This document shows positions 1-64,000 of a DNA stretch of 64,000 bases, in pieces (the stretch's first letter is position 1; each line of letters opens with the position of its first letter). A program made the position numbers and the translations under genes. The notes beneath the pieces are model-generated. The model worked only from the letters and a program-made list of their open reading frames with translations, did not search any database and was not told where the DNA came from. Source of the DNA: Dyella marensis (GTDB taxonomy: Bacteria; Pseudomonadota; Gammaproteobacteria; Xanthomonadales; Rhodanobacteraceae); NCBI RefSeq assembly GCF_900112865.1, contig NZ_FONH01000008.1, positions 1-64,000 on the forward strand. The letters are read 5' to 3'.

Positions 1-1405
<1,405 letters not shown>

Positions 1406-1412
1406 GGCAGTC

Positions 1413-2000
1413 ATGGCCCACTATCAACACTCCAGCGCGATCGTCGACGAAGGCGCCCAGATCGGCGAAGGCTCGCGCGTGTGGCACTTCGTGCATGTCT
1501 GCGGCGGCGCGCGCATCGGCAAGGGCGTGTCGCTGGGCCAGAATGTCTTCGTCGGCAACCGGGTCAGCATCGGCGACCACTGCAAGGTGCAGAACAACGT
1601 CTCGGTGTACGACAACGTGACGCTGGAAGAGGGCGTGTTCTGCGGCCCCAGCATGGTGTTCACCAATGTCTACAATCCACGCTCGCTGATCGAGCGCAAG
1701 GACGAGTACCGCGACACCCTGGTCAAGCGCGGCGCCACCCTCGGCGCCAACTGCACCATCGTCTGCGGCATCACCATCGGCGAGTACGCCTTCGTCGGCG
1801 CCGGCGCGGTGGTCACCCAGGACGTGTCGCCCTACGCGCTGATGGTCGGCGTGCCGGCGCGCCAGATCGGCTGGATGAGCGAGTACGGCGAGCAGCTGGA
1901 CCTGCCGCTCAGCGGCGCGGGCGAGGCGCTGTGCCCGCACACCGGCACGCGCTACGTGCTGCGCGACGGGCGTGTCCGCCGCGAGGAGGTGACCGCGTGA
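1413..2000 (+). CDS. wlbB: UDP-2-acetamido-3-amino-2,3-dideoxyglucuronate N-acetyltransferase (WlbB/WbpD)
   Basis: A 195-residue left-handed beta-helix acetyltransferase built from hexapeptide repeats (for example [20 protein letters not shown]) with [22 protein letters not shown] near the end. WlbB/WbpD transfers acetyl from acetyl-CoA to the 3-amino group made by WlbC. The start at ATG 1413 gives [18 protein letters not shown] and lies 7 bases after the wlbA stop; the longer upstream open frame runs through wlbA and is spurious. The C-terminal ~35 residues ([20 protein letters not shown]) look like the short tail common in this family. The stop overlaps the GTG start of wlbC. Confidence 0.9.
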
Positions 2001-3088
2001 TCGACTTCATCGACCTCAAGGCGCAGCAGGCGCGCATCAAGGCGCACATCGACGAAGGCATCCAGCGCGTGCTCGCGCACGGGCAGTTCATCCTCGGTCC
2101 CGAGGTGGCGGAACTGGAAGAAAAGCTCGCCGCCTATGTCGGCGCGAAGCATTGCATCAGCTGCGCCAACGGCACCGATGCGCTGCAGATCGCGCTGATG
2201 GCGCTGGGCGTGGGCCCCGGCGACGAAGTGATCATGCCCGGCTTCACCTACATCGCCACCGCCGAGACGGCGGCGATCCTGCGTGCGAAGCCGGTGTACG
2301 TGGACATCGATCCGCGCACCTTCCTGCTGGACCCGGCGCTGCTGGAAGCGGCCATTACCCCGCGCACCCGCGCGATCGTGCCGGTCTCGCTGTACGGCCA
2401 GTGCGTAGACGCCGATGCGATCAACGCGATCGCCGCGCGCCACGGCATTCCGGTGATCGAGGACGCCGCGCAAAGCTTCGGCGCCACCTACAAGGGCCGG
2501 CGCTCCGGCCATCTCAGCACCATCGCCTGCACCAGTTTCTTCCCGAGCAAGCCGCTGGGCTGCTATGGCGACGGCGGCGCGATGTTCACCGACGACGATG
2601 CGCTGGCCACCGCCATGCGCCAGATCGCGCGGCATGGCCAGGATCGCCGCTACCACCACGTGCGGGTGGGCATGAACAGCCGCCTGGACACGTTGCAGGC
2701 GGCAATCCTGCTGCCCAAGCTGGCGATCCTGGACGAGGAGATCAGCCAGCGCCAGCAAGTCGCGGCGGCGTATGCGCGACATCTGGCCGAGGCCGGCGTG
2801 GAGCCACCGACGGTCGAGGCGCACAACCTCAGCGTGTATGCGCAGTACACCATCCGCGTGGAGGACCGCGAGGCCGTGCAGGCCCGCTTGAAGGAGGCCG
2901 GCGTACCGACCGCGGTGCACTATCCGCTGCCGCTGAACCGCCAGCCCGCCGTGGCGGACGAGAACGCGCAGCTGCCGGTGGGCGACCGGGCCGCGCGCGA
3001 AGTGCTCAGCCTGCCCATGCATCCTTATCTGTCCGATGCACAGATCGCCATGGTGGTCGACGGTCTCGCCACGGTGCCGGCGAGGTAA
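1997..3088 (+). CDS. wlbC: UDP-2-acetamido-2-deoxy-3-oxoglucuronate aminotransferase (WlbC/WbpE)
   Basis: A 363-residue DegT/DnrJ/EryC1/StrS aminotransferase (PLP fold type I). The GTG start ([14 protein letters not shown]) overlaps the wlbB stop and follows a good GAGGAGG ribosome site. The PLP-binding lysine is Lys185 in [25 protein letters not shown] (154-163) carries the aspartate that contacts the pyridine nitrogen. The family transaminates the 3-keto sugar with glutamate. Together wlbABC would make UDP-GlcNAc(3NAc)A. A 2-epimerase (WbpI/WlbD), needed for the manno form, is not seen here. Confidence 0.92.
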
Positions 3089-3094
3089 GCGGCC

Positions 3095-3586
3095 GTGCTC
3101 GACTTGCTCGCCCGATGCATCAGCGGCTCAGTGGACTGGGCCCAGCGCCGCAGCCATACGCGGCGCCTGCGCGATTATCCCGGCGTCGCCGCCTCGGCGA
3201 CGGTGGGGCTGGGCAGCAAGCTGATCGGGCCGCGCGAGAATTTCCGCATCGGCGAGCACAGCTATCTCAACCAGGCGCACCTGTCCTGCGGGCCGGGCTC
3301 GCGCGTGGTGATCGGTCGCGGCTGCGCGATCGGCTACAACGTGTCGATCAAGGCGCTGACCCACGATCCGGCCAAGCCGACCACCAATGCGGACGGTCCC
3401 CTGCGGCACGTCGAGCGCGATATCGTGATCGGCGACGACTGCTGGATCGGCGACAACGTCTTCATCCGCGACGGCGTGGTGCTGGGCGACCGCATCATCG
3501 TCGGTGCCAACTCGGTGGTGACCCGGTCGTTCGCCGGCAACCAGGTCATCGCCGGCATCCCGGCGCGGGTCATCCGGGAGCGCTGA
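3095..3586 (+). CDS. hexapeptide-repeat acyltransferase (WcaF/maltose-acetyltransferase-like)
   Basis: A 163-residue protein with a GTG start 6 bases after the wlbC stop. The second half has repeated hexapeptide strands (IVIGDDCWIGDNVFIRDG, VGANSVVTRSF) and ends AGIPARVIRER, as in serine/maltose/galactoside acetyltransferase-like enzymes of polysaccharide clusters. The family O-acetylates sugars with acetyl-CoA in the cytoplasm. His364-type catalysis cannot be assigned precisely, but a conserved HDP motif (residues 89-91, ALTHDPAKP) is present. Acceptor sugar is unknown. It is in line with its neighbours and likely co-transcribed. Confidence 0.75.
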   Translation: MLDLLARCISGSVDWAQRRSHTRRLRDYPGVAASATVGLGSKLIGPRENFRIGEHSYLNQAHLSCGPGSRVVIGRGCAIGYNVSIKALTHDPAKPTTNADGPLRHVERDIVIGDDCWIGDNVFIRDGVVLGDRIIVGANSVVTRSFAGNQVIAGIPARVIRER

Positions 3587-3588
3587 CG

Positions 3589-4839
3589 ATGCACGCGCCC
3601 GCCCACCGCGACGACATCCACGTGCTGGTCATACCGTCCTGGTATCCGGCCCGGCCCGGCGACATCAGCGGCAGCTTCTTCCGCGAGCAGGCGCTGGCGC
3701 TGCACTGGCATGGCTGCCAGCTGGGCGTGATCTATCCACAGCTGCGTTCGCTGCGCCACTGGCGCGGCCTGGCCGGCAGCGAGCGCGGCGTGCGGCGCGA
3801 ATTCGACCAGGGCATGCCGGTGCTGCGCTCGCCGGGCGTCAATCCGTTTCCGCTGTTCCATGGCGCCGCCTGTCGCTGGTGGGTGCGCCATGGCCTGAAG
3901 CTGTACCGGCTGTACGTGGCCGAGTTCGGCCGGCCGGACGTGGTGCACGCCCATGCTTCCCTGTATGGCGGCGCGCTGGCGCGGCAACTGTGGTTGCGCG
4001 ATGGCGTGCCCTACGTGCTGACCGAGCACAGCTCGATGTATCCGCGCGGCCGGGTGAGCCGTGTGCAGGCACGCATCGCCCGCGAGGCGGCGCGCGATGC
4101 ACGGCGCCGGTTCGCGGTGAGCGCATCGTTCGGCGCTTTCCTCGAAGGCTATTTCGGAGCCGACGTTGGATCGTGGGAAGTGATGCCGAACATCGTCGAC
4201 GCCTCGTTCGGCGAGCGTCCGCTGGGCGAGCCGGCCGCCGAAGGCCGCTTTGCCTTCCTCACGGTGGGTGGCCTCAACGAGAACAAAGGCATCCACCTGC
4301 TGTTCGAGGCGTTTGCGCGCGGCTTCGCCGACCAGCCGGGTGTGAGCCTGCGCATCGGCGGTCACGGTCCGGAGCGCGCGCGGCTGGAGCGGCTCGCTGT
4401 GCAACTTGGCATCGCCGACCGCGTGACCTTCCTGGGCGCGCTGACACGCCAGCAGGTGGCCGAGGAACTGGCCCGCGCGCAGGCACTGGTGCATCCCAGC
4501 CGCTACGAAACCTTCGGTGTCGCCATCGTGGAGGCGCTGGCCATGGGCCGGCCGGTGGTGGCCACGCGCTGCGGCGGTCCCGAAGGCATCGTCACCGCAC
4601 GCGACGGCCTGCTCGTGCCGGTGGACGATATCGAGGCGCTGGCGCGCGCGATGCGCGAACTGCGCGAGCATATCGATCGCTACGACGCGGCCGCCATTCG
4701 CCTGGCCTGCCTGGAACGCTTCGGCGAAGGCGCGGTGGTCGCGCGGCTGCGCGACACCTACGAAACAGTGGCGGGGCGCGCGCCGCACCAGGCAAGGGAG
4801 CGCGTGGTCGTTCCGCTGCGCCAGGCGGCCGGCCAATGA
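3589..4839 (+). CDS. glycosyltransferase, GT4 family (GT-B fold)
   Basis: A 416-residue GT-B glycosyltransferase. The N-terminal acceptor domain carries VLVIPSWYPARPGDISGSFF and DVVHAHASLYGG. The C-terminal nucleotide-sugar domain carries LTVGGLNENKGIHLL, the EX7E-like segment HPSRYETFGVAIVEALAMG and RPVVATRCGGPEGIV. It would add one sugar to the undecaprenyl-linked repeat unit on the cytoplasmic face. The start is ATG 3589, 2 bases after the acyltransferase stop; the longer open frame upstream is a shadow of wlbC. Its stop overlaps the flippase start. Donor and acceptor cannot be told from sequence. Confidence 0.87.
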   Translation: MHAPAHRDDIHVLVIPSWYPARPGDISGSFFREQALALHWHGCQLGVIYPQLRSLRHWRGLAGSERGVRREFDQGMPVLRSPGVNPFPLFHGAACRWWVRHGLKLYRLYVAEFGRPDVVHAHASLYGGALARQLWLRDGVPYVLTEHSSMYPRGRVSRVQARIAREAARDARRRFAVSASFGAFLEGYFGADVGSWEVMPNIVDASFGERPLGEPAAEGRFAFLTVGGLNENKGIHLLFEAFARGFADQPGVSLRIGGHGPERARLERLAVQLGIADRVTFLGALTRQQVAEELARAQALVHPSRYETFGVAIVEALAMGRPVVATRCGGPEGIVTARDGLLVPVDDIEALARAMRELREHIDRYDAAAIRLACLERFGEGAVVARLRDTYETVAGRAPHQARERVVVPLRQAAGQ

Positions 4840-6305
4840 ACAAGAGCAAGCTGCTCGGCTTCGCCCTCGGTCCGCTCGGTTCGGCGGCGATCGGTTTCGT
4901 CACGCTGCCGATGCTGGCCTGGTTCTTCAGCGCCGAGGACATCGGCCGCATCGCCATGCTGCAGGTGGCGACCAATTTCGCGGTGATCCTGTTCACCTTC
5001 GGGCTGGACCAGAGCTATGCGCGCGAGTACCACGAGACCGCCGACAAGCCGGCGCTGCTGAAGGCGGCGACGCTGCCGGGGCTGGCGACGCTGGCCGTGC
5101 TGCTGCTGGCGTTGCTGGCGCTCAAGCCGGGGCTGCTGTCGCAGGCCTTGTTCGCGGTGGACGACGGCACGCTGAGCGCGATCGCGGCCGCTTCGATCCT
5201 GGCTACCTTCGTCTCGCGCTTCCTCTCGGTGATCCTGCGCATGGAAGAGAAGGGCTTCGCCTTCTCCATGAGCCAGGTGCTGCCCAAGCTGCTGTTCCTC
5301 GCCCTGGTCGTGGCCTATGCGCTGGCGGTGCCCGGGCGCACCTTCCTCATGCTGGTGGCCGCCTACACCGTTTCCATCGTCGCGGTGATGTTCGCCTACG
5401 CCTGGAACACCCGCCATGCCTGGGTGCCGGCGCTGGCGGCGCGGCTGGACCGGCGGCGCCTGCGCCACCTGGTTGCGTTCGGTTTCCCGCTGATCTTCGG
5501 CGGCGTGGCTTCGTGGGCGCTGATGGCGATGGACCGGGTGTTCCTGCGCCAACTGTCGACGCTGACCGAGCTGGGTGTGTTCTCGGTGGCGGCGAGCATC
5601 GCGGCGGCAGCGGGCATCGTCTCCAGCATTTTCTCCACCGTGTGGGCGCCGACCGTGTACCGCTGGGCCGCCGAGGGCGATGCGCAGGCGAAGATCGATG
5701 CGGTGACCCATCACTTGCTGGCCGCGGTGGTGCTGATCTTCGTCGCCACCGGCCTGCTGTCCTGGGTGCTGGCGCTGGTGCTGCCGGCGACCTACGACCG
5801 CGTGCAATACATCGTCGCGGCCAGCCTGGCGCCGCCGTTGCTGTATGCGCTGTCCGAGTGCGCGGCGGTCGGCATCAGCCTCGCGCGGCGCAGCATGTAC
5901 TCGATGGCGGCGTCGTTCCTCGCGGCGGCGGCGAATGTCGCCGGAAATTACCTGCTGGTGCCGCGCCTGGGCGCGGGTGGCGCGGCGATCTCCACGGCAG
6001 TGTCGTTCCTGCTGTTCCTGGTCGTGCGCACCGAGTTCTCCTGCCGCGTCTGGCGCCCGGTGCCACGCGTGCGCCTTTATCTGGCGACGACCGCAGTGAC
6101 GGCGCTGGCGGTGGCCTTCGTGCTGTACGGCGAGCGCCATCGCGGCCTGTTCCTTTTGATGTGGGCCGGCCTCGGGCTGCTGTCGCTGGCCTGGTTCCGC
6201 TCTTCGCTTTCGCTGGCGGCGCGAGCCTGCGCGAAGGCCATGCAAGGTGTGCGGTTGCGGGCGACGGGTCTGTCGCCGGGACTGCGCAGGAATGGAGTGC
6301 AATGA
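4836..6305 (+). CDS. wzx: O-unit flippase (Wzx-like, MOP superfamily)
   Basis: A 489-residue polytopic protein with about 12-14 hydrophobic segments spread over its whole length, beginning LLGFALGPLGSAAIGFVTLPMLAWFF. This layout and the early lone 'SAEDIGRIAMLQ' loop fit the polysaccharide-biosynthesis (PF01943/PF13440-like) flippases. The role is to move the completed lipid-linked repeat unit across the inner membrane for Wzy. ATG 4836 overlaps the previous stop by 4 bases, and the stop overlaps the next ATG. Wzx proteins are poorly conserved, so the call rests on topology plus the gene neighbourhood. Confidence 0.85.
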   Translation: MNKSKLLGFALGPLGSAAIGFVTLPMLAWFFSAEDIGRIAMLQVATNFAVILFTFGLDQSYAREYHETADKPALLKAATLPGLATLAVLLLALLALKPGLLSQALFAVDDGTLSAIAAASILATFVSRFLSVILRMEEKGFAFSMSQVLPKLLFLALVVAYALAVPGRTFLMLVAAYTVSIVAVMFAYAWNTRHAWVPALAARLDRRRLRHLVAFGFPLIFGGVASWALMAMDRVFLRQLSTLTELGVFSVAASIAAAAGIVSSIFSTVWAPTVYRWAAEGDAQAKIDAVTHHLLAAVVLIFVATGLLSWVLALVLPATYDRVQYIVAASLAPPLLYALSECAAVGISLARRSMYSMAASFLAAAANVAGNYLLVPRLGAGGAAISTAVSFLLFLVVRTEFSCRVWRPVPRVRLYLATTAVTALAVAFVLYGERHRGLFLLMWAGLGLLSLAWFRSSLSLAARACAKAMQGVRLRATGLSPGLRRNGVQ

Positions 6306-7564
6306 GCAAGGTCAATCTCTTCCTGTTCGCCGCCCATCATGCGACCGGCAACGTCGCGGCGCAGCGCTTCAAGGGCCTGGTGAAATACCTGGACGCGGAC
6401 CGCTACCGCGTGCACGTGCTCGCGCGCGAGCACGGCGCGGCATCGAACCTGCCGGTGTCGCCCGCGGTGGAAGTGATTCCCTTGCCCGGCCATTGCGTGG
6501 GCAGCGAATCGTCGCTGGCGTCGTCGCTGCTGAGCATGGCTTCGGCCTTCGTGCCTTCGCTGCCATTCTCGGCCGCTGCACGAGGCGACGCGGCCACGCG
6601 TCCCTGGCTGGTCAATGCGTTGGCCGAAGCGGACCGGCGCTGCAGCGAGCGCCTGGCCGCGGGCGAACGCTGCGTCGCGGTCGGCACGTATTCGCCGATC
6701 GATGCCCTGATCGCCGCCGCCAGCCTGGCCTCGCGCCATGGCCTGCCGTGCATCCAGGATTTCCGCGACGGGCTGGTGTTCGAGCCGCTGGGCCGTGCCG
6801 GCAGGCTCGCCGACACCGCGCGCCGCCTGATCGAGGCGCGCGTGATCGACGCGGCCAGCCTGGTCACCTCGGTCAGCCCCGCGCTGGTGGAGGATTTCGC
6901 GCGCCGCTATCCGGGCAAGCGCGTCGGCCTGCTGCCGAACGGCTTCGATCCGGACGACTTCGCCGCGCACCTGGACGAGGATGCCCAGGAGGCGGCCGCG
7001 CTGCTGGCGCGGCAGATTCCGGAAGGCGCGCAGTTGATCGGCCACTTCGGCCGCGTCGGCGCCAGCGATGCTTCCGCGTCGGACAGCCTGGACCGCTTCG
7101 TGTCGCTGATGAACGCCATCGAGGACGGCCACGCGCGCCGCCACGTGCTGTTCGTCGGCGAGCTGACCGCGCGCGAGAAGCAATCGCTGGAGCGCGCGCG
7201 CTTCGGCGTCACCACGCTCAAGCCGGTGCGGCGCGGCCTGGCATTGCAGCTGATGAAGCGCTGCGACCGCCTGCTGCTGCTCACCGGCAATCGCGTGTGC
7301 TGCGCCACCGGCAAGGTGTTCGAGTACCTGGCCTCGGGCGTGCCGGTGGTGTGCGTGTCCGGCGTCGAGAACGCGGCCTCGTCGATCCTGGCCGAGACCG
7401 GCGCCGGCCAGACCCTGGTGACGCAAGGCGGCGGCGAGAGCGCCGAAGCCCTGCGCCGGATGATCGCCGCGCCGGCGGAAGGACGCCGCGAGATCGGCGC
7501 CTACAGCAAGGTGGCGCAGGCCGGCGTGCTGGATCGCTGGATCGCCGACATGGTGGCCTTATGA
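6302..7564 (+). CDS. glycosyltransferase, GT-B fold (GT4-like)
   Basis: A 420-residue putative GT-B enzyme. The N-terminal part has GNVAAQRFKGLVKYLDADRY and a hydrophobic TYSPIDALIAAASLA strand. VSPALVEDF and LLPNGFDPDDF sit at the usual domain junction. The C-terminal donor domain has LIGHFGRVG, LLLLTGNRVCCATGKVFEYLA and GVPVVCVSG. The E-x7-E motif is less obvious than in the other glycosyltransferases here, so the exact family is open. It lies between wzx and wzy, with 4-base overlaps on both sides, and is probably part of repeat-unit assembly. Confidence 0.75.
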   Translation: MSKVNLFLFAAHHATGNVAAQRFKGLVKYLDADRYRVHVLAREHGAASNLPVSPAVEVIPLPGHCVGSESSLASSLLSMASAFVPSLPFSAAARGDAATRPWLVNALAEADRRCSERLAAGERCVAVGTYSPIDALIAAASLASRHGLPCIQDFRDGLVFEPLGRAGRLADTARRLIEARVIDAASLVTSVSPALVEDFARRYPGKRVGLLPNGFDPDDFAAHLDEDAQEAAALLARQIPEGAQLIGHFGRVGASDASASDSLDRFVSLMNAIEDGHARRHVLFVGELTAREKQSLERARFGVTTLKPVRRGLALQLMKRCDRLLLLTGNRVCCATGKVFEYLASGVPVVCVSGVENAASSILAETGAGQTLVTQGGGESAEALRRMIAAPAEGRREIGAYSKVAQAGVLDRWIADMVAL

Positions 7565-8868
7565 ATCCGTCCGCGAATCCTTCGATGCATGGCGTGCCCG
7601 GCCCGGTGCCGATGAGCGAGCGCAGCATCACGCGCCGGCACCTGTTCCTGCTGGCGGCCATCGGCCTGCTGTTCCTGGCGGTGGTGATCCCCAATTCGCT
7701 GCCGGTGCCCACCGCGGCGATGCTCGGCGTGACGGCCGTCCTCGCGCTGCCGGGCTTCCGCTTCGGCCTGGGCTTCAAGAAGCTGCTGGCGCTGTACATG
7801 TGCACGGCGATGGTCACGGTGATCTATACCGCCATCGGCTATCTCAACGATGCGCCGCCGGAAGCCGCGGCGCAGATGCTGGTGATCTACATCCTCTCGC
7901 CGCTGCTGTGGATGCTGGTGGCGGCAGGCCTGATGCGCGCGCCGGGGCCGCAGCGCCTGGTCGACTGGTTCGCCGTGCTGACCGTGTTCGCCTGCGCCAG
8001 CGTGGCCTTGTACTTCTATCTGTACTTCCGCTACGGCGCCGACGCGGTGTCGTTCTTCTTCAAGGGGCAGGCCAACATCAACCTGCAGGGCGGTTTTGCC
8101 GGCGCCATCATGCACGTGTACGGCTCGCTGATCTTCCTGGCCGGCGGCTTCTTCAGTTCGCCGGAACTGATCCGCAGCCGCCTGCTGCGCATGGCGGTGC
8201 TGGCGATGATCTTCGTCTGCGCGGTGACCTCGGGCCGCTCGGCGCTGATCCTGGCGATTCCGGTGGGCTGGGTGCTGGGCCGCCTGCTGGCCTCGCGCAC
8301 GGTGGGTTTCCAGCGCAGCCTGCGTTCGCCGCTCACGCGGCTGGTGAAGGTGGGCCTGCCGATGGCGGTGGGCATGGTGGCGGTGGTGATCCTGCTGCAG
8401 ACCTATACCAGCGTGCGCCTGGACGTGATCTACGACAGCTTCGCCGACAAGCTCAGTTCCGGCGGCGGCAGCTCGCGCGTGGGCATGGCCGGCTCGCTGT
8501 TCCAGGGCATCCTCGACAACGGCGGCATCGGCGCCGGCCACGGCAAGGGCGTGAGCTTCGTCAGCAGCGCGGAGTATCCGTGGCGCTACGAGCTGGTCTG
8601 GCTGGCCACCATCTATCGCGTCGGCCTGCTCGGCGCGGCGGTGTACGCGTTCCCGTTCCTGGTCTATATCCTGCGCGTGCTGCGCCTGGCCGCGGCCAGG
8701 CAGCTGCCACCGCACCACAAGTTCCTGTTCAGCGCCTTCGTGGCCGCGTTCATCGCCTCCAATACCAATCCCTATATCGAAGCGTTCGCGTTCCAGTGGA
8801 TGTACACCATCCCGCTGGTGGCGCTGTTCGTGGAATTCCCCTCCGGGGTGGAGCGCGTGCCCGCATGA
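7561..8868 (+). CDS. wzy: O-antigen/exopolysaccharide polymerase (Wzy-like)
   Basis: A 435-residue membrane protein with about 10-12 hydrophobic segments. A large soluble loop lies in the second half (about residues 280-345, including SSRVGMAGSLFQGILDNGGIGAG) between transmembrane clusters. This is the Wzy/O-antigen-ligase-like arrangement: a periplasmic loop with a G-rich, R-containing segment. It would polymerise flipped repeat units in the periplasm. The first ~30 residues (MNPSANPSMHGVPGPVPMSERS) are hydrophilic and cytoplasmic. Wzy proteins share little sequence; the call depends on topology and on lying beside wzx. WaaL-type ligase is the main alternative. Confidence 0.75.
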   Translation: MNPSANPSMHGVPGPVPMSERSITRRHLFLLAAIGLLFLAVVIPNSLPVPTAAMLGVTAVLALPGFRFGLGFKKLLALYMCTAMVTVIYTAIGYLNDAPPEAAAQMLVIYILSPLLWMLVAAGLMRAPGPQRLVDWFAVLTVFACASVALYFYLYFRYGADAVSFFFKGQANINLQGGFAGAIMHVYGSLIFLAGGFFSSPELIRSRLLRMAVLAMIFVCAVTSGRSALILAIPVGWVLGRLLASRTVGFQRSLRSPLTRLVKVGLPMAVGMVAVVILLQTYTSVRLDVIYDSFADKLSSGGGSSRVGMAGSLFQGILDNGGIGAGHGKGVSFVSSAEYPWRYELVWLATIYRVGLLGAAVYAFPFLVYILRVLRLAAARQLPPHHKFLFSAFVAAFIASNTNPYIEAFAFQWMYTIPLVALFVEFPSGVERVPA

Positions 8869-9950
8869 AGCGCCTGAAAGTGATCCTGTTCTCCCGTTAT
8901 TCCAGGCTGGGGCCGAGCACGCGCCTGCGCAGCCTGCAGTACCTGGAAGAACTGGAGCGTCGCGGCATCGACGTGGACGTGCACGAGCTGTTTCCGGATT
9001 CGTACCTGGAAGGTCTGTACGGCGGCAGCCCGCAGGCGACCAAGTACACCGCGTGGCGCTACTACGGCCGGCGCATCGCCGAGCTGCTGCGGCGCGGCGG
9101 GCACGACCTGGCCTGGATCGAGGGCGAACTGTTTCCGTACCTGCCGTATGGGCTGGAAGCGATGCTGTCGCTGCATGCGCGGCCCTACGTGGTCGACTAT
9201 GACGATGCGCTGTTCCACAAGTACGACCTCTCGCCCAGCCCGGTGGTACGCCGCGTGCTGGGCCGCAAGATCGACCGCGTGATGGCGCGCTCGGCCTGCG
9301 TGATCGCCGGCAATCCCTATCTGGCCGCGCGCGCCGAGCAGGCGAGGGCCGGCCGGGTGGAGATCATCCCCACGGTGGTGGACCAGCTGCGCTACGACAC
9401 GGTGGAACATGGCGGCCGCGCGCAGCCGGTGATCGGCTGGATCGGCTCGCCGGCCACCGAGCACTACGCGCTGGACCTGCGCGACGTGCTGCTGGACGTC
9501 TGCGCCAACGGCGCCGCGCGCCTGCTGCTGGTCGGTGCGCGGCCGGAAGTGGCGGCGCAGTTCGACGGCGTGGCGGTGGACGTGCTGCCGTGGTCGGAGG
9601 AGACCGAGGCCCAGCTGATCGCCAACATGGACGTCGGCATCATGCCGCTGCGCGACGGGCCGTGGGAACGCGGCAAGTGCGGCTACAAGATCATCCAGTA
9701 CATGGCCTGCGGCCTGCCGGTGGTGGCTTCGCCGGTGGGCGTGAACGCGGACATCGTGCGGCACGGCGACAACGGCTTCCTCGCCTCCAACGACGAGGAA
9801 TGGCGCCAGGGCCTGCGGCAGCTGATCGGCAGCCCTGAGCTGCGCGCGCGCCAGGGCCGCGCCGGCCGCCATCGCGTGGAAGACCACTACAGCCTGGCCT
9901 CGCAGGCTCCGCGCCTGGCGGAAGTGCTGCGCAATGCGGAGGTGCGCTGA
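8865..9950 (+). CDS. glycosyltransferase, GT4 family
   Basis: A 361-residue GT-B protein. The N-terminus KVILFSRYSRLGPSTRLRSLQYLEELE is typical of the 'glycosyltransferase family 1/4' proteins in exopolysaccharide clusters. VVDYDDALFHKYD and IAGNPYLA follow. The donor domain has IGWIGSPATEHY, ANMDVGIMPLRDGPWERGKCGYKIIQYMA (the GxKxxxYMA donor signature) and LPVVASPVGVNADIV. It would add one sugar in repeat-unit synthesis. ATG overlaps the wzy stop and its stop overlaps the asnB-like ATG. Specificity is unknown. Confidence 0.87.
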   Translation: MKRLKVILFSRYSRLGPSTRLRSLQYLEELERRGIDVDVHELFPDSYLEGLYGGSPQATKYTAWRYYGRRIAELLRRGGHDLAWIEGELFPYLPYGLEAMLSLHARPYVVDYDDALFHKYDLSPSPVVRRVLGRKIDRVMARSACVIAGNPYLAARAEQARAGRVEIIPTVVDQLRYDTVEHGGRAQPVIGWIGSPATEHYALDLRDVLLDVCANGAARLLLVGARPEVAAQFDGVAVDVLPWSEETEAQLIANMDVGIMPLRDGPWERGKCGYKIIQYMACGLPVVASPVGVNADIVRHGDNGFLASNDEEWRQGLRQLIGSPELRARQGRAGRHRVEDHYSLASQAPRLAEVLRNAEVR

Positions 9951-11917
9951 TGTGCGGCATCGCCGGTCTGTGGATTCCCGCGGGCGCGCCGCGCGAGCGC
10001 CTGGAGCGACAGGCGCTGGCCATGACCACCCGGCTGTTGCATCGCGGGCCGGATGACGGCGGCGTGTGGAGCGACGAGGCATCCGGCATCGCGCTGGCGC
10101 AGCGTCGCCTGGCCATCATCGATCTTTCGCCGGCGGGGCATCAGCCGATGCACTCGGCCTGCGGGCGCTATGCGGCCGTGTTCAACGGCGAGATCTACAA
10201 CCATCTGGACCTGCGCGCGCGACTGGCCGCCGAAGGGCAGGCGCCGATGTGGCGCGGCCATTCGGATACCGAGACCCTGGTGGCCTGCATCGCCGCCTGG
10301 GGCCTGGAGCCCGCGCTGCAGGCCTGCATCGGCATGTTCGCGCTGGCGTTGTGGGACCGCCGCGAGCGCAGCCTGGCGCTGGCGCGCGACCGCCTGGGCG
10401 AGAAGCCGCTGTACTACGGCTGGCAGGGCGATGCGCTGCTGTTCGGCTCCGAGCTGAAGGCATTGAAGGCGTACGAGGGTTTCCGTCCCGACGTGGACCG
10501 CGATGCGCTGACCCTGCTGCTGCGGCACAACTGCGTGCCGGCGCCGTACAGCATCTATCGCGGCATCGCCAAGCTGCGGCCCGGCCACGTGCTGCGCCTG
10601 CAGGCGGGCGGGCCGCGCGATGCGGAGCCGCAACCATACTGGCGCTACAACGACGTGGTCGCCGCCGGCCTGGCCGAGCCGTTCTTCGGCAGCGACCGGG
10701 ACGCCATCGATGCACTGGAGACGCAGATCGCACAGAGCGTGCGCGCGCAGATGCTGGCCGACGTGCCGCTCGGCGCCTTCCTGAGCGGCGGCATCGACAG
10801 CAGCACCATCGTCGCGCTGATGCAGAAGCAGAGCGGCCGGCCGGTGAAGACCTTCACGATAGGCTTCGGCGAAGACGGCTACGACGAGGCGACCCACGCC
10901 AAGGCGGTCGCCGCGCACCTGGGCACCGAGCACACCGAGCTGTACGTGCGGCCCGAGGATGCGCTGGCGGTGATCCCCAAGCTGCCCTCGATGTATTGCG
11001 AGCCGTTCGCCGACAGCTCGCAGATTCCGACTTATCTGGTCAGCCAGCTGGCGCGCCGCCACGTCACCGTCGCGCTCAGCGGCGATGCCGGCGACGAACT
11101 GTTCGGCGGCTACAACCGTTACCTCGCCGCGCGGCGGGTGTGGGAACGCATGCAACGCCTGCCGTCGTTCGTGCGCCACGCCGCCGCCGGCGCCTTGCGC
11201 GCGGTGCCGCCGGCCACCTGGGACCGCTGGTACGAGCGCGCCCGCGTACTGCTGCCCAAGCGCATGCACGTCGCCACGCCCGGCGACAAGGCGCAGAAGC
11301 TGGCCGGCGTGCTGGCGCTGTCCAGCGGCGAGCAGTTCTTCCACCAGCTCACCAGCCAGTGGAGCGATCCGGAAAACCTGGTGCAGGGCGCGGCCGAGCC
11401 ATCGACCCTGCTCACCGATCCGCAGGCCTGGCCGCAGACCGACAGCTTCGAGCACTGGATGATGGCGATGGATGCGCAGGCCTACATGGCCGACGACATC
11501 CTGGTGAAGGTCGATCGCGCGGCCATGGCCAACAGCCTGGAAACGCGCGTGCCCTTGCTCGATCCGCGGGTAGTCGCGCTGGCCTGGCGCATGCCGCTGC
11601 ACCTGAAGATCCGCGACGGCCAGGGCAAGTGGCTGCTGCGCCAGGTGCTGTACCGGCACGTGCCGAAGGAACTGATCGAGCGCCCCAAGCAGGGCTTCGG
11701 CGTGCCGCTCGACAGCTGGCTGCGCGGCCCGCTGCGCGACTGGGCGGAAAGCCTGCTCGACGAGGGCCGCCTGCGCCGCGAGGGTTATCTGCGGCATGCG
11801 CCGATCCGGCGCGTGTGGAACGAGCATCTGAGCGGCAAGCGCAACTGGCAGCACCAGCTGTGGAACGTGTTGATGTTCCAGGCCTGGCTGGGCGCCGAAC
11901 AGGGGGAAACGGCATGA
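9950..11917 (+). CDS. asnB: asparagine synthetase B-like glutamine amidotransferase
   Basis: A 655-residue protein with the two AsnB domains. The class II (Ntn) glutaminase has its nucleophile as Cys2 (MCGIAGLW), followed by RGPDDGG and FNGEIYNH. The ATP-pyrophosphatase synthetase domain has its P-loop SGGIDSS near residues 278-284, plus ALSGDAGDELFGGYNRY and VDRAAMANSLETRVPLLD. True AsnB makes asparagine from aspartate; relatives inside polysaccharide clusters amidate the carboxyl group of uronic acids. Lying here between glycosyltransferase genes and near wlbABC, a sugar-amidating role is plausible but unproven. It overlaps the previous stop by one base. Confidence 0.9.
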   Translation: MCGIAGLWIPAGAPRERLERQALAMTTRLLHRGPDDGGVWSDEASGIALAQRRLAIIDLSPAGHQPMHSACGRYAAVFNGEIYNHLDLRARLAAEGQAPMWRGHSDTETLVACIAAWGLEPALQACIGMFALALWDRRERSLALARDRLGEKPLYYGWQGDALLFGSELKALKAYEGFRPDVDRDALTLLLRHNCVPAPYSIYRGIAKLRPGHVLRLQAGGPRDAEPQPYWRYNDVVAAGLAEPFFGSDRDAIDALETQIAQSVRAQMLADVPLGAFLSGGIDSSTIVALMQKQSGRPVKTFTIGFGEDGYDEATHAKAVAAHLGTEHTELYVRPEDALAVIPKLPSMYCEPFADSSQIPTYLVSQLARRHVTVALSGDAGDELFGGYNRYLAARRVWERMQRLPSFVRHAAAGALRAVPPATWDRWYERARVLLPKRMHVATPGDKAQKLAGVLALSSGEQFFHQLTSQWSDPENLVQGAAEPSTLLTDPQAWPQTDSFEHWMMAMDAQAYMADDILVKVDRAAMANSLETRVPLLDPRVVALAWRMPLHLKIRDGQGKWLLRQVLYRHVPKELIERPKQGFGVPLDSWLRGPLRDWAESLLDEGRLRREGYLRHAPIRRVWNEHLSGKRNWQHQLWNVLMFQAWLGAEQGETA

Positions 11918-12001
11918 ACGCGATTGAGCCGCGGAGGCGCACGCGCCGCCTGTGGCGAAGCCGCGCCCACGATCCTTACTCCCTGAGCGGCAAGCCATCC
12001 C

Positions 12002-13174
12002 ATGAAGATCGTCCTGTTCGCCAATACCGACTGGTATCTCTACAACTTCCGGCGCTCGCTGGCGCTGGCGCTGCATAAGGCCGGCCACGAGCTGCTGCTG
12101 CTTTCGCCGCCGGGTCCGTACGGCGAGAAGCTGCGTGCGCTGGGCCTGCGCTGGGAGCCGGTGCCGATGGAGCGGCGCAGCCTCAATCCGCTGCGCGAGC
12201 TGGCGCTGCTGCGTTATCTGACCCGGCTGCTCAAGCGCGAGCGGCCGGCGCTGGTACACGGCTTCACCATCAAGTGCGCTGTCTACGGCTCGCTCGCCGC
12301 GCGTCTCGCCGGCGTGCCGGCGCGGGTCAATGCGGTGGCCGGCATGGGCTACGTGTTCACCAGCAATGATCTGAAGGCGCGCGCGCTGCGCCCCGTGGTA
12401 CGTGCACTGTTGCGGCTGGCGCTGGACGGCGAGGGCGCGCGGCTGATCCTGCAGAACAGCGACGACGTCGCGCTGTTCGAGCGCGCCGGGCTGGTCGATC
12501 CGGGGCGCATCCGGCTGGTGCGCGGTTCGGGCGTGGACTGCTGGCGTTTCGTCAAGCGCACGGGCGAGCGTTCGGGCGGGCCGCTGCGCGTGCTGGTCGC
12601 GGCGCGTCTGCTGTGGGACAAGGGTCTGGAGGAATACGTGGCGGCGGCGCGCGAGCTGCTGGCCGAAGGCCGGCGCATCGAGTTCCTGCTCGCCGGCACG
12701 CCGGATCCCGGCAATCCCGCCGCGGTGCCGGAAGACACCGTGCGCGGCTGGGTCAACGAGGGCGTGGTGAACTGGCTGGGCCACGTCGAGGACATGCCGA
12801 CCCTGCTCGGCGCGGTCGATGTGGTGGCGCTGCCGAGCTATCGCGAAGGCCTGCCCAAGACGCTGATCGAAGCAGCCGCCTGCGCGCAGCCGCTGATCAC
12901 CACCGATGTGCCGGGCTGCCGCGAAGTGGTGACCGACGATGTCGACGGCCTGCTGGTGCCGGTGCGCGACGGCAAGGCGCTGGCGCACGCGATCCGCCGC
13001 CTGCACGACGATCCCGCGCTGGCGCGCCGGCTCGGCGAGGCGGCGTGGGCCAAGGCGCATGCGGAATTCGACGAGCGCATCGTGATCCGCCGCACCGTGG
13101 ATGTGTATCGCGAACTGTGCGGACCGCTGGAGATGCCGGCGGAGCAGGTGGCGCGCGAACGGCGCGTCGCCTGA
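12002..13174 (+). CDS. glycosyltransferase, GT4 family (PglA/WbpU-like)
   Basis: A 390-residue GT-B protein. The N-terminus IVLFANTDWYLYNFRRSLALAL and the VNAVAGMGYVFTS segment are hallmarks of the GT4 subgroup that adds the second sugar to undecaprenyl-PP-HexNAc (PglA, WbpU types). The donor domain has VLVAARLLWDKGLEEYV, LPSYREGLPKTLIEAAACAQPLITTDVPGCREVV and a long C-terminal tail. The gene is separated from asnB by 84 bases, the largest gap within the cluster, so it may have its own ribosome site. The position and subgroup suggest it acts early, on the WecA product, but this is inference. Confidence 0.87.
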   Translation: MKIVLFANTDWYLYNFRRSLALALHKAGHELLLLSPPGPYGEKLRALGLRWEPVPMERRSLNPLRELALLRYLTRLLKRERPALVHGFTIKCAVYGSLAARLAGVPARVNAVAGMGYVFTSNDLKARALRPVVRALLRLALDGEGARLILQNSDDVALFERAGLVDPGRIRLVRGSGVDCWRFVKRTGERSGGPLRVLVAARLLWDKGLEEYVAAARELLAEGRRIEFLLAGTPDPGNPAAVPEDTVRGWVNEGVVNWLGHVEDMPTLLGAVDVVALPSYREGLPKTLIEAAACAQPLITTDVPGCREVVTDDVDGLLVPVRDGKALAHAIRRLHDDPALARRLGEAAWAKAHAEFDERIVIRRTVDVYRELCGPLEMPAEQVARERRVA

Positions 13175-13190
13175 AGTTCTTGCGTCCCGC

Positions 13191-13270
13191 GGCGCGCCGA
13201 TCGCAAGGGCGGCGTGCCGATCGTAAGGGCGGCGTGCCGATCGTAAGGGCGGCGTGCCGATCGTAAGGAA
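13191..13270 (+). repeat. four tandem copies of a 20-bp unit
   Basis: Four head-to-tail copies of the unit GGCGTGCCGATCGTAAGGGC run from just after the glycosyltransferase stop. The first copy differs at two places (GCGCCGATCGCAAG) and the last copy ends in GGAA rather than GGGC. The array lies in the 225-base gap before the beta-helix gene. No direct-repeat/spacer pattern is present, so it is not a CRISPR. Function is unknown. Confidence 0.9.
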
Positions 13271-13399
13271 TGGATTCATGCGCGAGTAAACCCCGCGCGC
13301 GCGCGAGCCCATAGACTCGGGCGTTCCGGGGGAAGCCGACCCTAGGCGCATGCCGCGATGGCGTGCGCTCGACAGCGATCCGCTCCGAGGAACACTGAC

Positions 13400-14842
13400 A
13401 TGCCCGACACGCCGGCCAACGTACTGGACTTCCTGCCCAAGGAAGAACACACGGCGATCCGCGCCGGACGCAGCGGCTACGACTGCACCGCCGGCATCCA
13501 GAAGGCCATCGACGGCTCGCGCCGGGTGCTGATTCCCGCGGGCGTCTATCCGGTCAAGCAGTTGAACCTGCGCTCGGGGCTGGAGCTGTACGGCGAGGGC
13601 GCCTCCAGCGAGCTGCGTTCCTTCGACGACTCGCTGGCGTCGGAATTCATGCTGGCCACCTACGTGAAGGATGGCGGCACGCCGCGCGTGGCCGACAATA
13701 TGCGCGACATCCACCTGCACGACCTGAAGCTCAACGGGCGCGTCGGCGAGTTCGGCTACGCGCAGTACTACTACCTGCTGGCGGTGAACGCGACCTCGGA
13801 CCTGACCGTGGAGCGGATGACCTTCTTCGGCTTCCGCGGCGACGGCATGTACGTCGGCTCGGGCACCAAGTCCAATACCGAGCGCCACAACGAACGCGTC
13901 ACCGTGCGCGACTGCGTGTTCGACGGCGCGGTGAAGGACAACCGCAACGGGTTGTCGATCATCGACTGCGATACCTTGCTGGTGGAGAACTGCACGTTCC
14001 GCAATATCGGCAACGCCAAGCTGTCGCGCTCGGTCGGCGGCATCGATTTCGAGCCGGACCACGACTTCAGCGTGTACCGCAATGTGATCATCCGGCGCTG
14101 CAACTTCGTCGATATCGATACGGTGAACACCGCCGGCATCACCTTCTTCAACGGGCACCAGAAGGGCGGCAACATCGGTAACTGGCAGGTGCTCGACTGC
14201 CAGTTCCGCAACTGCTACTGGGGCATCGACAGCTCCACGCGGCCGAAGACGGCGGCGGACATGCCGGACAACCTCACCGTGCGCAACTGCCATTTCCTCA
14301 ATTCCGTGCGCACGGACCTGGCGATCAAGGGCCTGAGCGGTGCGCGCGTGATGGGCTGCATCTTCGAGCGCTCGCCGCCCGGCAATGGTCCCGGCGGCGA
14401 TGCGATCCGGCTCGGCGACATGGCCTCCGCGCGCAGCCGCAACGCGGTGAACGCGGTGATCACCGGCAATACCTTCATCGGCATCCGGCCGCAGATGGGC
14501 GCGATCGGCGTGCTCGGCGTGAGCGGGCTGGTGGTGGCCGGCAATACCTTCAGCGATATCTACGGCACCTGCATCAACTTCTCCGAGGACGAGTCGGCCG
14601 ACAGTGCGCGGCATATCGACTCGGTGGTGATCTCGGGGAATACGATCCGGCGCACGCGCACCATCGCCTCCGGCCGGCCGGTGCCGATGGCCTTCCTCAG
14701 CACCGGCAAGAAGCTGCAGATCAGCAAGGGCGACGTTCGGCTGGATGCGCAGTCGTTCGAGTACGACAACCAGGTCGATGCCGGCGTGCCGCGCGTAGCG
14801 AATGGCGCGGCGGTGGAATTCGGCGGCAAGCTGCGCGACTGA
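13400..14842 (+). CDS. right-handed parallel beta-helix protein (pectate lyase-3/tailspike-like)
   Basis: A 480-residue protein. The N-terminal TAGIQKAIDGSRRVLIPAGVYPVKQ is the start signature of pectate-lyase-superfamily beta-helices. Many short repeated strands follow, with ladders such as VENCTFRNIGNAK, IIRRCNFVDID, VLDCQFRNCYWGI, LTVRNCHFLNSV and VITGNTFIGI. Family members are polysaccharide lyases, hydrolases, epimerases or phage tailspikes. The chosen ATG 13400 follows GAGGAACACTGAC and gives MPDTPANVLDFLPKEEHT; no signal peptide is visible there or in the short in-frame extension back to 13358. It is the last + strand gene of the cluster. Catalytic residues cannot be assigned, so its reaction is unknown. 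Confidence 0.8.
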   Translation: MPDTPANVLDFLPKEEHTAIRAGRSGYDCTAGIQKAIDGSRRVLIPAGVYPVKQLNLRSGLELYGEGASSELRSFDDSLASEFMLATYVKDGGTPRVADNMRDIHLHDLKLNGRVGEFGYAQYYYLLAVNATSDLTVERMTFFGFRGDGMYVGSGTKSNTERHNERVTVRDCVFDGAVKDNRNGLSIIDCDTLLVENCTFRNIGNAKLSRSVGGIDFEPDHDFSVYRNVIIRRCNFVDIDTVNTAGITFFNGHQKGGNIGNWQVLDCQFRNCYWGIDSSTRPKTAADMPDNLTVRNCHFLNSVRTDLAIKGLSGARVMGCIFERSPPGNGPGGDAIRLGDMASARSRNAVNAVITGNTFIGIRPQMGAIGVLGVSGLVVAGNTFSDIYGTCINFSEDESADSARHIDSVVISGNTIRRTRTIASGRPVPMAFLSTGKKLQISKGDVRLDAQSFEYDNQVDAGVPRVANGAAVEFGGKLRD

Positions 14843-14918
14843 CGTAGGTTGGGGTGATAACCCCAACATTGCGTTGCGCATAAGGGCAGCCATGTTGGGG
14901 TTATCACCCCAACCTACG
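14843..14918. repeat. long perfect inverted repeat (26-bp arms), interspersed REP-like element
   Basis: Arms at 14843-14868 and 14893-14918 are exact reverse complements, separated by 24 bases. Each arm itself contains a smaller palindrome (GGGGTGATAACCCC). The outer ends CGTAGGTTGGGGTGA match the element at 22860-22953. It lies between two convergent genes and could act as a bidirectional transcription stop, although no T-tract follows. The right arm supplies the TAG stop of the - strand gene. Confidence 0.9.
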
Positions 14919-15654
14919 CCCAGCCGCGCAGCCGGTAGACCCACAGGCCGATGTACTCGTGCAGGATGTGCGAGGTCTCGAACAGGACCGCGCGACGCGG
15001 TTGCCAGCCGTTGCCCGGCGCACGCACGGAAGGCGGCAGGGCGGGCGCGGGAATCACGTGCAGGCCCTGCTTCTCGAAGCTCGCTGCCGCGCGTGGCATA
15101 TGTGCAGGCGAGGTCACCAGCAGCACGGTGTGCGCGCCGTCGTTGCGCAGCAGTGCCGCGCAGTTGCGCGCGTTCTCGTAGGTGGTAAGGCTGGCGCTCT
15201 CCAGGCGTACCGCCGCCGGGGGTACGCCCTGGCGCTCCAGCATCGCCGCCATGCGCCGCGCATCGCCGGCGCCTGACAGGAGCACTGCCGGAGCGCGATC
15301 CGCGTGGAACAGCAGGTAGCCGAAGCCCACGCGGCTGTTGGCGATGGCGTCGCCGCCTTCGTCGCGCCAGCTTTCCTTCTCGTCGGCGAGCGCCTCGCCG
15401 CCCAGCACGACGATGGCGTCGGCCTTGGGATAGTCCGCGGCCGGTTGCATGGCGTACTGGCCTTCCAGCCAGCGCTGCAGGCCATGCGCAAAGACCGGCG
15501 TCGCGCACAGCAGCAGCCACAGCGGTGCGATCGCGGCGACGCCGAGGCCGAGGCGGTAACGCCGGAACAGCAGAAACAGCAGCGCGATCGCGCCAAGCAG
15601 CCACGCCTGTACGTAGGGGTGGCTGATGCTCAGGTTGACCAGTCGGTCAAGCAC
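14914..15654 (-). CDS. YdcF/SanA-like DUF218 membrane protein
   Basis: A 246-residue protein with two N-terminal hydrophobic segments (about residues 15-30 and 35-58). A DUF218 domain follows: ADAIVVLGGEAL (residues ~79-90), LLSGAGDARRMAAML, ESASLTTYENARNCAALL and VLLVTSPAHMPRAAASFEKQG. The family (YdcF, SanA, ElyC) is linked to envelope and undecaprenyl-phosphate metabolism but has no firmly assigned reaction. It follows wecA on the same strand with a 33-base gap containing a hairpin, so the two may be one operon. Its TAG stop lies inside the right arm of the inverted repeat. Confidence 0.85.
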   Translation of the reverse strand: MLDRLVNLSISHPYVQAWLLGAIALLFLLFRRYRLGLGVAAIAPLWLLLCATPVFAHGLQRWLEGQYAMQPAADYPKADAIVVLGGEALADEKESWRDEGGDAIANSRVGFGYLLFHADRAPAVLLSGAGDARRMAAMLERQGVPPAAVRLESASLTTYENARNCAALLRNDGAHTVLLVTSPAHMPRAAASFEKQGLHVIPAPALPPSVRAPGNGWQPRRAVLFETSHILHEYIGLWVYRLRGWA

Positions 15655-15660
15655 GGCGTG

Positions 15661-15681
15661 GCGGAAGCATGGCGCTTCCGC
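15661..15681 (-). terminator. hairpin between wecA and the YdcF-family gene
   Basis: GCGGAAGC at 15661-15668 pairs with GCTTCCGC at 15674-15681 around a 5-base loop. No T-run follows on either strand, so it may be an attenuator or mRNA-stability element rather than a full terminator. Confidence 0.4.
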
Positions 15682-15687
15682 ATCCCG

Positions 15688-16737
15688 TCACTGCCCGCGC
15701 TGCTGCACCGCCTGGCTCGCGGCGATGGTGGAGCGGCGCGTGGTGCACACGATGTAGGTCAGCAGCAGCAGGCCGAACAGGCCCAGGCTGGCCAGCTGGC
15801 CGTAGTCGTGGATGAGATGGCCGATGAAGGCCAGCAGGATCGAGGCGATCACCAGCACCACCAGGGTCATGCGCGGGCTCAGGCCGGTGCGCAGCAGGAT
15901 GTGGTGGATATGGCCGCGGTCGGGCTTGAACGGCGACTGGTGGTTGCGCATGCGGCGGCACATCACCGCCAGCGTGTCCAGCGCGGGCAGGGCCACGCAC
16001 CACAGCACGTCGGTGGGCAGCAGGTCGGAGCCGGGGCTCTGGCTAAGGTCGATCAGCGCCCAGCCGAGCAGATAACCCAGCACGGTGCTGCCGGCGTCGC
16101 CCATGAAGATTTTGCGGCCGAACAGGCCGAGGTTGGTGGCGAGATAGGGAATCATCGCCGCGCCGAGCATGGCGATCAGAACCGTGACGCCCGGCGTGAC
16201 GCCGCTGTGATGGAACGCGAAGATCGAGCCGATGCCGACCAGGCCCATGCTGCCGGACAGGCCATCGATGCCATCCATCATGTTGAACGCGTTGAGCAGT
16301 CCGATCACGGCGATCAGCGTCACCGGAATGCCGAGCGGGCCCAGCTGAAGCTGAACGCCGTTGAGCGTGCCGAGCGAACGGATATAGACGTCTGTACTGC
16401 CAATCATCACGAACACGGCCAGCGTCTGAACGATGAGCCGCGTACGCACGCTCAGCTCGTGGCGGTCGTCGAGCGAACCCATGATGGTGAGGCCGGCCGC
16501 AGTGGTCAGCAGCATGCGGCTCATCTGGGTGGCATCGCCGTACCACCAGGCGCCGACGAACACGCCGCAGAACATCGCCAGGCCGCCTACCAGGGGCACG
16601 CTGCCTTTGTGCTGCTTGCGGTCGTTGGGGCGGTCCAGCAGGCCCAGCGGCTCTGCCAGGCGGCGCAGAAGGACAATCGCCACCGCAGAGGTGAACAAGG
16701 CCGCAGCGCAGGCGAGCATCGTTCTTGTGTCGTGCAT
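15688..16737 (-). CDS. wecA: undecaprenyl-phosphate N-acetylhexosamine-1-phosphate transferase (WecA-like)
   Basis: A 349-residue polyprenol-phosphate hexose-N-acetyl-1-P transferase with about 10-11 membrane segments. Signature motifs are LDRPNDRKQHKGSVPLVGG (residues ~33-51), GSLDDRHELS, NAFNMMDGIDGLSG, FMGDAGSTVLGY and the C-terminal RGHIHHILL. It would start repeat-unit synthesis by moving GlcNAc-1-P or a related HexNAc-1-P onto undecaprenyl phosphate. The start ATG 16737 follows GAGGAAGCCGCGAT; a longer open frame to 16908 lacks family similarity. It is a good candidate for the initiating enzyme of the cluster at 1-14.9 kb, although it is transcribed oppositely. Confidence 0.9.
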   Translation of the reverse strand: MHDTRTMLACAAALFTSAVAIVLLRRLAEPLGLLDRPNDRKQHKGSVPLVGGLAMFCGVFVGAWWYGDATQMSRMLLTTAAGLTIMGSLDDRHELSVRTRLIVQTLAVFVMIGSTDVYIRSLGTLNGVQLQLGPLGIPVTLIAVIGLLNAFNMMDGIDGLSGSMGLVGIGSIFAFHHSGVTPGVTVLIAMLGAAMIPYLATNLGLFGRKIFMGDAGSTVLGYLLGWALIDLSQSPGSDLLPTDVLWCVALPALDTLAVMCRRMRNHQSPFKPDRGHIHHILLRTGLSPRMTLVVLVIASILLAFIGHLIHDYGQLASLGLFGLLLLTYIVCTTRRSTIAASQAVQQRGQ

Positions 16738-17085
16738 ATCGCGGCTTCCTCGGGGCAATCCAGTGGGGATGGCTCGCGTCGAATGGAGCGTCACGCGTCG
16801 CCTATCATCGCTCGCTTCTGCGAAGCGGGGATGACAAGAAGCTGATCGAGTGATTCGCAAGATGAAAATCTTGAGCGACATCACGAACCCGCAACGAAGA
16901 TGATCCATACGTGTGAATGATCTTCGCGGGGAAGGGCAACTCTAAGCGATGTAAGTGAACGTCTAGTGGATTTTTCTCAAGTCGGGTTGGTGTTGGTTCA
17001 GTCATCCACGCACGAACGACGCTACAGTCCAGTCGCTTCACACCCCGCATCTCCGCCATCACGCGACGCACCGAAGAGGATGCTC
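16738..17085. other. divergent intergenic region between wecA and the gfcA-like gene
   Basis: 348 bases without a convincing gene. It is more AT-rich than its surroundings around 16850-17000. It contains small hairpins: CGCTTC/GAAGCG (16813-16827), CAAGAT/ATCTTG with a GAAA loop (16858-16873), and CGAAGAT/ATCTTCG arms at 16895-16901 and 16920-16926. It must hold promoters for both flanking genes, but no clean -35/-10 pair was recognised. An 88-codon - strand open frame inside it shows no protein-like features. Confidence 0.6.
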
Positions 17086-17406
17086 ATGAAACTTCTTGCC
17101 GCTTCCATTGCAGTGACGACCACCCTGCTCATCGCCGGCACCGCATTCGCGCAGCAAGCGCAGAACGCACAGCAGCAGCCGACCACCGTGAATCAGATGA
17201 TTCAGCAGCAGCAGGTCAAGCCGGCCACGCCAGCGCAGCTGATCTCGCCCAAGAGCGCCAAGGGCGCCGCGCACGGCAACATGAAGGCCAATCACCAGGG
17301 TGCAGGCGCGGCGGCCGCAGCGGCCGTTGCAGGCACCGGTGGCACGGGTACGGGCGGCACCGGTACCGGTGGCACCGGCACCACGGGCACCACCGGCACG
17401 CATTGA
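17086..17406 (+). CDS. small secreted Gly/Thr-rich protein, GfcA/YjbE-like
   Basis: A 106-residue protein with a clear Sec signal peptide (MKLLAASIAVTTTLLIAGTAFA, cleavage after AFA). A Gln-rich middle segment (QQAQNAQQQPTTVNQMIQQQQ) follows, then an Ala run, then a tail of TGGTGTGG-type repeats ending in TTGTH. ATG 17086 is preferred to ATG 17080 because GAGGA lies 6 bases upstream. E. coli GfcA and YjbE are likewise short exported Thr/Gly/Ala-rich proteins at the head of the gfcABCDE and yjbEFGH operons. This gene sits directly ahead of wza-gfcBCD. The match is by composition, length and position, not by alignable sequence. Confidence 0.65.
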   Translation: MKLLAASIAVTTTLLIAGTAFAQQAQNAQQQPTTVNQMIQQQQVKPATPAQLISPKSAKGAAHGNMKANHQGAGAAAAAAVAGTGGTGTGGTGTGGTGTTGTTGTH

Positions 17407-17563
17407 TCGGTTCTTAACGACGCGTTCGCAGAAGCGGGCGCGTCGCGAGGCCTGATGTCCATGATGGACGCCAGGCCCAGCATGTCTCACGTCATCGGTA
17501 GGGGGCCGAGGATCCAAGTCCGCCGCATGCGCCGGCGTTCGCGATTATCGAAGGGCTCTACGG

Positions 17564-18664
17564 ATGAACAAGCGACGGGCATTGTTGTTGGCGTGTGCCG
17601 CCCTGACCCTGCATGGCTGTATCTGGGCTCCGGGCCAGCACATGAGCGCGACTGACTTCTCGCGCCAGGGTTCCATCGATGCGGCACGCTATCAACTCGT
17701 GCCGATCACGCCGAAGCTGCTGGCGATGGACAAGGCATCCAATCCGCTGGCCACCCTTCCCGACGAGTTGCGCAGCTATCAGCCGGAGCCTTACCGCATC
17801 GGCATCGGCGACTCGCTCTACATCACCGTGTGGGATCACCCCGAACTGACTTCGCCCGCGGGCTCGCAGCAGCTGCCCAGCGCGAACGGTCGCGTGGTGC
17901 GCGCGGACGGCACGCTGTTCTATCCCTACATCGGCGTGCTCAAGGCGTCGGGCAAGACGGTGGAGGAACTGCGCACCGAGATCTCCCATCGCCTTGCCAA
18001 GTACGTGCAGGATCCGCAGGTCGACATGAGCGTGATCAGCTACGGCGCACAGCGCATCACCATGCGCGGCGCCTTCGTCAAGACCGATCCGCTGCCGGTG
18101 ACGGTAACGCCGGTGAGCCTCGCGCAGGCGATCGGTACGGCGCAGGTCAACACCGATCAGGCCGATCTTTCCGGCCTGGTGCTGTCGCGCGATGGGCACG
18201 ACTACCATCTGGATCTCGATGCGCTCACGCGTAATCACCAGCTTGCCGACATCTGGCTCAAGCCCGGCGACCAGATCTTCCTGCCGTACGGGGATCGCAA
18301 GGAAGTCTATGTGGTGGGCGAGGTGCAGCGTCCCGCGGCATTCCCCTTCAAGACCAGCGACATGAGCCTGACCCAGGCGCTGGGCAAGGCCGGTGGCCTC
18401 AACGAGACCACCTCCAAAGGCAATGCGGTCTATGTGATCCGCGGCGTGGAAGACATGGAGAAGTCGCCCGCCACGATCTATCAGCTCGACGCGAAATCGC
18501 CCGCGGCGTTCGCGATGGCGTCGCAGTTCTCCGTGCATCCGGGCGACGTGGTGTTCGTGGGCCCGGCGGGCGTGACGCGCTGGAACCGGTTCCTCTCTCA
18601 GCTGCTCCCGCTGTCGGGCATCGTGACCAACGCGGCTTCGGCTAAGAACGACCTCACCAATTGA
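17564..18664 (+). CDS. wza: outer-membrane polysaccharide export lipoprotein (Wza/GfcE)
   Basis: A 366-residue lipoprotein. The signal peptide ends at LHGC with lipidated Cys19. The Poly_export (PES) domain begins near residue 65 (PYRIGIGDSLYITVWDHPELT) and includes PYIGVLKASGKTVEELRTEI and DPQVDMSVISY. SLBB-type beta-grasp repeats follow (QRITMRGAFVKTDPLPVTVTPV; EVYVVGEVQRPAAFPFKTSDMSLTQAL). Wza forms the octameric outer-membrane channel for capsule and exopolysaccharide. It is the second gene of the gfc-like locus; the gap to gfcB is 11 bases. No Wzc tyrosine kinase or Wzb phosphatase is encoded nearby. Confidence 0.93.
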   Translation: MNKRRALLLACAALTLHGCIWAPGQHMSATDFSRQGSIDAARYQLVPITPKLLAMDKASNPLATLPDELRSYQPEPYRIGIGDSLYITVWDHPELTSPAGSQQLPSANGRVVRADGTLFYPYIGVLKASGKTVEELRTEISHRLAKYVQDPQVDMSVISYGAQRITMRGAFVKTDPLPVTVTPVSLAQAIGTAQVNTDQADLSGLVLSRDGHDYHLDLDALTRNHQLADIWLKPGDQIFLPYGDRKEVYVVGEVQRPAAFPFKTSDMSLTQALGKAGGLNETTSKGNAVYVIRGVEDMEKSPATIYQLDAKSPAAFAMASQFSVHPGDVVFVGPAGVTRWNRFLSQLLPLSGIVTNAASAKNDLTN

Positions 18665-18675
18665 GGTACGCAGGC

Positions 18676-19353
18676 ATGACGAGCTTCCCGTGGCGAGCTT
18701 CGCTCCGCCTCGCGGCCCTGGCGGCTGCGAGTTGGGCCGTGGCCGGCTGCACGGCGGTGTCGCTGGGAAGCATCGACACGATTCGCAATGCGGTACGCGG
18801 CGATCCCGACGTGCATCCCACCGCCGCCACCGTTGCGGCCGAGCCGTATTACCAGCTGGAAGTCGAATCGTCGAGCGGCAGCGCGATCCTGCTGCTGGCG
18901 AGCGTGCAGGGCGACCTGCAGGGCTGGTACGGACATGACGGACAGGCGGTATTCCTTCGCCATGGCGTGCTGGTGAGGACGATCGGCCTGGATGCCAATC
19001 TCGATCATGTGGCTTTCGACGGCGGCGATCCGTTCGCCACCGGCTTGCAGCATGTACAGGCGGCGACGGAATACCGCCGCGTGCTGGACTGGTCGCCGGG
19101 CTATCGCTATGGCATCAACGCCGTGGCGCACCTGGAGCCGAAGGAACTCGAGAACGTGGAGATCCTGGGCCAGGTGCATCGTCTGCGCCGCTACGACGAA
19201 CGCGTACGCGCGGACGGCGCGGGCTTCGACGTGACCAATCGCTACTGGGTCGATCCCGCCGACGGCTTCATCTGGAAGAGCCGGCAGCATGTGGCGCCTG
19301 GCCAGACGCTGGAGCTGATCCAGCTGCGCCCCTACCGCGAGGCGCGAACGTGA
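18676..19353 (+). CDS. gfcB: YjbF/GfcB-family outer-membrane lipoprotein
   Basis: A 225-residue lipoprotein; the lipobox VAGC puts lipidation at Cys25. The rest (YYQLEVESSSGSAILLLASV, VRTIGLDANLDHVAFDGGDPF, VTNRYWVDPADGFIWKSRQHV) fits the group-4-capsule lipoprotein family. That family has a LolA/LolB-like fold and is needed for secretion of E. coli O-antigen capsule. ATG 18676 is used; the open frame begins earlier only because it overlaps the wza stop. The stop overlaps the GTG start of gfcC, so coupling is likely. Confidence 0.85.
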   Translation: MTSFPWRASLRLAALAAASWAVAGCTAVSLGSIDTIRNAVRGDPDVHPTAATVAAEPYYQLEVESSSGSAILLLASVQGDLQGWYGHDGQAVFLRHGVLVRTIGLDANLDHVAFDGGDPFATGLQHVQAATEYRRVLDWSPGYRYGINAVAHLEPKELENVEILGQVHRLRRYDERVRADGAGFDVTNRYWVDPADGFIWKSRQHVAPGQTLELIQLRPYREART

Positions 19354-20126
19354 GGGTCGCCCGCCTGCTCGGATGGCTGGTTTGTCTCGCCTGGCCGATC
19401 CACGCGATGGCGGTGTCCGTCAGCGTTTCCGGCCAGGTCGAGCGGCCGGGCATGCAGAGCCTGCAAGGCAATGCGCGGCTGGCCGATGCCGCCGCGGCGG
19501 CACAGGTGAAGTTCGAGTCCTACGTGCTCGGCGCGAGCTGGACGCAGCGGTCCAGGCAGCTCGAACAGAAGCGCCTGCAAGCGGGCCTGCTGTATGAGCT
19601 GGGTGCGGTCGCCGACCAGGCCACGCGCGACGGCAATGCCCCGCTGGCGGCATTGAGTGTGCAATTGCGCCAATGGCTGCAGTCCATGCCGGTCACCGGG
19701 CGCCATGTGGCGCGCACGCTCGATCCCGGCGCGCTGGCCGCCAACGATGCGGACAATCTGCCGCTGGAAGACGGTGACACGCTGAGCTATCCGCGGCGGC
19801 CATCGACGGTGCGCGTGGTGGGCGCCGTGCAGAAACCGTGCGAGCTGTCGCACGTGGCGCTGCAGGACGCGCGCGAGTACGTCAGGGCCTGCGCCACGCA
19901 GATGGCCGATCGCGATGTCCTGTACGTGATTCAGCCGGACGGGCAGGTGTCCGAACTGGGCATCGCGCTGTGGAACGAAAGCCCGCCGATGGTGCTGGCG
20001 CCGGGTGCGATCGTCTATGTGCCGCTCGATCGCCGCCTCGTCGCCGGCGCCGCCGACAGCGTGTTCAATCGCGAGCTGGCGGACTTCATCGCCACGCAGC
20101 CGCTCGACGGCGGGGTGGCGCCGTGA
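19350..20126 (+). CDS. gfcC: GfcC/YjbG-family periplasmic capsule protein
   Basis: A 258-residue protein beginning with GTG. The signal peptide ([19 protein letters not shown]) is followed by [27 protein letters not shown], the first beta-grasp. The helical segment [26 protein letters not shown] and a second beta-grasp ([24 protein letters not shown]) follow. This is the GfcC layout: two Wza-like SLBB domains with a helical insertion. GfcC is periplasmic and is thought to help Wza/GfcE. The stop overlaps the GTG of gfcD. Confidence 0.85.
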
Positions 20127-22291
20127 TCGCGCGTTTGGGCTGGCGCAGCGGGCGCATGATGTGGCCCGCGACCCTGCTGCTGTCGCAATGCATCGTCGGC
20201 GTGCTGCATGCGCAGTCGGCGCCGGGTTATACGCGCAACGACTACGGCGAAGTCGGCCTGATGCAGACGCCGACGGCGCGCATGGCCGACGAAGGCGAGC
20301 TGGCGTTCACCGCGTCGCGCACCTATCCCTACACCGACTACAACCTGTCGCTGCAGCCGCTGCCCTGGATCGAAGGCACCTTCCGCTACTCGTCGGTGAG
20401 CAACCGCCTGTACGGTCCGACGGGCCTGAGCGGACACCAGAGCTACAAAGACAAATCGATCGACCTGAAGCTGCGCCTGTGGGACGAGACCCGCTGGCGG
20501 CCCGCGGTCGCGGTGGGTGGGCGCGATATCGGCGGCACCGGCCTGTTCGGCAGCGAATACGTGGTGGCGAGCAAGCGCTTCGGTCCGGTCGACGTCACCG
20601 CCGGCTTGGCCTGGGGCAACATGGGCTCGCGCGGCGACATCAAGAGCCCGCTGGGCTGGGCCTGGAGCGGCTTCGACAATCGCGCCGGCAACACCAACCA
20701 GCAGGGCGGCGAGTTCAATACGCTGCGCTACTTCCGCGGACCGGCGGCTTTCATCGGCGGCATCGAGTACCAGACGCCGCTGGACAAGCTGCGCATCAAG
20801 GTCGAGCTGGACGGCAACAACTACAAGCACGAGGGCCTGGGCAACGTCTTCCGGCAGCGTTCGCCGATCAATGTCGCGGCGCTGTACCGGTTCAACGACA
20901 ACGTCGACTTTTCCCTGGGGTACGAGCGTGGCGACAAGATCATGGCCACGCTCACCCTGCATACCAACCTGGCGCGCCATGCCGAGCCGCGCAAGACCGA
21001 CGATCCGCCGCCCGAGCCGGTGCGCGGCCTGGCCGCCACGCCGGATCCGCCGCAAGGCGCCGCCGCGCTGCCGCGCAAGGCGCCGGACCAGGTCGACTGG
21101 GACGAGCTGAGCAAGGCCCTGGGCGCCAACGCCGGCATCGACGTCAGCAGCATCGGCCGGCGCGGTTCCGAGCTGGTGGTGCACGGCGAGCCGCGTGCGT
21201 ACTTCTATCCCAGCCGTGCGCTGGGGCGTGCGTCGCGCATCCTCGACAACCGCGTGGACCAGAGTATCGACTGGTTCACGGTGGCGGAAGAGAACTATGG
21301 GCTGCCGCTGGACGAGCAGAGCATCCATCGGCCGCGCTTCATCGATGCGCTCGACCACCGCATCGACATGCAGGAGCTGCGCCGCAGCGCCGAACAGAAC
21401 GCGCCGGGGCAACAGGAGGAGCAGACGCTCTACACCAAGCCGCCCAAGCGCTTCGACGGCGGCGTCTCGCTGGGTTACCAGCAGAGCCTGGGTGGGCCCA
21501 ATGCGTTTGTGCTGTACCAGTTCTCGCTCAATGGCGCGGCCACCTATCGCTTCAATCGCAACCTCTGGTGGGATGGCGTGGTGAGCGTCAACCTGCTCAA
21601 CAACTACGACAAGTTCACCTATACCGCGCCCAGCCTGCTGCCGCGCGTGCGCACCGATATCCGCCAGTACCTGACCACCTCCGACGTGACCATGCCGAAC
21701 TTCCAGCTCACCGGCACCAAGGTGCTGGCGCCGGATGTGTTCGGCATGGCCTATGGCGGCATGCTCGAGTCGATGTATGCCGGCGTCGGCGGCGAGGTGC
21801 TGTATCGCCCCTACGGCGAGCGCTGGGCCTTCGGCGTGGACATGAACTGGGTGCGCCAGCGCGGGTTCCGCCAGGATTTCGCGCTGCGCGGCTACAAGAC
21901 CGTGACGGGCAACGCCACGCTGTACTACAAGACCGGTTTCCACGACGTCACCATCGCCGCCAGCGTCGGCCGCTATCTGGCCAAGGACTATGGCGTGACG
22001 TTGGACATCTCGCGCGAGTTCGACAACGGCGTGCGGATGGGCGCATACGCCACCATCACCAACAAGTCCGGCACCCAGACCGGCGAGGGCAGTTTCGACA
22101 AGGGCGTGTACTTCTCGATCCCCTTCGATCTGCTGCTGCCGCATTCCAGCCGCGCCCGCGCCAACTTCATGTGGGAGCCGCTGCTGCGCGACGGCGGCGC
22201 GCGGCTCTATCGCCGCTATACCCTCTACGACATGACCAGCGACCGCGACAGCGAGCTGTTCGAAAAGAACCTGGAGAAGGCCCTGGATTGA
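20123..22291 (+). CDS. gfcD: YjbH/GfcD outer-membrane beta-barrel protein
   Basis: A 722-residue exported protein. GTG start; the signal peptide ends LHAQS. The N-terminal YjbH domain ([54 protein letters not shown]) is made of barrel strands. A periplasmic-type segment with a Pro-rich linker lies at about residues 295-325 ([17 protein letters not shown]). The C-terminal half returns to strands ([50 protein letters not shown]). E. coli YjbH/GfcD is a ~700-residue outer-membrane protein needed for capsule export. It ends the operon; tpx follows after 68 bases with its own ribosome site. Confidence 0.9.
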
Positions 22292-22359
22292 TGCGGCCGT
22301 GGATGCGGCGCGCCGCCGCGTGGTTTACTTGGCGACCCATTCATCCCAGGAGATCCCGC

Positions 22360-22857
22360 ATGTCCACGGTCACGCTCAAAGGCAATCCGGTCCAGGTCGA
22401 CGGCCGCTTCCCGGCGCTCGGCAGCAAGGCGCCGGCGTTCACGCTGGTCGCCAAGGACCTGTCCAACGTCGCGCTGTCGTCCTTCGCCGGCAAGCGCAAG
22501 GTGCTCAACATCTTCCCCAGTATCGACACGCCCACCTGCGCCACCTCGGTGCGCCGCTTCAACGAACAGGCCGCATCGCTCAAGGATGCCGTGGTGCTGT
22601 GCATCTCCGCCGACCTGCCGTTCGCGCAGGCACGCTTCTGCGGCGCCGAGGGCCTGGACAACGTGGTGACGCTGTCGACCCTGCGCGGTGGCGAATTCCT
22701 GCGCGACTACGGCGTGGCACTTGCCTCAGGCCCGCTGGCCGGCCTGGCCGCGCGCGCGGTGGTGGTGCTGGACCAGAACGACAAGGTGCTGCACGCCGAG
22801 ATGGTGAGCGAGATCGCGCACGAGCCGGATTACGACGCGGCGTTGAAGGTCTTGTAA
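22360..22857 (+). CDS. tpx: thiol peroxidase (2-Cys peroxiredoxin Tpx)
   Basis: A 165-residue atypical 2-Cys peroxiredoxin of the usual Tpx length. The peroxidatic cysteine is Cys60 in [15 protein letters not shown] and the resolving cysteine is Cys94 in [12 protein letters not shown]. The N-terminus has the [12 protein letters not shown] and [14 protein letters not shown] segments. It reduces hydrogen peroxide and alkyl peroxides using thioredoxin, in the periplasm or cytosol; no signal peptide is visible here. ATG 22360 follows CAGGAGATCCCGC. It is unrelated to the upstream capsule genes and is followed by the second long inverted repeat. Confidence 0.95.
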
Positions 22858-22859
22858 GG

Positions 22860-22953
22860 CGTAGGTTGGGGTGAGCCGAAGGCGAACCCCAGCATCGGCA
22901 TATCGATGCGCCTCGCATCGTTGGGGTTCGCCTTCGGCTCACCCCAACCTACG
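22860..22953. repeat. long perfect inverted repeat (32-bp arms), second copy of the interspersed element
   Basis: Arms 22860-22891 and 22922-22953 are exact reverse complements with a 30-base loop. The outer CGTAGGTTGGGGTGA is shared with the element at 14843-14918; the inner arm (GCCGAAGGCGAACCCCA) differs. The loop contains its own small palindrome (ATCGGCATATCGATGCG). It lies between the tpx stop and the stop of the convergent globin gene and may serve as a two-way terminator. Confidence 0.9.
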
Positions 22954-22962
22954 CCGGTGCGT

Positions 22963-23379
22963 TTACTGGTTGACGATCGGAATGCCGAGCGGCCGCGCCC
23001 CGCGGCGTTCCGACAAACCCAACCCCATGCGCAGGCTGCTGCCGATGCGTTCGGCGTAGCCGATCATCCGCACGGCGGGCGCCTCCTCGAACAGCTCCCG
23101 CACCGTCTCGCGCCACAGTTCCAGCCAGCGCTCGAAATGCTCGCCACGGATCGGCTGCGCGCGATGCACGGACATCGGCGAACCGCGATAGCTCTGCTTA
23201 CCCAGCGCCACCGACGACCAGAACGACACCAGCGTGTGCTTGTGCTCGTCCCAGTCGTGCACGGCGTCGTTGAAGATTGGCCCCAGCGCCGGGTCGGCGC
23301 GGACCTTGTCGTAGAAGCGGTCGACCACGGTGGCGAGGCTGCGTTCGTCGATGGAGGCGGAGCGTTCCATGGTGCCCAT
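22963..23379 (-). CDS. group III truncated hemoglobin-like globin
   Basis: A 138-residue globin. FYDKVRADPALGPIFNDAVHDWDEH and the following FWSSVALGKQSYRGSPMSVH match the group III truncated hemoglobins (Campylobacter Ctb type), with IRGEHFERWLELWRETVREL after. The proximal-region histidine and the conserved Trp are in place. The family binds oxygen or NO; proposed roles are NO or oxygen handling. ATG 23379 (MGTMERSAS) is chosen because the later ATG 23370 has no ribosome site. Length and composition fit a single-domain protein. The upstream gap terminator separates it from gap. Confidence 0.82.
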   Translation of the reverse strand: MGTMERSASIDERSLATVVDRFYDKVRADPALGPIFNDAVHDWDEHKHTLVSFWSSVALGKQSYRGSPMSVHRAQPIRGEHFERWLELWRETVRELFEEAPAVRMIGYAERIGSSLRMGLGLSERRGARPLGIPIVNQ

Positions 23380-23426
23380 GATAGGGCGCCGCCTTGCCGA
23401 CGGCGGTGCGGCAAGTCGACGCAAAG

Positions 23427-23453
23427 AAAAAGCCGGGCAGGGCCCGGCTTTTT
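23427..23453 (-). terminator. intrinsic terminator after gap
   Basis: An 11-bp perfect stem AAAAAGCCGGG/CCCGGCTTTTT with a 5-base loop, giving a T-run on the - strand (and also on +). It lies 24 bases beyond the gap stop. Confidence 0.9.
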
Positions 23454-23477
23454 CGTGTGTCCGAAGAGCGTGGCCGC

Positions 23478-24491
23478 TTACTTGGCGGCCATCAGCGCCT
23501 TGGTCATGTCGAGCATGCGGTTGGAGAAACCCCACTCGTTGTCGTACCAGCTGAGCACCTTGACCAGGGTGCCTTCCATCACGCGGGTCTGGGTCGAGTC
23601 GTAGGTGGACGAGGCCGGGTTGTGGTTGAAGTCCACCGACACCAGCGGCTTGGTGTTCACCGCCAGGATGCCCTTGAGCTTGCCGTTGGCCGCTTCGTTG
23701 ACGATGGCGTCGATCTCCTCGTGGCTGGTCGCGCGCTTGGCGACGAAGCTGAGGTCGACCACCGACACATTGATGGTCGGCACGCGCATGGCGAAGCCGT
23801 CCAGCTTGCCGTTGAGCTCCGGCAGCACCAGGCCGACCGCGGCGGCGGCGCCGGTCTTGGTCGGGATCTGGCTCATGGTGGCCGAGCGGGCGCGGCGCAG
23901 GTCCTTGTGATAGACGTCGGTCAGGACCTGGTCGTTGGTGTAGGCGTGGATGGTGGTCATCAGGCCGTGCACGATGCCGATCTTCTCGTGCAGCACCTTG
24001 GCCAGCGGCGCCAGGCAGTTGGTGGTGCACGAAGCGTTGGAGATGACCTGGTGCGCGGCGGTGAGCGTGTCGTCGTTGACGCCGAACACGAAGGTGCCGT
24101 CCACGTCCTTCTCGCCCGGGGCGGAGATGATCACCTTCTTGGCGCCGGCGGTGATGTGCGCGCCGGCCTTGGCCTTGGAGGTAAACAGGCCGGTGCATTC
24201 CAGCACCACGTCCACGCCCAGCTCGCCCCAGGGCAGCTTGGACGGGTCGCGCTCGGCGCAGACCTTGACGCGGTCGCCGTTGACGATCAGGTCGCCGCCG
24301 TCCACCGTCACGGTGCCCGGGAAACGGCCGTGGGCCGTGTCGTACTGGGTCAGGTGGGCGTTGGTCTCGGCGTCGCCGAGGTCGTTGACCGCGACGATCT
24401 GGAACTCGTCGGTGCGACCGGACTCGTACAGCGCGCGCAGAACATTGCGGCCGATGCGACCGTAACCGTTGATGGCGACCTTGATGGCCAT
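23478..24491 (-). CDS. gap: glyceraldehyde-3-phosphate dehydrogenase, type I
   Basis: A 337-residue NAD-type GAPDH of standard length. The Rossmann start [20 protein letters not shown] (residues 2-21), the catalytic Cys155 in [14 protein letters not shown], His182 in [10 protein letters not shown], and the C-terminal [15 protein letters not shown] are intact. It catalyses reversible oxidation and phosphorylation of glyceraldehyde 3-phosphate in glycolysis. ATG 24491 follows GGAGGACGCTGTCCC; the longer open frame to 24548 is not conserved. It is a single-gene unit ending in a strong terminator. pyk, fba, tkt and pgk lie within the next 13 kb but are not in one operon with it. Confidence 0.97.
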
Positions 24492-24665
24492 GGGACAGCG
24501 TCCTCCGGAGATGATGGCGGGGCAGCAGCGACCGGACCCGGCCGCCAAAGAACCCTAATGTTAGCCGGAAATCAGGGGGCATCTCATCCGGCACGGTTCA
24601 TTCGGCGTGCATGTGGGGTAGGCTCGCGGGCCTTATCGATCGATGCGGTACACCGGGGCCGGGCC

Positions 24666-25136
24666 ATGAGCGACGAACAGCAGACCATCGAGATCAGCCT
24701 GGAACAGATGTCCGGCTACGAATTCCGCGTGCGCTTCGACGACACCGCTGCGCCGGACCTGCTGACCGACGAACTGCCGCCCGTGGGCAAGGGCGCGGGC
24801 CCCAATCCCACCCGCATGCTGGCCGTCTCGGTGGCCAACTGCCTGGCCGCCAGCCTGCTGTTCGCCCTGCGCAAGTACAAGAACGACCCCGGCCAGCTCG
24901 CGGCCAAGGCCCGCGCCACGCTGGCGCGCAACGAGCAGGGCCGCTGGCGCGTGGCGCGCATCGCGGTGGACCTGGACCTGGGCCAGGCCGAGACCGACCT
25001 GGCGCATGTGGACCGGGCGCTCGCGCAGTTCGAGGATTTCTGCACGGTGACGCAGAGCGTGCGGCAGGGCATCGCGGTGGATGTGAGCGTGCGCGATGCC
25101 GCGGGCACGCTGCTGCACAAGGCGGCCACCGGCTGA
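24666..25136 (+). CDS. OsmC/Ohr-family protein
   Basis: A 156-residue protein of the OsmC fold. The two redox cysteines fall at SVANCLAASLLFAL (about residue 60) and FEDFCTVTQSVRQGI (about 124). The stretch GPNPTRMLAVSVANC matches the 'GxxPxxLLxxAxxxC' helix of the OsmC/YhfA branch. Such proteins reduce organic hydroperoxides or are stress-induced with unknown substrate. ATG 24666 follows GGGGCCGGGCC, a weak ribosome site. It is probably monocistronic; the S1/P1 nuclease gene follows 86 bases later. Confidence 0.85.
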   Translation: MSDEQQTIEISLEQMSGYEFRVRFDDTAAPDLLTDELPPVGKGAGPNPTRMLAVSVANCLAASLLFALRKYKNDPGQLAAKARATLARNEQGRWRVARIAVDLDLGQAETDLAHVDRALAQFEDFCTVTQSVRQGIAVDVSVRDAAGTLLHKAATG

Positions 25137-25222
25137 GGCGCGTCTTGCCGTAGGCGTTTCCATGGCCGGCCGTTGCCGGCTTCTTCGATGTCTTCCTCTT
25201 CCATCCCATCCGATTGAACGAC

Positions 25223-26032
25223 ATGTCCACTTCCCGACGTTTCCTCGCCGGCCTCCTGGCCGCGCTCGCCATTGCACCCGCCGTCCATGCCTGGGGACGC
25301 CAGGGCCATGCCATCGTCGCCGAGCTGGCGCAGCGCCGCCTGAGTCCGGCCGCCGAGGCCGAGGTCGAGCGCCTGCTCGCGCCGGAGCACACCAGGTCGC
25401 TGGCCGACATCGCCAGCTGGGCCGACGAGCTGCGCGGCGACGACTCGCGTGCGGACCTGGCCAAGGCCACCGGCAAGCTGCACTACATCAACTTCCGTGC
25501 GGACGACTGCGTGTACGTGCCGCCGCGCGATTGTGCGGACGGTCAGTGCGTGGTCGGCGGCCTCGATCGCTACGTAGCGGTGCTGGCCGACCGCACCCAG
25601 CCGGATGCGGCGCGCCTGGAGGCGCTGAAGTTCGTGGTGCATTTCGTCGGCGACGTGCACCAGCCGCTGCATGCCGGCTATCGCGACGACAAGGGCGGCA
25701 ATACCTACCAGGTGCAGTTCCAGGGCAAGGGCACGAACCTGCACAGCGTGTGGGATTCCGGCCTGCTCGGCACCCACGGCAAGGACTGGCGCGACTATGC
25801 GCAGGAGCTGGACGCGCGCCCGGCGGAAACCATGCCGGCGCCGATCGCGCCGCGGGACAACGTGTACGCCCAGTGGGCCGAGCAGTCCTGCGCGGCGACC
25901 CGCGGTATCTATCCGGAAGGGCACAAGATCGACGACGCCTATGTCGCCGCGGAGCTGCCGCTGGCCGAGCGCCAGTTGCGCGTGGCGGGGGTACGCCTGG
26001 CCGACGTGTTGAACCGCGCGCTGGCGAAGTGA
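25223..26032 (+). CDS. secreted S1/P1-type nuclease
   Basis: A 269-residue exported protein. The signal peptide (MSTSRRFLAGLLAALAIAPAVHA) is followed by WGRQGHAIVAELAQ, so the mature chain starts with Trp1. In S1/P1 nucleases this residue's amino group and carbonyl help hold the three zinc ions. Further ligand segments are visible: LADIASWADEL (Asp), KLHYINF (His), KFVVHFVGDVHQPLHAGYRDDKGGN (His, Asp, His) and NLHSVWDSGLL (His, Asp). The family cleaves single-stranded DNA and RNA and removes 3'-phosphates. The start at ATG 25223 is used, not the in-frame TTG at 25214. No operon partner is evident. Confidence 0.92.
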   Translation: MSTSRRFLAGLLAALAIAPAVHAWGRQGHAIVAELAQRRLSPAAEAEVERLLAPEHTRSLADIASWADELRGDDSRADLAKATGKLHYINFRADDCVYVPPRDCADGQCVVGGLDRYVAVLADRTQPDAARLEALKFVVHFVGDVHQPLHAGYRDDKGGNTYQVQFQGKGTNLHSVWDSGLLGTHGKDWRDYAQELDARPAETMPAPIAPRDNVYAQWAEQSCAATRGIYPEGHKIDDAYVAAELPLAERQLRVAGVRLADVLNRALAK

Positions 26033-26372
26033 GCGCAGCCGGCTGCTCGTTGTTTTTGTTGCATTGCGGAATGAATTTTTCGTGTGCAGCGCGAGTGTCT
26101 GCAGCTCTCGAACCGGTGCCCGGACGGCTCGTCCGGGCACCGGCGGCACGAGCTCGGCGGCGCGGGCCGCCGGCAGCCACGCGCTGGCCGTCTGGACGTC
26201 CATATTGCATACCAGTTAGATGGCTGGCGACTCATGTGGTCTCCGGTCGGAGATACCACTTCAGACAGTGGTAGACCGGGCCGGGGCGGCCTCGAGCGGG
26301 GCGCCATGCGGCCGTTCAAAACTGGCCTGCCGACCCTCTGGCGCAACGAATCAGTTCTGCTAGCCTCGAACG
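26033..26372. promoter_or_regulatory. structured 340-base leader region upstream of pyk
   Basis: No gene is seen. A strong hairpin CCGGTGCCCGGAC/GTCCGGGCACCGG (26113-26125 and 26131-26143, 5-base loop, no T-run) is followed by nested repeats. GTGGTCTCC pairs imperfectly with GGAGATACCAC around 26235-26259, and TACCACT/AGTGGTA arms lie at 26254-26260 and 26267-26273. The 3' part before the pyk ATG probably contains the promoter and leader; the alternative pairings could form an operator or attenuator. Confidence 0.4.
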
Positions 26373-27848
26373 ATGACTACCGAAACTCCGCTGCGCCGCA
26401 CCAAGATCGTCGCCACCCTCGGCCCCGCCACCGACGTGCCCGGGATGCTCGAGAAAATCCTCGCGGAAGGCGTCAATGTCGTCCGCCTCAACCTGTCGCA
26501 CGGCCAGCCCGACGACCACCGCGCCCGCGCCAACGCCGTCCGCGTGGCAGCGGAGAAGCTCGGCCGCGAGGTGGGCGTGCTGGCCGACCTGCAGGGTCCG
26601 AAGATCCGCATCGAGAAATTCGCCAACGGCCCGATCGAGCTGCGCGTGGGCGACAGCTTCGTGCTCGACTGCAGCCCCGGTGCACCGCCGGGCGACAACA
26701 CCCGCGTCGGTGTCAGCTACCACGACCTGCCCAGGGACGTGAGCGCCGACGACGTGCTGCTGCTCGACGACGGCCTGGTCGCGCTGACCGTGGAAAGCGT
26801 GGTCGGCGCCGAAGTGCGCTGCCGCGTGCTGGTGGCCGGGCGCCTGTCCGACCGCAAGGGCCTGAACCGCCAGGGCGGCGGCCTGTCGGTGTCGGCGCTG
26901 TCGGACAAGGACAAGGCGGACATCAAGCTCGCCGCCGAGATCGGCGCGGATTTCCTGGCGGTGTCGTTCGTGCGTTCCGCCGCCGACATGGAACTGGCGC
27001 GCCGCCTGCTGGAAGAAGCCGGCGGCAAGGCCTCGCTGGTGGCCAAGATCGAACGCGCCGACGCGATTCCCGTGCTGGGCGAGATCATCGACGCCTCCGA
27101 CGTGGTGATGGTGGCGCGCGGCGACCTGGGCGTGGAGATCGGCGATGCCGAGCTGCCCGGCCTGCAGAAGAAGATCATCCGCGAATCCGTGCAGCGCAAT
27201 CGCGCGGTGATCACCGCCACGCAGATGCTGCAGTCGATGGTGCGCTCGCCGATCCCGACCCGCGCCGAGGTGCTGGACGTGGCCAATGCGGTGATCGACG
27301 GTACCGATGCGGTGATGCTGTCGGAGGAATCGGCCGCGGGCGCGCATCCGGACAAGGCGGTGGCCGCGCTGCGCCGCATCTGCCTGGGCGCCGAACGACA
27401 GTTCGAGCCGAAGGAAGATCTCGCCACGGCGGGGCATCGGCTGGATCGTACCGACCAGGCCATCGCGCTGGCGGCGATGCTGCTGGCCAGCCAGGTCGGC
27501 GTGCGCGCGCTGGTGGCGCTGACCGAATCCGGCGCGACCGCGCAGTGGCTGTCGCGCTATCGCAGTGCGGTGCCGATCTATGCGCTGTCGCCGTTCGCCG
27601 ACGCGCGCCGCCGCATGCTGATGCTGCGCGACGTGCAGCCGGTGGAATTCACGCATGCCAGCTCGCAGACCACCGCGGCGTCGGCCCGCGAGGCCGTGCG
27701 CCTGCTCTTCAGCCAGGGCAAGCTGGCCGAGGGCGACCGCGTGGTAATGACCCACGGCGACCATATCGGTCGCGGCGGCGGCACCAATACGCTGAAGCTG
27801 CTCTCGGTGGGCGCCGAGGGCGTGGTGGAGAGCCTGCAGGATCTCTGA
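26373..27848 (+). CDS. pyk: pyruvate kinase
   Basis: A 491-residue pyruvate kinase. The N-terminal RRTKIVATLGPATDVPGML and NVVRLNLSHGQPDDH are in place, as are the ADLQGPKIRIEKF phosphate/ADP segment and LLLDDGLVALTV. The active-site signature LVAKIERADAIPVLGEIIDASD carries the catalytic lysine, and MVARGDLGVEIG and VITATQMLQSMVRSPIPTRAEV follow. The C-terminal regulatory domain has ALTESGATAQWLSRYRSAVPIYAL. It converts phosphoenolpyruvate and ADP to pyruvate and ATP. ATG 26373 is the conserved start. Monocistronic: it has a long leader upstream and 79 bases before the next gene. Confidence 0.97.
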   Translation: MTTETPLRRTKIVATLGPATDVPGMLEKILAEGVNVVRLNLSHGQPDDHRARANAVRVAAEKLGREVGVLADLQGPKIRIEKFANGPIELRVGDSFVLDCSPGAPPGDNTRVGVSYHDLPRDVSADDVLLLDDGLVALTVESVVGAEVRCRVLVAGRLSDRKGLNRQGGGLSVSALSDKDKADIKLAAEIGADFLAVSFVRSAADMELARRLLEEAGGKASLVAKIERADAIPVLGEIIDASDVVMVARGDLGVEIGDAELPGLQKKIIRESVQRNRAVITATQMLQSMVRSPIPTRAEVLDVANAVIDGTDAVMLSEESAAGAHPDKAVAALRRICLGAERQFEPKEDLATAGHRLDRTDQAIALAAMLLASQVGVRALVALTESGATAQWLSRYRSAVPIYALSPFADARRRMLMLRDVQPVEFTHASSQTTAASAREAVRLLFSQGKLAEGDRVVMTHGDHIGRGGGTNTLKLLSVGAEGVVESLQDL

Positions 27849-27927
27849 GCGCGGGCGCGGCGTGCTCCGCCGCGCGACGCCAGGATTACACTGCCGGTCA
27901 CACCCACGTCCCCAAGGAGTCGGCTCC

Positions 27928-28383
27928 ATGAACACGATGCTTCGTTCCCTGTCGCTGGCCGCCGCGACCGCGCTGGCGCTGGCCGCCGCCACGCCGGCGC
28001 TGGCCCAGTCGCAGGCGCGCAGGGTCGGCCCCGAGCAGCTTTCCTCGTATTGGATTCTGCTCAACTTCGGTTCGGTGCAGGCGGACGTGCCCAACAGCGG
28101 CCAGAACCTCACCAAGCCCGGTTGCGTGGCGATCACCTACGAGATCGGCACCGACGGCAAGCCGCAGGATGCGGCCATCAACAAGGTAATGCCGAAGAGC
28201 GACCTGGGTTCGGCCGCATTGAGCCTGGTCAAGCGCTTCGAATACGGCCCCTCACTCAACAACGGCAGCAAGAAGGAACCTGTGTCGACCTATTACGTGG
28301 TGGGCTTCAACCTGCCCGAGGACAAGGCCGCGGCCAAGCAAGTCACCGACGCCTGCCGGCTGCCCGGCTACGACCAGGCCTGA
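27928..28383 (+). CDS. exported single-domain TonB C-terminal-like protein
   Basis: A 151-residue protein. A Sec signal peptide (LSLAAATALALAAATPALAQ) is followed directly by a domain resembling the TonB C-terminus: GCVAITYEIGTDGKPQDAAINKVMPKSD, then ALSLVKRFEYGPSLNNG. The normal TonB anchor and Pro-rich periplasmic linker are absent, so it is a soluble periplasmic domain rather than a complete energy transducer. ATG 27928 has AAGGAG 8 bases upstream; the longer frame to 27862 has no support. Its job is unknown. Context (pyk upstream, fba downstream) gives no clue. Confidence 0.7.
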   Translation: MNTMLRSLSLAAATALALAAATPALAQSQARRVGPEQLSSYWILLNFGSVQADVPNSGQNLTKPGCVAITYEIGTDGKPQDAAINKVMPKSDLGSAALSLVKRFEYGPSLNNGSKKEPVSTYYVVGFNLPEDKAAAKQVTDACRLPGYDQA

Positions 28384-28418
28384 CCTGGCTTCTCGCCTCA
28401 TTTGAGAGGCTTCCTACA

Positions 28419-28439
28419 CCCGCCTCCGCCGGAGGCGGG
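28419..28439 (+). terminator. GC-rich hairpin after the TonB-C-like gene
   Basis: CCCGCCTCC/GGAGGCGGG with a 3-base loop lies 35 bases after the stop; a weaker GCCTC/GAGGC hairpin precedes it at 28395-28410. No T-run follows, so termination strength is uncertain. Confidence 0.45.
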
Positions 28440-28462
28440 GCGATCCCGTGCGTCGATCCGGC

Positions 28463-28468
28463 TATACT
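28463..28468 (+). promoter_or_regulatory. candidate -10 box of the fba promoter
   Basis: TATACT in GGCTATACTCG, about 90 bases before the fba start and just after the hairpin that probably ends the previous gene. No convincing -35 hexamer stands 17 bases upstream, so it may need an activator. Confidence 0.4.
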
Positions 28469-28556
28469 CGCGCCCTTTAGGCTTGGCCGCCCGGCGACGG
28501 GATGGTCTCCATTACCCGCGCGGCCACGGGCCGTCCCCGCGTTCTACGGAGTCGTC

Positions 28557-29561
28557 ATGAGCATCGAAGATCTTGAAAGCATCGCCCTGGCGATGGTTGC
28601 GCCCGGCAAGGGCATCATCGCCATCGACGAGTCGACCAACACCATCAAGAAGCGTTTCGAAGCGGTCGGCATCGAGAACAGCGAAGAGAACCGCCGCGCC
28701 TACCGCGAGCTGCTGCTCACCACTCCGGGCCTGAGCGAGCACATCTCCGGCGCGATCCTCTATGACGAAACCATCCGCCAGTCCACCAAGGACGGCGTGC
28801 CCTTCACCGAGGTGATGAAGAAGAACGGCATCATCCCGGGCATCAAGGTGGACAAGGGCCCGGTGCCGCTGGCCGGCTTTCCGGGCGATGTGGTGACCGA
28901 GGGCCTGGACGGCCTGCGCGAGCGCCTGCAGGAGTACGTCAAGCTGGGTGCCCAGTTCGCCAAGTGGCGCGCGGTGATCAACATCAGCGAAGACAACCCC
29001 AGCTCCACCGCGATCGAGGCCAACTGCCACGCGCTGGCGCGCTACGCCGCGCTGTGCCAGGAAGCGGGCCTCGTGCCGATGGTCGAGCCGGAAGTGATCA
29101 TGGACGGCGACCACAGCATCGAAGTCAGCTACGAAGTGCACGAAGCCGTGCTGCGCAGCCTGTTCAACGCGCTGTACGAGCAGAACGTGCTGCTCGAAGG
29201 CAGCATCCTGAAGGTCAGCATGGTGATCCCGGGCAAGGATGCGGAAGACCAGGCCAGCGTCGAGGAAGTCGCCGACGCCACCGTGCGCGTGCTGAAGACC
29301 ACCGTGCCGGCCACGCTGCCGGGCATCGTGTTCCTGTCCGGCGGCCAGACCGACGAGCAGTCCACCGCGCATCTCAATGCGATGAACCGCATGGGCCCGC
29401 ACCCGTGGCCGCTGTCGTTCTCCTACGGCCGCGCCATGCAGCAGGCGGCGCTGAAGCTGTGGTCCAAGGACATGAAGGCGAACTACGGCGACGCCCAGAA
29501 GACCGTGCACGCCCGCGCCAAGGACAACGGCCTGGCTGCGCTGGGCCAGTGGAACGGCTGA
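28557..29561 (+). CDS. fba: fructose-bisphosphate aldolase, class I (eukaryote-like)
   Basis: A 334-residue class I aldolase of the animal/plant type. GKGIIAIDEST (residues 17-27), the Glu pair in LVPMVEPEVIMDG (172-184), and the Schiff-base lysine Lys219 in LLEGSILKVSMVIPG are present, followed by FLSGGQTDEQSTAHLNAMN. It cleaves or forms fructose 1,6-bisphosphate without a metal. ATG 28557 follows ACGGAG with 6 bases between; the very long upstream open frame overlaps the previous gene in another frame and is spurious. This type is common in Xanthomonadales. It ends at a strong terminator. Confidence 0.96.
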   Translation: MSIEDLESIALAMVAPGKGIIAIDESTNTIKKRFEAVGIENSEENRRAYRELLLTTPGLSEHISGAILYDETIRQSTKDGVPFTEVMKKNGIIPGIKVDKGPVPLAGFPGDVVTEGLDGLRERLQEYVKLGAQFAKWRAVINISEDNPSSTAIEANCHALARYAALCQEAGLVPMVEPEVIMDGDHSIEVSYEVHEAVLRSLFNALYEQNVLLEGSILKVSMVIPGKDAEDQASVEEVADATVRVLKTTVPATLPGIVFLSGGQTDEQSTAHLNAMNRMGPHPWPLSFSYGRAMQQAALKLWSKDMKANYGDAQKTVHARAKDNGLAALGQWNG

Positions 29562-29583
29562 GTTTCCGTTTCCATTGCAGACA

Positions 29584-29612
29584 AAAAAAGGCGCCCGCTG
29601 GGCGCCTTTTTT
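29584..29612. terminator. strong bidirectional terminator after fba
   Basis: A perfect 12-bp stem AAAAAAGGCGCC/GGCGCCTTTTTT with a 5-base loop lies 23 bases after the fba stop. The symmetric A/T runs would also stop transcription of the convergent outer-membrane gene. A second hairpin without a T-run (GAGGGCGCC/GGCGCCCTC) lies at 29632-29652. Confidence 0.93.
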
Positions 29613-29697
29613 CTTGGACCGGATAAGCGAAGAGGGCGCCTGCCGGCGCCCTCCCGCCGTTACGCTCGCCTGTCCGAAGACATGCGACTTGCCTTAC

Positions 29698-30288
29698 TCA
29701 GAAGCGGTATTCCGCGCTCACCGACACCATGTCGGTGCTCAGGTCCACCTTGTCCTTCTTCGCGTCGAAGTAGTCGTAGTTCAGACCGACGCTCATGTTG
29801 TTGCTGAAGTTGTAGCCAAAGCCCGCACCGGCGTACCAGCTGGTGTCGTCCAGGCTCTTGCGGACCGGGTTGACGTCGTTGTTCAGGCCGTGGCCCTTCC
29901 AGCTGTACACGCCGGCACGCGCGCCGACGTACCAGTTCTGGTCGATGTTGAAGCGGCCGTTCACGCCGGCGGTCCAGCCGTGCAGCTGGGTCTTGCCCTT
30001 ATCCACGACCGGGTTGCTGTTGAAGATGTTCTTCGGGTGGATGTTGCCCAGGTCGTTGTAGCCGACCTCGGCGCCCAGCGCGAAGTTGGGGGCCAGCGAC
30101 CAGCGGTAGCCGCCGTTGAGGGCGTAGCCGGTGTCGTGGTCGTCGTACGGGCCCTTGTTGATCGAAGTGCGGCCCACATTGCCGTTGATGAACCAGCCGC
30201 CGTTGTCGGACGGCGCGTTCTGCGCGAAGGCAGGGGCGGCCATCAGGCCGGCGGTGGCGAAAGCGAGGGCGAGCAGCGTCTTCTTCAT
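29698..30288 (-). CDS. outer-membrane beta-barrel protein (opacity/OmpX-like), copy 1
   Basis: A 196-residue protein. The signal peptide MKKTLLALAFATAGLMAAPAFA is followed by alternating amphipathic strands (GGWFINGNVGRTSI, YALNGGYRWSLAPNFALGAEVGYNDLG, WYVGARAGVYSW, WYAGAGFGYNFSNNMSVGLNYDYFDA). It ends in EYRF, the C-terminal phenylalanine signal recognised by the BAM complex. This suggests an 8-strand barrel. ATG 30288 follows AGGAGACTCTCC. It is clearly paralogous to the next gene upstream: the same YxDLGN turn, INGNVGRT/IGANVGRT start and VSxSxEYRF end. Function is unknown (adhesion or stress porin-like). Confidence 0.82.
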   Translation of the reverse strand: MKKTLLALAFATAGLMAAPAFAQNAPSDNGGWFINGNVGRTSINKGPYDDHDTGYALNGGYRWSLAPNFALGAEVGYNDLGNIHPKNIFNSNPVVDKGKTQLHGWTAGVNGRFNIDQNWYVGARAGVYSWKGHGLNNDVNPVRKSLDDTSWYAGAGFGYNFSNNMSVGLNYDYFDAKKDKVDLSTDMVSVSAEYRF

Positions 30289-30484
30289 GGAGAGTCTCCT
30301 GTTATGGAAGTACGGCGGCGGCCGTTGGGGAAAGGGCCGGGCGCCGGGTGGCCGAGGGGTTCCCGGCTTCACGTCGCTTAGATGGGAACCGGGCTGGAAA
30401 GATTCAATACCGATTAGTTCAGTATTAAGCCAAAGTTAAGATTCATGGCTGAGTCCGGCCGCTTCAACTTATTGATCGGACAAG

Positions 30485-30511
30485 AAAACGGGCGCGCGAG
30501 GCGCCCGTTTT
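30485..30511 (-). terminator. intrinsic terminator after outer-membrane protein copy 2
   Basis: An 11-bp perfect stem AAAACGGGCGC/GCGCCCGTTTT with a 5-base loop lies 26 bases past the stop of the upstream - strand gene. Confidence 0.9.
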
Positions 30512-30537
30512 CAACCCGGCTTGCAGTGATCCAGATA

Positions 30538-31287
30538 TCAGAAGCGGTATTCGCCGCTCAGCGACACGATGCCGGTAGAGCGCTTCAGGCCCTGGGTGAC
30601 CTCGCCGGTGGCGGTGTTCTTGATCTTGCCGGCGTTGGCATGGAAGTAGTCGTAGTTCACGCCCAGGCTGACCTGCTCGGTGATGTCCCAGCCGGTTCCG
30701 AAGCCGCCGTACCAGCTGCCGCGGCCGGAGCGGCCGCCGTCGGTAAGGCCCAGATCCTGGCCGAGGCTGTTGTTGTAGTTGTTGCTGTTGTCGTTGGCGC
30801 GGAAGTAGCCGCCGTGGGCGCTGATGTACCACTGCGGCAGCAGATTGATGCGGCCGTTCACGCCGAGCAGCCAGCCGCGCAGGGCGTTGGTGGTGCTGCG
30901 CTGGTTGACGTCCTGCGAATTGAAGACGTTCTTCACCCGGTAGTTGCCGAGATCCGCATAGCCGGCCTCAAGGCCCAGGCCCAGGTCCTGGCCAGCCTTC
31001 CAGCGATAGCCGCCGAGCACGCCGTAACCGGTGCGACGGCCCTTTTCGCCCTTGAGGAAATTGAAACCGCTGCCGTTGCCGCTGCCGAAGCCGCCGGTAT
31101 CGCTGCCGTTGGTGCGACCCACGTTGGCGCCGATGAACCAGTTGCCGCTGCCGACCGGCTGGCTGGGCAGGTAGTTGCCGCCGGCCGGAGCCGGGCTGGA
31201 GGGGGTGGAAGTGCTGTCCTGAGCCAGGACGGGGGCGCCGATGATGCTGGCGCTGGTGAAAGCGAGGGCAAGTAGGGACTTCTTCAT
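30538..31287 (-). CDS. outer-membrane beta-barrel protein (opacity/OmpX-like), copy 2
   Basis: A 249-residue paralogue of the protein encoded at 29698-30288. The signal peptide MKKSLLALAFTSASIIGAPVLA precedes a Ser/Pro/Gly-rich segment (DSTSTPSSPAPAGGNYLPSQP) not found in copy 1. Strands such as GYGVLGGYRWKAGQDLGLGLEAGYADLG, WYISAHGGYFR and VSLGVNYDYFHANAGKIK follow, ending in EYRF. ATG 31287 follows AAGAGGAGTATTCCC. A terminator separates the copies, so each is transcribed alone. The larger loops (GSGNGSGFNFLKGEKGRR) suggest divergence of surface regions. Function is unknown. Confidence 0.82.
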   Translation of the reverse strand: MKKSLLALAFTSASIIGAPVLAQDSTSTPSSPAPAGGNYLPSQPVGSGNWFIGANVGRTNGSDTGGFGSGNGSGFNFLKGEKGRRTGYGVLGGYRWKAGQDLGLGLEAGYADLGNYRVKNVFNSQDVNQRSTTNALRGWLLGVNGRINLLPQWYISAHGGYFRANDNSNNYNNSLGQDLGLTDGGRSGRGSWYGGFGTGWDITEQVSLGVNYDYFHANAGKIKNTATGEVTQGLKRSTGIVSLSGEYRF

Positions 31288-31542
31288 GGGGAATACTCCT
31301 CTTCTTCCTTTCTTGGGGAGCAATCGCCGGCCAGGGGGAAGGGGGAAAGCCTGCGATTGCACATGGCCTTGCCAGCCATGCCCTGGATTAGAGCCGCCCG
31401 GGACTGAAGGGTTTCCGTATTGCGATCGCATAAATTAAGGCCGAGTTAAGAGCGTTGGAACAGGGTGAAGCTGGCGACAGCTCTATGCGGATCGGCGACA
31501 ATGCCCGTTTTTCGCCGCCGCCTTCCCTCCGGAGACCCCCCG

Positions 31543-33552
<2,010 letters not shown>

Positions 33553-33572
33553 GCAGCGCCTGCGGTGGATTG

Positions 33573-33600
33573 AAAAAGCCGCGGCTCGCCGCGGCTTTTT
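33573..33600. terminator. strong intrinsic terminator after tkt
   Basis: A perfect 12-bp stem AAAAAGCCGCGG/CCGCGGCTTTTT with a 4-base loop lies 21 bases after the tkt stop. Confidence 0.93.
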
Positions 33601-33750
33601 CTTGTGCGTGATCAAGGCGCCGCGCGGGCCGTTGCACGCCGGCTAACACCTGTTGAGGAAATGGAAATTCCGTGCGGCGGCGGCCGTTCCTAGAGTGCGC
33701 AGCAACCCGGCACGACGCGCCGGGCACGCCACCCACCTCAAGGAATCGCC

Positions 33751-34767
33751 ATGAATACCTTCAAGACGCTGTTCGCCGCCATCGCGCTCGGCGCCGCCGC
33801 GCAAGCCAGCGCGGGACAGCTGGAGCCTTCCACGCAGGCTTTCGTCGACGCGCTCGCCGCCAAGGGCGGCCAGCCGATCTACAAGCTGCCGGTCGCGCAG
33901 GCGCGGCAGGTGCTGGAGGATGCGCAGTCCGGCAACGTGGCCAAGCTGGCGGTGGACAAGCAGGAGATCAGCTTCGACGACGCCAAGGCGGGCAAGGTCT
34001 CGCTGACCATCATCCGTCCGCGCGGCGTCGATGGCACCCTGCCGGCGGTGCTGTACATCCACGGCGCCGGCTGGGTGCTGGGCAGCGAGAACACCCACGA
34101 CCGCCTGGTGCGCCAGCTCGCCCACGGCGCACGCGCGGCGGTGGTGTTCGTCAACTATGCGCGTGCGCCGGAAGCGAAGTTCCCGGTGCAGGACGAGCAG
34201 GCCTACGCCGCCGCCCGCTGGGTGGTGGAGCACGGCAAGCAGCACGGCATCGACGGCAACAACATGGCGATCGCGGGCGACAGCGTCGGCGGCAACATGA
34301 CCGCCGCGGTGACCCTGATGGCCAAGCAGCGCGGCGGTCCGAAGTTCGTCTACCAGGTGCTGTTCTATCCGGTCACCGACGCGAATTTCGATAACGGCTC
34401 GTACCGCGAATTCGCCAACGGCCCGTGGCTGACGCTGCCGGCGATGCAATGGTTCTGGAATGCCTATGTGCCGAACGAAGCCGCGCGCAAGAACCCGCTG
34501 GTCACGCCGCTCAACGCCACGCTGGAACAGCTCAAGGGTCTGCCGCCGGCGCTGGTGATCACCGACGACAACGACGTGCTGCGCGACGAAGGCGAGGCCT
34601 ATGCGCACAAGCTGATGGATGCCGGCGTGGAGGTCACCGCGACCCGCTATCTCGGCACCATCCACGACTTCGTGATGCTCAACGCCCTGGGCGATACCCC
34701 GGCGGCCAGGGCCGCGGTGGAGCAGGCCGGCGGCAAGTTGCGCGCGGCGCTGTATCCGGCCAGGTAA
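33751..34767 (+). CDS. exported alpha/beta-hydrolase, hormone-sensitive-lipase-like esterase
   Basis: A 338-residue protein. The signal peptide MNTFKTLFAAIALGAAAQASA precedes an HSL/GDXG-type hydrolase. The oxyanion motif is HGAG (residues 104-107, a variant of HGGG). The nucleophile is Ser178 in GDSVGG. The triad is completed by Asp275 (DNDVLRDEGEAY) and His305 (GTIHDF). Family members hydrolyse short acyl esters. The N-terminal PSTQAFVDALAAKGGQPIYKL is typical of the secreted subset in proteobacteria. Monocistronic, convergent with the LysR gene. The physiological substrate is unknown. Confidence 0.9.
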   Translation: MNTFKTLFAAIALGAAAQASAGQLEPSTQAFVDALAAKGGQPIYKLPVAQARQVLEDAQSGNVAKLAVDKQEISFDDAKAGKVSLTIIRPRGVDGTLPAVLYIHGAGWVLGSENTHDRLVRQLAHGARAAVVFVNYARAPEAKFPVQDEQAYAAARWVVEHGKQHGIDGNNMAIAGDSVGGNMTAAVTLMAKQRGGPKFVYQVLFYPVTDANFDNGSYREFANGPWLTLPAMQWFWNAYVPNEAARKNPLVTPLNATLEQLKGLPPALVITDDNDVLRDEGEAYAHKLMDAGVEVTATRYLGTIHDFVMLNALGDTPAARAAVEQAGGKLRAALYPAR

Positions 34768-34785
34768 GCAATCCGTTCGGGTGTC

Positions 34786-34817
34786 GGCGATGGCGCTCCG
34801 CGAGGGGCGTCATCGCC
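34786..34817. terminator. candidate hairpin between convergent esterase and LysR genes
   Basis: GGCGATGGCGC pairs with GCGTCATCGCC (one G-T pair) around a 10-base loop. It overlaps the last codons of the - strand LysR gene. No T-run, so a weak or Rho-assisted stop is possible. Confidence 0.4.
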
Positions 34818-35685
34818 ATGTCCACGCCATGGCGAAGCGTGCGAATTCGGCGGCCGCTGGATTCAACGGGCGATCGGCCAGGTGCACCAGGCTCACTTCG
34901 CGCTCGATCGTGCGATCGCTGAAAGGGCGCAGCTGGATGCCCGGTACCAGCGGCGAATACGCCGGCACGAAGGAAATGCCGAAGCCGCCGGCGACCATGG
35001 TCTGGATCCAGTCCTCGCGCTCGCTGCGGAAGGCGATCGGCAGCTCCACGCCGAGCTGGCGGATTTCGTCGAGCCAGAAGCCCTGGTATTCGCAGCTCTC
35101 GCGCAGCAGGTGCGGCTCCAGTGCCGCCTCGGCCAGCGGAACGCTCTCGCGTTCGGTAAACGGATGTCCGCTCGGCACGGCGATATGAAACGGTTCGCGA
35201 TACAGTACTTGGGTCTTGAAGCGCGTGTCGGCACCTTCGGCGAAGGCCATCACCGCCAGGTCCAGCGAGCCGGCGAGCAACTGTTCGGTGAGGTCGTCCA
35301 CGCCGTTGTCGGCCAGCTGGATCTGGCACTGCGGCTGCGCCAGCCGGAACTCGCCGAGGAAGCCGAGGAAGCGCGCCGGCCCGATCGTGCACATCACGCC
35401 GATGCGCACCGGGGCATCATCGGCGTCCAGGAACTGCTTGCCGGCCGCGCGGGCCGCGGCCATGCCGTTGGCGATCTGTTCCAGGTGCGGCCGCATCAGC
35501 GCGCCGAACGGCGTGACCTGCACACCGTGCGTGTCGCGGATGAACAGCGCGGCGCCCAGCTCGTCCTCCAGCTTGCGCAGGCCGCGCGAGAGCGCCGGCG
35601 TGGTGACGAAGCACTGCGCGGCGGCGCGGGTGAAGTTGAGGTTGCGATAGACCGCCAGGGCGTAGCGAATTTCTTGGGCTTCCAT
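34810..35685 (-). CDS. LysR-family transcriptional regulator
   Basis: A 291-residue LysR regulator. The N-terminal winged helix-turn-helix begins MEAQEIRYALAVYRNLNFTRAA, with the recognition segment TTPALSRGLRKLEDELGAALF and RDTHGVQVTPFG. The effector domain starts near VRIGVMCTIGPARFL and includes AGSLDLAVMAF and GFGISFVPAY. ATG 35685 gives the conserved start; an upstream in-frame ATG at 35712 adds nine residues without support. Its target is unknown. It is convergent with the esterase gene, so it has no divergent partner as most LysR regulators do; the HAD phosphatase gene lies upstream on the same strand. Confidence 0.9.
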   Translation of the reverse strand: MEAQEIRYALAVYRNLNFTRAAAQCFVTTPALSRGLRKLEDELGAALFIRDTHGVQVTPFGALMRPHLEQIANGMAAARAAGKQFLDADDAPVRIGVMCTIGPARFLGFLGEFRLAQPQCQIQLADNGVDDLTEQLLAGSLDLAVMAFAEGADTRFKTQVLYREPFHIAVPSGHPFTERESVPLAEAALEPHLLRESCEYQGFWLDEIRQLGVELPIAFRSEREDWIQTMVAGGFGISFVPAYSPLVPGIQLRPFSDRTIEREVSLVHLADRPLNPAAAEFARFAMAWTWR

Positions 35686-35740
35686 CGAAGTCACCCGGCC
35701 AGGATGGCCCATGGTAGCGGCCGCAAGGCCGTGCGACGCC

Positions 35741-36373
35741 TCAGGCGGCGAGCAGTTCGGCCAGTTCGCCGGGCGTATGGGTCAGCGCGTGCGCGCCGGC
35801 CTGCTCCAGTTCCTCGCGGCTGCCGAAGCCCCACAGCACGCCGATGCCGCGCACCTGGTTGGCCACCGCGCCGTCGATGTCGAAGTGGCGGTCGCCGATC
35901 ATTACGGTCTGTGCGGGATCCGCGCCGAAATCCGCCAGCGCCGCGGCGATCATCGAGGCCTTCTCGCTGTGCGGGCTGCGCGGATCCGGACCGTACAGCC
36001 GGGTGAACGCATCGGCGAACGCAAACGATTCGACGATCGGCGTCGCATGCCGCTGCGGCTTGCTGGTCACGATCGCAAGCGTATGGCCGGCATCGCGCAG
36101 GCGCTGGATCATCGCCTCGACGCCCGGGTACACGGTGTGCTCGCGCCAGCCGATCTGGTGGAAGCGCTGGTGGTAATGCTCCACCGCCGCCTCGACCAGG
36201 GCCGGATCGTGATCGAGCAGCGGCCCGAAGCTGTGCCGCAGCGGCGGGCCGATCCAGTGGCGCAGTTCCGCCGGTGCCGGCACGCCCAGTTGCTGGAAGG
36301 CGTGCCGCACGCAGCTGACGATGCCCAGTTCCGAATCGATCAGGGTGCCGTCGAGGTCGAACAGGCAGAGCAT
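35741..36373 (-). CDS. HAD-family hydrolase, phosphoglycolate-phosphatase-like
   Basis: A 210-residue HAD phosphatase. Motif I is FDLDGTLIDS (residues 5-14) with nucleophile Asp6 and acid/base Asp8. The cap domain follows. Motif II is LAIVTSKPQ, the motif III lysine lies near HSEKASM, and motif IV is MIGDRHFDIDGA. It resembles Gph/PpaX enzymes, which hydrolyse phosphoglycolate or other small phosphoesters. It begins 12 bases after the pgk stop and is probably co-transcribed with pgk. Substrate is not certain from sequence. Confidence 0.85.
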   Translation of the reverse strand: MLCLFDLDGTLIDSELGIVSCVRHAFQQLGVPAPAELRHWIGPPLRHSFGPLLDHDPALVEAAVEHYHQRFHQIGWREHTVYPGVEAMIQRLRDAGHTLAIVTSKPQRHATPIVESFAFADAFTRLYGPDPRSPHSEKASMIAAALADFGADPAQTVMIGDRHFDIDGAVANQVRGIGVLWGFGSREELEQAGAHALTHTPGELAELLAA

Positions 36374-36384
36374 GCGGGCGCCGC

Positions 36385-37548
36385 TCACTTGGCTGCGCGG
36401 GCCTTGAGCGCGGCCACGGCCGGCAGCTCCTTGCCCTCCAGGAATTCCAGGAAGGCGCCGCCGCCGGTCGAGATGTAGGAGACGTCCTTCTCGATGCCGT
36501 ACTTCTCCACCGCGGCCAGCGTGTCGCCGCCGCCGGCGATGGAGAACGCGTCGGACGATGCGACCGCGCGCGCCAGCGTCTCGGTGCCCTTGCCGAAGGC
36601 GTCGAACTCGAACACGCCGACCGGGCCGTTCCACACCACGGTGCCGGCCTTGGCGATCAGCGCGGCGTAGTTCTTCGCGGTCTGCGGGCCGATGTCCAGG
36701 ATCATCTCGCCGTCCTTGACCTGGTCCACCGGCTTCACCGTGGCCGGCGCGTGCGCGGAGAACTCCGGCGCGACCACCACGTCCACCGGCATCGGCACTT
36801 CGGCGCCGCGGCGCTTGGCGTCGGCGATCACCTTCTTGGCGGCGTCGAGCAGGTCCGGTTCGTACAGCGAATTGCCGACGCCGTAACCGGCGGCGGCGAT
36901 GAAGGTGTTGGCGATGCCGCCGCCGACGATCAGCTGGTCGACCTTGCCGATCAGGTTCTCCAGCAGGGTGAGCTTGGTGGAGACCTTGGAGCCGGCGACG
37001 ATCGCCAGCAGCGGATGCGCCGGATGCTCCAGCGCCTTGCCCAGCGCGTCCAGCTCGGCCGACAGCAGCGGGCCGGCGGCGGCGACGGGGGCGTACTTGA
37101 TCACGCCATGGGTGGAAGCCTGCGCGCGGTGCGCGGTGCCGAAGGCGTCCATCACGAAGATGTCGCACAGTGCCGCGTACTTCTTCGACAGGGCTTCGTC
37201 GTCCTTGCCCTCGCCGACGTTCATGCGGCAATTCTCCAGCACCACCACCTCGCCTTCGGCGACGTCCACGCCGCCGAGGTAGTCGGCGATCAGGCGTACC
37301 GGGGTGCCCAGCTTGTCGCCCAGCCACTTGGCCACCGGCGCCAGCGAGGATTCGGCGTCGAACTGGCCTTCCTTCGGACGGCCCAGGTGCGAGATCACCA
37401 TCACGCGGGCGCCGGCATCGCGCGCGGCTTTGATGGTCGGCAGCGAGGCGTCCAGGCGCTGGGTGGAGGTGATCCGGCCGTCCTCGATCGGTACGTTCAG
37501 GTCTTCGCGGATCAGCACGCGCTTGCCGCGCAGATCAAGGTCGCTCAT
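36385..37548 (-). CDS. pgk: phosphoglycerate kinase
   Basis: A 387-residue phosphoglycerate kinase of normal length. The N-terminal signature [19 protein letters not shown] and [11 protein letters not shown] are present, as are the nucleotide segments [34 protein letters not shown] and the final [20 protein letters not shown]. It makes ATP from 1,3-bisphosphoglycerate. ATG 37548 gives [10 protein letters not shown]; the longer frame upstream is spurious. The HAD phosphatase gene follows closely. The gene is divergent from maiA across 170 bases. Confidence 0.97.
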
Positions 37549-37718
37549 GCGGAGGAAGGACGACACGGCGCAACTCCTGGTTGGAAGTGAGTAATGAGGG
37601 CGCCCTGGCGAGCGCGAACCCCGTATTGTCCCGCCCGCCCGATGACGATGCAAACCGCGGCGCGGGTATCCGGCGGGTATCCTAGGCCGCCTTGAGACAG
37701 CCACAAGGAAGCAAGCCC

Positions 37719-38384
37719 ATGACCTCGGACCTGGTGCTGTACGGCTACTGGCGCTCCAGCGCCGCCTACCGCGTACGCATCGCGCTGAATCTGAAGGGGC
37801 TGGCCTACGAGAGTCGCCCGGTGCACCTGGTGCGCGACGGCGGCGAGCAGCACCAGCAGGCCTACCGGGCACTCAATCCGCAGGAGCTGGTGCCGTGCCT
37901 GGTCGACGGCGCGCAGGTGCTGACGCAGTCCATGGCGATCATGGAATACCTGGACGAAACCCATCCGGCTCCGGCCTTGCTGCCGCCGGATGCGGCTGGC
38001 CGGGCGCGCGTGCGTTCGCTGGCGCAGCTGCTGGCCTGCGACGTGCACCCGCTGGGCAACCTGCGCGTGCTGCAGTACCTGGGCAACGAGCTGCATGCGG
38101 ACGAAGCCGTGCGCGGCAGCTGGTCGCGGCATTGGATCGGCGAGGGCTTCCGCGCCTTGGAGGCGATGCTTGCGGGCAACGCGGCGACCGGGCGTTTCTG
38201 CCACGGCGACCAGCCGACCCTGGCCGATGCCTGCCTGGTGCCGCAGCACTACAACGCGCTGCGCTGGAAGCTGCCGATGGAGGAGTTCCCGACCATCCGG
38301 CGCATCGTCGAGGCCTGCCAGGCGCTGGACGCCTTCAAGCGGGCCGTGCCGGAGGCACAGCCGGACGCGCCGGCAGTCGATTGA
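37719..38384 (+). CDS. maiA: maleylacetoacetate isomerase (zeta-class glutathione transferase)
   Basis: A 221-residue GST fold protein. The zeta-class motif [16 protein letters not shown] (residues 13-28, Ser13/Ser14 and arginine for glutathione) is near the N-terminus, and [13 protein letters not shown] is the glutathione gamma-glutamyl site. The C-terminal helical domain has [20 protein letters not shown]. It isomerises maleylacetoacetate to fumarylacetoacetate in tyrosine breakdown. ATG 37719 follows CAAGGAAGC. The neighbouring hpd, hmgA and fahA genes of the pathway are not in this window. Confidence 0.9.
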
Positions 38385-38447
38385 GCGGATGGGTTGATCG
38401 AGGAGGGCGGCGGCAGGGCGGCATGCGCCCCGCCGCCTGAAGATGGC

Positions 38448-39563
38448 TTAGAAGCCGAGCCCGTAAGGATCGTTGCCGACCAGCTCGGCATTGTCGGAGC
38501 CGCCGCCTTCGGACAGGCGGATCTTCAGCGCCAGGCCGTCGCGCGAGTCGGCCTTGGCCAGCGCCTCGTCCAGCTCGATGCGGCCTTCCTTGTACAGGCG
38601 GTACAGCGACTGGTCGAAGGTCTGCATGCCTTCCTGCAGGCTGCGGTCCATCGCCTCCTTCACCTCGTGGATCTGGCCGCGGCGGATCATGTCGCGGATG
38701 AACGGGGTGTTGAGCAGCACCTCGGTCGCCGGCAGGCGGCGGCCGTCCTTGCCGATCACCAGGCGCTGGCTGATCACCGCGCGCAGGTTCAGCGCGAGGT
38801 TCATCAGCACGTTCTTGTGCGCCGATTCCGGGAAGAAGTTGAGGATGCGCTCCAGCGTCTGGTCGGCGTTGTTCGAATGCAGCGTCGCCAGGCACAGGTG
38901 GCCGGTCTCGGAGAACGCGATGGCCGCTTCCATGGTGTCGGTGTCGCGGATCTCGCCGATCATGATCACGTCCGGCGCCTCGCGCATCGCGTTCTTCAGC
39001 GCCTCGTGATAGCTGTGCGTGTCCAGGCCGACCTCGCGCTGGTTCACGATCGACTTCTTGTGGCGGTGCAGGTATTCGATCGGATCCTCGATGGTGAGGA
39101 TGTGGCCGGAGGTGTTCTGGTTGCGGTGGTCCAGCATCGCCGCCAGGGTGGTGGACTTGCCGGAGCCGGTGGCGCCGACCACCAGGATCAGGCCGCGCGG
39201 CTCCAGGATGAGGTCGCGGAAAATGCTCGGCAGCTGCAGCTGGTCGATGCTCGGGATCTCGCTCTTGATCGCGCGGATCACCATGCCCACTTCGCCGCGC
39301 TGCTTGAACACGTTGATGCGGAAACGGCCGGCTTCCTTCACCGCCAGCGCCATGTTGAGCTCGAGGTCGCGCTCGAACTGGGGCACCTGGCCTTCGTCCA
39401 TCAGCGAGTAGGCGATCTTCTTCACCATGCCGCCGGGCAGGCCGGTATTGCCCAGCGGGTAGAGCTTGCCCTCCACCTTGATGTTCACGGGGGCGCCGGT
39501 CGTCAGGAACATGTCCGACGCGCCCTTGTCCACCATCAGCTTGAGGAAGTAACCAATATCCAC
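38448..39563 (-). CDS. pilU: type IV pilus retraction ATPase PilU
   Basis: A 371-residue secretion ATPase. The N-terminal PAS-like domain begins with GTG and gives MDIGYFLKLMVDKGASDMFLT, a PilU rather than PilT start. Walker A is GATGSGKST (residues 130-138). The Asp-box has LTIEDPIEYLHRHKKSIVNQREVG, Walker B is DVIMIGEIRD, and the His-box has ATLHSNNADQTLERILNFFP. The C-terminal FDQSLYRLYKEGRIELDEALAKAD is typical. PilU helps PilT retract type IV pili. AGGGGA lies 6 bases before the GTG. PilT, usually its neighbour, is not seen in the window. Confidence 0.93.
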   Translation of the reverse strand: MDIGYFLKLMVDKGASDMFLTTGAPVNIKVEGKLYPLGNTGLPGGMVKKIAYSLMDEGQVPQFERDLELNMALAVKEAGRFRINVFKQRGEVGMVIRAIKSEIPSIDQLQLPSIFRDLILEPRGLILVVGATGSGKSTTLAAMLDHRNQNTSGHILTIEDPIEYLHRHKKSIVNQREVGLDTHSYHEALKNAMREAPDVIMIGEIRDTDTMEAAIAFSETGHLCLATLHSNNADQTLERILNFFPESAHKNVLMNLALNLRAVISQRLVIGKDGRRLPATEVLLNTPFIRDMIRRGQIHEVKEAMDRSLQEGMQTFDQSLYRLYKEGRIELDEALAKADSRDGLALKIRLSEGGGSDNAELVGNDPYGLGF

Positions 39564-39650
39564 TCGTGTCCCCTGAAATGACGCTCACGCGTTGCAAACA
39601 ACGATTATGCCCGCCCACAATACGCTGCGACACTCTTAGAGGAATGAGTG

Positions 39651-40265
39651 ATGGTCCACATCTTCCCCGCGCCGGATCGCCGCCAACATGGCGTCCGCAC
39701 GGTACTTTCCACCCTGATCCTGGCCCTCGTGCTGGGCTCGCTCGGCGGCTGCGCCAGCGTGCCTCCGCCGGACGGGTCCATGAACCAGGCGCAGATGCAA
39801 TTGCAGTACGCCCGTGACGCCGGGGCGGCCGATTACGCCCCGGTCGACCTGGATTTCGCCCAGAACAAGTTCCAGCAAGCCCAGGCCGCCATGGCCAGCC
39901 GCAAGTACGAGGACGCCGCCGCCCTGGCCGAAGAAGCCCAGGCCGACGCCGAACTGGCCCGCGCCAAGGCGCGGCTGGGCGCCGCCCGCGCCCAGATCCA
40001 GCGCAAGACCCAGGCCAACCGCGAGCTGCGCGAGCAGATCGAGCAGAACCTGAACGCGCAGGAAGAGGCCGCCCAGCAGGCTGCCCAGCAGCAACAGCGG
40101 CAGATGCAGGAACAGCAGCAGGGCCTGCCGGCGCAGGAGCAGACCCAGGACATGCCGGCGCCGTCGTCCTCCGTGCTGCAGCCGCTGCCGCAGGATGGCG
40201 GTTTCCAGACCCTGCCCCAGCAGCAGCCGCAGCCCCAGACCAACGATCAGGGAGGCCACCCATGA
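39651..40265 (+). CDS. DUF4398-type lipoprotein
   Basis: A 204-residue lipoprotein; the lipobox GGC puts lipidation at Cys34. A DUF4398-like helical segment follows (GAADYAPVDLDFAQNKFQQAQAAMASRKYEDAAALAEEAQADAELARAKAR). A long Gln-rich helical and disordered tail comes next (QQAAQQQQRQMQEQQQ, then Pro/Gln-rich to the end). AGAGGA lies upstream of ATG 39651. The stop overlaps the ATG of the next gene, and the two share coiled-coil character, so they probably work together in the envelope. Function is unknown. Confidence 0.75.
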   Translation: MVHIFPAPDRRQHGVRTVLSTLILALVLGSLGGCASVPPPDGSMNQAQMQLQYARDAGAADYAPVDLDFAQNKFQQAQAAMASRKYEDAAALAEEAQADAELARAKARLGAARAQIQRKTQANRELREQIEQNLNAQEEAAQQAAQQQQRQMQEQQQGLPAQEQTQDMPAPSSSVLQPLPQDGGFQTLPQQQPQPQTNDQGGHP

Positions 40266-40864
40266 GACCGCTGCGCATCACCCTGTCGGCGCTCGTCCTC
40301 GCCATCGCGGCCGTGGGTTCGGCCCAGGCCAAGGACGACATGGACGTGGCCCGCCTCAACAGCAGCCTGGACCAGCTCGCCCGCGACCCGGCCCTGAGCG
40401 GCTACGCCCAGGCCGAGCAGGCCCGCGCCCGCGACGCCATCGGCCGCCTGGCCCAGGCCCGCTCGCGCGACCGTGCCCAGGCGCTGTACATCGCCGAGCG
40501 GCGCGTGGACCTGGCCAAGGCCACGGCCCAGCTGCAGGAAGCCCAGTTGAAGGTCAACCAGCTCGACCGCGAGCACGACCAGATCCAGCTCGATGGCACC
40601 CGCCGCGAGGTGGAAGCGGCCCGCCGCGAACTGGATCGCCAGCGCATGCAGTACCAGATGGCCCAGGAGGAGGCCGCCCGCCTGCAGCAGGAGGGCGCCG
40701 CCGCCCAGGCCCAGGCCGTGCAGGCCCAGGCCCAGGCCGACCAGGCCAAGAAGCTGGCCGCCGCCCAGGCCAAGGTGGCCAACGCCGCCAAGCGCCAGGC
40801 GGATCTCGCCACCCAGGCGGCGAAGGCGATGCGCTCGCAGATGCAGGGCGATTCGGGCAAGTAA
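40262..40864 (+). CDS. exported coiled-coil protein paired with the DUF4398 lipoprotein
   Basis: A 200-residue protein. The signal peptide MRPLRITLSALVLAIAAVGSAQA is followed by an almost continuous helix/coiled coil rich in Ala, Gln, Arg and Glu (AEQARARDAIGRLAQARSRDRAQAL, DGTRREVEAARRELDRQRMQYQMAQEEAARL). An Ala/Gln/Lys-rich end follows (QAQAQADQAKKLAAAQAKVANAAK). Homologous pairs in other gammaproteobacteria often carry an OmpA peptidoglycan-binding domain after this helix; none is present here before the stop and terminator. It overlaps the upstream gene by 4 bases. Function is unknown. Confidence 0.7.
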   Translation: MRPLRITLSALVLAIAAVGSAQAKDDMDVARLNSSLDQLARDPALSGYAQAEQARARDAIGRLAQARSRDRAQALYIAERRVDLAKATAQLQEAQLKVNQLDREHDQIQLDGTRREVEAARRELDRQRMQYQMAQEEAARLQQEGAAAQAQAVQAQAQADQAKKLAAAQAKVANAAKRQADLATQAAKAMRSQMQGDSGK

Positions 40865-40892
40865 GCGTCGCTGCAGCCATGCACGAATGAAG

Positions 40893-40921
40893 CGCCCGGC
40901 GGTGATTCCGCCGGGCGTTTT
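40893..40921 (+). terminator. intrinsic terminator after the coiled-coil gene
   Basis: A 10-bp stem CGCCCGGCGG/CCGCCGGGCG with a 5-base loop, followed by TTTT, begins 29 bases after the stop. Confidence 0.88.
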
Positions 40922-41228
40922 CGTTTCCATCGAAAGCAATGGTTAACGCGAAAAAAAGCCTGCCGCGACGGTCTTTTCCAATGCGAACCGCGCTGTGATG
41001 CGCTTCTCCGCAACGCGCTTGCATGACCCAAAAGGCGGGAGTAGGGTCGAATACCCATGGGGCGCTCATGCACCATGGGTCACTGACCTGAATCATGCGC
41101 CTATCCCTCGATCACCCGATCACCTGCGTACCGGCAAGCCGGCGTGGGTCGTTGGCATGCGCATGGTTTGCCACCGTTAGCGGGCGCACCGATCCCGCGC
41201 CCGCGGTTCTTCGCGAGGAGGTCGGATC
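40922..41228. other. intergenic region before the DUF465 gene
   Basis: 307 bases without a gene. It holds one hairpin, ACCCATGG/CCATGGGT (41053-41060 and 41073-41080, 12-base loop). The A-rich GCGAAAAAAAGCC lies near 40950. A good ribosome site (GAGGAGG) immediately precedes the next ATG. No clear promoter was identified. Confidence 0.5.
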
Positions 41229-41465
41229 ATGTTCGAAAACCAGCAGCGTGACGATGTCGAAGCCTTGATGAAAGCCGACGCCGAGTTCCGTCGGTTGTAC
41301 CAGCACCACAAGGAGCTCGACAGCAAGGTGCATGACGCCGAGATCGGCGTTCTTCCCATCGACGACATGACCCTCACGGGCATGAAGAAAGAAAAGCTCC
41401 ACGCCAAGGAACGGTTGCAGCGCATGTGGGATGAACGCGCGCACAAGCATCGAACCGTCAACTAG
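41229..41465 (+). CDS. small DUF465/YdcH-family protein
   Basis: A 78-residue, highly charged helical protein. The DUF465 pattern DAEFRRLYQHHKELDSKVHDAE (residues 18-39) is followed by LKKEKLHAKERL-like LTGMKKEKLHAKERLQRM, the family's basic second helix. Members are short antiparallel helical proteins of unknown function. GAGGAGG lies 8 bases before the ATG. It stands alone between a terminator and the cystathionine-synthase-like gene, followed by a GC-rich hairpin. Confidence 0.85.
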   Translation: MFENQQRDDVEALMKADAEFRRLYQHHKELDSKVHDAEIGVLPIDDMTLTGMKKEKLHAKERLQRMWDERAHKHRTVN

Positions 41466-41488
41466 CCTGCGGTTTCGCATTCAAGGAT

Positions 41489-41532
41489 GCGGCCCCGGAG
41501 CCACCCCGCGAGGGAACGGCTGCCGGGGCCGC
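41489..41532 (+). terminator. candidate GC-rich terminator after the DUF465 gene
   Basis: GCGGCCCCGG at 41489-41498 pairs exactly with CCGGGGCCGC at 41523-41532; TCCGTTTCC follows. The 24-base loop makes it weaker than a classic intrinsic terminator. Confidence 0.45.
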
Positions 41533-41622
41533 TCCGTTTCCAGGGGATGGGGTCGGCTCGGTATGATCGGCGGTCTGAGGCGGTCCGGTCCGGGCTGCCC
41601 GCAAGCCAACGCAGGAGCTTCC

Positions 41623-42993
41623 ATGACGGTCCACCAGAGTGTCCTCGAACTGATCGGCCGCACCCCGATGGTGCGCGCGCAGCGCCTGGACGCGGGTTCC
41701 TGTGAGCTCTTCCTCAAGCTCGAAAGCGCCAACCCCGGCGGCTCGATCAAGGACCGCATCGGCCTGTCGATGATCGAAGGCGCCGAACGCGCCGGGAAGA
41801 TCAAGCCGGGCGCCACCCTGGTCGAAGGCACCGCCGGCAACACCGGCCTGGGGCTGGCGCTGGTGGCGCAGCAGAAGGGCTATCGCCTGGTGCTGGTGGT
41901 GCCCGACAAGATGAGCCGCGAGAAGATCTTCAATCTCAAGGCGATGGGCGCCGAGGTGGTGCTGACCCGCTCCGACGTGGCCAAGGGCCACCCGGAGTAC
42001 TACCAGGACATGGCCGAGCGCATCGCGCGCGAAACGCCCGGCGCCTACTTCATCAACCAGTTTGGCAATCCCGACAACCCGGCCGCGCACATCGCCACCA
42101 CCGGCCCGGAAATCCTCGAGCAGATGGACGGGCGCGTCGACGCCATCGTGGTCGGTTGCGGCTCGTCCGGCACCATGAGCGGCCTGTCGCGCTACTTCGC
42201 CGAGCACTCGCCGGACACGGAAATCGTGCTGGCCGATCCGGTCGGCTCGATCCTCGCGCAGTACATCAACGAAGGCGTGCTCTCGACCAAGTCCGGCAGC
42301 TGGATGGTCGAAGGCATCGGCGAGGATTTCCTGCCCTCCATCAGCGATTTCAGCCGGGTCAGGAAGGCGTATGCGATCAGCGACAAGGAAAGCTTCCTCG
42401 CCGCACGCGAGCTGCTGGCGAAGGAAGGTGTGCTCGGCGGTTCGTCCACCGGCACCCTGCTGTCCGCCGCGCTGAAGTACTGCCGCGAACAGACCCAACC
42501 TAAGCGCGTGGTGACGCTGGTGTGCGACACCGGCAACAAGTACCTGTCGAAGATGTACAACGACTACTGGATGCTCGACAACGGCTTCATCGACCGCGAG
42601 CAGCACGGCGACCTGCGCGACCTGCTGCTGCGCCCGTTCACCCAGCGCGACACCGTGGTGGTCGGCCCCGGCGAACTGCTGATGACTGCCTACACGCGCA
42701 TGAAGCTGTACGACGTCTCGCAGCTGCCGGTGATGGACGGCAACAAGCTGGTCGGCATCCTCGACGAGTCGGATGTGCTGATGCATGTGCACGCGGACGA
42801 AAGCCGCTTCCGCGACCCGGTCTCCACCGCGATGATCAGCAACCTGCAGATCCTCGACATCCACGAATCGATCACCGCCCTGCTGCCGGTGTTCGAGCGC
42901 GGCCACGTGGCCATCGTGATGGACGGCGAGCAGTTCATGGGCCTGATCACCCGCATCGACCTGCTGAATTACCTACGCCGTAAGGTGCACTAG
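41623..42993 (+). CDS. cystathionine beta-synthase-like PLP enzyme with C-terminal CBS pair
   Basis: A 456-residue protein. The fold-type II PLP domain carries IGRTPMVRAQRL and the PLP lysine Lys43 in GSIKDRIG, followed by the phosphate-binding EGTAGNTGLGLALVA and GCGSSGTMSGL. After residue ~335 come two CBS domains (LLLRPFTQRDTVVVGPGELLMTAYTRM; VSTAMISNLQILDIHESITALLPVF). This is the cystathionine beta-synthase layout: homocysteine and serine to cystathionine, or O-acetylserine sulfhydrylation in some bacteria. CAGGAG precedes ATG 41623. The usual partner metB (cystathionine gamma-synthase/lyase) lies 8 kb away at 51211 in this window. Confidence 0.88.
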   Translation: MTVHQSVLELIGRTPMVRAQRLDAGSCELFLKLESANPGGSIKDRIGLSMIEGAERAGKIKPGATLVEGTAGNTGLGLALVAQQKGYRLVLVVPDKMSREKIFNLKAMGAEVVLTRSDVAKGHPEYYQDMAERIARETPGAYFINQFGNPDNPAAHIATTGPEILEQMDGRVDAIVVGCGSSGTMSGLSRYFAEHSPDTEIVLADPVGSILAQYINEGVLSTKSGSWMVEGIGEDFLPSISDFSRVRKAYAISDKESFLAARELLAKEGVLGGSSTGTLLSAALKYCREQTQPKRVVTLVCDTGNKYLSKMYNDYWMLDNGFIDREQHGDLRDLLLRPFTQRDTVVVGPGELLMTAYTRMKLYDVSQLPVMDGNKLVGILDESDVLMHVHADESRFRDPVSTAMISNLQILDIHESITALLPVFERGHVAIVMDGEQFMGLITRIDLLNYLRRKVH

Positions 42994-43031
42994 GCGCCAA
43001 TTCATACTTGGCGGATGCTCGCCACCACGAA

Positions 43032-43056
43032 GCCGGCTGTCCGATGAACAGCCGGC
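43032..43056 (+). terminator. hairpin after the cystathionine-synthase-like gene
   Basis: GCCGGCTGT/ACAGCCGGC, 9-bp stem with a 7-base loop, 39 bases after the stop; no T-run. Confidence 0.45.
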
Positions 43057-43188
43057 CGACCGAGCGCACGAATTGAAGTGCGCAGGGTCCGTTGCGTCAC
43101 GAAAGTTTGCTGAAATGGGTGGCCGACAAAGTCCCGGCCCGCGGAAGTCCGCTTCCGGTCCCCCTTTCTCCTCAAGAGGACTCTGCCC

Positions 43189-45018
43189 ATGTGTGGAATC
43201 GTTGCCGCCACTGCCCAGCGTGACGTCGCCCCCCTGCTGATCGCCGGCCTGAAGGCGCTGGAATATCGCGGTTACGACTCGGCCGGCCTGGCCGTGCTGC
43301 AGGAAGGCGAGATCCGCCGCGTGCGCGAAAAGGGCAAGGTGCGCGAGATGGAATCGCAGTACCTGGCCGACCCGTTCCCCGGCGGCACCGGCATCGCGCA
43401 CACGCGCTGGGCCACGCACGGCGTGCCGAACAAGGTCAACGCGCATCCGCATATCGCAGGCCACGTGGCGCTGGTGCACAACGGCATCATCGAGAACTAC
43501 GCCTCGCTGCGCAGCGAGCTGGAATCGCGCGGCCACGCCTTCACCTCCGAGACGGATACCGAAGTGATGGCGGCGCTGATCGGCGAGCGCCTAGCTTCCG
43601 GCAAGTCGCTGCTCGATGCGGTCTCGTCGGTGGTGCACGAGCTGGAAGGCGCCTACGCCATCGCCGTGATCAGCGACAAGGAACCCGGCCGCGTGATCGG
43701 CGCCCGTCGCGGCGCGCCGCTGCTGGTCGGCGTGGGCATCGGCGAGAACTTCCTCGGCTCCGATGCGCAGGCGCTGATCCAGGTCACCAACCGGATGATC
43801 TACCTCGAAGAACACGACGTGGTGGAAATCACCCGCGATCGCGTGCGCATCTTCGGCCAGCACGGCGAGGCGGTCGAGCGCACCATCCACGAGAGCGAAC
43901 TGTCGACCGACGCGGTCGAGCGCGGCGAATACCGCCACTACATGCAGAAGGAAATCTTCGAGCAGCCGCGCGCCGTGGCCGACACGCTGGAAGCGCGCAT
44001 CGGTCCGCACGGCGTGCTGCCGAATATCTTCGGCGTCAACGGCGACGAGCTGCTCGGCAAGACCAAGGGTCTGCACATCATCGCCTGCGGCACCAGCTAT
44101 CACGCGGGCCTGGTCGCCAAGTACTGGATCGAGGACTACGCGCGCCTGCCGGTCAACGTGGAAGTGGCCAGCGAATACCGCTACCGCGAAGCGGTGGTGC
44201 CGGACGGCACGCTGTTCGTGGCGATCTCCCAGTCCGGCGAAACCGCCGACACCCTGGCCGCTATGCGCGAATCGCGCCGCCGCGGCTATCTCGGCACGCT
44301 GGCGATCTGCAACGTGCCGGAGTCCTCGGTGGTACGCGAGGCGGACCTCAAGCTGATGACCCGCGCCGGCCCGGAAATCGGCGTCGCCTCCACCAAGGCC
44401 TTCACCACCCAGCTCGCCGCGCTCGGCCTGCTGGCATTGCAGCTGGCGCGCCATCGCGGCCTGGACGATGCGCGCTATGCCGATCTCACCGCGCAGCTGC
44501 AGAGCCTGCCGAAGAAGATCGAGAAGGCGCTGGAGCTGGAGCCGCAGATCGTGGATCTCGCCGAGCATCTCATCCATCGCCAGCACGCGCTGTTCCTCGG
44601 GCGCGGCGCGCAGTACCCGGTGGCGATGGAGGGTGCGCTGAAGCTGAAGGAAATCTCGTACATCCACGCCGAGGCCTACGCCGCCGGTGAACTCAAGCAC
44701 GGCCCGCTCGCGCTGGTGGACGAAGACATGCCGGTGATCGCGGTGGCGCCGAACGGCCCGCTGCTGGACAAGCTCAAGTCCAACCTGCAGGAAGTGCGCG
44801 CCCGCGGCGGCGAATTGCTGGTGTTCGCCGATGGCGCGGCCAGCATGGACGGCAATGCGGCGCGCGGTTCGATCCTGCGCATCGATGGCGGCGGCGATTT
44901 CATCGCGCCAGCGGTGTTTACGGTGCCGATGCAGCTGCTGGCCTATCACGTGGCAGTGTTGCGTGGCACTGATGTGGATCAGCCGCGTAATCTGGCGAAG
45001 TCCGTAACGGTGGAATGA
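43189..45018 (+). CDS. glmS: glucosamine-6-phosphate synthase
   Basis: A 609-residue GlmS. The Ntn glutaminase domain starts at Cys2 (MCGIVAAT) with KALEYRGYDSAGLAV, IAHTRWATHG and HNGIIENY. Two SIS domains follow (IIACGTSYHAGLVAKYWIED, SQSGETADTLAAMRESRRRG; FLGRGAQYPVAMEGALKLKEISYIHAEAYAAGELKHGPLAL). The catalytic C-terminus ends KSVTVE. It makes glucosamine-6-P from fructose-6-P and glutamine, the entry to UDP-GlcNAc used by wecA and the wlb pathway here. A 195-base leader precedes it, with no glmS ribozyme signature seen. It ends at a very strong terminator shared with xanB. Confidence 0.97.
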   Translation: MCGIVAATAQRDVAPLLIAGLKALEYRGYDSAGLAVLQEGEIRRVREKGKVREMESQYLADPFPGGTGIAHTRWATHGVPNKVNAHPHIAGHVALVHNGIIENYASLRSELESRGHAFTSETDTEVMAALIGERLASGKSLLDAVSSVVHELEGAYAIAVISDKEPGRVIGARRGAPLLVGVGIGENFLGSDAQALIQVTNRMIYLEEHDVVEITRDRVRIFGQHGEAVERTIHESELSTDAVERGEYRHYMQKEIFEQPRAVADTLEARIGPHGVLPNIFGVNGDELLGKTKGLHIIACGTSYHAGLVAKYWIEDYARLPVNVEVASEYRYREAVVPDGTLFVAISQSGETADTLAAMRESRRRGYLGTLAICNVPESSVVREADLKLMTRAGPEIGVASTKAFTTQLAALGLLALQLARHRGLDDARYADLTAQLQSLPKKIEKALELEPQIVDLAEHLIHRQHALFLGRGAQYPVAMEGALKLKEISYIHAEAYAAGELKHGPLALVDEDMPVIAVAPNGPLLDKLKSNLQEVRARGGELLVFADGAASMDGNAARGSILRIDGGGDFIAPAVFTVPMQLLAYHVAVLRGTDVDQPRNLAKSVTVE

Positions 45019-45093
45019 AAGCCGGCTGCTGTTGCGACGCAGACCTATGATCGGCTGCTTGCATCAATAAGGTGATCGCGTATCCGATCTGCA

Positions 45094-45125
45094 AAAAAAA
45101 GCCGCGCATCAGCGCGGCTTTTTTT
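45094..45125. terminator. strong bidirectional terminator between glmS and xanB
   Basis: A 14-bp perfect stem AAAAAAAGCCGCGC/GCGCGGCTTTTTTT with a 4-base loop lies between convergent genes. Confidence 0.95.
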
Positions 45126-45145
45126 GTCGAGACGGGACGGCGCGC

Positions 45146-46558
45146 TCAGGATCTCCCGTACACATCCTCCAGCCGCACGATATCGTCCTCACCCAGATAG
45201 CTCCCCGACTGCACCTCGATGATTTCCAGCGGCACCTTTCCCGGATTGCGCAGGCGATGCACGCTGCCCAGCGGGATATAGGTGCTCTGGTTCTCGCCGA
45301 GCAGGAATACCTTGTCATCGCAGGTCACTTCGGCCGTGCCGGACACCACGATCCAATGCTCCGCGCGGTGATGATGCTTCTGCAGGCTGAGTGCTGCGCC
45401 GGGCTTGACGACGATGCGCTTGACCTGGAAGCGGTCGGCCGATTCCAGCGAGTCATAGCTGCCCCAGGGCCGGCGCACGACACGATGCAGCGAATGCTCG
45501 GTACGCCCCGCGGCCTTGAGCTCATCCACCACGCGCTTGACGTCCTGCGCCGCATCGCGATGTGCGACCAGGGTGGCGTCCGGCGTGGTGACCACGATCA
45601 GGTCGTCCACGCCGACGGTGGCCAGCAGATGCCGGTCGTGCGAACGCAGCAGCGAGCGATGCGTCTTGATCGCGATGGTGTCGCCTTCGCGCAGGTTGTC
45701 CTGCGCATCGCGCACGCCGGCCAGCCACAGCGCGGACCAGGAGCCGATGTCGCTCCACGCGCAGGAGACGGGGATGACCGCGGCGTGGCGGGTCTTCTCC
45801 ATCACGGCGTAGTCGATCGAGTTCTCCGGCACCTGCGCGAACGCATCGGCGTCGACGCGCACGAAATCCAGGTCGGCCTTGGCGGAGGCATGCGCGGCGC
45901 GGACGGCCTGCAGCATCGCCGGCGCATGCGCGGCCAGCTCGTCCAGGAAGCGCGCCGCCTTGAACAGGAACATGCCGGAGTTCCAGTCGTAGCCGCCGTG
46001 CTCGATGTAGCCCTGCGCCGTCTCCAGCGCCGGCTTCTCGACGAACTCGGCCACCTTGTAGGCATGGCCGCCGATGGCATCGCCGCGGCGGATATAGCCG
46101 AAGCCGGTTTCCGGGCGGTCAGGGCGGATGCCGAAGGTGACCAGCCAGTTGTCGCGCGCCGCGGGCAGGGCCTGCTCGACGGCGTCGCGGAAGCTGTCCT
46201 CGTCGCCGATCAGATGATCCGCCGGCAGCACCAGCAGCAGCGCCTCCGGATCCTGCCCGACCGCCTGCAAGGCGCCCAGCGCGATCGCCGGGGCGGTATT
46301 GCGCGGCAGCGGCTCGAGCACGATGGTCGCATCCTGGATGCCCGATTCGAGCAGCTGCTCGGCGACCAGGAAGCGGTGATCCTCGCTCGCCACCACGATG
46401 GGCGAGGCCACGTCGGGCAGCAGGCGGGTGCGCGCGACGGTCTGCTGGAACAAGGTGCCCTGGCCCATCAGCGAGAGGAACTGCTTGGGCAGGTTCTTGC
46501 GCGAGACCGGCCAAAGGCGGGTGCCGCTGCCACCGCTGAGGACGAGAGGGATCAACAT
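45146..46558 (-). CDS. xanB: mannose-1-phosphate guanylyltransferase / mannose-6-phosphate isomerase (XanB/ManC)
   Basis: A 470-residue bifunctional type II enzyme. The N-terminal nucleotidyltransferase has LVLSGGSGTRLWPVSRKNLPKQFL, PADHLIGDE, and FVEKPALETAQGYIEHG near the sugar-binding loop. The C-terminal cupin is the phosphomannose isomerase (RPWGSYDSLE, LQKHHHRAEHWIVVSGTAEV, YIPLGSVHRLRNPG). It converts fructose-6-P to mannose-6-P, and mannose-1-P to GDP-mannose; the mutase XanA is not in the window. Its start overlaps the rmlD stop by 7 bases, making it the last gene of an rmlB-A-C-D-xanB operon, the xanthomonad order. Confidence 0.95.
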   Translation of the reverse strand: MLIPLVLSGGSGTRLWPVSRKNLPKQFLSLMGQGTLFQQTVARTRLLPDVASPIVVASEDHRFLVAEQLLESGIQDATIVLEPLPRNTAPAIALGALQAVGQDPEALLLVLPADHLIGDEDSFRDAVEQALPAARDNWLVTFGIRPDRPETGFGYIRRGDAIGGHAYKVAEFVEKPALETAQGYIEHGGYDWNSGMFLFKAARFLDELAAHAPAMLQAVRAAHASAKADLDFVRVDADAFAQVPENSIDYAVMEKTRHAAVIPVSCAWSDIGSWSALWLAGVRDAQDNLREGDTIAIKTHRSLLRSHDRHLLATVGVDDLIVVTTPDATLVAHRDAAQDVKRVVDELKAAGRTEHSLHRVVRRPWGSYDSLESADRFQVKRIVVKPGAALSLQKHHHRAEHWIVVSGTAEVTCDDKVFLLGENQSTYIPLGSVHRLRNPGKVPLEIIEVQSGSYLGEDDIVRLEDVYGRS

Positions 46559-47496
46559 GTTTGCGTTCCCTTTGCGGCAAGCGCCTCGAGCACGTCGTCG
46601 AGGCCGGCTTGCCAGGATGGCAGGTGGATGTGGAAGGTCTGTTCGAAACCGCGGTTGTCGAGGACCGAATAATGCGGCCGACGTGCGGGCGTGGGGAAGT
46701 CGGCCGTGCCGATGGGGCTGACCTTGGGCTGCTTTTCCAGCAGGCCCAGCGCATGGGCGCGGGCCATGATGGCCGAGGCGAAGCCGTGCCAGGTGGTGCT
46801 GCCGCCGGCCACCAGATGATGGATGCCTTGCAGGCCCGGGCGCGTTGCGGCGTCAGCCTCCAGCCATTGGCTGAGCGCGGCGACGCTGCCGTCGGCAATG
46901 AGGCTGGTCGTGGTCGGCGCGCCATGCTGGTCGGCGACCACGCGCAGCTCGTCGCGCTCGGCGCCGAGCCGCAGCATGGTGCGCAGGAAGTTGTGTCCGA
47001 CCGGCGCGTAGACCCAGGCCGTGCGCAGGATCAGATGCGCGGCGCCGCTTTGCTGCAGCGCCTGCTCTCCGGCCAGCTTGCTGCGGCCATAGGCGCCGAT
47101 CGGCGCGGTGGCGTCGCCGGGCCGGTAGGGTGTCGCCGATTCGCCGTCGAAGACATAGTCGGTCGAGTAATGCAGGACCAGCGCGTCATGCGCCTGCGCC
47201 CAGGCACCCATGACACCCGGCGCCTCGCCGTTGATGCGCGTAGCCAGGGCTTCTTCCGTCTCGGCGCGATCCACCGCGGTGTAGGCCGCGGCATTGATCA
47301 CGAGATCGGGTTCGACCTGGTCGAGCAGTGCCTTGAGTCCAGCGAGGTCGGACAGGTCCGCCACCTCGCCGCTGCCGCCGCCCGCCAGCTTGCCGTCGCG
47401 CGTAGCGACGACCAGGCTGCCGAGCGCGCCCAGCCCGGCATGGCCGGCCAGCGTCTGGCCCAGCTGTCCGTTACCGCCGAGCAGCAGGATCTTCAA
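46552..47496 (-). CDS. rmlD: dTDP-4-dehydrorhamnose reductase
   Basis: A 314-residue extended SDR. The TTG start ([18 protein letters not shown]) overlaps the rmlC stop, so no ATG is used. The Rossmann loop GGNGQLGQ, VINAAAYTAVDRAETE, STDYVFDGE, the catalytic YGRSK, and HLILRTAWVY are present. It carries out the last step of dTDP-L-rhamnose synthesis. It is coupled with rmlC upstream and xanB downstream. The TTG start is unusual for this family but is forced by the overlap and conserved N-terminus. Confidence 0.94.
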   Translation of the reverse strand: MKILLLGGNGQLGQTLAGHAGLGALGSLVVATRDGKLAGGGSGEVADLSDLAGLKALLDQVEPDLVINAAAYTAVDRAETEEALATRINGEAPGVMGAWAQAHDALVLHYSTDYVFDGESATPYRPGDATAPIGAYGRSKLAGEQALQQSGAAHLILRTAWVYAPVGHNFLRTMLRLGAERDELRVVADQHGAPTTTSLIADGSVAALSQWLEADAATRPGLQGIHHLVAGGSTTWHGFASAIMARAHALGLLEKQPKVSPIGTADFPTPARRPHYSVLDNRGFEQTFHIHLPSWQAGLDDVLEALAAKGTQTC

Positions 47497-48050
47497 CGCG
47501 GCAGCTCCGGCAGGCGATGCTCGGGAACGTCCTTGAGCAGCGGCGCTTTGAGGTCCTTGTCGGACAGCTGCGGCTCGGCGATCGGCCAGTCGATGCCGAT
47601 GGCCGGATCGTTCCACAGCACGCCGGCATCGGCCTTGGCGTCGTACAGCGCGGTGCACTGGTAGCTGAAGGTGGCGTAGTCGCTCACCACGCAGAAGCCG
47701 TGCGCGAAGCCTTCGGGAATCCACATGTGCCGCTTGTTCTCGGCGGTGAGCATGGCGCCGAACCACTGGCCGAAATGCGGCGAGCCGCGGCGGATGTCCA
47801 CGGCGACGTCGAACACCTCGCCCTCCAGCACGCTGACGAACTTGCCCTGCGGATGGGGCCACTGGTAGTGCAGGCCGCGCAGCACGCCTTTGGCCGAGCG
47901 CGAGACGTTGGACTGCACGAAGCGCGCGTCAATGCCGGCGTCGCGGAAACGTGCCTCGTTATAGCTTTCGTAGAAGAAGCCGCGCGCGTCGCCGAACACC
48001 TGCGGTTCGATCACCAGCACGCCGGGCAGGGCGGTCTCGATCACTTTCAT
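47493..48050 (-). CDS. rmlC: dTDP-4-dehydrorhamnose 3,5-epimerase
   Basis: A 185-residue cupin of normal length. [21 protein letters not shown] holds the catalytic-base histidine. [21 protein letters not shown] and [27 protein letters not shown] line the barrel. ATG 48050 overlaps the rmlA stop by 4 bases (ATGA). It epimerises C3 and C5 of dTDP-4-keto-6-deoxyglucose. Confidence 0.96.
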
Positions 48051-48934
48051 CGGATATGGCCCTGCGTGACCAGCCGTTGCAGATACTGGCCGTAGCCGGT
48101 CTTGGCCAGCGGCGCCGCGGCACGCAGCACCTGCTCGGCGTCGATCCAGCCGTTGATGAAGGCGATTTCCTCGGGGCAGCACACTTTCAGGCCCTGGCGG
48201 TTCTCGATGGTCTCGATGTAATTGCCCGCTTCCATCAGCGACTCGTGCGTGCCGGTGTCCAGCCAGGCAAAGCCGCGGCCGAGCTGTTCCAGGTGCAGGG
48301 AGTTGTCCTGCAGGTACACGCGGTTGAGATCGGTGATTTCCAGCTCGCCGCGCGCGGAAGGCTTGAGGCTGGCCGCGTAGTCGCACACGCGGTTGTCGTA
48401 GAAATACAGGCCGGTCACCGCGTAGCTGGACTTCGGCTGCGCAGGCTTCTCTTCCAGTCCGATCACGCGGCCGCTGCTGTCGAATTCGGCCACGCCGTAG
48501 CGCTCCGGATCGCGCACCCAGTAGCCGAACACGGTGGCGCCATGCTCGCGCGAGGAGGCACGCTTCAGGCGTTCGGTAAGGCCGACGCCGTAGAAGATGT
48601 TGTCGCCCAGCACCAGGCAGCTCGGGTCGTTGCCGATGAACTCGCGGCCGATCAGGAAAGCCTGCGCCAGGCCGTCTGGCGAAGGCTGCACCGCATAGCG
48701 AATGTCGATGCCCCACTGCGAGCCGTCGCCGAGCAGGCGCTCGAACAGCGGCTGCTCGTGCGGCGTGTTGATCACCAGGATCTCGCGCACGCCGGCCAGC
48801 ATCAGCGTGGCCAGCGGGTAGTAGATCATCGGCTTGTCGTAGACCGGCAGCAGCTGCTTGCTGACCGCCTGGGTGATCGGATACAGGCGCGTGCCCGATC
48901 CGCCGGCGAGGATGATGCCTTTACGTGTGCTCAT
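48047..48934 (-). CDS. rmlA: glucose-1-phosphate thymidylyltransferase
   Basis: A 295-residue nucleotidyltransferase. [31 protein letters not shown] is the N-terminal activating motif. [24 protein letters not shown] and [21 protein letters not shown]-like [13 protein letters not shown] follow. It makes dTDP-glucose, the first step to dTDP-rhamnose. ATG 48934 overlaps the rmlB stop. Regulation of this family by dTDP-rhamnose feedback is known, not visible here. Confidence 0.96.
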
Positions 48935-50001
48935 TGGCCCAGTCGCTCCATACGGTAACTGCCGTCAAGGACCCGCTCCACCCAGGCCTGGTTGTCCAGA
49001 TACCAGTGCACCGTCTGCGCGATGCCGGACTCGAAGGTCTGCGACGGCGTCCAGCCCAGCTCGCGCTGCAGCTTGCTGGCGTCGATGGCGTAGCGGCGGT
49101 CGTGGCCGGGGCGGTCCTTGACGAAGGTGATCAGCGCCTCGCGCCTGCGGCCGTCGGCCAGCGGATGGCGTTCGTCGAGCAGGGCGCAGATGGCTTTCAC
49201 CACGGTGAGGTTCTCGCGCTCGGCATTGCCGCCGACGTTATACGTCTCGCCCACCTGGCCCGCTTCGAGCACGCGTGCGATGGCGCTGCAGTGATCGCCG
49301 ACGAACAGCCAGTCGCGGATGTTCATGCCGTCGCCGTAGACCGGCAGCGGCTCGCCGGCCAGCGCCTTCTGGATCACCAGCGGGATCAGCTTCTCGGGGA
49401 ACTGGTACGGGCCGTAGTTGTTGGAGCAGTTGGTGGTGAGCACCGGCAGGCCGTAGGTGTGGTGGAACGCGCGCACCAGGTGATCGGAGGCCGCCTTCGA
49501 GGCGGAGTACGGCGAGTTCGGCGCGTACGGCGTCTGCTCGGTGAACTTGCCTTCGCTGCCGAGCGAGCCGTAGACCTCGTCGGTGGACACGTGCAGGAAG
49601 CGGAAGCTCTGCGCCGCGCCGCCTTCGAGCGACTTCCAGTAATCGCGCGCCGCTTCGAGCAGGGCCAGGGTGCCGACCACGTTGGTCTCGACGAAGGCAG
49701 CCGGCCCGTCGATGGAGCGGTCCACATGGGATTCCGCGGCGAAGTTCACGATCGCGGACGGGCGATGGGTGGCGAGCAGCCTGGCGATCAGTTCGCGGTC
49801 GCCGATGTCGCCCTGCACGAATACATGCAGCGGGTTGTCCTGCAGCGAAGCCAGCGTGTCGAGGTTGCCCGCGTAGGTGAGCTTGTCCAGGTTGACGACC
49901 TTTCTGCCCTCGGCGATCGCGCGCAAGACGAAGTTGGCGCCGATAAAGCCCGCGCCACCCGTAACCAGAAGGGGCGAGGATCCGGGAAGAGGACTGCTCA
50001 T
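48931..50001 (-). CDS. rmlB: dTDP-glucose 4,6-dehydratase
   Basis: A 356-residue extended [18 protein letters not shown] (residues ~14-28), [43 protein letters not shown], the catalytic [14 protein letters not shown] and [15 protein letters not shown] are all present. It converts dTDP-glucose to the 4-keto-6-deoxy sugar. It is the first gene of the rmlB-A-C-D-xanB operon; its promoter should lie in the 194 bases 50002-50195. The start at ATG 50001 leaves a short leader of about 10 residues before the Rossmann loop. Confidence 0.96.
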
Positions 50002-50195
50002 ATCGATTAGGTCCGTAGCTGGGGGAGGGAAAGGGGAGTGGCGGGCAGCACGGCGCCCGCATGCATCCTTTCAATGATGCCTGCACGAAACCCAGTTACC
50101 AAGCTTCGGGTGCCGCGGAATGCGAGCCCGGTCAGGTCGCATCCGCCGCGGATTCAGCTGCGGGTCGCGGTTGTGTACGCCGGGAGAGGCACGGC

Positions 50196-50975
50196 TTACG
50201 CGGCGCGGGTTGTCGCGGTGGCGTGATCGAGCAGGGCGCAGGCATGGTGGTACAGGGCCAGGTCGAGCGCATTGCTCGCCATGAAGCGTGCGTGCAGGTC
50301 GCTGCCCAGCAGGGCTTCGAGTTGATCGAGCTGCGCTGCCGGCGTGGTGCGCTCGATCGGCGACACGTTTTCGCAGTCGTAGGCCAGTTCCAGGCCAGGC
50401 AGCAGCGGCGCATAAAGCGCCTGATAGGCGTCGATCGAGCGCTCGTACTGTTCGACCACGCCAGCCATGCCCCAGCCGTCCAGCAGCGCGCAGGCCTCGG
50501 CGAGATCGGCCTCGTTGGCGCAGGCATCCAGGATGTGGCCGCAGCGCCACGAAGCGCTCGACAGGTGCACCACCTGGTAATCGCGGATCACGATGCTGCC
50601 CGGTTCTTCGCGCAGGGCCCAGCGGATGTAGTCGGCGAAACCGTTGTTGATGGCGGCTTCGGCGAAGGGTTGCTGCGGATCGCGGCGGGTGAACAGGTAG
50701 ACCGAATAGGCGCGCAGCAAGGGATGGCGGATGAAGACGACAGGCAGGCTGTCGTCGAAGGGCAGCGGCGGTCGTGCGAGGTGGCTGGAGATCGCCCGGT
50801 AGCCAGGGTTGGCGAGCATGAACCGCCGCAGCTGCTCGGCGCTCTGGATGTCATGGGCGTGCTGGCCTTCGAAACTGCCCCAGCGTTCGCCGAAGCTGCG
50901 CCGGAGGCTGGCGTCCACGCTGGATCCGGCGTTCTTAAAGATGTGGTAGTGAATGAGAGTGGTTACTCGGGTCAT
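50196..50975 (-). CDS. sulfotransferase-family protein
   Basis: A 259-residue protein. The near-N-terminal HIFKNAGSSVDASL resembles the HxPKxxGTS phosphosulfate-binding loop of bacterial sulfotransferases. VFIRHPLLRAYSVYLFTRRD matches the second (3'-phosphate-binding) RxPxxRxxS motif. No signal peptide or membrane segment is seen. Such enzymes use PAPS to sulfate sugars or other acceptors. It lies alone between rmlB and metB on the - strand, with GGAGCTTACGAAT before ATG 50975. The region just upstream is unusually AT-rich. Acceptor is unknown; a sulfated LPS is possible. Confidence 0.72.
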   Translation of the reverse strand: MTRVTTLIHYHIFKNAGSSVDASLRRSFGERWGSFEGQHAHDIQSAEQLRRFMLANPGYRAISSHLARPPLPFDDSLPVVFIRHPLLRAYSVYLFTRRDPQQPFAEAAINNGFADYIRWALREEPGSIVIRDYQVVHLSSASWRCGHILDACANEADLAEACALLDGWGMAGVVEQYERSIDAYQALYAPLLPGLELAYDCENVSPIERTTPAAQLDQLEALLGSDLHARFMASNALDLALYHHACALLDHATATTRAA

Positions 50976-51210
50976 ATTCGTAAGCTCCGTGAAATTTTTA
51001 TCAATTTCATCTGGGCAAAACGCTGAGCCCGTGACGGGGTTGTCAAGGAAATTTTGTTTTAAACCATCGTTTGATTTTCCATTGTCAGGATGACGATCTC
51101 GAACGTCTTAAGCCTCTCAGGCATGAACGCCTGTCGCGCGAACATTCGGTGGAATGCGGCCAGGCAGGTAAGATGCGCGTTTGTCCCGAGCTGGAGCAGG
51201 TTCGCTACGT
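50976..51210. promoter_or_regulatory. AT-rich divergent promoter region (sulfotransferase-like gene / metB)
   Basis: About 235 bases with a marked drop in GC (AAATTTTTATCAATTTC; AAATTTTGTTTTAAACC). TTGTCA occurs at 51040-51045 and 51082-51087 as possible -35 boxes, but no good -10 follows at 17 bases. No gene inside. Confidence 0.45.
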
Positions 51211-52389
51211 ATGGCCAAGTCGAAGAAGAGCGCGGTAGGGCAGTCCTCCCTGGGATTGGGGACCTTGGCCATTCATGCGGGCCAGTCGCCCGACCCGACC
51301 ACCGGGGCGATCATGACCCCGATCTACGCGACTTCGACCTACGTCCAGGAAAGCCCCGGCAAGCACAAGGGCTACGAGTACTCGCGCACCCAGAACCCGA
51401 CCCGCATGGCCTACGAGGCCTGCGTGGCGGCGCTGGAGGGCGGCGTGGCCGGTTTTGCGTTCGGCTCGGGCCTGGCCGCGGCCGCCACGGTGCTGGACCT
51501 GCTCGACTCGGGCAGCCACGTGATCGCGATGGACGACCTGTACGGCGGCAGCTACCGCCTGTTCGAGCGCGTGCGCCGCCGCTCGGCCGGCCTGGATTTC
51601 ACCTTTGTCGACTTGAACGACGCCCAGGCGCTGAAGGCCGCGCTGAAGCCCAACACCAAAATGATCTGGGCCGAGACGCCCACCAATCCGATGCTCAAGC
51701 TGGTCGACCTGGCCAAGGTCGCGGCGTTTGCGAAGAAGCACGGCCTGATCCTGGTGGTGGACAACACCTTCTGCTCGCCGATGATCCAGCGGCCGTTCGA
51801 ATCCGGCGCGGACCTGGTGCTGCACTCGGCCACCAAGTACCTCAACGGCCATTCGGACATGGTCGGCGGCATCGTGGTGGCGCGCGAGCAGGAACTGGCC
51901 GAGCGCATGGGCTTCCTGCAGAACTCGGTCGGCGCCGTGGCCGGCCCGTTCGACTCCTTCCTGGCCATGCGCGGCCTGAAGACCCTGCACCTGCGCATGA
52001 AGGCCCATTGCGAGAGCGCGCTCGAACTGGCGCAGTGGCTGGAAAAGCACCCGGAAGTGGAGCGGGTGATCTATCCCGGCCTCAAGAGCCATCCGCAGCA
52101 CGCCCTGGCGCGGCGCCAGATGCACGGCTTCGGCGGCATCATCAGCATCGAAGTGAAGGGCGGCCTGCGCAAGGCGCGCCGCATGCTGGAGCGCTGCCAC
52201 CTGTTCGCCCTGGCCGAGTCGCTGGGCGGCGTGGAGAGCCTGATCGAGCATCCGGCGATCATGACCCACGCCTCGGTACCGCCGGCCAATCGCAAGCGCC
52301 TGGGCATCAGCGATTCGCTGATCCGGCTTTCGGTGGGCGTCGAGGATATCGCCGATCTCCGCAGCGAGCTGGCGGAAGCCCTGCGCTGA
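51211..52389 (+). CDS. metB: cystathionine gamma-synthase/lyase (Cys/Met metabolism PLP enzyme)
   Basis: A 392-residue fold-type I PLP enzyme. LGTLAIHAGQSPDPTTGAIM, YEYSRTQNPTRMAYEACVAALEGG and FGSGLAAAATVL are present. The PLP site is LHSATKYLNGHSDMVGG with Lys209; SLGGVESLIEHPAIMTH follows near the C-terminus. It makes cystathionine from an acylhomoserine and cysteine, or cleaves it. ATG 51211 (MAKSKK) is taken over the TTG at 51181. Xanthomonads carry this gene as the conserved border of their LPS locus, and an LPS export gene follows here 82 bases downstream. Confidence 0.94.
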   Translation: MAKSKKSAVGQSSLGLGTLAIHAGQSPDPTTGAIMTPIYATSTYVQESPGKHKGYEYSRTQNPTRMAYEACVAALEGGVAGFAFGSGLAAAATVLDLLDSGSHVIAMDDLYGGSYRLFERVRRRSAGLDFTFVDLNDAQALKAALKPNTKMIWAETPTNPMLKLVDLAKVAAFAKKHGLILVVDNTFCSPMIQRPFESGADLVLHSATKYLNGHSDMVGGIVVAREQELAERMGFLQNSVGAVAGPFDSFLAMRGLKTLHLRMKAHCESALELAQWLEKHPEVERVIYPGLKSHPQHALARRQMHGFGGIISIEVKGGLRKARRMLERCHLFALAESLGGVESLIEHPAIMTHASVPPANRKRLGISDSLIRLSVGVEDIADLRSELAEALR

Positions 52390-52471
52390 AGACGGCTACA
52401 AGGTGGGCGGGGCGCGCGCCGGCTGGCGCCGCTTTCGCCATGGATGCACTTATCGGGTCCACTGTCAGCGC

Positions 52472-53296
52472 ATGATTTCGAAGTACAGCCTTATCGATCC
52501 CCTGTCGCCTTACCGGGCGCTGCAACGCCATTACCACCTGGTGGTGCAGATGGCGCGCCGCGATGTGATCGGCCGCTATCGCGGCTCGTTCATCGGGCTG
52601 CTGTGGTCCTTCTTCAATCCCCTGCTGATGCTCGGGGTGTACACCTTCGTGTTCGGCTTCGTGTTCAAGTCGCGCTGGACGGGGCAGGGCGGCGGGCATT
52701 TCGAGTTCGCGGTGATCCTGTTCGCCGGCCTGAACATCAATACGCTGTTCCAGGAATGCGCCACGCGCGCGCCGACGCTGATCATCGAGAACCGCAACTT
52801 CGTCAAGCGCATCGTGTTCCCGCTGGAGACGTTGTCGTGGAGCACGCTGGGCTCGGCGCTGTTCCACCTGCTGATCTCCACCATCGTGCTGCTGGCGTTC
52901 TCGCTGGTGATCCGCGGCTACGTGCCGTGGACGGTCGTGTATTTCCCGATCGTGGTGCTGGTATTCATGCCGTTCATGGCCGGCCTGACCTGGGTGCTGT
53001 CCTCGCTGGGCGTGTTCATGCGCGACCTCAAGCACGCGATGGGCATCATCACGGTGATGATGATGTTCCTGGCGCCGATCTTCTATTCGAAGGAAATGAT
53101 CCCCGAGCGCTATCGCCAGCTGCTCTATCTCAATCCGCTCACGGTCATCGTGGAAGCCTCGCGCGACGTGTTGATCTGGGGGCACGCGCCGAACTGGCTG
53201 CACCTGGGCGCCTATACCGTCGCCGCCTGCCTGTTCGCCTGGCTGGCCTTCGCGTGGTTCGAGAAGACCAGGAAGGGGTTTGCCGATGTCCTCTGA
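52472..53296 (+). CDS. wzm: O-antigen ABC transporter, permease (Wzm)
   Basis: A 274-residue ABC-2 permease with six hydrophobic segments. The typical N-terminus is RALQRHYHLVVQMARRDVIGRYRGSFIGLLWSFFNPLLMLGVYTFVF. FVKRIVFPLETLSW and a C-terminal PIFYSKEMIPERYRQLLYLNPLTVIVEASR motif complete it. It pairs with Wzt to export an undecaprenyl-linked O-polysaccharide finished on the cytoplasmic side. ATG 52472 is used; its stop overlaps the start of wzt. Confidence 0.95.
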   Translation: MISKYSLIDPLSPYRALQRHYHLVVQMARRDVIGRYRGSFIGLLWSFFNPLLMLGVYTFVFGFVFKSRWTGQGGGHFEFAVILFAGLNINTLFQECATRAPTLIIENRNFVKRIVFPLETLSWSTLGSALFHLLISTIVLLAFSLVIRGYVPWTVVYFPIVVLVFMPFMAGLTWVLSSLGVFMRDLKHAMGIITVMMMFLAPIFYSKEMIPERYRQLLYLNPLTVIVEASRDVLIWGHAPNWLHLGAYTVAACLFAWLAFAWFEKTRKGFADVL

Positions 53297-54689
53297 AGCG
53301 ATGATCTCGGTCGAGGCGCTCGGCAAGAAATACGACATCTACGCGCAGCCGTTGGACCGCCTCAAGCAGATGGTGCTGCCGCGCGTCGGCCGGATGATGG
53401 GACGCCATGGCCTCACCTACCACAAGGAATTCTGGGCGCTGCGCGACGTCAGCTTCAGCGTGCGCCGCGGCGAGACGGTGGGCATCATCGGGCGCAACGG
53501 CTCGGGCAAGTCCACCCTGCTGCAGATGGTCTGCGGCACCTTGCATCCCACCGAGGGCGAGGTGCGCACGCAGGGCCGCATTGCGGCGCTGCTGGAGCTG
53601 GGTGCGGGGTTCAATCCCGAGTTCACCGGCGAAGAGAACGTCTACCTCAGCGGCCTGCTGTACGGCATTCCCGAGGTCGAGCTGCGCAAGCGCTTCGATT
53701 CGATCCTGGCCTTCGCCGACATCGGCGACTTCATCCGCCAGCCGGTGAAGACCTATTCCAGCGGCATGTACGTACGCCTGGCGTTCTCCATCGCCGCGCA
53801 TGTGGACGCCGACGTGCTGATCATCGACGAGGCGCTCAGCGTCGGCGACGTGCGCTTCACCCAGAAATGCATGCGCTTCCTGCGCGAATTCCAGAAGAAC
53901 GGCACCTTGCTGTTCGTCAGCCACGACACCGGCGCCGTCACCAACCTGTGCGACCGCGCGGTATGGCTGGACCGCGGCAAGCTGGTGATGGACGGCGTGA
54001 CGCGCGACGTGGTGGAGGCCTACCTGGCCGCGCAGCACGCGGCCGATCGCGCCGGCACGGGCGATGCGGTGACCATCCATGCGGCAAAGAACGACGACGA
54101 ATCCGGCAAGCGGCGCGCCATCGTGGAAGCACCGGCCCAGGATGCGATCGACTGCCGCCAGGATGCACCGGACGGTTCGAGACCTGGACATTTCGTGAAG
54201 GTTTTCCAGTTCGATCCCGATAATGTCGGCAGCGCTTTCGGCGCCGGCCATGCGGAGATCGTCGCGGTGAACCTGCGCGATACCAACGGCGTTCCGGTAC
54301 AGATTCTCTATGGCGGCGAGCTGGTCGACCTGACCATCGACGCGCGCGCCAGCGTTTCCATCGAGGGCCCTATCCTCGGCTTCTACGTGAAGGACCGCCT
54401 GGGCCAGCGACTGTTCGGCGACAACACGTATATGCCCTATCAAAACCGGCCGGTGAAACTGGAAGCCAACACCGGCGTGCGCGCCGTGTTCCGCTTCCGC
54501 ATGCCGATCCTGCCGACCGGCGACTACTCCATCGATGTCGCGTTGGCCACCGGCTCGCAGGACGACCACACGCAGCAGCACTGGATCCATGACGCCCTGG
54601 CGTTCCGCGCCAGCGAGAGCACCATGCGCCATGGCCTGGTAGGCATTCCCATGCTTTCCATCGAGCTGCAGCCGACGGGAGGACGCTGA
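53286..54689 (+). CDS. wzt: O-antigen ABC transporter, ATPase with C-terminal recognition domain (Wzt)
   Basis: A 467-residue protein. Residues 1-~245 are an ABC ATPase: Walker A GRNGSGKS at about 69-76, [13 protein letters not shown], signature [12 protein letters not shown], Walker [13 protein letters not shown] and the H-loop FVSHDTG. Residues ~290-467 form a separate beta-rich domain ([68 protein letters not shown]). This is the Wzt C-terminal domain, which in some systems reads the modified non-reducing end of the polymer before export. ATG 53286 follows GGAAGGGG. The next gene begins at the last base of its stop. Confidence 0.95.
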
Positions 54690-57600
54690 TGGAATTCACC
54701 GGCGAACGCTTCGTTCCCACCGAAGCCGGCGAGATCCGCCACGAGCATCTGCACCGCTATGCCTGGTGCCGCGCGCTGGCGCGCGGCAAGACCGTGCTGG
54801 ATATCGCCTGCGGCGAAGGCTACGGCAGCGCCATGCTGGCGCAGACCGCGGCGTCGGTGATCGGCATCGACATCTCCGACGAGGCCGTGGCGCATGCGGC
54901 GCATACCTATGCGGGCATCGCCAACCTGAGCTACCGGCAGGGCGATGCGGCGGTCATTCCGCTGCCGGACGACGCGGTCGACATGGTGGTGTCGTTCGAG
55001 ACTATCGAACATCACGACCGCCACCAGGAAATGATCGACGAGATCCGCCGCGTGCTGCGTCCCGGCGGCGTGCTGGTGCTGTCCTCGCCCAATCGGCCGG
55101 TGTATTCGGACAAGGCTGGCCACCACAACGAGTTCCACGTCAAGGAACTCGATTTCCAGGAACTCGACGACCTGCTGCGCACGCGCTTTCCCAAGGTGCG
55201 CTACTACGGTCAGCGCCTGGCGGTCGGCTCGGCGCTGGCGCCGATGGCGATCGAGGATACCGGCGCCGATATGCAGGCCTTTACCGACACCGGCGACGAA
55301 GTGCTTGAGCGTTCGGTGCGCCTGATCGATCCGGTCTACTTCGTGGCGGTCGCGACCGACGGGCAGACCGAGCTGCCGAAGCTGCCGCCGGCGGTGTTCT
55401 TCTCCGAGTCCGAAGACCTCTACAACCACCACCATGACGTGGCGAAGTGGGCGCAGGGTATCGACGCCGAACTCACCGAAGTGCGCGGCAGGTACGGTGC
55501 CCTGGTCGAGGAGCACGAGGGCGTGGCGAAGTGGGCGCAGAGCCTGGATCGCGAGCTGGAGGGGCTGAAGCGACGCGAGGTGCGGGTCACCGAGATCGAG
55601 CGCAAGCTCGACCGCCTCGGCAGCCAGCTGCTGGGTGAGGAGTTCCTGGAAAGCCCGACGGCTGCCTCCGCGCGGCGCGACGATACCGTGGTCGGGGCCC
55701 TGGTCCACGAAGTCAGCGAATTTCACCAGGAGAACCGTCTGCTGCGCGAGCGGCTGGAGCATGCGCAGGCGCGGATCGAGGGCCTGCGGGCCCTCATCGA
55801 CAAGCACGAGCTGTTCGCCCGCCACGCGCGCGAGCGCGTCCAGGAATTGACCGAAAGCGAGCGCCGGTTGCGCACGTCCTTCGACACGGTGGTGTCGTCG
55901 CGCTCCTGGAAGCTCACCAAGCCGGTCCGCTTCATGGGGCGCCTGCTGCGCGGCGACTGGGCGACCGCCGCCGAATCCGTGCGGCACAACGCGCTGGTGC
56001 GCTCGGCCGCGCTGGCGCCGGTGCGCAAGCTGGTCAGGAAGCATCTGCTCAAGACCGGCCAGGTGCAGCCGGCGGTGGTGGCGGAGCCGGACGAGACGCC
56101 GGCGGAGATCGTCGCCAAGCTGGCTTTCCCCGAATACGCCAACCCCAAGGTCAGCGTAATCATTCCCGCCTACGGCCGGCTCGATCACACCGCGGCCTGC
56201 CTGCGCTCGATCATGCAGCACATGCCGAAGGACGCGATCGAGATCATCGTGGCCGAGGATGCCTCCGGCGACGAGGAGATCCACCTGCTCGCCCAGGTGC
56301 CCGGGCTGCGCTACGAGGTCAATCCGCAGAACCTGGGCTTCATCCGCTCCTGCAATCGCGCGGCCAGCCTGGCGCGCGGCGAGTACGTCTACTTCCTCAA
56401 CAACGACACTCGCGTCATGCCAGGCTGGCTCGACGGCCTGTTCGACGTGTTCCATCGTTTCGACGATTGCGGCATGGTCGGTTCCAAGCTGGTCTATCCG
56501 GACGGCCGCCTGCAGGAAGCCGGCGGCATCATCTGGGACGATGCCTCCGGCTGGAATTTCGGGCGCCTGTCCGACCCGACGCTGCCGGAGTTCAACTACG
56601 TGCGCGAAGTCGATTACTGCTCCGGCGCATCGCTGCTGATCAAGGCGGCGCTGTTCCGGCAGCTGGGCGGCTTCGACGAGCTGTATGTGCCAGCCTATTG
56701 CGAGGACTCGGACCTGGCCTTCAAGGTCCGCGCGGCCGGCCTCAAGGTGTACTACACGCCGTTCTCCACCGTCGTGCACTACGAAGGCATCTCGCACGGC
56801 ACCGACGAGACCGCCGGCATCAAGGCCTACCAGGTCGAGAACCAGAAGAAATTCGCCGAGCGCTGGCGCGAGGTGCTCGAGCGCGACCACTATCCGAATG
56901 CCCGCAACGTGTTCCGCGCGCGCGAGCGCTCCAAGGACAAGCCGGTGGTGCTGGTCATCGACCACTACGTGCCGCAGATGGATCGCGACGCCGGCTCGCG
57001 CACCATGTTCCAGTTCATCAAGCAGCTGTGCGCGCTGGGCTGCTCGGTCAAGCTGTGGCCGGAAAATCTTTGGCGCGATCCGACCTATACGCCGTTGTTG
57101 CAGGAGATGGGCGTGGAGGTGATCTTCGGCGCCGACTGGGGCGGCGGCTTCGAGCGTTACGTGCAGGAAGCCCAGGGCCAGATCGATCGCGTCCTGCTCA
57201 GCCGGCCGCATGTCGCCGGCAAGTTCATCCGCGCCATCAAGAAGCATCTGCCGGACGCGCGCATCGCCTACTACGGCCATGACCTGCACTTCGCCCGGCT
57301 GCGCCAGCGCTACGAGCTGACCCACGAACCGAAGTACCTGGACGAAGCTCGCGAGATGGAGGCCGATGAGCGCGCGCTGTGGCGCAAGAGCGACATCGTG
57401 CTGTATCCCTCCAGCGACGAGGCGGATGTCGTGCGCCAGCTGGAGCCGGGCGTCGATGCGCGCGCGATCCAGGCCTATGCCTACGAAAGCTTCCCCACCG
57501 ACGGCCTTGCACCGGAGCGGCGCGCGGGCCTGCTATTCGTCGCCGGCTTCGGCCATCCGCCGAACGAGGATGCCGCGGTGTGGCTGGTCGAGGATATCCT

Positions 57601-58054
57601 GCCGAAGATCCGCGCCCGTGTGCCCGAGGTGACGCTGTACCTGGTCGGCTCCAATCCGACCGCGCGCGTGGAGGCGCTGTCCAGCGCCGGCGTGGTCGTC
57701 ACCGGTTTCGTGGACGATGCGGCGCTGCAGGATTTCTACGCGCGCAGCCGCGTCGCCGTGGTGCCGCTGCGCTTCGGCGCAGGCGTGAAGTCGAAGGTGG
57801 TGGAAGCCTTGCAGCAGGGCCTGCCGCTGGTGACCACCGCGGTGGGCGCCCAGGGCCTGGCCGGGCTGGAGCAGGTGGCGAAGGTCGCGGACGACGCGGA
57901 TGCCATCGCTGCCGCGGTGGCGGACCTGCTGACCGGTGCCGACGAATGGAGCAGCCTGTCGGCCGCGGGCACCCGCTACGCGCAAGCGCATTTCTCAACC
58001 GGCTCTCTGCGTAGAGCTCTCGCCGACGCCCTGGAATTGAAGAGTCTTTCATGA
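54689..58054 (+). CDS. 1121-residue methyltransferase / coiled-coil / GT2 / GT4 fusion
   Basis: Four parts in order. Residues ~1-225 are a class I SAM methyltransferase (motif [13 protein letters not shown] at 36-47, [14 protein letters not shown]). Residues ~245-425 are a coiled coil with a 28-residue repeat of VAKWAQxxDxEL starting at 251 and 279, followed by the linker motif [22 protein letters not shown]. Residues ~484-750 are a GT2 glycosyltransferase ([51 protein letters not shown]). Residues ~750-1115 are a GT4-type GT-B ([68 protein letters not shown]). It overlaps wzt by one base and hddA by 4. Acceptors are unknown. Confidence 0.88.
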
Positions 58055-59079
58055 TCGTCCGATCGCGCGCGCCCTTGCGTCTTGGCCTGGCCGGCGGTGG
58101 CACCGACGTGTCGCCGTACTGCGACATCTACGGCGGCCATGTGATGAACGCCACCATCGACAAGCACGCCTTCGCCATCCTCTCCGAGCCCGAATCCGGC
58201 CAGCGCGAGTTCTGCGCGATCGACGTCGGCGTATCCGAAGTGCTCGGCGGCGACGAGGCGCTGGTGCCGGATGGTCCGCTCAAGCTGCTGAAGGGCGTCT
58301 ACGCGCGCATCTGCAACGAGTTCCTCGGCGGCGAGCCGCGTCCGCTGAAGGTGCAGACGTTCTCGGACGCGCCGCCGGGCTCGGGCCTGGGTTCGTCCTC
58401 GACCATGGTGGTGGCGCTGGTGCAGGCCTTCGCCGAATACTTCGCGCTGCCGCTGGGCGAGTACGAAGTGGCCCATCTCGCCTACGACATCGAGCGCAAG
58501 GACCTGGGGCTGGCCGGCGGCAAGCAGGATCAGTACGCGGCGGCGTTCGGCGGATTCAACTTCATGGAGTTCTACAAGGACGACCGCGTCATCGTGAACC
58601 CGCTGCGCATCAAGGACTGGGTGTGGTCGGAGCTGGAAGCCTCGCTGGTGCTGTACTTCACCGGTGTCTCGCGCGCCTCGGCCGACATCATCGACCAGCA
58701 GTCGCGCAATGTGGTCGAAGGCAATCGCAGCTCGATCGACGCCATGCACAGCCTCAAGCAGGAGGCCGTGCAGATGAAGGAATGCGTGCTGCGCGGCGAC
58801 CTGCAGGGCCTGGCGCGCACGCTGCAGGCCGGCTGGGAAGCGAAGAAGAACATGGCCAGCTCGATCAGCAACCCGGTGATCGAGCAGGTGGAGCGCGTGG
58901 CTTTCGCCAATGGCGCCCACGCGGCCAAGGTATCGGGCGCGGGCGGCGGCGGCTTCATGATGTTCATGTGCAGCCCCGACAAGCGCATCGGATTGACCCG
59001 GGCATTGGCCGAACAGGGCGGCCGTCTGCTCGATTTCCATTTCACGCAACAAGGAGCGACGTCATGGCGCATCATGTGA
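58051..59079 (+). CDS. hddA: D-glycero-alpha-D-manno-heptose 7-phosphate kinase (HddA)
   Basis: A 342-residue GHMP kinase. The N-terminal [23 protein letters not shown], the ATP motif [19 protein letters not shown] (residues ~108-126) and the C-terminal [14 protein letters not shown] are all present, as is [16 protein letters not shown]. This is the HddA type that phosphorylates C1 of heptose-7-P in the alpha (GDP) branch. gmhA, hddC and gmhB follow with overlapping ends, so the pathway is complete. The C-terminus overlaps gmhA by 16 bases. Confidence 0.92.
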
Positions 59080-59678
59080 AAGCCATGCTGCAATCCGAAT
59101 TCAGCAAGTCCATCGCCCTGCTGCAGACCATGTCCGGGGACGAGGCGCTGCACGGCCAGGTGCAGCAGGTGCTGGAGCTGTCGGTGCAGGCACTGAAGAG
59201 CGGCAACAAGCTGCTGTTCGCCGGCAACGGCGGCAGCGCGGCCGACGCCCAGCACTGGGCGGGCGAGCTGGTCAGCCGCTTTTACTTCGATCGCCCGGGC
59301 CTGCCCGCGATCGCGCTGACCACCGACACCAGCATCCTGACCGCGATCGGCAACGACTATGGCTACGACTACGTGTTCGCGCGCCAGGTCGAGGCGCTGG
59401 GGCAGGCGGGCGACGTGCTGTTCGCCATCTCCACCTCCGGCAATTCCAAGAACATCGTGCGCGCGATCGACGCGGCCAGGACCAAGGGCCTCAAGGTGGT
59501 CGGCTTCACGGGGCAGGGCGGTGGAGCGATGGCTGTGCTGTGCGACGTCTGCTTCCGCGTGCCGTCGCCGGAGACGCCGCGCATCCAGGAAGGCCACGAG
59601 GCGCTGGGCCACCTGATCTGTGCGCTGATCGAGCAGGAAATCTTCGGTCAGGAAAAGACGGGCGATGCTGGGCACTGA
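59064..59678 (+). CDS. gmhA: sedoheptulose-7-phosphate isomerase (GmhA, SIS domain)
   Basis: A 204-residue SIS-domain isomerase. LLFAGNGGSAADAQHWAGELVSRF (with the His/Glu active-site set), ALTTDTSILTAIGNDYGYDYVF, FAISTSGNSKNIVRAIDAA and VPSPETPRIQEGHEALGHLICALIE are the GmhA landmarks. It turns sedoheptulose-7-P into D-glycero-D-manno-heptose-7-P. AAGGAGCGACGTC stands before ATG 59064 inside the end of hddA. A second copy for LPS core biosynthesis may exist elsewhere; here it belongs to the GDP-heptose set. It overlaps hddC by 14 bases. Confidence 0.93.
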   Translation: MAHHVKAMLQSEFSKSIALLQTMSGDEALHGQVQQVLELSVQALKSGNKLLFAGNGGSAADAQHWAGELVSRFYFDRPGLPAIALTTDTSILTAIGNDYGYDYVFARQVEALGQAGDVLFAISTSGNSKNIVRAIDAARTKGLKVVGFTGQGGGAMAVLCDVCFRVPSPETPRIQEGHEALGHLICALIEQEIFGQEKTGDAGH

Positions 59679-60363
59679 CGAGGCGATCATCCTCGCCGGC
59701 GGTTTCGGCACGCGCCTGCGCAGCGTCGTGAAGGACCTGCCCAAGCCGCTGGCGCCGGTGGCGGGGCGTCCGTTTCTCGCTCATGTGCTGGACCTGATCG
59801 CCGGCCAGGGCATCCGGCGCGCCGTGCTCGCCACCGGCTTCATGGCCGATCGGGTGGAGCAGGAGCTGGGCCACGACTGGCACGGCATGCAGCTGGTGTA
59901 CTCGCCCGAGACCGAGCCGCTGGGCACCGGCGGAGCGATCGCCAAGGCCATGCCGCTGCTGGCCGGCGACGCGTTCTTCGTCTTGAACGGCGATACCTTC
60001 CTGTCGCTCGATTACGCCGCGCTCGACCGCGCGGCCCGTGCGGCGGACCGGAGCATGTGCATGGCGCTGGCCGCGGTGCCCGACGTGGCGCGCTACGGCG
60101 CCGTGGTAGTTGAAGATGCGCGCGTCACCGGCTTCCGGGAAAAGGGCCAGCCGGGCCCCGGCTTCATCAATGCGGGCGTCTATCGGCTGCGCCACGAGGT
60201 GCAGGAGCGTTTCCCCGCGACGGCGAACTTCTCGTTCGAGACGGACGTGATGGCCGCGCTGGTGGCGGCCGGCCAGGTGAGCGCGTTCGCGCAGACGCAG
60301 CGCTTCATCGACATCGGCGTGCCGGAAGACTACGAACGCGCCCAGACCGAGCTGGCCGCATGA
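59665..60363 (+). CDS. hddC: D-glycero-alpha-D-manno-heptose 1-phosphate guanylyltransferase (HddC)
   Basis: A 232-residue nucleotidyltransferase. AIILAGGFGTRLRSVVKDLPKPLAPVAGRPF is the sugar-1-P NTP-transferase start. LGTGGAIAKAMP, FFVLNGDTFLSLD, FREKGQPGPGFINAGVYRL and FSFETDVM follow, with FIDIGVPEDYERAQ at the end. By its neighbours it is HddC, joining GMP to heptose-1-P to give GDP-heptose. The family also includes uridylyl and mannosyl transferases, so the heptose role is inferred from context. It overlaps both flanking genes. Confidence 0.85.
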   Translation: MLGTDEAIILAGGFGTRLRSVVKDLPKPLAPVAGRPFLAHVLDLIAGQGIRRAVLATGFMADRVEQELGHDWHGMQLVYSPETEPLGTGGAIAKAMPLLAGDAFFVLNGDTFLSLDYAALDRAARAADRSMCMALAAVPDVARYGAVVVEDARVTGFREKGQPGPGFINAGVYRLRHEVQERFPATANFSFETDVMAALVAAGQVSAFAQTQRFIDIGVPEDYERAQTELAA

Positions 60364-60989
60364 GCGCGCCGTCGGCGCAGGGTCCGCGCGTGTTTCTCGA
60401 TGAGCGGGCCGTACTCGGAGCCAAGACGCTGCGACCGGCGTTGTTCCTCGACCGCGACGGCGTGATCAACGTCGATCACGGCTATGTGCATCGCGCCGAA
60501 GACACGCAGTGGCTGCCCGGCATCTTCGAGCTGGTGCGGCGCGCCCGCGCGGCCGGCTATCTGTGCATCGTGGTTTCCAACCAGGCCGGCCTGGCGCGCG
60601 GCTACTACACCGACGCGCAGTTCCGCGCCTATACCGCGTGGATGCATGCCGAGTTCGCCCGGCATGGCGCGCCGCTCGATGCCACCTATTACTGCCCGCA
60701 TCACCCCGAGGCCGGCCTGGGCGATCTGAAACAGGCCTGCGACTGCCGCAAGCCGCAACCGGGCATGTTCCTGGCCGCGCGCGATGCACTGGGCGTCGAC
60801 CTGCCGGTCTCGATCATGGTGGGCAATCAGGCGACCGACATGCAGGCGGCATTGGCCGCCGCGGTGGGCCGTTGCTATTGGCTCGACGGGGAACGCGATC
60901 GTGCCGCCGAATGGGGCGGCAAGGTGATCGTCGCCGCGGGCCTGGACGACATCATGCCTGCGGGGGAAATTGCCGCGCAGCCCGGTTGA
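60360..60989 (+). CDS. gmhB: heptose 1,7-bisphosphate 7-phosphatase (GmhB)
   Basis: A 209-residue histidinol-phosphatase-like HAD enzyme. Motif I is ALFLDRDGVINVDHGYV. VVSNQAGLARGYYT (motif II) follows. The zinc-binding cysteine/histidine set lies in YYCPHHPEAGLGDLKQACDCRKPQPGMF, and motif IV is IMVGNQATDM. GmhB removes the 7-phosphate after HddA action. An N-terminal extension (about 25 residues, MSAPSAQGPRVFLDERAVLG) precedes the core. It overlaps hddC by 4 bases. In the motif IV region a Gln stands where Asp is more usual (VGNQATDM), which is worth checking. Confidence 0.9.
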   Translation: MSAPSAQGPRVFLDERAVLGAKTLRPALFLDRDGVINVDHGYVHRAEDTQWLPGIFELVRRARAAGYLCIVVSNQAGLARGYYTDAQFRAYTAWMHAEFARHGAPLDATYYCPHHPEAGLGDLKQACDCRKPQPGMFLAARDALGVDLPVSIMVGNQATDMQAALAAAVGRCYWLDGERDRAAEWGGKVIVAAGLDDIMPAGEIAAQPG

Positions 60990-61055
60990 GGCGATGCGTG
61001 CAGCGACGCTTTCGCCTGAGCCGCAATCGAGCTGGATCGATCATGGAGCTGGACA

Positions 61056-61889
61056 ATGCATGTATTCCGTTTTGAAGCCTACGCCGCACGCCAGGAAAGC
61101 AAGGAGCTGGTGGGTTGCTGGCTGCACAGCAGGGACTTCTGTGAAGCCGCGGGCAGGCGCAAGTCGGTCGCGCGGCTATGCAGCGCCTGTGGCGAACTGG
61201 TCGACCTGGCGGTGTCGGCCCCCGGTGGCCAGGTCGAAACCCGCGAAGGCCTGCAGTGCCCGCGGTGCGGCCTCAATGCCCGCGTGCGCGCCGGCATCAG
61301 CCTGCTGCGCGGGCTGGTCGATCCGGCGTCGGCTTCGATCTATGTCACCGAGCAGGCGACTTCGACCTACGCGTGGATGCAGGCGCATCACCAGGGCGCC
61401 CTGTACGGCAGCGAATTCGAACCCGATGCCGCCAAGCGCGGCAAGCTCGCCGCGAACCTGCAGCACCTGGGCGGTCAGGGCGAGATCAACTTCGAGGACG
61501 TCACCCGGCTGACCCTGCCGGATGCCAGCCAGGACGCGGTGCTGACCTTCGACGTGCTCGAACACGTACCCGACTACCGGGCCGCGCTGCGTGAATTCGC
61601 CCGTGTGCTCAAGCCCGGCGGCAGCCTGGTCGCCACCTTTCCCTTCACCGACCAGCCGCCCACCATCACCCGCGCATCGATTAATGCCAAGGGCCAGATC
61701 GAGCACCACCTGCCGCCCGAATACCACGGCGACCCCATCAGCGGCGGCGTGCTGTGCTTCTACCACTTCGGCTGGGACGTGCTGGAGGAGGCGCGGCAGG
61801 CCGGCTTCGGCAAGGTCGAGATGGTGATGCCCTGGGCGCCCGAGCAGGGCATCGTCTATGGCAACTGGACCCTGCTGGCCCGGCGCTAG
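61056..61889 (+). CDS. SAM-dependent methyltransferase with N-terminal zinc ribbon
   Basis: A 277-residue protein. Residues ~40-75 have two Cys pairs (LCSACGEL and LQCPRCGLNARVR), a zinc-ribbon-like knuckle. The methyltransferase-11 domain follows: an unusual motif I (IYVTEQATSTYAWMQAHHQG), then DASQDAVLTFDVLEHVPDYRAALREFARVLKPGGSLVATFPF and a C-terminal GFGKVEMVMPW. GGAG lies before ATG 61056. It follows gmhB by 66 bases and probably belongs to the same transcription unit, so its target may be a polysaccharide residue. Specificity is unknown. Confidence 0.8.
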   Translation: MHVFRFEAYAARQESKELVGCWLHSRDFCEAAGRRKSVARLCSACGELVDLAVSAPGGQVETREGLQCPRCGLNARVRAGISLLRGLVDPASASIYVTEQATSTYAWMQAHHQGALYGSEFEPDAAKRGKLAANLQHLGGQGEINFEDVTRLTLPDASQDAVLTFDVLEHVPDYRAALREFARVLKPGGSLVATFPFTDQPPTITRASINAKGQIEHHLPPEYHGDPISGGVLCFYHFGWDVLEEARQAGFGKVEMVMPWAPEQGIVYGNWTLLARR

Positions 61890-61903
61890 CTCGCCCCCCT
61901 GGC

Positions 61904-61923
61904 GGATGGAAGGATTTCCATCC
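61904..61923 (+). terminator. hairpin after the zinc-ribbon methyltransferase
   Basis: GGATGGAA/TTCCATCC, 8-bp stem with a 4-base loop, 14 bases after the stop. No strong T-run follows. Confidence 0.45.
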
Positions 61924-61979
61924 TGGCCGTCTCATCCGTTGTAGCTCTGGCGGGTCTGGAACTGCAGGCTTTTGCTTGT

Positions 61980-62030
61980 CACGGCAAAGTTGTTTTTGCC
62001 GTGCTGCGGCGGCCTGCCTGACCGTATAAT
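61980..62030 (+). promoter_or_regulatory. candidate promoter with an upstream palindrome
   Basis: A perfect TATAAT at 62025-62030 lies 72 bases before the next start. Upstream is CACGGCAAA/TTTGCCGTG (61980-61988 and 61995-62003, 6-base spacer), which could be an operator or the end of the previous transcript. The -35 position holds TGCTGC, a weak match. Confidence 0.5.
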
Positions 62031-62101
62031 CCTGCGGCAATTATTCGCGACCCGTTGGAAATGGTTCGCAAGCTTCAGGGGGGCTGACAGGGGACATCCT
62101 G

Positions 62102-64000
62102 GTGGAGAAACAACGATCTTCGGGCGTCGCAGCGACGTGGATGACGCGCCTGCTGTCGCTCGGTGGATGCCTCGCCGTGGCGGCCGGGCTGGCGCTTACG
62201 CCGGCGTTGCAGGGGCTGCGTTCCGTCGTCACCGATCACAATCTGGTCCTTTTCGCCGTCGCCCTGGTGGCCGCCGTCGTCATTGCCCGCCTGGCGCGAT
62301 GGTCGGTGGCGAGCGCGCTGCTGCTGGTGGCGCTGGTGCTGCTGCTGCGCTTCGTCGGCGCGGGGCCCTTGCTCGCGGCGGCATTGCTGGTGGCTGCCGC
62401 CGCCGTCATCGGTGCATCGATATGCCGCTCGGACACCTGGAGCCACCCCGGCATCGCCATCCTGGTCGGCCTGGCGGTGTTGTCGGCGCTTGCCGGTTGG
62501 CTATTGCCGTTTCCCGTCCATTACTTCCTGACCTACCTGGCCGTGCTGGCCGCCATCGTCGGCCTGGGGCGGCATCGCCTGCACTGCCTCGTACGGGCGG
62601 CGCAGGGCAGTTGGCGCGAGGCCGTGCGGCAGGCGCCGGTGCATGCCGCGTTCGCCATGCTGGTAGTGCTCATGGGCGGGGCGGCGCTGTGCGCGCCGAC
62701 GGTGCAGTACGACGATCTGGTCCTGCACGTCACGCTGCCCGCGCAGCTCGTCGCGCTGGGCTATTACAAGATGGACCTGGCCTCGCAGGTGTGGAGCGCG
62801 GCGCCCTGGGCGTCGGATGTCATCCAGGCCTATGTCGCGGTCCTCGCCGGGCATGAAGCGCGCGGTGCGGCCAACCTCATCTGGTATGGACTGACCGTCG
62901 TCTCGGTCTGGACCCTGGCCAGGGAGCTCGATCTATCGCCGGGCCTGCGCTGGCTCGCCGTGGCCCTCACCGCCTCGGTGCCCCTCATGGTTTCGCTCAA
63001 CGGCAGCATGCAGGCCGATACCGCGATCACCACCGTCACGGTGGCGTTGGCCGCGCTGGTGGTGCGGCTGGTGCGCACGCGCGAAGCAGGCTTGCTGCTT
63101 CCGTTCTTCCTGCTGTCGGCGCTGGCCATTGCCTTGAAGGCCACCCAGGGCTTGCTGGTGTTGCCGCTGGCGGCAGTGGTGCTGGCCTACGTCGGTTGGC
63201 GTCCATTTCTCCGACAGGCGCTGCGCATCGCCATCCCCGTGGTCTTCGTAGCGGGGTCGAGCTATTTCTACGCCTTCTTTGTCACCGGCAATCCGTTCTT
63301 CCCTCTATTCAACGGTGTCTTCAAGTCTTCGTTCGCGCGCCCTGAGGACTTTGCCGATCGCCGTTGGAACCAGGGGCTGCACCTCAATTCGCTGTGGCGC
63401 CTGACCTTCGAGACCGATCGCTATCTGGAGGCCGCCCCGGGAGCCATCGGCTTTTCCATGCTGGCCCTGTGTGGCGGTGCGTTATGGACCTTGCTGTTGC
63501 CGCGCATCCGATGGATCACGCTTGCGTTGCTCGCCGCCAGCATCGGCATGTTTCTTGGCATCCAATACGCTCGATACCTGGTGCCGTTGTTCACGGCGCT
63601 GATCACGCTGGGTCTGCTGGCATGGGAGCGCGCGCGGATGCGCTGGGGCGGGGAGGTCGTGCTCGGCGCGGTGGTATTGGTAAATATCGTCTTCATGCCC
63701 GCGTCGCTCTACATTTTCGGCGACGACCTGTACTGGAGGATGTTCAGCAACGTCAATGGACAACCCAGTGTCGTCAAGCAGGATTTGCAGCGCACCTATG
63801 CCGTCGAGCTGTTATTCGCCCAGTACCTGAGCATGACGCAGCCGAAGGGCTATTCGCTGTACCTGGCGGACACGGATCGTCCCTTCGTCGCTCCCTTCGA
63901 CGGCCAGGCTTTCGGCAGCGGATGGTACGACCCGACCTTCAACGCGATCCTGGCGACCGCCAACCGGGACGAATCGGGAGCGACCTGGTCGGGCATTTTC
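62102..64000 (+). CDS. multispanning membrane protein, GT-C-like (3' end beyond window)
   Basis: The frame stays open for 633 codons to the last base. GTG 62102 (VEKQRSSGVAATWMTRLLSLG) is the likely start. At least 11 hydrophobic segments alternate with a large loop. QYDDLVLHVTLPAQL (just after a transmembrane segment, residues ~202-216) resembles the acidic first-loop motif of GT-C glycosyltransferases. VTGNPFFPLFNGVFKSSF and GIQYARYLVPLFTALITLG fit the ArnT/DUF1420-like group. It would then use a lipid-linked sugar on the periplasmic side. The role is inferred; O-antigen or lipid A decoration is the best guess. Confidence 0.6.
   Translation, partial: MEKQRSSGVAATWMTRLLSLGGCLAVAAGLALTPALQGLRSVVTDHNLVLFAVALVAAVVIARLARWSVASALLLVALVLLLRFVGAGPLLAAALLVAAAAVIGASICRSDTWSHPGIAILVGLAVLSALAGWLLPFPVHYFLTYLAVLAAIVGLGRHRLHCLVRAAQGSWREAVRQAPVHAAFAMLVVLMGGAALCAPTVQYDDLVLHVTLPAQLVALGYYKMDLASQVWSAAPWASDVIQAYVAVLAGHEARGAANLIWYGLTVVSVWTLARELDLSPGLRWLAVALTASVPLMVSLNGSMQADTAITTVTVALAALVVRLVRTREAGLLLPFFLLSALAIALKATQGLLVLPLAAVVLAYVGWRPFLRQALRIAIPVVFVAGSSYFYAFFVTGNPFFPLFNGVFKSSFARPEDFADRRWNQGLHLNSLWRLTFETDRYLEAAPGAIGFSMLALCGGALWTLLLPRIRWITLALLAASIGMFLGIQYARYLVPLFTALITLGLLAWERARMRWGGEVVLGAVVLVNIVFMPASLYIFGDDLYWRMFSNVNGQPSVVKQDLQRTYAVELLFAQYLSMTQPKGYSLYLADTDRPFVAPFDGQAFGSGWYDPTFNAILATANRDESGATWSGIF

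Follow-up and report, generated by a model that had tools for sequence, protein, structure and literature searches.

What job is done by a single protein in which a methyltransferase, a coiled coil and two glycosyltransferases follow one another, and whose gene begins on the last base of wzt? The question is raised by a gene of Dyella marensis within the window, i.e. the whole 64,000 nt stretch analysed here (contig NZ_FONH01000008.1). The original prediction was that the protein caps an O-chain and sets its length as WbdD does in Escherichia coli O8/O9a, with this function fused to the polymerising enzymes in a layout not known elsewhere. The gene has an ATG start and an uninterrupted frame of 1121 aa, and an open frame together with a Pfam domain search bears out that all four parts lie in one chain. 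The final base of the wzt TGA is the A of its ATG (junction sequence CGCTGATGG), exactly as predicted; likewise, wzt starts with an ATG at 53286 that shares bases with the stop codon of wzm. The features of the locus are as follows.

52403–53296, + strand: wzm, ABC transporter permease (ABC2_membrane, PF01061, E 1e-27)
53286–54689, + strand: wzt, ABC transporter ATPase (PF00005) with a C-terminal proposed cap-reading domain (Wzt_C, PF14524, E 5e-34; family I)
54689–58054, + strand: whole gene, methyltransferase – coiled coil – GT2 – GT4
54689–55363, + strand: SAM methyltransferase domain, residues 1–225, proposed cap writer (Methyltransf_11, PF08241, at residues 37–131, E 1e-23; model strands to residue 223)
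54794–54826, + strand: AdoMet-binding motif, residues 36–46 (conserved residues)
55418–55633, + strand: first coil segment, residues 244–315 (model helix; 3.5-residue period)
55439–55522, + strand: 28-residue brick 1, residues 251–278 (DNA and protein repeat)
55523–55606, + strand: 28-residue brick 2, residues 279–306 (DNA and protein repeat)
55667–55894, + strand: second coil segment, residues 327–402 (model helix; 3.5-residue period)
55898–55927, + strand: conserved 10-residue motif at the coil end, residues 404–413 (in 12 of 17 methyltransferase-type frames)
56150–56923, + strand: GT2 module, residues 488–745 (Glycos_transf_2, PF00535, at residues 489–609, E 1.5e-19)
56939–58018, + strand: GT4 module, residues 751–1110 (Glyco_trans_1_4, PF13692, at residues 948–1082, E 2e-24)
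58051–59079, + strand: HddA-like heptose-7-phosphate kinase (NCBIfam NF049969, E 2e-122; 409 bits, below the cut-off of 600)
59097–59678, + strand: SIS-domain isomerase (PF13580; start picked by eye), presumably GmhA-like, judged by position
59665–60363, + strand: HddC-like heptose-1-phosphate guanylyltransferase (NF049965, E 7e-56; 189 bits, below the cut-off of 300)
60360–60989, + strand: HAD phosphatase (HAD-type Pfam matches), presumably GmhB-like, again judged by position

The methyltransferase domain appears intact. Loss of AdoMet-binding residues, which would have spoken against the prediction, was not seen: D38, G42, E43, G44, Y45 and G46 are invariant in all 14 aligned rows (window included), and the sequence GEGYG occurs in 34 of 35 methyltransferase-class proteins, with GAGYG in the remaining one. 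Against the WbdD structure 4azs (residues 61–161) the domain gives a weak match (E 5.8e-5), and many other methyltransferases score better; a Foldseek search with the window model returned generic glycosyltransferases and methyltransferases among the 50 matches listed. For the GT2 module the 50 PDB matches listed include GalNAc-transferases, and for the GT4 module those listed include retaining enzymes such as MshA. Another GT2-GT4 protein, 43 % identical, is encoded nearby in the same genome (C15:69262-71157). In a plasmid search 13 records were found, one of which, a Gluconobacter oxydans plasmid, covers at least 80 % of the query at 40.5 % identity.

A kinase domain of the WbdD type had been predicted to be absent, and the Pfam search indeed gave no kinase match in the window protein. 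The missing kinase was considered as an argument against capping and rejected, because a methyl group alone suffices elsewhere: Klebsiella pneumoniae O5 chains terminate in methyl only (PMC11231755, excerpt), E. coli O8 is served by a methyltransferase-only homologue (PMC3482155, excerpt), and the C-domain of the Aquifex aeolicus Wzt binds a 3-O-methyl terminal sugar (PMC9445017, excerpt).

In an AlphaFold2 model of the lone chain, about 20 residues separate the last methyltransferase strand from the coil, and both coil segments come out as extended helices, the coil being predicted at low confidence. The 3.5-residue period is strong in both segments (0 of 5000 shuffles as strong). The predicted 28-residue repeat is present as two bricks, seen in the protein as two matching 12-residue W-motif segments offset by 28 residues and in the DNA as 44 nt copies 84 nt apart that are 75 % identical. 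Across 58 proteins, window included, at least two W-motifs are found in 35, and successive motifs are exactly 28 residues apart in 63 of 81 spacings, so the repeat is not a product of chance. Of the remaining spacings, 5 equal 56 residues, a further 9 are likewise divisible by 7, and the last 4 (206, 236, 439 and 440) are not. Relatives carry between 0 and 15 bricks, which are present as 84 nt tandem DNA in the four loci tested. The stricter idea that coil length always changes by whole heptads was rejected: close relatives often differ by non-multiples of 7, and among the non-zero differences between anchors, 35 and 217 are multiples, whereas 1, 4, 13, 39, 47, 169 and 218 are not. The exact unit size thus holds for the W-bricks and not for coil length overall. 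The methyltransferase end and the SW-motif, for example, are 159–164 residues apart in L142 and L143 and 333 in L148, in a set whose GT parts share 86–87 % identity, and L146 carries 197 more residues ahead of GT2. An amphipathic membrane helix after the coil was sought in four segments with a hydrophobicity scale, and none was significant (best, 773 of 5000 shuffles as strong). No description of the 28-residue bricks was found among the papers listed in a search of the open-licence PubMed Central literature.

Precedents exist for the overall layout. WsaE of Geobacillus stearothermophilus NRS 2004/3a is a methyltransferase with two glycosyltransferase modules, encoded after wzm-wzt with overlapping codons, and its 2-O-methyl cap is proposed to end the chain (PMC2943079, excerpt). 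The window protein shares its N-terminal SAM methyltransferase, its two GT modules and the overlapping start and stop codons after wzm-wzt, in a comparison based on the published description; the product of WsaE, however, is the S-layer rhamnan of a Gram-positive bacterium, whereas the window gene is followed by GDP-heptose-type genes. A match to WsaE, its methyltransferase part unspecified, was noted in 2010 in the LPS cluster of Xanthomonas oryzae BXO8 (PMC3898925, excerpt). ORF6 of K. pneumoniae O7, a proven terminator, runs methyltransferase-kinase-CBM-coil-GT2-GT2 (PMC11231755, excerpt); like the window protein it has a methyltransferase at one end, a coil, and two GT modules at the other, but in ORF6 the coil is preceded by a kinase and a CBM, and both GT modules are of the GT2 type, whereas the window protein has neither insertion and pairs GT2 with GT4. 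In WbbB of K. pneumoniae O12, terminator, coil ruler and both polymerising GTs share one chain (PMC11231755, excerpt), the arrangement proposed here; the WbbB terminator, however, is a Kdo transferase rather than a methyltransferase. Finally, WbdD of E. coli O8/O9a holds its methyltransferase on a coiled-coil ruler, and the O8/O5 form adds methyl only, but its polymerase WbdA is a separate protein, whereas GT2 and GT4 are part of the window chain, and O9a WbdD carries the kinase that the window protein does without. Given WsaE, O7 ORF6 and WbbB, the claim of an unprecedented layout does not stand; it fails within the family as well, where the window's own arrangement is found in 35 of 58 proteins, window included. 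In its layout, the window protein is a variant of known terminator-coil-polymerase proteins. The remainder of the original prediction, a WbdD-like capping and measuring function fused to the polymerase, with Wzt reading the cap, is consistent with the domains, with how the genes are arranged and with the co-variation described below.

To place the protein among its relatives, a class table was compiled from 42 of 61 loci and from 38 regions, the best-scoring of 135 matching genomes after the window's own, as a sample hand-picked from the best matches. A frame was included if it held both GT modules and if GT2 was preceded by no fewer than 380 residues. Three duplicates (L097, L130, L145) and a partial frame (L076) were removed; L075, with 726 residues before GT2, lies outside the table, and L077 failed since its GT4 is cut off. 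Most of the 135 encode proteins of about 40 % identity and about 1450–1600 residues, sampled by L157 and L158 only. Class labels were assigned by similarity for L137, L149, L147, L151 and L065 and by eye for L056, L157 and L158, and that of L066 is doubtful, as Pfam shows no methyltransferase there. Relatives also occur in Gram-positive Lachnospiraceae.

The GT2-GT4 part is homologous across the 58 proteins despite changes in the slot before the coil. A plain methyltransferase fills the slot in the window class; elsewhere it holds a methyltransferase with a kinase-like domain, a sulfotransferase-like domain, DUF4915 or another domain. As judged from these sequences, the slot is exchangeable. 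The second domain of L045, L096, L147 and L151 is called kinase-like on the basis of K356, D457-x4-N462 and D475-x-E-W only, invariant in three rows and compared with the APH-type kinase motif; the methyltransferase and second-domain end of L045 has a mean pLDDT of 45 in AlphaFold2. No description of sulfotransferase-like or DUF4915/TIGR03032 O-chain terminators was found among the papers listed from the open-licence PubMed Central literature. A separate sulfotransferase gene has been reported between wzt and wbbB (PMC4483657, excerpt).

The C-terminal domain of Wzt changes with the content of the slot. It was scored for 50 proteins in the main comparison, with L140, L141 and L154 added from a separate genome search; L048, L066, L067, L157 and L158 had no Wzt to score. 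Family I was found with 29 of 33 scored plain-methyltransferase proteins (window included) versus 0 of 20 of other kinds, L046 belonging to the family by linkage only (35 bits to the window's Wzt C-domain). Over the 58 rows of the GT2-GT4 tree, 15 changes of the methyltransferase label are counted, 14 of which starred branches force, compared with 18.3 on average for shuffled labels. Across 12 independent tree pairs the Wzt C-domain differed in the same direction in 9.3 on average, in the opposite direction in none and not at all in 2.7 (median p 0.004); with eight distant rows removed (47 scored rows), 10 pairs gave 8.8, 0 and 1.2, respectively. Terminator type and Wzt C-domain thus switch together repeatedly on the GT tree. 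Among 13 author-picked pairs, L142 and L149 are 78 % identical in wzm, 62 % in the Wzt ATPase, 84 % in GT2 and 71 % in GT4, with a Wzt C-domain of only 23 % identity and unrelated N-terminal domains; L142 and L128, which have the same terminator, are 78 % identical in wzm, 82 % in the ATPase, 67 % in the Wzt C-domain, 72 % in the N-terminal domain, 75 % in GT2 and 59 % in GT4. The ATPase part is also less identical in terminator-swapped pairs, and family II occurs with two different slot types.

Such a pattern might also arise by hitch-hiking, if the two neighbours were swapped as one block of DNA with no functional pairing. Wherever a family I wzt lies on the same stretch it is immediately upstream of the gene, and family I is missing from the two methyltransferase proteins whose wzt is distant: in L141 and L154 the gene follows metB with no wzm or wzt between, and the best Wzt match in each genome is distant and covers the ATPase part only (the best open frame in L154 being 255 aa). 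The two other exceptions, L047 and L080, have a Wzt C family common to other terminators. However, family III accompanies 7 of 9 sulfotransferase-like proteins although their wzt is non-adjacent, 0.9 to about 25 kb off, and 7 tree pairs for this class gave 5.5 in the same direction, 0 opposite and 1.5 with no difference (median p 0.03), two of the nine having been relabelled into the class by homology after Wzt scoring. The binding of a methylated terminal sugar by the A. aeolicus Wzt C-domain also argues for a functional pairing. Hitch-hiking as the whole explanation is therefore unlikely, and block exchange of neighbouring DNA could account for part of the pattern.

It is likely that one protein builds the sugar chain, measures it with the coil and caps it with a methyl group that the Wzt C-domain reads. 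The C-terminal GT2 and GT4 would lengthen a lipid-linked chain, which probably contains manno-heptose, since GDP-heptose-type genes follow the window gene. The coil, which has some 148 helical residues and would measure about 22 nm, would, in whichever oligomeric state it adopts, keep the methyltransferase apart from GT2/GT4, so that its length may set that of the chain; a chain reaching the methyltransferase would receive an O-methyl group directly on its terminal sugar. This cap would stop growth and be recognised by the Wzt C-terminal domain for export. By domain order and predicted coil, the putative terminator lies at the far end of the coil from the polymerase modules, the order matches that of the proven K. 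pneumoniae proteins (PMC11231755, excerpt), and the estimated coil length comes near the value of about 20 nm given for WbdD (PMC5082667).

Were the methyltransferase instead to decorate repeat-internal or other non-terminal sugars, the coil would be a scaffold joining the enzymes and length would be set elsewhere. WsaE methylation in vitro is independent of chain length (PMC2943079, excerpt), and L141 and L154 keep a methyltransferase although the Wzt found lacks a family I domain. Yet internal decoration sits poorly with an N-terminal domain and Wzt C-domain that change together and never in opposite directions, and with a slot that also takes a methyltransferase plus kinase-like domain in the order of O7 ORF6 (domain order compared), and we regard it as improbable. 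The window locus sits between metB and etf-like genes. Synthesis of an adaptor or other glycan, e.g. an exopolysaccharide, rather than an O-chain, is very unlikely despite the nearby second GT2-GT4 protein and the Lachnospiraceae relatives, given that this interval is the LPS locus of xanthomonads (PMC2238763, excerpt) and that the gene adjoins Wzm/Wzt with Wzt_C.

How chain length is fixed, and how finished sugars are told from unfinished ones at export, has been worked out in a few O-serotypes. Relative to the precedents, swappable caps and a rod of repeating bricks among relatives would be new, as far as sequence comparison indicates. We tentatively suggest, as a possibility somewhat short of even, a modular machine that writes, measures and reads: cap writer and Wzt reader would be exchanged together on a retained polymerase, and the ruler would change by whole 28-residue bricks through 84 or 168 nt tandem duplication. 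If so, the sulfotransferase-like and DUF4915/TIGR03032 slots would represent two chain-ending chemistries with no O-chain precedent among the papers listed, the former a sulfate cap and the latter a different one, making both domain families candidate chain terminators. The family itself contains natural experiments, namely close relatives differing mainly in coil length, and proteins in which the polymerase is kept while cap writer and Wzt reader are changed jointly; the ruler and cap-code ideas are therefore directly testable.

The ORF at 54689–58054 (+) comprises 1121 codons and a stop, and its ATG shares one base with the TGA of wzt. Pfam recognizes SAM methyltransferase, GT2 and GT4 domains in its product and a Wzt_C domain in the Wzt encoded upstream. 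The AdoMet motif is intact and does not vary across the 14 aligned rows (window protein included). A coil is predicted at residues 244–402, with a break near 316–326, in a single-chain model of low confidence in the coil. In both coil halves the 3.5-residue period exceeds that of any of 5000 shuffles. In the first half, 72 residues long, two 28-residue repeats with a W-motif (‘bricks’) occupy 56. The original prediction that no such four-part layout was known is not borne out; the layout is of a known kind, because WsaE provides a precedent for a fused terminator and polymerase (PMC2943079; PMC3898925), and in K. pneumoniae the O7 and O12 proteins combine terminator, coil and polymerase in one chain (PMC11231755).

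Within the order, 135 genomes out of 398 (own genome included) have a match to the protein at E <= 1e-150; most of these matches begin past residue 240 and thus cover the coil and GT parts only. The genome_contigs search gave 61 loci, 14 of which match from residue 1–3 to past 1100; their hosts are Lysobacterales, Paraburkholderia, Lachnospiraceae and two other MAGs. A plasmid-borne relative is present in Gluconobacter oxydans (NZ_MZ127818.1:55941–59312; 99 % of query covered, 40.5 % identical). Among 58 proteins selected for a sizeable N-terminal part, window protein counted, the ‘terminator slot’ before the coil holds a plain (window-type) methyltransferase in 35 (four of these distant, 143–161 bits), a methyltransferase with a second, kinase-like domain in 6, a sulfotransferase-like domain with GMHRSGTS in 9, a DUF4915/TIGR03032 domain in 4 and a GT or other domain in 4. 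Two of these classes comprise the following loci:

Sulfotransferase-like (GMHRSGTS) slot before coil-GT2-GT4: L041, L042, L043, L135, L140, L144, L152, L153, L156
DUF4915/TIGR03032 slot (Pfam run on two of these, L134 and L139): L134, L137, L139, L149

The nine sulfotransferase-like domains are homologous to one another, Pfam PF13469 is weak for them (8 of 9 run, some match in 6, cut-off reached in 1), and the domain is a candidate for a sulfate cap.

The terminator type co-varies with the C-domain of Wzt. Family I of these C-domains has 29 members, every one with a plain methyltransferase; family II comprises 4 kinase-like and 4 DUF4915 proteins. The 7 members of family III (7/9 of that class) are all sulfotransferase-like, provided that L153 and L156 are placed by N-terminal domain homology. 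Of the other C-domains, five make up a mixed Lachnospiraceae set and one stands alone. Family I accompanies 29 of the 33 methyltransferase proteins with a scored Wzt, as against 0 of 20 others. The exceptions are L047 and L080, on the Lachnospiraceae side, and L141 and L154, where wzt is distant and the Wzt found lacks the family I domain; in L141 (region L174) and L154 (region L173) the gene follows metB with no wzm or wzt between. On the GT2-GT4 tree the terminator label switches 15 times; of 12 independent pairs, an average of 9.3 have Wzt C changing in the same direction and none in the opposite one. The clearest single case is L142 versus L149, where wzm (78 %), the Wzt ATPase (62 %), GT2 (84 %) and GT4 (71 %) are well above the 23 % identity of Wzt C, and the N-terminal domains are unrelated. 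Exchange of the wzt C part and the terminator as one DNA block is a fair alternative, since wzt adjoins the terminator gene in family I cases; in the sulfotransferase-like group wzt lies 0.9 to about 25 kb off, which favours functional pairing.

W-motifs are spaced exactly 28 residues apart in 63 of 81 spacings and 56 apart in 5, and the consensus of the 129 brick units reads V-A-x-W-A-[KQ]-S-L-D-A-E-L-x-x-L-R-x-x-[HY]-G-x-L-[QV]-x-E-H-E-x. Counted as profile hits above 5 bits, bricks number from 0 (8 of 58 proteins) up to 15 per protein, the fifteen lying at L152:7001–7987. Tandem Repeats Finder returned period 84 in 4/4 loci run: L041 (2.8 copies), L042 (3.7), L148 (3.9) and L152 (11.8, or alternatively 5.8 copies of a 168-nt period, at 96 % matches without indels). 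The 168-nt array of L152 is a sign of recent ruler growth, or an assembly effect. The stretch from methyltransferase end to the SW-motif at the coil end could be delimited on both sides in 27 of the 35 methyltransferase proteins, where it measures 105–399 residues. L143 and L146 share 93 % identity in their GT parts and 89 % in the methyltransferase, with GT2 starting 197 residues later in L146. Coil changes in WbdD are described as altering chain length (PMC5082667). A brick profile search of 200 genomes of the order gave 10 places in 9 genomes: the window gene, L095 (its relative from the same genus), seven further loci that on re-reading each have a GT2 match (weak in L179), and a tenth that shares its frame with one of the seven. 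Bricks accompany different terminators, and are therefore part of the ruler, not of one cap.

The window gene is preceded by wzm and wzt (Pfam) and, also upstream, by what we take to be a metB-like gene; presumably etfA- and etfB-like genes lie past the window end, after further polysaccharide-type genes. The metB-etfA interval is described as the xanthomonad LPS locus (PMC2238763). Immediately 3′ are HddA-, GmhA-, HddC- and GmhB-like genes, the HddA- and HddC-like products scoring under their NCBIfam cut-offs. Of 26 relatives examined (27 less the duplicate L097), 19 have HddA, GmhA and HddC matches all inside the locus, with differing terminators; Lachnospiraceae matches are just 25–41 % identical. 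Further genes observed are:

Window 50196–50975 (−): small gene between rhamnose-type genes and metB; its product has what we take to be a sulfotransferase-like start, HYHIFKNAGSSV
L173:2249–3061: ORF resembling the preceding gene
L094:11257–13338 (C15:69262–71157 in the own genome, beyond the window): another GT2-GT4 protein, with 43 % identity to residues 477–1115, its gene flanked by presumed etfB-like and ETF-oxidoreductase-like genes

Comparable short GT2-GT4 frames occur close to the locus in L095, L096 and L154.

Termination by methyl alone is described for O8/O5 (PMC3482155; PMC11231755), and reading of a methyl cap for the A. aeolicus Wzt (PMC9445017). In the most likely working scheme, whose chemistry we infer, the GT end of the protein would polymerise the chain, a chain reaching the far end would be methylated by the methyltransferase, and Wzt would read the methyl, leading to export.
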